A stretch of 28,490 bases of DNA from a virus. The notes below the pieces were generated by a model that searched no databases, had not been told where the DNA came from, and saw nothing but the letters and a program-made list of their open reading frames with translations. Of the stretch, positions 1 through 28,490 are shown in pieces. Both the position numbers and the translations under genes were made by a program. Location of the stretch: the IMG/VR virus record IMGVR_UViG_3300009537_000130, positions 1 to 28,490 of that record. One strand, written 5' to 3'. How positions within the stretch are numbered: position 1 is the first letter of the stretch; every line of letters begins with the position of its first letter.

Positions 1-26
1 CAATGTATCTCCTTTGTTTAGTTATA

Positions 27-56
27 GGGGGGTGGCTGCTATCCCAGCTGCCCTCC
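27..56. other. GC-rich stem-loop upstream of the portal gene
   Basis: Bases 27-38 (GGGGGGTGGCTG) pair with 45-56 (CAGCTGCCCTCC) over 12 base pairs, counting three G-T wobbles, around a six-base loop. It stands out in AT-rich DNA. No T-run follows, so it is not a standard intrinsic terminator on the plus strand. It lies just before the portal start and may be an mRNA processing or stability element, or may fall in the last codons of an upstream gene, since one frame stays open from the window edge to a TAA at 98-100. Confidence 0.5.
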
Positions 57-74
57 AACCCTTAGAGACAATAT

Positions 75-2132
75 ATGCCGAAAGACAAGCTATCAGATAA
101 TAGAATAAGTGATCTTTTTAGCGAGATTAAGATGGCTGAAGCTTTTAATGAACAGGAAATTAAGCCTAAGTTTGTTGAAGGTGTAGAACGATATACTGGT
201 CGACATATCCCTAAATTTGGTGGTGATTGGGATATTATCCTAAATGAAGTTTTCCCAATTATTCAAAATAATTTACCCTCGATATTCTTCAGGAATCCGA
301 GGGCTTTTTTAAAGCCTCGTAACAAAACATATATCACAAAGAAGCGTGATCCTGTAACGGGTCAAAAAGTAGATGTAGAGATAGACTCTTCAAGATCAGC
401 TACAACACAAGAAGCTATTATTAATTATCAACTCCAAGAAATAAAGTATAAAAAAGAAAGTAGGTCAGTTCTTCTTGATGCTTTGCTTTGTACTCATGGT
501 GTATTATGGCATGGGTATAAGGGCGATTGGGGAATGACAGAAGAAGATAGTTATTATATTAAAGATGGTAAGGTTTTTGTTAAACGAATAAGTCCAATGA
601 GATTTATTAAAGACCCTGCTGTAACATTTAGAAATATTGATGAGGCTGAATGGGTAGGAAGAATTATAGATGTAAGATTAAGAGATATTGTAGAGGATGA
701 TAGGCTTGATGTGGATAAAAAGATGATTAAAGGGTTTCATGGATTTGGAGAAAAAGTTGTAGACCCTAAATTTAATAAAGACATTATGAATGGCATGGAT
801 ACGACAAATATTCATAAAGTAGACTTGTTAGAGTTTGCAGATGAAAATTTTAAGAAATCAAGTAGTTCTAGATTTGTAAAAGTTTATGAGATATATTTAC
901 GTCCTACAAAAAAAGAGAAGCGAGAAGGTTCAAAAGGATGGATTATCTTATTGACAGATGGACAAGATAATCCTTTGAGAATAAGTCCGTTGACTATTAA
1001 GGCTGAAGGATCTCCTGCTCAAATACTCCAATTTAATGAAGTTCCTGATTCTATGCTAGGAATATCTGATATTGATACCTACTCATCTATTGCCGACCAA
1101 AAAAACATCATAACCAACCTACAAATCCGCAACGCACAAGAAAATACAAAAGTATGGGTAGGTATCAGTAAACACGGAGCAGATGAAGAAGATATAGAAA
1201 AAGTAGTTCAGGGAGAGAATACAATAATTTTATTTGATGGGGATACTCCTGTTAACCAAAGGATGTTTGTGGCTTCCCCTGGCGGTAATGCAAGTAGTGA
1301 ATTATACATCATCGATCAACGCATACAACGCAACTTAGAAGATAAGTCAGGTGTCAGCGACCTTAAACGGGGCTTTTTACAAAGTGGCGAAGAATCTGCA
1401 ACAAGCGTTAAGATACGAGCTGCTGGAAGTTCGGCTAGACCTGCTTACCGCCAAGATATTATGTCTGATTTTCTTACAAACTCCATTCATTATATAGCTC
1501 AATTAAATAAACAGTTTATTCCTTTTAAAGAAGCAGTAAGAATCATAGGAAGCCTTGATCTTGAATGGTCAGAGAACCCAGAAGAATCAGAGTTACAAGC
1601 GGATACAGATGTTGAATTAGATGTTATTTCTATGCTTCCTGAAAACCCAGAACAAGAGTTACAGCGCATGAATGAAACATTAGGATTAATGATCCAGGGA
1701 TTAACACAACCAGAGATTATTGCAAAGCTTCAACAAGAAGGCAAAACTATTAATCTCTCACCTTTAATTGAACAGATACTTGTTAGACAAAGAATTAAAA
1801 ACCCAGAGATATTTAGAAATATTAAACCAGAAGAATCAGAAGGGTTTGTAAGCGTTTCGGAAGTTCGTGCAGCTCAAGCTAACGTAGAGGCAGCGTTATC
1901 AGGTAATCAACAGATACCTTCACCACCAGCCGAAGGACAAGATCATAGAGCAAGACTAGAAGTTTATGGTAGCATTAATAAGTTGATACAGGGTATTGGA
2001 GAAAGTATTGCAGGACAAATTCTAGGACAGATCATGGAAGTTCAGGCTGCTTTATTACAAGCGGAACAGGATAAACAAGCAACTCCAGGGTCACGTCCAA
2101 ATCTATCAAGAGGAGGGGTAAGTACAATATAA
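75..2132 (+). CDS. Portal protein (podovirus type)
   Basis: 685 aa, close to the size of P22-type portals (about 700 aa). The N-terminal third has the usual portal pattern: a helical start, then residues about 50-75 with IILNEVFPIIQNNLPSIFF and FRNPRAFLKP, then a long alpha/beta body with ISPMRFIKDPAV and DEAEWVGRIIDV. The C-terminal part is helical and ends in a Gln/Ala-rich tail, as in portals with a barrel extension. The family forms a dodecameric ring at one capsid vertex, through which DNA is packaged and ejected. It is the first of the head genes here, and the scaffold and coat genes follow. The ATG at 75 has only a weak upstream AGAGA. It overlaps the next start as TAATG. Portal assignment is by overall pattern and gene order. 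Confidence 0.85.
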   Translation: MPKDKLSDNRISDLFSEIKMAEAFNEQEIKPKFVEGVERYTGRHIPKFGGDWDIILNEVFPIIQNNLPSIFFRNPRAFLKPRNKTYITKKRDPVTGQKVDVEIDSSRSATTQEAIINYQLQEIKYKKESRSVLLDALLCTHGVLWHGYKGDWGMTEEDSYYIKDGKVFVKRISPMRFIKDPAVTFRNIDEAEWVGRIIDVRLRDIVEDDRLDVDKKMIKGFHGFGEKVVDPKFNKDIMNGMDTTNIHKVDLLEFADENFKKSSSSRFVKVYEIYLRPTKKEKREGSKGWIILLTDGQDNPLRISPLTIKAEGSPAQILQFNEVPDSMLGISDIDTYSSIADQKNIITNLQIRNAQENTKVWVGISKHGADEEDIEKVVQGENTIILFDGDTPVNQRMFVASPGGNASSELYIIDQRIQRNLEDKSGVSDLKRGFLQSGEESATSVKIRAAGSSARPAYRQDIMSDFLTNSIHYIAQLNKQFIPFKEAVRIIGSLDLEWSENPEESELQADTDVELDVISMLPENPEQELQRMNETLGLMIQGLTQPEIIAKLQQEGKTINLSPLIEQILVRQRIKNPEIFRNIKPEESEGFVSVSEVRAAQANVEAALSGNQQIPSPPAEGQDHRARLEVYGSINKLIQGIGESIAGQILGQIMEVQAALLQAEQDKQATPGSRPNLSRGGVSTI

Positions 2133-2332
2133 TGGAACTAATAGCGATTTCAGATGACACAATGGTAAACCCAGACAAAGTAAGCATAGTAGAGATTGTT
2201 CGTAAGAAAGGGTCTGCGGAGGTAAGAATAACCGTTGAAGGAAAGAATCTTATTGTAGAAAAACCAAAAGAGTTTCTTCGTCTAATGTTAAAAAGTGGCG
2301 TTGACCTTAACCAACAATTCTTTAGCCTATGA
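2132..2332 (+). CDS. Small FlbD-like protein, copy 1
   Basis: 66 aa, starting on the portal stop (TAATG), with AGGAGGGG about 13 bases upstream. The pattern is short beta strands (VNPDKVSIVEIV, AEVRITVEGKNLIV) and a C-terminal helix (EFLRLMLKSG). This resembles the small FlbD-type fold (N-P-D..I..I....T.I....G...VV, then a helix). That is inference from pattern only, and a flagellar role is not implied in a phage. It looks related to the next gene. Position between portal and scaffold genes suggests a head-assembly or head-completion accessory role. No function is established. Confidence 0.65.
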   Translation: MELIAISDDTMVNPDKVSIVEIVRKKGSAEVRITVEGKNLIVEKPKEFLRLMLKSGVDLNQQFFSL

Positions 2333-2544
2333 GCGAGTTTATTGAAGCAGCAGACAATGTGTTTATAAGAAAAGAATGTATTGAAGCCCTCGTAGGTAAT
2401 CAAGACGGAACATCGACAATACACACTGAAGGAAACAAGTTTATAGTAAATGCAGACGCATTATTGATTATGGATATTTTAGACAAAGAGTTAGCTAGAG
2501 AAAAAGAAATAGAGAAATTAACATCACAATACTTTGGTGGATAA
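2329..2544 (+). CDS. Small FlbD-like protein, copy 2
   Basis: 71 aa, starting four bases inside the preceding gene (ATGA overlap), so probably translated by coupling since no good ribosome binding site is visible. It can be aligned with copy 1: a DN-x-x-x-(N/R)-x-(D/E) start, a central strand, then HTEGNKFIV against TVEGKNLIV, then a helix (ALLIMDILDKEL against EFLRLMLKSG). This suggests an old tandem duplication. The C-terminus adds a charged helix (AREKEIEKL). Function unknown. It sits in the head gene cluster. Confidence 0.65.
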   Translation: MSEFIEAADNVFIRKECIEALVGNQDGTSTIHTEGNKFIVNADALLIMDILDKELAREKEIEKLTSQYFGG

Positions 2545-2822
2545 TGGCAGATTTAACATCTAATGACGCATGGCAAGATAGAGGAGTAGTTAAGTTAACT
2601 GATGGAAGTTATGTTGCTGATATAACGTCTGATGGTGAGATTAAGGTAAAGGATTCGTCTAATGTAATAAACGCTGGTGGTGAGAAACATTTAGTAGTAG
2701 ATAGTAACTCAATAAATAGTTTACTTGGAAGAGTATTGAAGGAACTAAAGAAAATGAATATACAGTTAGCAATGATAACTGATAATGAGATAAAAAATAG
2801 TGATTTATATGGGGGGGATTAA
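2544..2822 (+). CDS. Hypothetical head-region protein (92 aa)
   Basis: 92 aa, starting on the preceding stop (TAATGG). The first half is short beta strands (GVVKLTDGSYVADITSDG), followed by IKVKDSSNVI and a C-terminal helix rich in Leu/Lys (INSLLGRVLKELKKMNIQL). A beta start with a helical tail is common in small trimeric virion proteins, but no family is recognised. The next gene begins one base after the shared stop (TAATG). Structural or assembly role inferred from its neighbours only. Confidence 0.6.
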   Translation: MADLTSNDAWQDRGVVKLTDGSYVADITSDGEIKVKDSSNVINAGGEKHLVVDSNSINSLLGRVLKELKKMNIQLAMITDNEIKNSDLYGGD

Positions 2823-3385
2823 TGCCAGAAACAATTAAATCAGGGGATTCGGGGTATGTAGCGACAGTTGATTCGTTTAATGACCTACATACATTCTCTA
2901 CAATACGGACAGAAAGTGCTGTTAACACAGTTACAGGTAAAACATTTTGGACAGCTTCTGGGTTTATACCATTAACCACAACAGGGTCGTTTTCTGGAAT
3001 ATATTATATTAAAAATACACATAGTTCTAGTGAATTTAATATAGAGTTTCTCAGGACTTGTGGTTTAGACGCAACAGAATGGAAACTATATAGAAACCCA
3101 ACAACAGGCACCCTTATTAGTGGAGGTACTTCAGTAACACCTGGTAATGCTCATTTTTCAGAAGGTGGAGTTCTTACTGCTACTGTTTTAGGCGGGGCGG
3201 ATGGACAAACTGTTACAGATGGTGATGTAATGGCACAATGGATAAATAATAAAGGACATTCAATTCAAGAGTTTAAGGGTAGCTTAGTTTTAGGTCCTGG
3301 AAATTCTATGGCTTTAACCTGTAAACCCTCTGGAGCCGCAGATGTATGCGTAACGCTCATGGGTTGGCAAGCGGAGGTGAGATAA
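2822..3385 (+). CDS. Beta-rich virion protein, tandem paralogue A
   Basis: 187 aa, with a strong GGGGGGA ribosome binding site. Almost all predicted strand and turn, rich in Thr, Ser and Gly, with no signal peptide. The core FSGIYYIKNTHSSSEFNIEF, then WKLYRNPTTGTLISGG, and a C-terminal GNSMALTCKPSGA lines up in order with the next gene (FHFKNTSDETFDIHGM, WSLYTGRTYSSGG, SNTFEVRFKADTG). The two are therefore probable paralogues. Position between portal and scaffold suggests a capsid-surface or vertex protein such as a head fibre or decoration. No known family was identified. Confidence 0.6.
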   Translation: MPETIKSGDSGYVATVDSFNDLHTFSTIRTESAVNTVTGKTFWTASGFIPLTTTGSFSGIYYIKNTHSSSEFNIEFLRTCGLDATEWKLYRNPTTGTLISGGTSVTPGNAHFSEGGVLTATVLGGADGQTVTDGDVMAQWINNKGHSIQEFKGSLVLGPGNSMALTCKPSGAADVCVTLMGWQAEVR

Positions 3386-3937
3386 ATGATTATAAATGGA
3401 CCAGATGGGAAAGCAGTTATTGTAACTCCTGATGGAAGAATACCAACTCTAGCAGCAAATGAACCATTTATGCACGCTATGGCTGAATCTGGTTTAGCAT
3501 GGTCAATCCCGTTCACTCAAACAGGGGCGGCTAACACAACAGATAATGCGGTGTTTCATTTTAAGAACACTTCGGACGAAACTTTTGACATTCATGGAAT
3601 GTTTTGTTCATCAGCAGAAGCAGGGTTATGGTCTTTATATACTGGACGCACATATTCTTCAGGTGGAACAGCTGTATCGTTGGCTCAATTAAATACTGGG
3701 TCAGGAAAGACACAAGACATGACTGCTTATTACGGGACGGGTATCACGCTTGCAGGGACAGCAACCTTAATAGCAGTAAAAAGACAAAAAGCAGATACAC
3801 CTTTTGATATTTTATCTATTCAGCAAGCACTTCAAATATCTCCATCAAACACATTTGAGGTGAGGTTTAAAGCTGATACAGGAAATACTGTTATGGCTTG
3901 TACATTATACACACATGGGGCAGAGCCTTGGGAATAA
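3386..3937 (+). CDS. Beta-rich virion protein, tandem paralogue B
   Basis: 183 aa, directly after paralogue A with GGAGGTGA as its ribosome binding site. Same beta-rich composition and same order of conserved blocks as the preceding gene, including the KNT/F-x-I core, the WSLY turn and a C-terminal A-x-T-L/M strand (MACTLYTHGAEPW). Its N-terminus (MIINGPDGKAVIVTPDGRIP) differs and looks like a small docking segment. Probably a virion surface component. The sequence gives no enzyme motifs. Paralogy is inferred by eye alignment. Confidence 0.6.
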   Translation: MIINGPDGKAVIVTPDGRIPTLAANEPFMHAMAESGLAWSIPFTQTGAANTTDNAVFHFKNTSDETFDIHGMFCSSAEAGLWSLYTGRTYSSGGTAVSLAQLNTGSGKTQDMTAYYGTGITLAGTATLIAVKRQKADTPFDILSIQQALQISPSNTFEVRFKADTGNTVMACTLYTHGAEPWE

Positions 3938-3938
3938 T

Positions 3939-4397
3939 ATGTTAAAAACTAATATCTCTAGTGAAGATGGTGGTGTTGTAAAGGTTATTCCGTTTGAGAA
4001 TGGTGATTATGGTAAACATTACCATTTAGCCACTATAAGTCCTGGGGAAGTTCATGGGTTGTGGAAAGCGGTATCAGGAACAACCGCAGCAACTACAATA
4101 GTAACACAGCCTCAAAATGGTGGGAATCTTCATATACAAAGTATTGCTCTTAGTGGGGAGAAGAAGAATACTGGAACGATTGAGTTGCGGTTCACAGATG
4201 ACACAAATACAATTACAATATTTAAAGCCATCTTGACCGATGCTCCTGTTAATATAGCTATAGAAGGAAATTATCAGGGATGGAAAGATTCAAGATTAGA
4301 AGTTATTACTGTAACAGACTTCACTTACACAGTTTTATGTGGGTATATTAAACAACCATCAGGTCTTAGTTATTCAGATTGGGACGCAAGGCGTTAG
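3939..4397 (+). CDS. Beta-rich virion protein, possible third paralogue
   Basis: 152 aa from the ATG at 3939. An upstream in-frame ATG at 3915 lies inside the previous gene and has no ribosome binding site, so I chose 3939, one base after the previous TAA. The protein is strand-rich (LHIQSIALSGEKKNTGTIEL, VITVTDFTYTVLCGYI). Its last strands resemble the C-terminal part of paralogues A and B, but the first half does not, so the relationship is uncertain. It belongs to the same head cluster. No known family. Confidence 0.55.
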   Translation: MLKTNISSEDGGVVKVIPFENGDYGKHYHLATISPGEVHGLWKAVSGTTAATTIVTQPQNGGNLHIQSIALSGEKKNTGTIELRFTDDTNTITIFKAILTDAPVNIAIEGNYQGWKDSRLEVITVTDFTYTVLCGYIKQPSGLSYSDWDARR

Positions 4398-4403
4398 TTA
4401 ATT

Positions 4404-4802
4404 ATGATAGACAGCGATTACGACGAGTTATTTGACAAAGAGTTTAAACTCTTAACTAAAGGGATTGAAGATCATAATTTCCGTCATTTTAATCATTCAA
4501 TGGGTATTTATATTTATTCAAAAGAGCATTATAAGCATGAAATGAAAAAAAGAAATATGATCCCTTATGAAATGGCTGAGAGAATGGCAGAACAATGGGA
4601 TAGTAAGCATGAACGTAAGCCTACAGACAAAATTAGTCCTAAAGCTATGGATGTTATTCGAAGTCTTAAGATGACAGCAGATAAGAACGGAAATTTAAGT
4701 ATGGGTGGACGAACAATAAAAGCATTAAAGGAAATAGGGGCTTGTCGAGGCGTAAGTGAGCATGCTCCAAAACATTTACCAACTGAAGGTGGATTTAACT
4801 AA
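4404..4802 (+). CDS. Hypothetical helical protein (132 aa)
   Basis: 132 aa, charged and mostly helical. The middle has a basic stretch (KHEMKKRNMIPYEMAERMAE) and the end has MSMGGRTIKALKEIG-like residues that could form a short helix-turn. Rich in His, Lys and Met. No family recognised. It sits directly before the scaffold gene, a place often used for assembly factors, but nothing in the sequence proves such a role. The ribosome binding site is weak (TTAGTTAATT before ATG). The gene ends 25 bases before the scaffold start. Confidence 0.55.
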   Translation: MIDSDYDELFDKEFKLLTKGIEDHNFRHFNHSMGIYIYSKEHYKHEMKKRNMIPYEMAERMAEQWDSKHERKPTDKISPKAMDVIRSLKMTADKNGNLSMGGRTIKALKEIGACRGVSEHAPKHLPTEGGFN

Positions 4803-4827
4803 CCCTACCCAAAAAAGGATGGACGTT

Positions 4828-5733
4828 ATGGAACCAGTAAATACTATTGAAGCTACAGCAACGGAAACTCCGACTGTAGAAGCACAGGTTGAGCAAGGCA
4901 AGTCCACTCAACAACCACAAACAGAAGACTTATTAACAAGGGTATCAAAGTTCACTATTGACAATGACCCTAGTGTTAAGTCTACTGAAGAAATAAATTC
5001 TGGAGTGTTTAATGACTCTGAATTAACATCTAAACTGGAGAGTATTGAAGACCCTGTTCTTAAAGAACAAATGTCAGCTCTTCGTAAGTCGTTGGTATCA
5101 GGTGTCAATGGAAAGTTTCAGGAAATAGCCGAGATTCGTAAGGAGCTTCAAGCTATGAAGACAGAAACTAAAGCGGTTCAGAATGAACAATGGACACCAG
5201 AGCGAGTTCAATCGCTTATTAATGACCCTACTTTTGTAGAAGCCGCACAGAAAGTCGCTGGAACAGAGTCAATAGATTCTGATGAGTATTCTAGTCTTTC
5301 TGACGCTGAAAAAGCTAGGATTCAAGATATGGAATCTAAGATTAAGGAACTTAAAGATCTTAATGCAAAGTCTCTTGAAACTCAGCAGATTCAATTAAGA
5401 CAGCAACAACATGAGCAATTTAAGCAAAAATATTCTGATTATGATCCTAAACAAATAGATACAATAACTTATGATATGTTAAATGGTAAGATTCAAGCAA
5501 CGCCAGAGCATATTTATAAGGCTTGGAATTATGACAAGAATATTAATGCGTCTTATGAGATGGGTCGTAGGGATGAACGAGAAGGTGTCCGAAGCAAAGT
5601 ACAATCAATGTCTGCGGAAGGTATTCAGACTTCTCATGCATCAACTCCTTATAAAAAAGAGGATAATGAGAGTCAGAAAAACTTTATTAATAGAATAATC
5701 GCAGATAAACTAAGTAAATTACCAAGAAAATAA
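4828..5733 (+). CDS. Scaffolding protein candidate
   Basis: 301 aa from the ATG at 4828, which has AAGGA eight bases upstream. In-frame ATGs further upstream, at 4756 and 4819, lack suitable spacing. The protein is acidic, low in aromatics and largely helical. The first 40 residues are Thr/Glu/Gln-rich and probably disordered, residues about 165-225 form a long coiled coil (DMESKIKELKDLNAKSLETQ and following Gln-rich helix), and the C-terminus is basic (IIADKLSKLPRK), as in P22-type scaffolds whose basic helix binds the coat. Position immediately before the coat gene is the classic scaffold slot. The role is inferred from composition and gene order, since scaffolds share little sequence. Confidence 0.75.
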   Translation: MEPVNTIEATATETPTVEAQVEQGKSTQQPQTEDLLTRVSKFTIDNDPSVKSTEEINSGVFNDSELTSKLESIEDPVLKEQMSALRKSLVSGVNGKFQEIAEIRKELQAMKTETKAVQNEQWTPERVQSLINDPTFVEAAQKVAGTESIDSDEYSSLSDAEKARIQDMESKIKELKDLNAKSLETQQIQLRQQQHEQFKQKYSDYDPKQIDTITYDMLNGKIQATPEHIYKAWNYDKNINASYEMGRRDEREGVRSKVQSMSAEGIQTSHASTPYKKEDNESQKNFINRIIADKLSKLPRK

Positions 5734-5748
5734 CGAAGGGAATAAAAA

Positions 5749-6714
5749 ATGGCAACTCCAGTATCTCCACAATTTATCCCATCTACAATAGACACTACTG
5801 TTCTTAATACTACTTTAGCCGATATTTCAAAGACATTAACAGACAATGCTTATAATTCTAACATTGTTTTACGTCTTGCAAATGAGGCTGGTAATAAAGA
5901 CATGGTTGATGGGGGCGGTTCAATTGTTGAGCCTCTAATCGAATCAAAGCAAAATAATGGTGGTTTTTATTTAGGTGCTGATCTTTTAAACAACACGCAA
6001 GACCATACTTTAACACAAGTTGAGTCTAAATGGCAAAATGCTTATGAGCCAATTAATATTACTCGTGACGAAGAACGAGCAAATTCAGGTGATATGCACA
6101 AGATTTTACCTTTAATAGGAACAAAATCTATGTTATCTGAGAAAGCTCTTAGTAATAGATTAGAAGAAGCTTTTACTACACCTGTTGGTGCGGCTAATAA
6201 TCTAAATGATCTTGAAACAATTTGTAATACAGGTACTTTAGATAGTATTGCTGGAGCAACAGACACATTCTGGCAAGCAACAGTAACAGCGTCGGGAGCC
6301 TTTGCCACGCAAGGACTCACAGACATGACAACTTCTTATTATGCAGTATCAGGTTCTGCTATGGAAGAAAACCCAACACACATATTAACTAATAAAACAA
6401 TTTTCCAGAAATATGAACAAACAAGGTTACCTTTGGAAAGAATTAGTAATGGCGATTTATCTGCCAATGCTGGTTTTCGTAATTTAACGTACAAAGGAAT
6501 ACCTATTGTTTATGGAAACTTTGTTGGAACAGGGATTATGTTTGGTCTTAATATGAACTATCTTAAGCTTAAAGTTGATATGATGACTGATTTCGTAACA
6601 ACTGACTTTGTCATGCCATCTAACCAAACAGTAAAAGTTGCGTATATTTTGTTTAGAGGTAATTTAATTACTAATAACCGAAGACGACATTTTAAGCTCA
6701 CAGGTATTACATAA
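5749..6714 (+). CDS. Major capsid protein (HK97-like fold)
   Basis: 321 aa with a strong AAGGGA ribosome binding site. An N-terminal helical arm (residues about 15-45) is followed by GGGSIVEPLIESKQN, a spine-helix region, a central domain with HILTNKTIFQKYEQ, and a C-terminal beta region (GIPIVYGNFVGTGIMFGLNM, then FVMPSNQTVKVAYILFRGNL) ending in a basic tail. This order (N-arm, E-loop and P-domain blocks, terminal strands with F-R-G-N-L) is typical of phage coat proteins with the HK97 fold. It assembles the icosahedral shell with the scaffold encoded just upstream. Gene order portal-scaffold-coat supports the call. Confidence 0.85.
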   Translation: MATPVSPQFIPSTIDTTVLNTTLADISKTLTDNAYNSNIVLRLANEAGNKDMVDGGGSIVEPLIESKQNNGGFYLGADLLNNTQDHTLTQVESKWQNAYEPINITRDEERANSGDMHKILPLIGTKSMLSEKALSNRLEEAFTTPVGAANNLNDLETICNTGTLDSIAGATDTFWQATVTASGAFATQGLTDMTTSYYAVSGSAMEENPTHILTNKTIFQKYEQTRLPLERISNGDLSANAGFRNLTYKGIPIVYGNFVGTGIMFGLNMNYLKLKVDMMTDFVTTDFVMPSNQTVKVAYILFRGNLITNNRRRHFKLTGIT

Positions 6715-6732
6715 TAAGAAAGGGGGCTTAAT

Positions 6733-7002
6733 ATGGCAGCTGTAACACCAACAACAATAACTAAAACTAATCTAGGTAGCATGGATTGTTTTATGTATGA
6801 ATTGCCAGCAACTACCGACAATACCAATACAATTGCTACGGGTATTCCTAATATCCGTTTTGCATTTGCTAGTCAGCAAGATACTGCAGGAACAGCTACA
6901 TCTCAAGGTGTAGGGGTTTCTTGGTCAGGCGAGGACCTTACGGTTCACGTAGGCGAAGACAATGCGAAAATGATTATAATGGTATTAGCAGGTGGTGCTT
7001 AA
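6733..7002 (+). CDS. Small protein next to coat gene, possible decoration protein
   Basis: 89 aa with AAAGGGGG as ribosome binding site. Composition is Thr/Ala/Gly-rich with alternating strand segments (NIRFAFASQQDTAG, GVGVSWSGEDLTVHVGEDNA) and a hydrophobic C-terminal strand (MIIMVLAGGA). No cysteine pair or enzyme motif. Small beta proteins directly after the coat gene are often capsid cement or decoration proteins, which is the basis for the suggestion. No family was recognised. Confidence 0.6.
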   Translation: MAAVTPTTITKTNLGSMDCFMYELPATTDNTNTIATGIPNIRFAFASQQDTAGTATSQGVGVSWSGEDLTVHVGEDNAKMIIMVLAGGA

Positions 7003-7046
7003 TAACAACTAATGTCCTTGAGGTAGGGGGCTAAAGGAGAAACAAA

Positions 7047-7871
7047 ATGGCTTTAGCAGATTATCAATCAAATTCTTTCACTAGTCCTATTGGTGGGGGA
7101 GATTTTAACATTTTCGATATGCACGCTATACAACGGTATGCAATCGGGACAAGAGTAAGTAGAGTAGATGGGAGTGAATTTGTATATTCACACTTTCTTA
7201 CAGACTCAGCAGCAGGAACAGTAGTTGGACCAGATATATCTGAGGGTGGTGAAGTTGCAGGAGTAGACAATGCTCTTATTGCTCCAGCTTCGGCAGCAGC
7301 TGTACCAGATACCGTTATAACTGCTGGTTCAATTGGGTCCAGACATGTTCAGATGACAAATGCAGGAATTGTAGCTGATGAACATGCAGGTGGTTATTTG
7401 GCTATCGTATCTGGAACTGGTGCTGGATATACTTACAGAATCAAAGGTAATGATGCCACTGATGACACAGTTACTGGTGACGTTGTTATTGAATTATATG
7501 ATCCAATCAAAGTTGCAATTGACACAACAAGTGATGTTCATATTATCGGCTCTCCTTATGCACAACTTATCAAAGCTACAGGAGCAGGTGGCGAAGATAA
7601 TTTGGCTGTTGGGGTAACATGTGCAAATATGGATGTATCAGTAGCTGCCTATGGTTGGGTATGTGCTAAAGGAATTATTGCGCCTTTAGTTGATGGTACA
7701 ATTGCAGCTGGTGAAGCCATTACTTTATCTGATGGTGTAGCTGGTGCAGTTCAAGTAGCAGGTGGAGGATCAACAGCAGTAGTTGATCTTATTGATGAAA
7801 GAGTTATTGGTCAATGTATTGTTCCAGATGCATCAACTGGTCAGGCATTGTGTAAAGTTAATTTCGATTAA
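7047..7871 (+). CDS. Beta-rich head protein (274 aa)
   Basis: 274 aa with AAAGGAGA as ribosome binding site. Rich in Gly, Ala and Val, with many short strands and turns. The second half (GIIAPLVDGTIAAGEAITLS, then GAVQVAGGG) resembles the small DUF2190-type capsid stabilising domain in which A-x-G-E/D-x-(I/V)-T-(L/V) repeats form a beta sandwich. This similarity is by pattern only. The first half (NIFDMHAIQRYAIGTRVSR) contains a docking-like segment. It is probably a virion head component such as a decoration or stabiliser protein. It ends just before a terminator-like hairpin, so may close the head transcription segment. Confidence 0.6.
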   Translation: MALADYQSNSFTSPIGGGDFNIFDMHAIQRYAIGTRVSRVDGSEFVYSHFLTDSAAGTVVGPDISEGGEVAGVDNALIAPASAAAVPDTVITAGSIGSRHVQMTNAGIVADEHAGGYLAIVSGTGAGYTYRIKGNDATDDTVTGDVVIELYDPIKVAIDTTSDVHIIGSPYAQLIKATGAGGEDNLAVGVTCANMDVSVAAYGWVCAKGIIAPLVDGTIAAGEAITLSDGVAGAVQVAGGGSTAVVDLIDERVIGQCIVPDASTGQALCKVNFD

Positions 7872-7879
7872 CAAATAAT

Positions 7880-7909
7880 AAGGGGGTGGAGTAAAATCTG
7901 CCCCCTTTT
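7880..7909 (+). terminator. Terminator-like stem-loop after the head genes
   Basis: AAGGGGG (7880-7886) pairs with CCCCCTT (7901-7907) around a 14-base loop, and the 3' arm runs into TTTT. It lies nine bases after the stop of the 274-aa head gene, and the following gene starts at 7916 without a normal ribosome binding site. It is compatible with a weak or partial terminator that lowers downstream expression. The stem is only seven pairs. Confidence 0.5.
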
Positions 7910-7915
7910 AAAATT

Positions 7916-8665
7916 ATGAAAAAGTTATTAGTAGTATGCCCTAGTCGTGGTCGTCCATTTCGTATTATGGACATGATAAAAAGATTTGAAGATACAACGA
8001 ATGAATTTCATACAGACCTCATTGTGTTGCTCGACGCTGATGACAAAACATTAGGGCAATATGAAGAACATTTACCTACATGGGTAAAGCGAAGAGTTTA
8101 TGATAGAACTAATGACCATACATTAACTACTGAGATAATTAATAGAGTGTTTGAAGAATTTAATAGCTATGAGTATTACAGTGTAACAAATGATGATATT
8201 CATTATAAAACAAATGGTTGGGATGAGGCTTTATGCCAGCGATTAAAGATTTCTAGTGGTCAAGATGATACAATGGTAGAGAGATATGGAGAAGATTTAA
8301 TTGCGAATATTAACCCTGGAACTTTTCCTATTACAAGTGTAATTGATGGAGATATAGTAAGGGCTATTGGTTGGTTGCAAATGCCGTCATTAGTTCATTC
8401 TTGTGGAGATAATATTTGGTATTGGATAGGCAGGCGATCTGATTGTTTATATACAAATAATAATTATCATACAGATCATATGAGTGCGTATTTTGGTAAG
8501 GGCGAAGCAGACGAAACATTTAATAAATGTAACGCATTTGATAATAAAGCCGATTATTATACATATAAAGAGTGGTTGAAGTACAGATGTGGAAATGAAT
8601 TGAATAAAGTTGAGAAACTTTTAAAAGGGAGTAAATTATGTCATACAGCAACTCAGGTACAGTAA
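7916..8665 (+). CDS. GT-A-type glycosyltransferase-like protein
   Basis: 249 aa. The start has the first strand and loop of a GT-A nucleotide-diphospho-sugar fold, KLLVVCPSRGRP (residues 3-14), with the PSRGRP form frequent in phage glycosyltransferases. DADD (40-43) and TNDD (91-94), followed by HYKTNGWDEAL, are candidate metal and donor binding sites corresponding to the DxD region. No signal peptide or membrane segment. In a virion gene cluster it may modify a capsid protein, DNA or a host surface sugar. The target is unknown. The ATG at 7916 follows the hairpin by six bases and has no AAGGAG, which is unusual here. It overlaps the next gene by 28 bases. Confidence 0.7.
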   Translation: MKKLLVVCPSRGRPFRIMDMIKRFEDTTNEFHTDLIVLLDADDKTLGQYEEHLPTWVKRRVYDRTNDHTLTTEIINRVFEEFNSYEYYSVTNDDIHYKTNGWDEALCQRLKISSGQDDTMVERYGEDLIANINPGTFPITSVIDGDIVRAIGWLQMPSLVHSCGDNIWYWIGRRSDCLYTNNNYHTDHMSAYFGKGEADETFNKCNAFDNKADYYTYKEWLKYRCGNELNKVEKLLKGSKLCHTATQVQ

Positions 8666-8934
8666 CATATACAGCAGATTCAGTAATAGGCGTTTCTGGT
8701 AAACCTGTAAGGATTTATAGTATTTATTGGGTAAAAGGAGCCGGAACAGAGGCTTTGGTTATTCGTCATGGTACAGCAGCAACAGACACCGTTTTGATAA
8801 GTCATGCGTCTACAGCATCAACAGGTAATTTCTTAGACTTAGGGTCCGAGGGCATATTATTTCCTAGTGGTGCTTTTTTCGATATAGCAACAGCATTAAC
8901 AACAGCAACAATAACATTTAGATCAGAAACATAA
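8638..8934 (+). CDS. Small beta-rich virion-region protein (98 aa)
   Basis: 98 aa with AAAAGGGAG upstream, beginning inside the end of the glycosyltransferase gene. Nearly all strand and turn: VRIYSIYWVKGAGTEALVIR, TASTGNFLDLG, and a C-terminal TTATITFRS strand. The pattern is like small phage proteins that hold a beta-sandwich, such as decoration proteins. It resembles the C-terminal strands of the 3939-4397 protein in layout. No family recognised. Confidence 0.55.
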   Translation: MSYSNSGTVTYTADSVIGVSGKPVRIYSIYWVKGAGTEALVIRHGTAATDTVLISHASTASTGNFLDLGSEGILFPSGAFFDIATALTTATITFRSET

Positions 8935-8944
8935 GGAGAATTAG

Positions 8945-9094
8945 ATGCCAAATATATATTCAGTTGGTGGTAATTTAGTAAGTAAAACAGAGTATAATAA
9001 AGCTAATGGGATTAAACAGGACAAGACTGTTGTAGCTCCTAAAGTAGAAAAAGAAGTAGTTAAGAAAGTAAAGAAAAGTGCAAATAAGAAATAA
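8945..9094 (+). CDS. Short basic protein (49 aa)
   Basis: 49 aa, preceded by AAGGAGA at seven-base spacing, so translation is likely. The first half has GGN and polar residues and the C-terminus is strongly basic (EVVKKVKKSANKK). It may bind nucleic acid or serve as a docking tail. No family recognised. It begins 10 bases after the previous stop. Confidence 0.6.
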   Translation: MPNIYSVGGNLVSKTEYNKANGIKQDKTVVAPKVEKEVVKKVKKSANKK

Positions 9095-9139
9095 TAACAT
9101 TAATGGGCAAGTAGTATTACTAACCGAAAGGATGTAACT

Positions 9140-9607
9140 ATGCCAAATTTCAAAAGTATTCACGGAAAACTTGAACCAGCACATGAAAGAGTTGCCTTAA
9201 CAAATAAAGGTGATGATGTAATGATTGTTGATGGTAAGACTATTAATCCTGGAGAGCCATTTATTTATGATGGACCAGATAGAGCAGCTGTAGAAATGCT
9301 TCACGAACAAGGTGTCGAGCATTTAGGAACAGATTTTAGAGATTGTTCAGAATTTCAAGATTTTATAAATGCAAAGTATCAGGGAGATGTTGAAAAATAT
9401 TTTAAACGAATAGGCTTTGATGAAGAAAAATCTAAAGCAGAGCAAATTAACAGAACAAAAGATGTAAAATCTCACGCAGACCCTGAGAAGAAAAAAGAGG
9501 AATTATTTAGGGGTGGAGGAAGGGATACGACGGGTAATGCAGATAACGATTTAGTTGGAGGATTTGGAGAGCCTAGAACTAGAAGCCCTAAAGAAATTAA
9601 GAAGTAG
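9140..9607 (+). CDS. Hypothetical protein with a charged disordered tail (155 aa)
   Basis: 155 aa with GAAAGGA at suitable spacing. Residues 1-100 look folded (HERVALTNKGDDVMIVDG, INPGEPFIYDGPDRAAVEML). Residues 100-155 are mostly Lys, Glu, Asp, Gly and Arg, and probably disordered (ADPEKKKEELFRGGGRD). It resembles small phage proteins placed between head and tail genes, but no specific family is recognised. Confidence 0.6.
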   Translation: MPNFKSIHGKLEPAHERVALTNKGDDVMIVDGKTINPGEPFIYDGPDRAAVEMLHEQGVEHLGTDFRDCSEFQDFINAKYQGDVEKYFKRIGFDEEKSKAEQINRTKDVKSHADPEKKKEELFRGGGRDTTGNADNDLVGGFGEPRTRSPKEIKK

Positions 9608-9627
9608 TTCAATTTAAGAAAGGATAT

Positions 9628-9700
9628 AGCCCCTATAGATAGCACATTGTACATTCTGATTTGGAGGACGATGATAGCTTGTTTGTAGGGGTTTCTTTAT
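9628..9700 (+). other. Long-range stem-loop around a five-codon frame
   Basis: AGCCCCTAT (9628-9636) pairs with GTAGGGGTT (9685-9693), nine pairs with two wobbles, enclosing 48 bases. TTTCTTTATTT follows the 3' arm, so it may be a weak terminator. The loop contains GGAGG (9663-9667) and a five-codon frame at 9671-9688 (ATG to TAG). The following gene has its own AAAGGAG, so this element may regulate or end transcription between two structural segments. Confidence 0.35.
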
Positions 9701-9715
9701 TTAAAGGAGAATAAT

Positions 9716-10054
9716 ATGAGTGGGTATTTTACAACAGGTATTGGTCAAGCAGGTGGTAAGATTGTAGATGGTTTTTCTGATATACCGACGGCAGGTACAC
9801 CTGTTCAATTAACTGCTACTGCTACTCCTTGTATGGGTGTTTGGGTTGCTGGGGATACAGGAAACGCTAGTGTTATTTATGTAGGAACAACTACTGTTGA
9901 TGGTGTTGAAGGGCAACAACGAGGAATTTCTATAGAGCCAGCAGGAAACTCGATATTCATACCAGTATCTGACGCAAGTTTGATATGGTTTGACGCAAAT
10001 ACTAATGGGGACAATGCTGTATGGGCATATCTCCAACCAACAACAACAGGATAA
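9716..10054 (+). CDS. Small Gly/Thr-rich beta protein (112 aa)
   Basis: 112 aa with AAAGGAGA at good spacing. Strand-rich throughout (TPVQLTATATPCMGVWVAG, NASVIYVGTTTVDGV, SIFIPVSDASLIWFDA). No enzyme motif and no signal peptide. It probably builds part of a virion surface or fibre attachment, given its place next to a fibre-like protein. Its stop is seven bases before the fibre start. Family not recognised. Confidence 0.6.
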   Translation: MSGYFTTGIGQAGGKIVDGFSDIPTAGTPVQLTATATPCMGVWVAGDTGNASVIYVGTTTVDGVEGQQRGISIEPAGNSIFIPVSDASLIWFDANTNGDNAVWAYLQPTTTG

Positions 10055-10061
10055 AGATATA

Positions 10062-11645
10062 ATGAAGATGATTACACGACATATTAGTATTTATATTTTT
10101 ACTACTTACTTATTTTTTGGGTTATTAACTTCAATAGGCGATACTGCTGCTATTAAAGGGTTAGATGAGGGGTCAGATGTTGGATATTGTAAGCAGATTG
10201 ATTTTGCAGGGAGCAACATTGTCCTTACTAAATCAGGTCTTAATTGTACTTTAACTGAGTCTGCTGCGGGTGGTGGGTCAAGTGAGTGGACGGATACAGG
10301 AACTATTGTGCACCCTAACGAAGAAACCGCTGATGAAGTGGTTATTGGTGGGACTACGGAGGCTGGGGCGGATATATTTCTTGGTGTGGATGGCGATACA
10401 CGCTTTAATATTCAAGGTAATGCAGTAGATTTCTCGATATACGGAGACACTGTTAACGACACATTCTTTGTAGATGGTTCTACAGATAGAGTAGGGATTG
10501 GTATTTCAGCGCCTACAGTTCTTTTTGATGTAGAGGGAGCATTGGAAGCTAATACAATAACCGAGGGAACTATTGCCGTCCACAACAATGATGAGATGGA
10601 TGCGTCCAGTGAGTTGGCGGCGATTATAGATGATGAGACTGGAACAGGGTCTATTGTTTTTGCCACATCACCTACTCTAGTCACTCCAGTGTTGGGGACT
10701 ATTACCTCAGGTGTTGGGACAGCTTTAACAGCTTTAAACGGTGATAATATCCAAGATGATACGATTGATGATGATAGTATTGATTTTGTAGATGTTACTC
10801 TTTTAGACTTTGGGTTAGCTGCAACACATGATACCGCAGGAGAATTAGATGCTTTGTATGAAGCGACAGATGCGACGATTTACAAGGAAGCAGAAATAGC
10901 CCAAATAGCTATCGGCGTATTCAACGACGGTACAGACACAAATGACGATGGTACGGTTATATGGGGGAATATTGCAGAGGGGGAGTTGACAGATGATTCA
11001 ATACTCGAAGCTGATTTAAAAGCTGTAGATACTGCGGCAGATGAAGAATGTTTGACTTTTGAATCAACTACAGGGGATTTTGAATGGCAGGCGTGCGGTG
11101 CTGGAGGAGATACTAATTCTATATATACAAAGTGTTGGACAGCAGAAAACACACAGCCTATTAAGCCTATTACAGTTCCTACGTCAGGCACGGTGGATGG
11201 TGTAGCTCCAACAGGAGTAGATACAGGCACAAATATGGAAATAAATTATGTACCATTTGACGATACAGCAGATGAATATAGAGGAATTAAATTTAAAGTG
11301 CCAAGTGATGTTGATGCGGGAACAGCCGTAACAATAAGGGTAACTGGATATGCCGCTACAGCCGCTGCTCAAGATGTGGCTTTATTATTTGCATGGCATG
11401 AAGTAGCAGATACAGAAGTATGGGATGGGGCATTAACGGAAGAGTTATTAACTACAACTTTGACAAATGTTCAAGATACCTTAGACACATTTACAAAGTC
11501 AGATCAAAGTTCAACCAGCATGGGGTGGGTTGCTGACGATGAAATATTAGGGTTCATAGGTAGAGATGGAGATCATGCAACAGATGATGGGTTATCAGGT
11601 GATTTTCACATGACACAAATTTGCATAGAAATACCGAGGAGTTAA
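10062..11645 (+). CDS. Fibre-like protein with an N-terminal signal peptide or anchor
   Basis: 527 aa from the ATG at 10062, which has AGGATAAAGATATA before it. An earlier in-frame ATG at 9990 lies in the previous gene and would hide the hydrophobic start. Residues 3-25 (ITRHISIYIFTTYLFFGLLT) form a basic-hydrophobic Sec signal peptide or anchor. The rest is acidic, Gly/Thr/Asp-rich and beta-structured, with the phage-fibre motif RVGIGISAP at about residue 143 and FATSPTLVTPVLGT at about 200. Cysteine pairs (YC...NC, EECL...QAC, KCWT...ICIE) would suit the oxidising periplasm. A fibre with a signal peptide is unusual, because virion fibres are normally built in the cytosol. It could be a secreted host-surface protein or a virion adhesin. 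Confidence 0.65.
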   Translation: MKMITRHISIYIFTTYLFFGLLTSIGDTAAIKGLDEGSDVGYCKQIDFAGSNIVLTKSGLNCTLTESAAGGGSSEWTDTGTIVHPNEETADEVVIGGTTEAGADIFLGVDGDTRFNIQGNAVDFSIYGDTVNDTFFVDGSTDRVGIGISAPTVLFDVEGALEANTITEGTIAVHNNDEMDASSELAAIIDDETGTGSIVFATSPTLVTPVLGTITSGVGTALTALNGDNIQDDTIDDDSIDFVDVTLLDFGLAATHDTAGELDALYEATDATIYKEAEIAQIAIGVFNDGTDTNDDGTVIWGNIAEGELTDDSILEADLKAVDTAADEECLTFESTTGDFEWQACGAGGDTNSIYTKCWTAENTQPIKPITVPTSGTVDGVAPTGVDTGTNMEINYVPFDDTADEYRGIKFKVPSDVDAGTAVTIRVTGYAATAAAQDVALLFAWHEVADTEVWDGALTEELLTTTLTNVQDTLDTFTKSDQSSTSMGWVADDEILGFIGRDGDHATDDGLSGDFHMTQICIEIPRS

Positions 11646-11646
11646 A

Positions 11647-12024
11647 ATGGCTAGAATAGTTATATATGATGAAGCAAATAATAGAGTCTTAGAAGATATT
11701 AAATCTGCAAATACGCCAGATTATGATGGGAGAACGGATGTTTTAATTAATCCTACAGTTCCGCAAGGGATTCCTATTAAATATTTAAAGGTTTCAGGTT
11801 CTTCGCTAAAAGAAATGAATCCTTCAGAAAAAAACCAAGTTGATTCTGAAGAAACACAAGCAGAATTTGACAGAATAAATTCTTTAGATGATGGTTTGGT
11901 TTTAGATAGAAGTTCAATAAAATTAACCAAAGTCGATAATGCTATCGACAATATAGGAAATCTGAATGATGCTAAAAACTTTCTTAAAAAGCTGTGCCGT
12001 TATATCCTTTCTATTACTACCTAG
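11647..12024 (+). CDS. Hypothetical soluble protein (125 aa)
   Basis: 125 aa with GAGGAG upstream. Acidic with a strand start (ARIVIYDEANNRVLEDI), a Pro-rich loop and a C-terminal helical part (NAIDNIGNLNDAKNFLKKL). No signal peptide. It has the look of a small virion accessory or fibre chaperone, but no family is recognised. Its last 59 bases overlap the start of the LamG gene in another frame. Confidence 0.55.
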   Translation: MARIVIYDEANNRVLEDIKSANTPDYDGRTDVLINPTVPQGIPIKYLKVSGSSLKEMNPSEKNQVDSEETQAEFDRINSLDDGLVLDRSSIKLTKVDNAIDNIGNLNDAKNFLKKLCRYILSITT

Positions 12025-12730
12025 TAACTGTTTAGCTGTATCTAGTTTGGATTTTATAGATACTAACGATGATTATGTCAGTGTCTCTGATAATGCTAGT
12101 ATTGATTTTGCAGACGAAGACCTTACGGTATGTGCTTGGATTAATTCAGACGACTATTCATCAGCAGATCATAGTGTTGTTTTAAAAGGAAATGATGGTT
12201 CTGGAGGGATAAGGTACAATTTGTTTTTTGGAGGTAACGGTGCTGATTTATATATGGTTTTAGATGATAATGTTAATAAGACTCAAATTGGATGGTCAGC
12301 ACATGGAATGAGTACAGGGGTTTGGTATTTTATATGTGGAAGGAGAGATACATCTGGAAATACTGTGAGAGTATATGAGAACGCAATCCAGAGAGCAACA
12401 GGTTCAGATATAACAGGAAGTATCTCAGGGCAGAATAATAGAGATTTGTTAATAGGGGCTAGTGGTTCAGCGGCAAGTTATCCTCAAACAGGATCTGATT
12501 TTGATGGCATGATCGCACATGTTAATATTTATGGAACAGCTTTAACAACAGACCAAATGGCAGAGTTGAGAGATTGCCCTGGAAAGAATGTAGCACCAGA
12601 TAGGCGGATGTATGTACCTTTAATGAGAACAACTCCTATAGATATTGGCGAGAATAGTTTAACTGTTACAAATAATGGGGCAGATGCCAGCACAAGCGGT
12701 CCTCCAATTGGAGGATGCTCTCCTGAATGA
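11966..12730 (+). CDS. Secreted LamG-like (concanavalin-type jelly-roll) protein
   Basis: 254 aa. Residues 1-24 form a Sec signal peptide (basic start, SCAVISFLLLPSN core, probable cleavage after CLA). The mature protein is one LamG/concanavalin A-like jelly-roll, residues about 28-210, with LTVCAWINSDDYS, WYFICGRRD and the hallmark last strand FDGMIAHVNIYGTALT followed by a short helix. Such domains bind sugars or proteins. Four mature cysteines suit disulfides. Start ATG at 11966, with a near-consensus AGGA upstream. The C-terminus ends SGPPIGGCSPE at a TGA, after which the same frame stays open for 117 more codons. A phage-coded exported lectin-like protein may bind the host surface or decorate it. 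Confidence 0.75.
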   Translation: MMLKTFLKSCAVISFLLLPSNCLAVSSLDFIDTNDDYVSVSDNASIDFADEDLTVCAWINSDDYSSADHSVVLKGNDGSGGIRYNLFFGGNGADLYMVLDDNVNKTQIGWSAHGMSTGVWYFICGRRDTSGNTVRVYENAIQRATGSDITGSISGQNNRDLLIGASGSAASYPQTGSDFDGMIAHVNIYGTALTTDQMAELRDCPGKNVAPDRRMYVPLMRTTPIDIGENSLTVTNNGADASTSGPPIGGCSPE

Positions 12731-12841
12731 ATAACCAGACCTGACGGGAGCAAGCGAGTCAGGCTCAACCGCAACCTTTGGGTCAATGAACGGGATATAT
12801 TAAATGTATGGGAAACAGATAAGACAGGATATTTTTCATGT

Positions 12842-13084
12842 GTGCAGTTAGTGAACCACTTAGACGGACTAAATGAAGACACGCACCAATGCTATCCAAG
12901 CTGGACACGAAAAGAAGATTGGGAAGAGTTTTTGTACGGTAAAGAGCCTGTAAAGAAAGAGCCTGTATCAGCAACAAAGTTTAAAAAAGGTTTAAAAGAT
13001 TGTTATGAAGATGCCGTTAAGGGCGAGCCTTGCAGAGTTAAACATAAACTTTATGATAGTATTTTTACATTAATTAAGGAATAA
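12842..13084 (+). CDS. Open frame after the LamG stop, orphan gene or readthrough tail
   Basis: 80 aa from a GTG at 12842, but the same reading frame is open without interruption from 12731, directly after the LamG TGA, and 117 codons in total read like protein: residues such as NRNLWVNERDILNVW, then KTGYFSCVQLVNHLDGLNED, with a Lys-rich end. No ATG, GTG or TTG start occurs in this frame before 12842, and no ribosome binding site precedes the GTG. So either this is a separate gene with an unusual start, or the LamG protein is extended by TGA readthrough, or a former fusion has decayed. No family is recognised. Confidence 0.4.
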   Translation: MQLVNHLDGLNEDTHQCYPSWTRKEDWEEFLYGKEPVKKEPVSATKFKKGLKDCYEDAVKGEPCRVKHKLYDSIFTLIKE

Positions 13085-13094
13085 CGCTAATACC

Positions 13095-13110
13095 AAGAGT
13101 CGCTCTTTTT
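13095..13110 (+). terminator. Weak hairpin plus T-run candidate
   Basis: AAGAG (13095-13099), a TCG loop and CTCTT (13103-13107) are followed by three more T. Only five pairs with a three-base loop, so the call is weak. It lies between the open frame after the LamG gene and the lysis-like genes. Confidence 0.25.
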
Positions 13111-13177
13111 AGACTAATCAATACACAAAGAATAGGTCTGGTAGTTATGTTTTACCTTTTGGTGTTAGCTTAAATTT

Positions 13178-13333
13178 ATGGGATTATCAACAGAACAAAC
13201 AGTAGCAGTAATGGAATCGACAGCAAAGGTGATTGAGAAGACTCAGCCTAAGACTAACTATGGATGGGCTTTAGTTATGGTCATAATTCCTGTGATATTA
13301 ACATGGTATCTATCAAGGTGGAAAAATGACTGA
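13178..13333 (+). CDS. Small single-span membrane protein (51 aa), lysis cassette
   Basis: 51 aa. The N-terminal 25 residues are polar and helical, then a transmembrane segment at about 30-46 (WALVMVIIPVILTWYL) and a short basic end (SRWKND). This is typical of tiny phage holin-like or antiholin-like proteins. The ATG at 13178 has no good ribosome binding site, but the end overlaps the next gene (ATGACTGA), which points to a coupled gene pair. Lysis role inferred from membrane span and neighbours. Confidence 0.6.
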   Translation: MGLSTEQTVAVMESTAKVIEKTQPKTNYGWALVMVIIPVILTWYLSRWKND

Positions 13334-13649
13334 AGAATTAGAAGGTAAAATAAATAAAAGTCTTAGGGATATACACGTATCTATTCAATCTGTAGATAAG
13401 ACGGTTGGGATTCTTAGCGCAACAACGAAAGAACAATATAAAACAACAACAGACCTTTTAGCCCATGTAAGAATGAAAGCTCAGTTAAACCGTGACAATC
13501 TCGATCACCACTTAGTTGATTGCGAGAAGATGAAATCAGAAATAGTAAATAGCTGTAAAGGGCACACGAACAAAATGTTTTGGGGTATGTTTTTAGCTTT
13601 TTCAACTTTAACTGGGATAGTGGTAAGTATCGTAAGGCTATTTTTATGA
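13326..13649 (+). CDS. Holin-like protein with a C-terminal membrane segment (107 aa)
   Basis: 107 aa. Residues 1-80 are an amphipathic, coiled-coil-prone helix (Leu/Ile heptads, polar otherwise) and residues 84-105 (MFWGMFLAFSTLTGIVVSIV) are a single transmembrane segment. This matches the layout of XhlA-type holin accessory proteins, though no diagnostic motif exists for that family. It sits in a tight run with a second small membrane protein upstream and a lipoprotein and hydrolase downstream. Its stop overlaps the next start (ATGA). A role in lysis is inferred from topology and context. Confidence 0.65.
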   Translation: MTEELEGKINKSLRDIHVSIQSVDKTVGILSATTKEQYKTTTDLLAHVRMKAQLNRDNLDHHLVDCEKMKSEIVNSCKGHTNKMFWGMFLAFSTLTGIVVSIVRLFL

Positions 13650-14005
13650 GAAAACAAGAGTTTCAGAGAAAGTTCAACGACATAATGAATTCTGATGCGA
13701 TTATTATTCAGGATGAATTGACTCAGTATGTGAATTTTCTTGATAAGTTGAAAATAAGTAAAACAGAAAGACTGGAAATGAATGATTATCGGACAGAGAT
13801 ATTTGGTGCCTTAACAAACTATATCAGAGATATTAAACTTTTGTTTGAAGAAATGATCGTCGGTGTGGCAAGTGATGAAACACATTTAAGCTCTACAGAC
13901 TTAACTAAAATAGCACAGGAAATACACATCCTTAGATCAAGGATAGATAAGATAGACGATATTATATTAGAGTCGCAATGCCAAAGGAAAATCAATGAAA
14001 CCTAA
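13646..14005 (+). CDS. Coiled-coil protein in the lysis cassette (119 aa)
   Basis: 119 aa from the ATG at 13646, which overlaps the previous stop (ATGA). An earlier in-frame ATG at 13580 would lie inside the holin gene. Almost all helix, with charged residues and Leu/Ile spacing suggesting coiled coils (LTQYVNFLDKLKISKTERL, IAQEIHILRSRIDKIDDII). No signal peptide or membrane segment. It could be a cytosolic partner of the lysis proteins, since i-spanins usually carry a signal anchor that this protein lacks. No family recognised. Confidence 0.6.
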   Translation: MRKQEFQRKFNDIMNSDAIIIQDELTQYVNFLDKLKISKTERLEMNDYRTEIFGALTNYIRDIKLLFEEMIVGVASDETHLSSTDLTKIAQEIHILRSRIDKIDDIILESQCQRKINET

Positions 14006-14192
14006 ATCTTGTTACATGTTTTTAGTTGTTGTTTTAATGCTTAGTGGGTGCGCTCATTGTTCAACAACTGTATCTCATTTCGATGGAAAAACATTTGGGA
14101 TAAATCCTTACGGTTCTGGTAACTTAAAAGTAGACAGGATAACTTCTTGGGGGTCTAGTAATTGTGTATTTAATGGCGGGGAAATAAAGTGA
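13995..14192 (+). CDS. Small lipoprotein (65 aa)
   Basis: 65 aa. Basic start (KPKS), hydrophobic core (CYMFLVVVLML) and lipobox LSGC with the cysteine at residue 19, so the mature lipoprotein is about 47 residues and anchored to a membrane, probably the outer one in a Gram-negative host. The mature part is short and polar, with two more cysteines. Position between the holin-like gene and the hydrolase suggests an outer-membrane spanin subunit (o-spanin) or a superinfection-exclusion lipoprotein. It lacks the Pro-rich tail usual in Rz1. Overlaps the previous gene by 11 bases. Confidence 0.7.
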   Translation: MKPKSCYMFLVVVLMLSGCAHCSTTVSHFDGKTFGINPYGSGNLKVDRITSWGSSNCVFNGGEIK

Positions 14193-14776
14193 ATTTAGAC
14201 AATTTCAAAATGGGGTATGTAATACTGTATAAAGGTTCAGGTAAAGTAGGAAAGCTTATTGGAGATCATCAAAGGTCTATAGGCTTATCTGAAGAAGCCT
14301 GTGGATATTCTCATGTAGAGATTCTTGGTGGAGGACCGTACAGCGTTAGAACTAACCCACCCATGACAAAGATAGTTGAATTTGTTAATGAGCATAAAGG
14401 TAGAGAATATATAGTGTTGAAATGTTTGCGAGAAGATTTTGACCGTAAGAGGTATAAGATAGCCTTTTGGTCATCATCATTATGTAACTTGAAATATGAT
14501 TTTAAAGGCATAGCAAAGTTTAAATTAAAGAAACTTATCTGGCATGATTCTGATAAATACTTTTGTTCTGAGAATGTGTGTTGGTCATATCAAAAAGAAT
14601 ATAAAGACTTTATGGGAGGAATATCCCCTCATAAAGTTACCCCTGGTCATTTCTATGATAGCATTGAATTTGAGGAGGTGTTTAGTGGTAAGATTCCTGA
14701 GCAAACCAAAAAAGTGGATAGTAAAGACATTCAAAATAAGACCGGTTTTAAAGACCCAGAATGGAGAAAAATTTAA
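14189..14776 (+). CDS. Permuted NlpC/P60-type (YiiX-like) hydrolase
   Basis: 195 aa starting at GTG (14189), which overlaps the previous TGA (GTGA). The layout is that of circularly permuted NlpC/P60 papain-like enzymes: a start with GYVILYKGSG, the catalytic His in GYSHVEI (H42), then KYDFKGI and the catalytic Cys in YFCSENVCW (C126). The order His then Cys is the permuted one. The family includes amidases and acyl-transfer enzymes of cell-wall or lipid substrates. Next to the holin-like and lipoprotein genes it is a good candidate for the endolysin or a related wall hydrolase. No signal peptide, so it would depend on a holin. The C-terminal 40 residues are polar and may be a tail. Confidence 0.7.
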   Translation: MNLDNFKMGYVILYKGSGKVGKLIGDHQRSIGLSEEACGYSHVEILGGGPYSVRTNPPMTKIVEFVNEHKGREYIVLKCLREDFDRKRYKIAFWSSSLCNLKYDFKGIAKFKLKKLIWHDSDKYFCSENVCWSYQKEYKDFMGGISPHKVTPGHFYDSIEFEEVFSGKIPEQTKKVDSKDIQNKTGFKDPEWRKI

Positions 14777-14827
14777 AGTTATGGGAATTAAATTTACACT
14801 AGATAGAAAAAAGGATGGGTGGGGCTA

Positions 14828-16054
14828 ATGGCTTTCGTATATAAGGATTTGCAAGATGAAGTGGCAAGAAGAGCTACTCGAGATCAATCAGGAACTCAGT
14901 TTACAACGGCTATTAAAAACATTATTAATACAAGTTTGTTTAGATTAAGTCGTGAAGCTAATTGGAGAGTTCTTAGGCGTAAAAACACATTTGATACAGT
15001 AACTACTTATACTACTGGTTCAGGAGGCGGAACATTTACCAATGGAAGCAAAAGTATCACAATGGTAGGGGCAACATTTCTTACTGACAATATCCAACCA
15101 GGAAGAAGAATTAAATTGCAAGGAAGCTCTAAGTTGTTTGTTATTAAGACTATTACAGGAGAAACAACATTAACTATAGACATTAATTATGATGGAACAA
15201 CAGTTAGTGGTACAGGAACGTATTCTATACTTGCTCAAGAAGAATATAATTTACCTATTCAAGCTAGTCATAGTATGTTTATGTGGCATGAAGATTATGG
15301 AAATCCTTATATGATGAATTTTGTTCCAGAACAAACGTTTTATGGAGCAGGAATAAATATTGAAGTAGAGTCTACTCCTATAAATTACCGTATGTGGGGC
15401 GAAGATATGGTTGTAGAGCAATTAAAAGAGGCTTCGGTAGTTACTATTTCTTCTTCTAGCTCTTCTGATACAAACATAAGTGTTACTGTTTTTGGTACAG
15501 TTTCAGGGTACCCAGACTTTGAATCTATATCAACGAACGCTTCTGATGGGACAACGAGTGTTGTGGGGTCTAAAAGCTTCACCGATATTGACCGTATAGT
15601 AAAATCATCTTCTTCCGTAGGTCGTATTACAGCAACAGCTAATTCTACAAATACTACAGTAGCTGTTTTGCCTGTAGGAGATACTACAGCAGGAATATTA
15701 TATAGGAAAGTTCAATTACATCCTTTACCAAATAAAATCATGCCTATTCATGTTCAGTATTATAAAGACCCTTATCGACTTGTTAATGATAATGATGTAC
15801 ATGAATTAGGACAAGAATTTGATGAAGCTATTATATTACTTAGTGTTTCTAAAATAAATTTTGAAAGCAATAAAGGTGAAGGAGAAGATTTTTATAGGTT
15901 ATACAGAGATGAGGTTAGAAGTCTAAGGAAAACTAATACAGATAAAATTGATTGGTTTCCTAAATTGGGAAGAAGTTTCCGAAGAAGATCAAACATGGTT
16001 CACGAAAACCTTGCTTATACTCAAGTAGGTGCATATTACGGTCCGAGGAGCTAA
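14828..16054 (+). CDS. Neck/adaptor protein candidate (408 aa)
   Basis: 408 aa from the ATG at 14828 (AAGGA and GGGTGGGG upstream; GTG at 14819 is an alternative). A helical first part (YKDLQDEVARRATRDQ, then IKNIINTSLFRLSREANWRV) is followed by a Gly/Thr/Ser-rich beta insertion (residues about 55-110 and 195-275), and then another helical end (FDEAIILLSVSKINFE, DEVRSLRKTNTDKIDWF). Helical cores with beta insertions occur in phage head-tail adaptors, and the N-terminal helix pair recalls P22 gp4. That similarity is by pattern only. It lies directly before a gp10-like gene, the same order as in P22. It probably attaches to the portal and stabilises packaged DNA. Confidence 0.6.
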   Translation: MAFVYKDLQDEVARRATRDQSGTQFTTAIKNIINTSLFRLSREANWRVLRRKNTFDTVTTYTTGSGGGTFTNGSKSITMVGATFLTDNIQPGRRIKLQGSSKLFVIKTITGETTLTIDINYDGTTVSGTGTYSILAQEEYNLPIQASHSMFMWHEDYGNPYMMNFVPEQTFYGAGINIEVESTPINYRMWGEDMVVEQLKEASVVTISSSSSSDTNISVTVFGTVSGYPDFESISTNASDGTTSVVGSKSFTDIDRIVKSSSSVGRITATANSTNTTVAVLPVGDTTAGILYRKVQLHPLPNKIMPIHVQYYKDPYRLVNDNDVHELGQEFDEAIILLSVSKINFESNKGEGEDFYRLYRDEVRSLRKTNTDKIDWFPKLGRSFRRRSNMVHENLAYTQVGAYYGPRS

Positions 16055-17595
16055 TGGCAAATAGAGAATTTACCAGTCCAAGCGTTACTGCTAATGACAA
16101 GAGTTTTAAGGGTGGGTTAAACTCTACTGCAGGGAACCTAGGGTTAAATAATACAGAGTCTTCTGACCTTCAGAACATCGACTTTGATAAGTTTGGGAGT
16201 ATTAGTAAGCGGAATGGATACACAGCTTTAAATACAAGTGCAGTTACTAACACGCCAAATGGTGATGGGCTACATTGGTTTGAGTATGATGTAAGCGGAA
16301 CGACTACTCGTAAAGCAATTCTCGTCGCTGATGGTAAGCTATGGAAGATGGATGATCTTGACGGGACTTGGGACGATATTACAGGTGGGTTGACTATAAC
16401 AGCAGATAATTTATGTGACTTTGAAAATTGGAACAATAAAGTATTTGTTACTAACGGTGAAGATCCTCCTTTTGAATGGGACGGGACAACAGCACAGGCT
16501 ATACAGAATACACCGACAAACTTAACTGATTCTAAATACGTTGCTCAGTTTAATAACTATCTATTCTTAGCTAATGTAATTGTTAATAGCGTTAAGCATG
16601 GCAGTCGCATTTACTGGTCTGATATTAATAATGAAGGGGCTTGGACAGATACAAACTTTATCAACATAGCTAATGATGATGGACAAGAAATCACAGGGAT
16701 TAAAGTATTGTCAGATCGTCTTGTTGTGTACAAGACACGCAGTATCTACAATGTGTTTTTTACTGGAGATACTACTATTCCTTTTATTTTACCTGGTGGA
16801 GGAAAGTCTAATTCGGCTGTTGGTTGTGTCGCTCCATTTAGTATACAAGAATTAGAGAATGGTCATGTGTTTTTATCTACAGACGGGTTTTATTTCTATG
16901 ATGGTAATAATTCATTCAAGATCAGCGATAAGATCACTACTACTTTGTTAGGATACAATACGGCTAAGTTTGGTCAAGCGGTAAGTTTGGTACAAAAAGA
17001 TAAGAACAGATATTGGTGTTCATTGTCATCGTCAGGGCAAACAACTAATGATAGAGTGCTGGTATGGGATTATTTTAACAATGCTTGGTCAATATACACA
17101 GGGATAGCCGCAGCTTCTATGGCTACTTTTTATGTTAGCGGGATTGAAGAACGACCTTATTTCTTTGATTATAGTGGGTTTGGTTATCGTGCAGATACTG
17201 GGCTTGATGATTATATATTGAACGTACAGACTGCAATAGACGCTTACTATTGGACAAATTGGCGTGATTATGATGATCTTGTTAGCCAAAAAGGAATCCC
17301 ACAAGCTGTTATATATTACCAAATTTCATCGTCTACGTTAGTATTTGACTATTCGTATGACGGGGAAACAGGAAGTAGTTTTAGTCAATCAGTAGATATA
17401 TCGACTTCTGATGACCAATATGACACAGCTTTGTATGATACCGCTACCTATGCAACAACAGGAGGATCATTCAAACCAGTAAACTTGATAGGAAGAGGAA
17501 GGTTGGTGAGATTTAAGTTTTCTAATTCAACATTAGCTGAAACTTTTACAATCGACGGGTTAGGGGCTTACCCTCATTTAGAGACAAATAAATAA
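16054..17595 (+). CDS. P22 gp10-like neck/tail hub protein (beta-propeller)
   Basis: 513 aa, near the size of P22 gp10 (472 aa). Strong GAGGAG upstream, and its start overlaps the previous stop (TAATG). The start FKGGLNSTAGNLGLNNTES, then FGSISKRNGYTALN, is typical of the phage stabilisation-protein family, and blades follow with repeated W/F-D-G and G-x-Y/F-x-D motifs (LWKMDDLDGTWDDI, VFLSTDGFYFYDGNN, RVLVWDYFNNAWSIYTG). In P22 the protein forms a hexameric hub beneath the adaptor and carries tailspikes. The C-terminal 100 residues look like an added beta domain. Family call rests on motif order and position. Confidence 0.7.
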   Translation: MANREFTSPSVTANDKSFKGGLNSTAGNLGLNNTESSDLQNIDFDKFGSISKRNGYTALNTSAVTNTPNGDGLHWFEYDVSGTTTRKAILVADGKLWKMDDLDGTWDDITGGLTITADNLCDFENWNNKVFVTNGEDPPFEWDGTTAQAIQNTPTNLTDSKYVAQFNNYLFLANVIVNSVKHGSRIYWSDINNEGAWTDTNFINIANDDGQEITGIKVLSDRLVVYKTRSIYNVFFTGDTTIPFILPGGGKSNSAVGCVAPFSIQELENGHVFLSTDGFYFYDGNNSFKISDKITTTLLGYNTAKFGQAVSLVQKDKNRYWCSLSSSGQTTNDRVLVWDYFNNAWSIYTGIAAASMATFYVSGIEERPYFFDYSGFGYRADTGLDDYILNVQTAIDAYYWTNWRDYDDLVSQKGIPQAVIYYQISSSTLVFDYSYDGETGSSFSQSVDISTSDDQYDTALYDTATYATTGGSFKPVNLIGRGRLVRFKFSNSTLAETFTIDGLGAYPHLETNK

Positions 17596-17963
17596 TGAAA
17601 CTTGCTAGAATATCAAATAATGTTAAACGTAAACGGGATAAGAGTGATGATGAGAACCATGTGAATACCGACCTTACTAATTTGTTTTTAATGGCTAATG
17701 GGAATGTTAGGTTTGGGACAGGGACTGATGGAGATCGAGGTGAAAACATAGCTGGTGAGTTTCAAGTATTTACTACTTCGGCTACTCCTGATGCAGAAAA
17801 CACAATAGCCCATACAATGAAAACAGCGCCTATTGGTTATATTGTGTTAAATCAGGATAAAGCAGGTAGTCTTTATGATAGTGGAACAGCGTGGACTTCT
17901 AGTTCGATATATTTGAAAAGCGACGTAGCAAGTGTTGCTTTCACAGTTTTTTTAATTAAATAG
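17595..17963 (+). CDS. Tail protein, fibre or base component (122 aa)
   Basis: 122 aa, its ATG sharing a base with the previous stop (TAATG). A basic start (KRKRDKSDDENH) leads to a beta-rich domain: FQVFTTSATPDAENTIAHTM, IGYIVLNQDKAGSLYDSG, WTSSSIYLKSDVASVAFTVF. The pattern with H-x-(M/L)-x-x-x-P-x-G-Y-I-V and Y-D-S-G-T-A-W is common in small phage tail proteins that cap or join tail fibres. It lies before the fibre protein and after the hub, consistent with a linker role. Specific name unknown. Confidence 0.55.
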   Translation: MKLARISNNVKRKRDKSDDENHVNTDLTNLFLMANGNVRFGTGTDGDRGENIAGEFQVFTTSATPDAENTIAHTMKTAPIGYIVLNQDKAGSLYDSGTAWTSSSIYLKSDVASVAFTVFLIK

Positions 17964-17971
17964 GAGGAATT

Positions 17972-18916
17972 ATGGGAACAGTATCAAAAACACATACAGC
18001 GGCTTCTGGGGCGGTTATTCCTTCATCTGGGATTAATACAAACTTTGATACGCTATATACATTAGTTAATGGGAATGTTGATAATGATAATATAAAGGCT
18101 TCGGCTGGCATTGTTGCAACTAAACTAAATCTGGCTACGATTGCTCAGGCTATTGCCATGAACGCTTCGCTTACTATGGGTAGTATATTTAAGTTTGCTA
18201 AAGGGGCAGATGTTGCAAGCGCAACAACTACCACCCTTGGTGCTGACGGTAACTTCTTTGATATTACTGGGACAACTACTATAACCTCTGTAACAGCAAA
18301 AACCGCTGGGACTATTGTAATCCTACAGTTTGATGGCATATTAACATTTACTGACGGAAGCAATTTAAAACTGAATGGTGATTTTGCAACTGCCGCTGGG
18401 TCTGTTATAGCTTTGATTAGTGATGGGACAAATTGGTTTGAAGTTAGCAGAACTCCTGAGAATGTTAACGCAGGAACGGCTGTACAAGTAGTCAACACTC
18501 AGACAGGAGCTACTTCCTCTGGAACAACAGCTATTCCCCAAGATGACACTATCCCTCAAAATACAGAGGGTGATGAGTTAATGACGTTGGCTATTACACC
18601 GACAAACACTAATAATAAACTTAAAATAGACGTGGTAGTTAATCACTATCATTCAACAGCGGTGCTGGGAACGATAGCATTATTTCAAGATTCAACAGCA
18701 GATGCTTTAGCGTGTGCATTAACAACGGTTGGTGGGACCTATACAACTTGTATGACGTTTACTCATTATATGACAGCTGGCACAACAAGTTCCACTACTT
18801 TTAAGGTAAGGGCTGGTAATGCGTCTGGGACGTTTGTATTTAATGGAAATGCTGGGGGTAGGTTAATGGGTGGAACCTGTGCTTCTTCAATAACAATAAC
18901 TGAAATTAAGGTTTAA
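17972..18916 (+). CDS. Tail fibre / receptor-binding protein candidate (314 aa)
   Basis: 314 aa with TAGGAGGAATT before ATG. The first 60 residues (TAASGAVIPSSGINTNFDTL, NDNIKASAGIVATKLNL) match the N-terminal attachment pattern of many phage fibres, with a trimerising look (N-x-D-N-I-K..I). A Thr/Gly-rich beta shaft follows (residues 60-170), then a C-terminal jelly-roll-like domain (NTQTGATSSGTTAIP, DELMTLAITPTNTNNKLKID, then TGNASGTFVFNG-like strands), a layout seen at the tips of fibres that bind receptors. Three cysteines only. Call rests on architecture and position after the tail hub. Confidence 0.65.
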   Translation: MGTVSKTHTAASGAVIPSSGINTNFDTLYTLVNGNVDNDNIKASAGIVATKLNLATIAQAIAMNASLTMGSIFKFAKGADVASATTTTLGADGNFFDITGTTTITSVTAKTAGTIVILQFDGILTFTDGSNLKLNGDFATAAGSVIALISDGTNWFEVSRTPENVNAGTAVQVVNTQTGATSSGTTAIPQDDTIPQNTEGDELMTLAITPTNTNNKLKIDVVVNHYHSTAVLGTIALFQDSTADALACALTTVGGTYTTCMTFTHYMTAGTTSSTTFKVRAGNASGTFVFNGNAGGRLMGGTCASSITITEIKV

Positions 18917-19356
18917 TGGATAACCCAATAGAACAACTTGTAAGCATTTATATCAATGAAGAACTCTGGGACAACGATAAATTATCTGAACCAGAGGCAT
19001 ATGAATATTTTAAAAAGAAAGTTGATCTAAAGAATATCGTGTTTCATGCAATTGACGGCGAGATAGTAGCGTATATGGAAGTATGGTTAATTACTTATGA
19101 ACAGTTAAAACGGTTAATTGGTGGTAAGAATTTTGATCCATCTAACGAAAATGTAACTGACGGAGATTATTGTTATGTTAATGATGTTTATATTCGGGAA
19201 GGGTTTAGAGGTAATGGCGTGTTAAAGAAATTGCGTAAAGAAGCATATGACTTGCATCCTAATTATACTCCTAAACTCATTACACTTAATGAAGTTAAAA
19301 ACAAGGGAAGGTTACGCACCTTTATGGGTGATAAAGTATTTAAAAGGAGAGGATAA
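18916..19356 (+). CDS. GNAT-family acetyltransferase-like protein
   Basis: 146 aa, its start overlapping the fibre stop (TAATG). Motif A of GNAT enzymes is visible: the strand YCYVNDVYI (residues 86-93), then REGFRGNGVLKKLRKEA (94-110), where R-G-N-G is the acetyl-CoA pyrophosphate loop and the helix follows. An earlier strand pair (FHAIDGEIVAYMEVW) and later helix match the fold. Phage GNAT proteins in tail clusters may modify a virion protein or a host factor. The target cannot be read from the sequence. It is a full-length small GNAT with no obvious defect. Confidence 0.75.
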   Translation: MDNPIEQLVSIYINEELWDNDKLSEPEAYEYFKKKVDLKNIVFHAIDGEIVAYMEVWLITYEQLKRLIGGKNFDPSNENVTDGDYCYVNDVYIREGFRGNGVLKKLRKEAYDLHPNYTPKLITLNEVKNKGRLRTFMGDKVFKRRG

Positions 19357-19955
19357 TGGGACGATCAAGAACAGAAACAAGAACAGAGTCAACAACTACA
19401 CCAACACAAACGGCTGAAGAAAAGAGGTTAAACCAGCTTGCTATTGAGAGAACAGAGGCTACCCAACCTGGACAAATACAAGCTCAAACTCAAGGTCTTA
19501 ACCTTATTAATGAATTATTAACAGGTGGACAATTGCCTGGGTTTCTTCAAAGATTACCTGAAGGAATCAGCCCAGAATTAACTAGTGAGATTTCACAAGA
19601 AGCGGTTAAGGATTTACTGCCATCTTTCCAATCTAGTGGTATTCTTGATTCTGGAGTTGCAGCGGAAATTAGTGGTCAAGTGGCTGGGGATATTCGGAGA
19701 GGGGCGGCTGAGAGCAACTTAAACAATTTATTTAATTTACTTAACTTAGCAGTTGGTGGTCAAGCTCAGATTCAACAGCCTTTATTAGCCCAATCTGCTC
19801 AATTAGGGAATCAATTAGCTGGACTAAGGACTATTAACCAAACAGGAACATCTGTGCAAACTTCTCCTAATCCGTTTTTACAGAGTTTTCAACAATCAGC
19901 AGGTTCTGGGTTAGGGAATTTCTTCAATCCAACTACATTTATAAGCCCACGCTAG
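19356..19955 (+). CDS. Ejection/internal virion protein candidate (199 aa)
   Basis: 199 aa with AAAAGGAGAGGATA before ATG. The start is a polar Thr/Arg/Ser segment (RTETRTESTTTPTQ), the rest is Gln/Leu/Asn-rich helix with Gly-Gln runs (LNLINELLTGGQLPGFLQ, IQQPLLAQSAQLGNQLAG), and the last 40 residues are Gly/Ser/Pro-rich. Such composition is typical of phage internal and ejection proteins that leave the capsid ahead of the DNA. It opens a row of three similar genes. No enzyme motif. Role inferred from composition and location. Confidence 0.6.
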   Translation: MGRSRTETRTESTTTPTQTAEEKRLNQLAIERTEATQPGQIQAQTQGLNLINELLTGGQLPGFLQRLPEGISPELTSEISQEAVKDLLPSFQSSGILDSGVAAEISGQVAGDIRRGAAESNLNNLFNLLNLAVGGQAQIQQPLLAQSAQLGNQLAGLRTINQTGTSVQTSPNPFLQSFQQSAGSGLGNFFNPTTFISPR

Positions 19956-19964
19956 GAGATAAGT

Positions 19965-21014
19965 ATGCCAGACAATATAGACGTAAAGAAGAATCCTAAA
20001 GAAATATTAGGACAGCTAATAGGACAAGGTGGTAATGTTTTTGAGCAAATAAAAAAAGAAGAAGGTGAAAAAGTCCTTCGTGAGTTCTTGAAGACTAAAG
20101 GTCAAGAAGCATTACAACAACCTGGCGGAGCTGAACAATTAGCACAAAGTATATCCCAACAACCTAAACAGCAAGGGCAACCACAACAACAATTACAACA
20201 AACAGAAGGTCAACAATTCCAGTTCCCAGAACAACAAGGAATACCAGAAGCCCCTGCACAGAATATCTTACAAAGGTTGTTCTCTGCTTTACCTGGTGGT
20301 AACGCTAGAGACTTAGAGGTTAGAAATCAACAGTTGCAAAATGTCGCATTAGAGCAATCAGTACAAGGAACTCAACCTATACAACCTATTCAGGCTGCTA
20401 CATTAAACCAAGAAGAACAGAAACAACAAGCTAGAGTTGAATTAGAAACTTTCAAACAAGATAGGTTAGATGAAAGAGAACGAATTAAAGCTAGTCTAAG
20501 AGATAGTGGGGCTGATGAAAGTCAAATTAGTGCTGAGATTTTTCAAAATGATCTAGTCAATCTTGTAAGTGATTTCGACTCTATATTTCTTAAAGGTGGA
20601 CCTTTGGGTTCTGGTGGGGCTATTGGTGCAGTTGGTGGGTTACTTGGGGCAGGCACAGAAGGTAGGGCTAAGTTTGAAGCTAGTAATAGTGCTTTTCTGT
20701 TTTCTGCTGCATCATTTATTGCTAATCAAGAAGGGCGAGCTTTAAGTGATAAAGATATTGTGAGAGTAGAAAAAATTGCTGGATTAAATTTAGGAATGAA
20801 AAAAGGGGAATTTCTTGGGAAAATACAAGCTGTAATTAATTTAGCAAATACAAGGGCTAAAGCAGCTGGAAGTTCTCAAAGATTACCTTCTGCTAGAGAA
20901 TTAGTTAAGATGTCTAAACAAAAAAAGAAATCTGTTGAGTCTAATTCTGTATCTTCAACCCCAATAAGCACTTCATCTGGTAAAAAATACATTATTAAAC
21001 AAAGAGGTCAATAA
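19965..21014 (+). CDS. Ejection/internal virion protein candidate (349 aa)
   Basis: 349 aa with TAGGAGA upstream. Residues 45-85 are extremely Gln-rich (low-complexity repeats such as QQPKQQGQPQQQLQQTEG), residues 145-190 are charged helix (EEQKQQARVELETFKQDR), and residues 205-235 are Gly-rich and moderately hydrophobic (GPLGSGGAIGAVGGLLGAG), which may interact with membranes. The C-terminus is basic (MSKQKKKSVESNS). Very like a DNA-ejection protein of a short-tailed phage in composition. It overlaps the next start (TAATGG). No lytic-transglycosylase motif was seen. Confidence 0.6.
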   Translation: MPDNIDVKKNPKEILGQLIGQGGNVFEQIKKEEGEKVLREFLKTKGQEALQQPGGAEQLAQSISQQPKQQGQPQQQLQQTEGQQFQFPEQQGIPEAPAQNILQRLFSALPGGNARDLEVRNQQLQNVALEQSVQGTQPIQPIQAATLNQEEQKQQARVELETFKQDRLDERERIKASLRDSGADESQISAEIFQNDLVNLVSDFDSIFLKGGPLGSGGAIGAVGGLLGAGTEGRAKFEASNSAFLFSAASFIANQEGRALSDKDIVRVEKIAGLNLGMKKGEFLGKIQAVINLANTRAKAAGSSQRLPSARELVKMSKQKKKSVESNSVSSTPISTSSGKKYIIKQRGQ

Positions 21015-23329
21015 TGGCTATATTCGACATAACTAACCCTGATACTAACGAAACTATAAGTATTGAAGGGGATACTCCACCTACTCAACAAGATGCTTCT
21101 GATATATTTGCTCAAATGAGTCAACCTCAAGAACAATTAAGATCAGAGGCAACTCCTGAAGAACGCTTAACTGGTAAAGAAAGATTGTCTACTGGTTTTA
21201 GAACTAAACCACAAGAATTTCTTGAACAGCGACGAGAAGAAGTTGGTTTAGCACCAGGCACACCACTAGAGCCTACAGGGTTTAATGTGGAGAATTTAAA
21301 AGACTTTCCTAAAGATGTTCTTGATGCTATTGGACCTGCTTTTCCTGCTGTTGGACAAATTCTTGGGGGATTAACTGGTGGGGCAGCTTCTATACCTACT
21401 ACTGGTGGGACTGCGTCTCCTGGGGCTATTGCAATTGGAGGAATTGTTGGGGGTGGGTATGCCGAAGCTTTGAGGCAAAGAGTTGGTGATTTACTAGGAT
21501 TTGACCAAGGGACTGTCGGTCAAAGGCTATCTAAGGTTGGGGGAGAAGCAGCTTTAAGTGCTGTTGGAGAAGGGGCATCATTAACTCTTAATTTAGCTAT
21601 GAAAGCTACTAAAAAAGGCTTAGTAAAGGCTGGTACTAATCTATTAAATAAACATGGAATTGATAAGTTCAACCAGATGTTCGGACAGTTTGCTAGGAAC
21701 ATGAAACCTGCCCAAATTAAAGCTGCACAAGATATTTTAGATAAAGGTGGAAAGAACGCAAGAGCAATTCTTAATCCTGAATTTGGAACAGATGACGCTG
21801 CTATGACATTCTCTCGTCGGGTTTTGTTCGGTAGAGAAAAAGAAGGAATAGCTGCTCATATTAAAAGGCTGACTAATCTTGGAACACCAGAAGCAAAAGC
21901 TGAAATACGCCAGATGTTTAAACAGCATTTACAATTAGATGATGCAGTTATTGACACACTATCTCGTAAAGGTGCAGAGGTTAATAAGTTTGCAGATGAA
22001 GGGGTGTTGTTTAACTTAGGTAATAAAGTTAAGGAAGTTATTTATGGGAATACTAAATCTGGGACTAAAGGAATATTAAATGATATAGGAAATCAGTTAG
22101 GTAAGGAGAAATTAAAACTTGCTAAAAAAGCAGGGAAAGATTCTATTGGGCAAGAACTATCTGCTGCTAACGCTTCTATTATAGGGAAGTTATCTCAGGT
22201 TGGGTTTCTTAAGCCCGTGTCTTCTGGTGGTCAAACTATTGGGTTTGAAATAAATGAGAAGTATGCAATTACTCAAACAGGTAAAGCCCAAGAGAAAGTA
22301 TTTAAACCTTTAATTGAAAGGCTGTTTAAGAAAGAAGTTATTGGGGCAGATGATATAGTTAATAAAGCTATTGCTGGAGGGGCTAAAGGAAAAGAACTTG
22401 CTAATGTATTAAGTTCGGCTAAAAGAAAAGAGTTCTTCACTCCTGTTAATGATTTAAGTTATGGGAAGTTTGTTGGTAAACTTAGTAACCTTGACGCACA
22501 GATTTCAGGTAACGAATTTAAAGCCATTGGTGAACTTTCCCCTGTATTAACGGGTTATCTTCAAGGACTTCGAGGGGTAACTAAACAAGTAGCTGAACGA
22601 CATAACTTTAAGTCTGTGATTAACCTTACTGACGAGTTCTCTAAAGTTTCTGAAATTACTAAACCATTAAGAACTGGAGATATGGAAAACTTCTTCAGAA
22701 GTATTTCTAACAAAAATGCACTTTATGGTAGGCTTGATTCTGCCCATAACATTGATAAACTTCTTGCCAAAAAAGGCGTTAATTTATTCGACACTATTGA
22801 CAACTTTAATGCTGCGCAAGCACTTAAACCTTTTGAAACTAACATAGCTAAAGGAACAGCTACTAAAAGTTTAGTTGGCGATATAGACGCTGTGTTCTCT
22901 CCAGCTAAAGGTTCTCGTATGGATTTAAGTATGTTGGAAAAGAATGTTGATAAGTTTATGCCTAAAGATATGAAAATAGGGGAATTTGCCTTAGTTCATA
23001 ATTTGTCAAAAGAACTTGATAAGAGTGCTATATCTTTGCTTCGTGCTAGGTTCTTGTCTAATGCTATTCCTATAGCCCCTGCTTTGGGGGCAGCTACTGG
23101 AGGTTTATTGGGTGGAGGTGTTGGTGGGTCTATTATGGGACTTGGTGGAGGTATGATGTTGCAAGACCCTAGAATATTTAGATCGTTACTTAAACTGGGT
23201 CAAAAAAGTGCTAATGAAAAGCTTCTTACAAAAATAACAGCGCAAGAAGGTGCGAAACAATTACCTGCAGGTGCTGGTGCTGTAGGAAGTCAACTACTCC
23301 GTCAGCTCATTTCTTCTTCCTCTGAGTAG
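21014..23329 (+). CDS. Large ejection/internal virion protein candidate (771 aa)
   Basis: 771 aa, GAGG upstream. Residues about 105-150 and 684-720 are hydrophobic and glycine-rich with GxxxG patterns (AVGQILGGLTGGAA and AIGGIVGGGYA; ALGAATGGLLGGGVGGS), good candidates for membrane-inserting segments. The middle is mostly helical with Lys-rich stretches. No lysozyme, transglycosylase or protease motif was seen, unlike some large ejection proteins. Its size and place at the end of the virion row suggest it is the largest of three proteins injected with DNA, comparable in role to P22 gp16 or gp20. Its last 23 bases overlap a minus-strand small gene. Confidence 0.65.
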   Translation: MAIFDITNPDTNETISIEGDTPPTQQDASDIFAQMSQPQEQLRSEATPEERLTGKERLSTGFRTKPQEFLEQRREEVGLAPGTPLEPTGFNVENLKDFPKDVLDAIGPAFPAVGQILGGLTGGAASIPTTGGTASPGAIAIGGIVGGGYAEALRQRVGDLLGFDQGTVGQRLSKVGGEAALSAVGEGASLTLNLAMKATKKGLVKAGTNLLNKHGIDKFNQMFGQFARNMKPAQIKAAQDILDKGGKNARAILNPEFGTDDAAMTFSRRVLFGREKEGIAAHIKRLTNLGTPEAKAEIRQMFKQHLQLDDAVIDTLSRKGAEVNKFADEGVLFNLGNKVKEVIYGNTKSGTKGILNDIGNQLGKEKLKLAKKAGKDSIGQELSAANASIIGKLSQVGFLKPVSSGGQTIGFEINEKYAITQTGKAQEKVFKPLIERLFKKEVIGADDIVNKAIAGGAKGKELANVLSSAKRKEFFTPVNDLSYGKFVGKLSNLDAQISGNEFKAIGELSPVLTGYLQGLRGVTKQVAERHNFKSVINLTDEFSKVSEITKPLRTGDMENFFRSISNKNALYGRLDSAHNIDKLLAKKGVNLFDTIDNFNAAQALKPFETNIAKGTATKSLVGDIDAVFSPAKGSRMDLSMLEKNVDKFMPKDMKIGEFALVHNLSKELDKSAISLLRARFLSNAIPIAPALGAATGGLLGGGVGGSIMGLGGGMMLQDPRIFRSLLKLGQKSANEKLLTKITAQEGAKQLPAGAGAVGSQLLRQLISSSSE

Positions 23330-23408
23330 GGTTTTGTTTACTTTCAACATAATCTAGTATTTTGTTCTTTGCAACCCACATTAGAAACATAGCAAGTATC
23401 CATTCCAT
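23307..23408 (-). CDS. Small membrane protein (33 aa), end of the early operon
   Basis: 33 aa read on the minus strand from an ATG at 23408, with AAAGG about eight bases before it. The start is a hydrophobic segment with Trp and Met (MEWILAMFLMWVA), the rest basic and polar, ending QRKKK. It begins like the 39-aa membrane protein at 23563-23682 (ME-x-IL), and each follows a copy of the same short module, so it is the second half of a duplicated cassette. Its 3' end overlaps the 771-aa gene on the other strand. Confidence 0.45.
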   Translation of the reverse strand: MEWILAMFLMWVAKNKILDYVESKQNPTQRKKK

Positions 23409-23422
23409 AATTATGCCTTTCT

Positions 23423-23542
23423 TTAATCCTGCATATTACAAGAAAATCTATCTAAAAGAACATCTATCTTTTTATCCCGATCAAACTCATCACATTCACC
23501 GAGTTCGTTGCCTATAACGTCGCAGAACTCCTGGTCTAGATG
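23423..23542 (-). pseudogene. Remnant copy of the Cys/Asp-rich C-terminal module
   Basis: A minus-strand frame open for 39 codons between two stops and without a start codon. Its residues EFCDVIGNELGECDEF and KKIDVLLD match EFCDRIGNENRECDEF and KKIDALLD in the C-terminus of the 23682-24200 gene in order and spacing. The first part of the module is missing or degraded, and a stop lies directly before the aligned region. So this is probably a decayed tandem copy. A functional product with a non-standard start cannot be excluded. Confidence 0.6.
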
Positions 23543-23562
23543 TTAGCTTCGTACTTATCAGC

Positions 23563-23682
23563 TTACTTCTTAGATTTAAGATCATCAGCTATTTTACATA
23601 TCATGTACGTCCATAAAGAAAAAAGACCCAAAAGAAATACCAACACAATGGTTGCAAGTATCTTATATAGTATATCTTCCAT
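23563..23682 (-). CDS. Small membrane protein (39 aa)
   Basis: 39 aa on the minus strand. ATG at 23682 shares a base with the stop of the preceding gene (TAATG), so translation is probably coupled. A single transmembrane segment, about residues 8-28 (ILATIVLVFLLGLFSLWTYM), and a short basic end (DDLKSKK). No family recognised. A partner of the soluble module encoded just before it is a reasonable guess because both are duplicated together. Confidence 0.6.
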   Translation of the reverse strand: MEDILYKILATIVLVFLLGLFSLWTYMICKIADDLKSKK

Positions 23683-24200
23683 TAGCTACATCCATTATCT
23701 GAATAATGATCGAGCAAAGCGTCAATCTTTTTCTCTTTACTAAACTCGTCACATTCCCTGTTTTCATTCCCTATTCTATCACAAAACTCATGTGATAGTT
23801 CTTCGTCGCTCATGCTATCAAGTTTATCCTGGTATTCTTCACAGGTCATAGTGTTCTCCTTTATTTCTATTGGTTTTATGTTTGTACTTACCCAAGTCTT
23901 AATATCTAATATATAGTAGTTCCCTCGCCTGCTTTCCAGTTTATAATAGAACATCCATTCTTCTAGGTTAATTTCTGTTGGGTACTCAGAAAGAATAAAA
24001 ACAACGGTTGGTATGTGTGCATGGCAGAAATCTCTTTTATTTTCATTGATGTAATTAAGGTTAGTAATGCACCCATAGTAACCACATTTTTTCATTTCCC
24101 TAGGCACAAAATAAGCGACATTTTTACAGTATAGGTTAGGGTCTTTATATCCAAACAGTAACGAATCACCAATGTTATTCGGGTTAAATCCACTTTTCAT
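23682..24200 (-). CDS. Hypothetical two-part protein (172 aa) with an internal start
   Basis: 172 aa, read from the ATG at 24200 (AAGGA some 11 bases upstream). Residues 1-117 look like one domain: Cys and aromatic-rich (NLYCKNVAYFVPREMKKCGY), then strands and a Trp-rich part (NLEEWMFYYKLESRRGNYYI). Residues 118-172 are an acidic helical module (EEYQDKLDSMSDEELSHEFC and a KKIDALLD end). An ATG at 23849 opens this second part and has AGGAGA at five-base spacing, so a separate 55-aa protein is probably also made. The two parts may once have been separate genes joined by loss of a stop. No known family. Confidence 0.6.
   Translation of the reverse strand: MKSGFNPNNIGDSLLFGYKDPNLYCKNVAYFVPREMKKCGYYGCITNLNYINENKRDFCHAHIPTVVFILSEYPTEINLEEWMFYYKLESRRGNYYILDIKTWVSTNIKPIEIKENTMTCEEYQDKLDSMSDEELSHEFCDRIGNENRECDEFSKEKKIDALLDHYSDNGCS
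23850..23860 (-). promoter_or_regulatory. Ribosome binding site for an internal start
   Basis: On the minus strand AGGAGA (23860-23855) lies five bases before an in-frame ATG (23849-23847) inside the 172-aa frame. It is stronger than the site before the full-length start and would give a 55-aa product equal to the module that is duplicated downstream. Confidence 0.55.
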
Positions 24201-24203
24201 AAG

Positions 24204-24650
24204 TTATTTTTTCCTTATATGCTCGGTTCCTAAAGCCTCGAAAAAACTAACAATGTACTTGCTCATTTCCTTTCTGGTACTACAACAAACAAAAGGAACG
24301 TGGTGACGTATCATCATAGTGAACAGTTGCTTGGCTAAGCTTTTCCCGTCCCGTTGACTATATTTATGTCCCGACGATACGTCACTTAACGTCCCTTCTA
24401 TTATTATTATTAACAGTGCTTTGTCTTCTTGTGATCTTATTATTTCTCTTTTGAATCTTTTATAACCTTTCCCAAGAGTTCCAAAAAGATCAGAAATACT
24501 TTTTCTCTCAAAAGCAATTTTTGGCACATAACTATCCTTGAATTTTACCTGATAGTCGCCATAATCCAATTTCTGGACTATGACGTTATCTAGGTGTTTA
24601 GACTTGAACTTGAGGGCATTTTGCTCTCTTGAATCGACTAAAATATCCAC
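24204..24650 (-). CDS. ERCC4-type (XPF/MUS81-like) nuclease
   Basis: 148 aa. The catalytic pattern GDxnERKxxxD is visible: LDYGDYQV (G31, D32), then AFERKSISD (E48, R49, K50, D54), with DSRE at 6-9 as the first acidic element. Fold order (strand-DSRE-strand-GD-strand-ERK-helix) is that of the ERCC4 nuclease domain. In phages such enzymes cut branched DNA such as flaps, forks or Holliday junctions, and act beside annealing proteins. No helix-hairpin-helix follows, so the protein is a minimal domain. It lies in a row with the ssDNA-binding candidate and the ATPase. Confidence 0.8.
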   Translation of the reverse strand: MDILVDSREQNALKFKSKHLDNVIVQKLDYGDYQVKFKDSYVPKIAFERKSISDLFGTLGKGYKRFKREIIRSQEDKALLIIIIEGTLSDVSSGHKYSQRDGKSLAKQLFTMMIRHHVPFVCCSTRKEMSKYIVSFFEALGTEHIRKK

Positions 24651-25132
24651 TAGAAACTAGAAGCTGTTCCTGATGGTTCTGACCAAGCTACCCCGTCATG
24701 TACTCCCTTAAAGTTAAACATTTGAACTTTAGGTTCGTCTTTTTTCATTTGCGCTCCCCAAGCCTTAATAATAGGTGTAATAGTAACCAACTTCTCACAG
24801 CAATCTTGTAGCTCGTCTAAATTACTAAACTTGAGGTCTAGTGCAACCAACTGATCTGCTAGTTTCTGAACAGGAAGCTTATCATTCTTATCAACAACTT
24901 GTGTATCAAGGTTAGTTCGTTTCCATAGTTTTCGTCTTGCAAAAGCACCTTCTGTAACTTCAAGCTCAATTTCACAAATATTAGCCCCAATGCCTGTGTT
25001 GTAGTATTCACTAATCTTTTCTGATTGGATTACCCTTGCATAGTTAACTCTCACAGGACCTTCGTACTTAAACGCTTCAAATCCTGATTCTTCTGGTTTT
25101 TCTGCTTGATACCCTTCTAAATTAAAACTCAT
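24650..25132 (-). CDS. DUF669-like, probable single-strand DNA-binding protein
   Basis: 160 aa from the ATG at 25132, with AAAGGAGGAG directly upstream. A GTG at 25189 overlaps the ATPase stop (GTGA) in the same frame and would add 19 residues. I prefer 25132. The start MSFNLEG and the body (VRVNYARVIQSEKISEYY, then NICEIELEVTEGAFARRKLW) match the pattern of DUF669, a phage family paired with Sak4 ATPases and thought to bind ssDNA. Its end is acidic and Gly/Ser-rich, as in other SSB tails (WSEPSGTASSF). Role inferred from family and neighbours. Confidence 0.65.
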   Translation of the reverse strand: MSFNLEGYQAEKPEESGFEAFKYEGPVRVNYARVIQSEKISEYYNTGIGANICEIELEVTEGAFARRKLWKRTNLDTQVVDKNDKLPVQKLADQLVALDLKFSNLDELQDCCEKLVTITPIIKAWGAQMKKDEPKVQMFNFKGVHDGVAWSEPSGTASSF

Positions 25133-25185
25133 GTACTCCTCCTTTATTATTGTTCCGTTGAATAGTTTAACAAATTCTTGTTCTG

Positions 25186-25890
25186 TCACTTATAACACTC
25201 CATTATTTTCTCATAAGCCACAGCAGTTTGGCTTAAAGGATATTCTATTGACTCAGGCAATAGTTTAGCCTTGTCTTTAGCTTCCCAATATATACTTGGT
25301 TTTGTCCTTATTATTCCTATTTCTTCTTCTCCTTTCATTTCACTGTCCATGAATAGTAACGGATCACAAATATCTAACATAATTGACTTATTCTTACCAG
25401 GCACAGATATAGTTGCTCTTTTCCATGATTTTGTTTTGCTTGTCATTTCATCTTCTACGTAATGAGAAGTAAGAATTAAACCAAACTTTGATAATGATAG
25501 TTTCCGTATAACTCTTGATAATTCCTGAGTAACAAGATGGTATGCTCCAAACTTTTTATATGAAGCAATATCCTCAATTCCTAGCTCTTTACACTTCCAC
25601 TCAGTACATATTTTACAAAGCTCATCAAAATTATCAATGCACATAGTCTTAAAATCATGCTTACCTTCACAAAATTCTTTACATAATTCTAAAAATATAC
25701 CATAAGATGTAATTGTTGTTTTATTTATATTTTCTAAATGAGAAAGACCAGACTCTGTCTCTGCAAAATAAACACCATCAAATTGTGATGCTAATGTTGT
25801 CTTCCCCAGACCAGCCCTTCCATATATACCTATAACTTTTGAGCTTAAATCTGTAATCTTTTCTTCTGGGATATTATTTATTAAAGACAT
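25186..25890 (-). CDS. Sak4-like RecA-fold ATPase
   Basis: 234 aa. Walker A at GRAGLGKTT (residues 24-32, K30) and Walker B at KTMCIDNFDE (81-90, D86 and E90), with a second strand-helix pair ending LTSHY (sensor-like). This is the AAA_24/Sak4 pattern: short RecA-like core with no DNA polymerase or helicase addition. Sak4 proteins anneal ssDNA with the help of a cognate SSB. AGGAGA before ATG lies within the last codons of the homing endonuclease gene. It is followed by its probable SSB partner and preceded on the operon by YqaJ exonuclease. Confidence 0.75.
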   Translation of the reverse strand: MSLINNIPEEKITDLSSKVIGIYGRAGLGKTTLASQFDGVYFAETESGLSHLENINKTTITSYGIFLELCKEFCEGKHDFKTMCIDNFDELCKICTEWKCKELGIEDIASYKKFGAYHLVTQELSRVIRKLSLSKFGLILTSHYVEDEMTSKTKSWKRATISVPGKNKSIMLDICDPLLFMDSEMKGEEEIGIIRTKPSIYWEAKDKAKLLPESIEYPLSQTAVAYEKIMECYK

Positions 25891-26380
25891 TTTCTCTCCT
25901 TTCTAATATGTTTTTATTTGCAAACTTATTATGGAAAATATGAGCAGCAACATTGTATGCTAATGCCGCATCTCTTTTGTCATAATACGTTCCTATTGAA
26001 TGATACTTTCCATTATGTTTTATTCTTACACTCCATCTTCTAAGTTGTTTATGCCAAGAAACACCCTTATACCCAGAAGTATTGTTTTTTTGTTTTGATC
26101 TGTTTCTTAAGTTTTCATAATGTAATGCCATACGAATATTACTTTTCCTATTATCTAAAGTGTTTCTATTAATATGGTCAACGTCAATGCTTGAATTGTA
26201 AACACCAAGAATTGCCCTGTGCATACGAACATACCTTTGTTTTTTATTTCGAGTTTGGTATCTACAAGCATAAATATTTTCACCTTGTATTAAAGCGTGC
26301 CATTTAAATTGATTTAAAAATTCATAATCATCTTCATCGACAACAGCCTTATATCCTTGTGTTAACTCAATTGACAACAT
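25874..26380 (-). CDS. HNH-AP2 homing endonuclease
   Basis: 168 aa. HNH nuclease core: MHRAILG (H54), then DVDHINRNTLDNRKSNIRMA with D68-H69 and N72, and ENLRNRS, a full HNH_3-type motif set. Residues 102-155 form an AP2-like DNA-binding domain (SGYKGVSWHKQLRRWSVRI, HNGKYHSIGTYYDKRDAALA). This pairing is known from free-standing homing endonucleases in phages. It overlaps the 60-aa gene before it by 14 bases and the ATPase start after it by 17 bases, so it is neatly stitched into the operon. It cuts specific DNA, and may promote its own spread. Confidence 0.85.
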   Translation of the reverse strand: MLSIELTQGYKAVVDEDDYEFLNQFKWHALIQGENIYACRYQTRNKKQRYVRMHRAILGVYNSSIDVDHINRNTLDNRKSNIRMALHYENLRNRSKQKNNTSGYKGVSWHKQLRRWSVRIKHNGKYHSIGTYYDKRDAALAYNVAAHIFHNKFANKNILERRENVFNK

Positions 26381-26549
26381 GAGGTTCCCCCATTTCTATT
26401 TCTTCTTTAACTATGTTTTTGTCTGTAACAAAACAGATCCGACCATTATCAGACTCAACTCTATAAGTTACCTCGCCATCAAACCGTAGTTCTTTAGCTG
26501 TAATAACCCCACTTACCATAATTGTTACTTTATTTCCCAAGTTTCTCAT
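26367..26549 (-). CDS. Hypothetical small protein (60 aa)
   Basis: 60 aa on the minus strand. Its ATG at 26549 overlaps the previous stop (ATGA), with GGGGG some bases upstream. It looks like a small beta protein (KVTIMVSGVITAKELRF, VTYRVESDNGRICFVTD) with a charged end. No family recognised. Its place in an early operon suggests a regulator or inhibitor, but nothing proves this. Its 3' end overlaps the homing endonuclease start. Confidence 0.55.
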   Translation of the reverse strand: MRNLGNKVTIMVSGVITAKELRFDGEVTYRVESDNGRICFVTDKNIVKEEIEMGEPHVVN

Positions 26550-26830
26550 TTTGTGCCCCCTTTGATAACCACACTTTTATGTGAGTAATTAAATAGTAGT
26601 TCTCTTTCAGTTCTTATATACAAACAATAATCTTTAAAGTCATTAATATTAATTATTCTTACTGTATAATATGGAGGACAATACTCAATTACCCCATATA
26701 TATTAACTTTACCAACAAATGTGTTTTTAATTAAATTACCTTTGAACTTATCAAGAACAAACTTAATATTATCATCTTCCATGATATCGTTGTTATTACA
26801 GTCTTTTAAACCAACCTTTCTTCTATTCAT
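26546..26830 (-). CDS. Hypothetical protein (94 aa), weak YopX-like pattern
   Basis: 94 aa. The start RKVGLKDCNNNDIMEDDNIK resembles the G-L-K-D-x-N-x-x-x-I-x-E-x-D-x-I-x-(F/V) pattern of YopX-type phage proteins, but the usual downstream YopX features are not clear. It is strand-rich in the middle (YTVRIININDFKDYCLYI). Function unknown even for the family. Overlaps the 45-aa gene before it by eight bases. Confidence 0.5.
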   Translation of the reverse strand: MNRRKVGLKDCNNNDIMEDDNIKFVLDKFKGNLIKNTFVGKVNIYGVIEYCPPYYTVRIININDFKDYCLYIRTERELLFNYSHKSVVIKGGTK

Positions 26831-26960
26831 TTAACTTCTCGTTAATTTCTTTTATCATTTGTTCAAGTTCAAACTTACTGCAACAATACAATCCTTCACC
26901 TAGTCCATACCCATATATATCATAGGTTTTTTCTCCTACTGCTGTGTGTGAAGTTACCAT
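26823..26960 (-). CDS. Small protein (45 aa)
   Basis: 45 aa, minus strand. AAGGAGGATAGACCT before ATG at 26960 is one of the best ribosome binding sites in the window, so it is probably translated. Start TSHTAVGEKTYDIYGYG, then LYCCSK with a Cys pair and a charged helix (ELEQMIKEINEKL). No family recognised. It follows the YqaJ gene by 29 bases. Confidence 0.6.
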   Translation of the reverse strand: MVTSHTAVGEKTYDIYGYGLGEGLYCCSKFELEQMIKEINEKLNE

Positions 26961-26989
26961 AGGTCTATCCTCCTTGGTTTACACTGTTA

Positions 26990-27649
26990 TTAAAATAGAT
27001 GTTTTTTAGATACTATTTCTTCTGGTTCTTCGTACTCAACTCCTAGAGTGTCTTTATATTCGTCGACCAGACTTACAAAGTCATTAAGACGAGTTTCTAA
27101 CTTTTTTATCATTACATCGTCCCGCATAACTTTATGTATATATAATGATTTAGACTTAGGGAACTCCGGGCAGTAGCTAACATAGTCACACCATTGACGG
27201 TCATGTATCCATATATGTCCTTGTATTTGCCATTGGTAAGCTGTGTCATAACCCCCTTTAATTATTCGGTCAAAATGAGTATTGTACAGTACCGACTTAA
27301 TTTCTACACAACCGTCTTTATTAACAAGACCATCTGCACTATCACCAAATCGTCCATACTCCATAAAACCGCCAGGCTCAATTTTACTACCTGTTTCCTC
27401 TTGGTATTTATAAACAGCATAAGGCTCTAACTCATTCCCCCTGTCCATATTGCTATTCGTGTAGGTTTCTATGCGTTTCTTAGTTACCGACTCAATAGCT
27501 ATTCTCTGTCCATAACGCTTTGCAGGCTCTCCAAAACTTTTGCCTAAATTAGCCATTATACAACCAAAGTTACTGGAGGTAACCTTGCCTAGTCTTAGGT
27601 CAAACCAACTATCTGAATTTTGTTCTACATTGTGAAATAATCTATCCAT
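26990..27649 (-). CDS. YqaJ-family (lambda Exo-like) recombination exonuclease
   Basis: 219 aa with the full YqaJ/PD-(D/E)XK pattern: SWFDLRLGKVTSS (residues 14-26), DRGNELEPYAVYKYQ (69-83), GDSADGLVNKDGCVEIKSV with the catalytic D106, E116 and K118, and Q-x-Q-I-Q-G-H (139-145). Degrades one strand of duplex DNA 5' to 3' as the nuclease half of phage single-strand annealing recombination. The partner here would be the Sak4-like ATPase encoded downstream, since no RecT/Beta-like gene was seen. Starts on the previous stop (TAATG). Confidence 0.85.
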   Translation of the reverse strand: MDRLFHNVEQNSDSWFDLRLGKVTSSNFGCIMANLGKSFGEPAKRYGQRIAIESVTKKRIETYTNSNMDRGNELEPYAVYKYQEETGSKIEPGGFMEYGRFGDSADGLVNKDGCVEIKSVLYNTHFDRIIKGGYDTAYQWQIQGHIWIHDRQWCDYVSYCPEFPKSKSLYIHKVMRDDVMIKKLETRLNDFVSLVDEYKDTLGVEYEEPEEIVSKKHLF

Positions 27650-27840
27650 TATTTCTTCCTTTGTTTAGGTTTATATTTTAATTGAGTCATAACCACACAA
27701 CACTTGCTTACCTTATCCCACCACGCACATTCAGGGACACAATTGACTACTGTTGGGGTCATTACTTTCTTTTCTGCATCGCTCTTTATTGTGCGGCAAG
27801 ACATAATCGGACAAATGCTAGACTTTAATTGAGATGTCAT
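27649..27840 (-). CDS. Small Cys-rich protein (63 aa)
   Basis: 63 aa from the ATG at 27840, with GAAAGGAAAG upstream. An earlier in-frame start at 27909 lies inside the previous gene and is less likely. Seven cysteines in short order (SICPIMSCR, then VNCVPECAWW and KCCVV) suggest one or two small zinc-binding sites. Basic tail (KYKPKQRKK). Zinc-ribbon-like small phage proteins often interact with nucleic acid or host regulators. No exact family known. Stop overlaps the YqaJ start (TAATG). Confidence 0.6.
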   Translation of the reverse strand: MTSQLKSSICPIMSCRTIKSDAEKKVMTPTVVNCVPECAWWDKVSKCCVVMTQLKYKPKQRKK

Positions 27841-27985
27841 TATTCTTTCCTTTCTGTATAGACAACAGTAAATTTGCACCTGCTCTCCATGTATCAATAA
27901 CCGATACACCTTTTTTATCTAACTCAAGACGTTTAACATAATCGTCGTCATTAAAGCTTATTGATGTTGTTCGTTTAATTTGCAT
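27818..27985 (-). CDS. Ribbon-helix-helix-like small regulator candidate (55 aa)
   Basis: 55 aa on the minus strand, with AAAGGAGGTAACT before ATG at 27985 (very strong). KRTTSISFND (residues 4-13) is a good N-terminal beta strand of Arc/MetJ type. DYVKRLELDKKG and VSVIDTWRAGANLLLSI would be the two helices. That is the order of a ribbon-helix-helix DNA-binding protein, and the 55-aa length suits it. It may regulate the early operon. Overlaps the Cys-rich gene by 23 bases. Confidence 0.6.
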   Translation of the reverse strand: MQIKRTTSISFNDDDYVKRLELDKKGVSVIDTWRAGANLLLSIQKGKNNDISIKV

Positions 27986-28041
27986 AGTTACCTCCTTTCT
28001 TATTCTAAATTATTACCTATCCTTTGGTTTTGTGTGATTCT

Positions 28042-28203
28042 TTAATTTTTAAACTGTCCGATATTTTCGGACACTTCCTTTGTTACGTCTACATCAATAA
28101 TTTTAAGTATATCCATAGCAGGATATTTGTCATCATGCTTAGGCATACCATACCCTTCCATAGCTACTGTTATTCGTTTAAGTAACTTCTCATTCTCTTT
28201 CAT
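28042..28203 (-). CDS. Hypothetical protein (53 aa)
   Basis: 53 aa on the minus strand. ATG at 28203 overlaps the previous stop (ATGA), with GAGGG about eight bases upstream. Start KENEKLLKRITVAMEGY, then Asp/Lys-rich middle and a DILKIIDVDVTKEV end. No family recognised, and no membrane segment. A stem-loop lies inside its last codons. Confidence 0.55.
   Translation of the reverse strand: MKENEKLLKRITVAMEGYGMPKHDDKYPAMDILKIIDVDVTKEVSENIGQFKN
28055..28073. other. Stem-loop inside the end of the 53-aa gene
   Basis: TGTCCGA (28055-28061) pairs perfectly with TCGGACA (28067-28073) around a five-base loop. On the minus strand it lies in the last codons of the 53-aa gene and is followed by GTTTAAAAATT, not a clean T-run. 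It may be an mRNA stability or attenuation element. Confidence 0.4.
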
Positions 28204-28457
28204 TTAATTACCCTCTTCTTTCTAATAGCACACTTAGGGATTGTCATTCTTGCGTCAGTATTATACTGCCCATCTTTTATTGTCATACTCTGCATCACTG
28301 TCATAGACTCTTTATCTTCACAAAGAAAATACCCAACAGTTTTATGCCACATCCATTCTGAATTACCGCTCTCACTTTCAAAGACATCTTTCCTCTTCCA
28401 ACAACTATCATGAATAGAATCAATCCATTCAATTTCTACTATTTGCTTCTCTTTCAT
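28200..28457 (-). CDS. Hypothetical protein (85 aa)
   Basis: 85 aa with GGGGAGATAAAAA before ATG at 28457. The first part is Trp and acidic-rich (VEIEWIDSIHDSCWKRKDVF, SEWMWHKTVGYFLCED), the rest strand-like (MTVMQSMTIKDGQ) with a basic end (CAIRKKRVIK). The alternation of Trp, Asp and short strands suggests a small Tudor- or SH3-like barrel, which is inference only. No family is known to me. It starts inside the end of an upstream gene. Confidence 0.55.
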   Translation of the reverse strand: MKEKQIVEIEWIDSIHDSCWKRKDVFESESGNSEWMWHKTVGYFLCEDKESMTVMQSMTIKDGQYNTDARMTIPKCAIRKKRVIK

Positions 28458-28490
28458 TTTTTATCTCCCCACTTATCGGTATTCATTGAT
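28454..28490 (-). CDS. C-terminus of an upstream early gene (partial)
   Basis: On the minus strand the frame enters from the window edge, reads SMNTDKWGDKK, and stops at a TGA (28456-28454) that overlaps the next ATG (ATGA), the overlap type used throughout this operon. Only 11 residues are visible. The product is unknown, and an in-frame ATG inside it could also be a tiny frame. Confidence 0.35.
   Translation of the reverse strand, partial: SMNTDKWGDKK

Follow-up and report, generated by a model that had tools for sequence, protein, structure and literature searches.

The toxins of type I toxin-antitoxin systems, among them Ibs, TisB and Hok, are small hydrophobic peptides, and phages encode small membrane proteins, such as Imm-like proteins and pinholins, that act in superinfection exclusion or lysis. 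Rho_N/SAP-like domains usually touch nucleic acid. Here we analysed a virus record of 28,490 bases (the window, that is, the whole stretch of DNA at its full length), in which an acidic module and a small hydrophobic ORF occur twice in succession at the tip of the minus-strand operon, tail-to-tail with the virion block. The virion genes occupy the plus strand as far as position 23329, and the replication and recombination genes run toward them on the minus strand; Pfam and profile matches in this operon, which is presumably early, include a YqaJ-type exonuclease, an AP2/HNH protein, a Sak4-like protein and an ERCC4 nuclease. Along the minus strand, a 172-aa ORF ending in module 1 is followed by TM1, the module 2 relic, TM2 and the end of the 771-aa gene. 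The features referred to below are as follows:

13326-13649: late-block C-terminally anchored protein, 107 aa
21014..23329, plus strand: last gene of the virion block (771 aa), converging at its 3' end with the minus-strand operon; L032 and L113 carry relatives
23307..23408, minus strand: TM2, 33 aa, with a short hydrophobic stretch and a basic tail; occupies the junction position
23423..23542, minus strand: module 2 relic, with 39 codons open but no start codon
23563..23682, minus strand: TM1, 39 aa, with one clear membrane span by hydropathy
23682..23849, minus strand: module 1, an acidic stretch of 55 aa (pI 4.2, charge about -11)
23682..24200, minus strand: 172-aa ORF, whose in-frame 3' end is module 1; N-terminal part with C-x4-C ... 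C-x2-H by eye
24204..24650, minus strand: ERCC4-type nuclease (PF02732, E 3.6e-17), upstream in the same operon

The initial annotation had placed both modules and both small ORFs on the minus strand, and all four lie where it put them; the TM2 ORF overlaps the 3' end of the 771-aa virion gene by 23 nt. A megablast search with bases 1-25000 returned nothing useful, nor did tblastn searches of the portal and of a 199-aa virion protein against isolate phages.

The two modules share 59-62% identity (62% over 37 residues, E 2.6e-12 within the record), and their Smith-Waterman score of 122 compares with a maximum of 59 among 20,000 shuffles. Judged by this alignment the modules are true homologues, and the similarity that had been claimed for them lies above chance. 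The differences between them are distributed 11/10/18 over the three codon positions of 34 codons, with the third position dominating, and dN was 0.36, with a dS that was not computable (the script gave -1, which we read as saturated). These values suggest that the copies diverged long ago and that each was long kept as a protein. Module 1 is preceded by AAAGGAG before its ATG, and its stop codon overlaps the start of TM1 (TAATG), an arrangement that would couple the translation of the two. Upstream, the frame of copy 2 runs into a TAA at 23545-23543, and a search between the TM1 stop and the conserved core revealed no ATG, GTG or TTG in any frame. Module 2 is left without a start and without most of the first 20 residues; the idea that it is expressed by simple re-initiation was rejected, as there is no start codon at hand. 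An intact first copy with its own ribosome binding site and a start-less second copy with a membrane partner still open had already been described in the initial annotation, and both descriptions were borne out. The alignment and the reading frames make duplication and part-decay of the module well supported, and the module was duplicated long ago, probably in tandem with its peptide.

For the two small ORFs the picture is less uniform. The best mean hydropathy over 15 residues is 2.79 in TM1 and 1.51 in TM2, and in TM2 the run of mainly hydrophobic residues is only about 11 long, so the description of two single-span membrane proteins holds for TM1 and is doubtful for TM2. Both begin with ME, and KIADDLKSKK in one compares with KILDYVESKQ in the other. 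Their similarity is weak, with p values of 0.004 by plain shuffles and 0.015 by block-wise shuffles, and, by shuffles that preserved the hydrophobic pattern, of 0.035 (local) and 0.10 (global). As a sequence relationship, the kinship of TM1 and TM2 is unproved, and the earlier proposal that the whole cassette was duplicated stands for the module and is no more than suggested for the peptide. A comparison of TM1 with an Rz-like spanin gave only E 0.16. Two points were absent from the initial annotation, namely the shortness of the TM2 span and the fact that module 1 is in frame with the 172-aa ORF.

There is no stop between module 1 and the preceding 117 residues of that ORF, so module 1 may be either a C-terminal domain or the product of an internal start. 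The genes at the same place in L119 (CGFQNC ... CYAH) and L022 show, by eye, a similar zinc-finger-like pattern, and an iterated profile search did not join the N-terminal part of the 172-aa ORF with these two proteins. The AlphaFold model of the whole ORF was poor, with a mean pLDDT of 49.7 that is too low to decide the domain question. That module 1 is just the C-terminal domain of a 172-aa zinc-finger-like protein and no separate protein is a reading we hold to be somewhat doubtful but take seriously. The uninterrupted frame speaks for it, as does L119, in which zinc-finger-like gene and peptide overlap stop-to-start in the same way as the 172-aa ORF and TM1 do here. However, the AAAGGAG at the internal ATG points to a start of its own, module 2 stands without any zinc-finger part, and the zinc-finger-like proteins of L022 and L119 are without the module.

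To reveal whether the module occurs elsewhere, several collections were searched. In IMG/VR, six patterns for module 1 yielded 11 candidate stretches and two patterns for the module alignment yielded 70, none of which was confirmed; tblastn against isolate phages gave no useful E-value (best 0.7 and best 5 in two runs), and the module was found in 0 of 14 and 0 of 2 related records. Among GTDB genomes, 1 of 24 candidate stretches was confirmed (in L112). This match overlaps, in antisense, a long ORF that we take to be an aminopeptidase, and on that account we consider it a chance match; it was also the best hit (E 0.51) of a profile of both module copies run with all filters off against 139 fetched loci. 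The possibility of a widespread phage family was rejected on these results. Three PHROG matches of module 1 (E 0.012, 0.044 and 0.079) were likewise set aside, being of partial coverage and with no function attached. As scans of this kind detect only close relatives, there may be a distant one; within the collections searched, the sequence comparisons make the module most likely lineage-specific. The initial annotation had further proposed a linked two-protein system. No other genome was found to pair the module with a membrane peptide (IMG/VR, GTDB, isolate phages and the 139 loci), and the junction peptides of the relatives have other genes upstream, which argues against such a linkage. A role in host takeover, immunity or superinfection exclusion, as raised there, is a possible one.

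The AlphaFold model of the module, built from a two-row alignment, had a mean pLDDT of 86.7, with predicted helices at residues 3-12, 15-26, 32-35 and 38-51. Foldseek against the PDB gave weak matches to FAN1, Rho, 3'hExo and HES-1 (E 4.5-9), and matches among viral models included several named Rho termination factor N-terminal domain, at E 0.31 or worse. In VIA-align, four Rho entries came out on top (rmsd 2.0-2.4 over 47-50 residues) with Z scores of 5.9-6.5, a range below the value of 8 under which the program warns that the arrangement may be a common one. All of the Rho matches fell within about the first 48 residues of Rho, and the next entries were FAN1 462-521 and 3'hExo 67-117. A Pfam scan of the modules at E up to 10 found no Rho_N (for module 1 only DBD_HTH at 0.21, for module 2 nothing), and the module had 0 matches among PDB sequences. 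The predicted model thus resembles the three-helix fold of the Rho N-terminal/SAP type, and since middling Z scores are common in small helical folds we treat the likeness as a resemblance only. With a charge of about -11, the module would be unlikely to bind nucleic acid and is probably protein-binding.

To compare the junction itself, we collected relatives through the capsid protein, the ERCC4 nuclease, the 771-aa protein and a 199-aa virion-block protein, and inspected the end of the last virion-block gene in each; a two-row alignment of the 771-aa protein as query returned 2 loci only. Small membrane ORFs recur at this position in related contigs, for example MIGTIFIIICVIIVVFSIYCAIKH in L032, MFIPWWLLLIIIVAIFSMYDY in L113, MTYLLIMVIVIILSVADS in L119 and METIWNGALTGIGFLIGVVVLMFVISVISSWFS in L132. 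In the window, as in all 13 junctions considered, the peptides lie on the strand opposite that of the virion block, and in five contigs (L032, L113, L119, L030 and L132) the peptide stop interlocks with the virion gene stop by 4 nt. The overlap between peptide and virion gene is 0-8 nt in 7 of the 12 junctions with a listed ORF, on which ground we rejected an antisense shadow of the virion gene; it is 23-53 nt in the other five (the window, G001, G007, L135 and L138). Upstream of the peptide the gene varies, being zinc-finger-like in L119 and L022, the ERCC4 nuclease in L032 and a 69-aa ORF in L113, and in L113 and L119 the peptide start overlaps the stop of a different upstream gene. The peptide genes of L113 and L129 have 14 identical bases in common (0 of 300 shuffles), and other pairs show marginal or no clear sequence kinship, so that homology of the junction peptides, as far as the sequences go, is only partly shown. 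In several members the start is acidic (ME-) and the tail basic, suggesting an N-out, C-in topology. Pfam and PHROGs scans of the peptides revealed no lysis family (best PHROGs hit E 0.11, of unknown function), and literature searches turned up no description of such junction peptides.

These relatives bear on the reading of the locus as a toxin-antitoxin-like or immunity pair, in which the acidic module would neutralise the hydrophobic peptide and the duplicate would be a decayed second pair, a view close to that of the initial annotation. The gene order with its stop-start overlap, the pairing of an acidic soluble product with a hydrophobic one, and a module that was duplicated and kept under constraint are what such a pair would look like. 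However, the relatives retain the junction peptide without the module, and here the copy 2 module is dead with its peptide ORF open, a state that would not be tolerated unless TM2 were harmless. We consider this reading unlikely.

The recurrence was quantified by a census, in which a junction passed if it carried an ORF of 16-70 aa whose start had a Shine-Dalgarno match, whose mean hydropathy was at least 2.0 over 15 residues and whose stop lay -30 to +60 nt from the end of the virion gene. With these limits fixed after a first look at the same contigs, and with the last virion gene picked by eye on mechanical ORF maps, 10 of the 13 junctions passed, with peptides of 18-51 aa and a ribosome-binding site; at a hydropathy threshold of 2.3, nine passed. 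Control ORF ends were taken from the same kind of mechanical map, false genes included, and at 2.0 the rule was passed by 5 of 299 other ends in the related loci and 12 of 497 in loci from other phages that bear ERCC4, or, for convergent ends only, by 0 of 25 and 1 of 71. At 2.3 the corresponding counts were 3 of 299 and 9 of 497, with 0 of 25 and 0 of 71 for convergent ends. The three failures were the present record, whose TM2 is of low hydropathy and whose TM1 is set 233 nt inside, L127, whose 55-aa small hydrophobic ORF at the junction has no Shine-Dalgarno match, and L135, whose 53-aa small hydrophobic ORF reaches a hydropathy of 1.75. Three kinds of contig stayed outside the census: L126, where we could not place the last virion gene; those whose sequence stops short of the junction (e.g., G005, G013, L133 and L140); and L125, in which the next genes were mapped in the same direction. 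L125 has a 76-aa antisense ORF with a signal-like start that ends 7 nt inside the virion gene.

T-rich DNA readily gives membrane spans, as argued for yeast (PMC7005711), and the junction peptides might on this basis be recently born ORFs from T-rich inter-operon DNA, fixed with little or no function. Most of the peptides share little sequence kinship and are hydrophobic by composition, as this explanation would predict. However, DNA of the same stretches resampled by base composition gave an expectation of only 0.14 passing junctions of 13, against the 10 observed, the other convergent ORF ends passed at the low rates given above, and the Shine-Dalgarno matches, together with the close stop-start overlaps, speak for translation under selection. 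A recent origin of this kind is improbable in our view.

The explanation we prefer, to which we assign a probability of roughly 0.45, is that a fast-evolving early membrane peptide acts on the host envelope and that, in this lineage, a specific module was added, duplicated and half decayed. The cassette ends the replication operon of an uncultured tailed phage at its 3' tip, tail-to-tail with the last virion gene, and by position the gene that closes this operon in the phage group encodes a minute membrane peptide with a single span and, in most cases, a ribosome-binding site of its own. The peptide is assigned to the replication operon because of its place and its stop-start overlap, and by position it is most likely the older part of the cassette. 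In the present lineage an acidic domain sits directly upstream of the peptide, its stop overlapping the peptide start; the module was duplicated long ago, the copy nearer the junction later lost its module start, and the junction-side peptide, TM2, may have lost part of its span. Made early, the peptide would insert in the host inner membrane, where its composition places it, and alter the host envelope, a change that most likely would guard the infected cell against other phages or aid takeover. The module may be a lineage-specific helper or cargo.

The size and single span of the peptide would also suit a lysis or lysis-timing protein of the pinholin-like or antiholin-like kind, and in L135 the junction peptide adjoins a 61-aa ORF whose lipobox-like LVLMSGC and proline-rich tail make it, by eye, outer-spanin-like. 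However, the strand is wrong for late genes, no lysis-family match was found in Pfam or PHROGs, and the late-block 107-aa protein at 13326-13649 could serve as holin. Such a role is quite unlikely.

A search for terminators at the junction found one weak match, inside module 1 on the plus strand and not above shuffles, and no convincing intrinsic terminator. As a long shot, the position itself might be the conserved trait, with late transcription through the junction yielding an antisense RNA that silences the early membrane-active peptide once the virion genes are on, hence the stop-to-stop placement and a built-in early-to-late switch for a host-membrane effector, and with the added Rho_N-like mini-protein perhaps meddling with host Rho at this site.

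Returning to the preferred reading of an early peptide acting on the envelope, the lasting point suggested by our analysis is that a fast-evolving membrane peptide has a conserved position in this phage group. Gene callers easily miss very small hydrophobic ORFs at the end of an operon, and a position at which such ORFs recur in most contigs of a phage group, with little in common between their sequences, offers a handle for finding phage effectors by place, not by homology. The locus is also an example of how a neighbour confined to one lineage may be taken for a partner. As for the acidic module, it is an orphan mini-domain; should its likeness to Rho_N hold, the fold would suggest a binding partner.

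Compared with the described systems, the junction peptides are hydrophobic and of a length similar to that of the type I toxins Ibs, TisB and Hok, and the converging transcript at the junction could act as an antisense RNA; unlike in a type I toxin-antitoxin system, the peptide gene is the last of a phage operon. With Rho_N/SAP-like domains the module shares the predicted order of helices, but it has no sequence match to them and is strongly acidic. Like Imm-like proteins and pinholins, the junction peptide is tiny, has a single span and is phage-borne, whereas it has no family match and is located at the tip of a replication operon.

Small membrane ORFs were found not only at the junctions, where the replication operon meets the last virion gene tail to tail, but also elsewhere in the loci fetched from related phages.

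Small ORFs in loci of related phages
L118 8036-8162, minus strand: small membrane ORF, strong Shine-Dalgarno match
L119 10030-10239, plus strand: small membrane ORF, strong Shine-Dalgarno match
L026 1919-1996, plus strand: small membrane ORF, strong Shine-Dalgarno match
L125 14114-14344, minus strand: 76-aa ORF, AGGAGG and signal-like start
L135 5387-5572, minus strand: 61-aa ORF, lipobox-like LVLMSGC and proline-rich tail

The first three sit within the same operons as the junction peptides, and their phages seem to be rich in tiny membrane peptides. The L125 ORF, which matches choline-binding repeats (E 3.1e-07), terminates 7 nt within the virion gene, and the next genes there have the opposite direction. 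In L135, the 53-aa junction peptide lies directly downstream of the 61-aa ORF, a candidate outer spanin by visual resemblance.

Further genes of the window
14189-14776, plus strand: 195-aa protein (phrog_1128, E 7.4e-15)
18916-19356, plus strand: virion-block gene resembling GNAT acetyltransferases (PF00583, E 5.3e-05)
25874-26380, minus strand: 168-aa AP2/HNH protein

The GNAT-like gene is conserved in most relatives whose sequence extends to its position. Because the 195-aa sequence looked closer to a papain-like/NlpC-P60 hydrolase, the name of phrog_1128, enoyl-CoA hydratase-like, may be wrong for this protein. The AP2/HNH gene, which belongs to the replication operon and shares 17 nt with the beginning of the Sak4-like gene, matches AP2 just under the Pfam cut-off (E 2.1e-07) and HNH_3 (E 0.0035); inspected by eye, its product appears to resemble a free-standing homing endonuclease.
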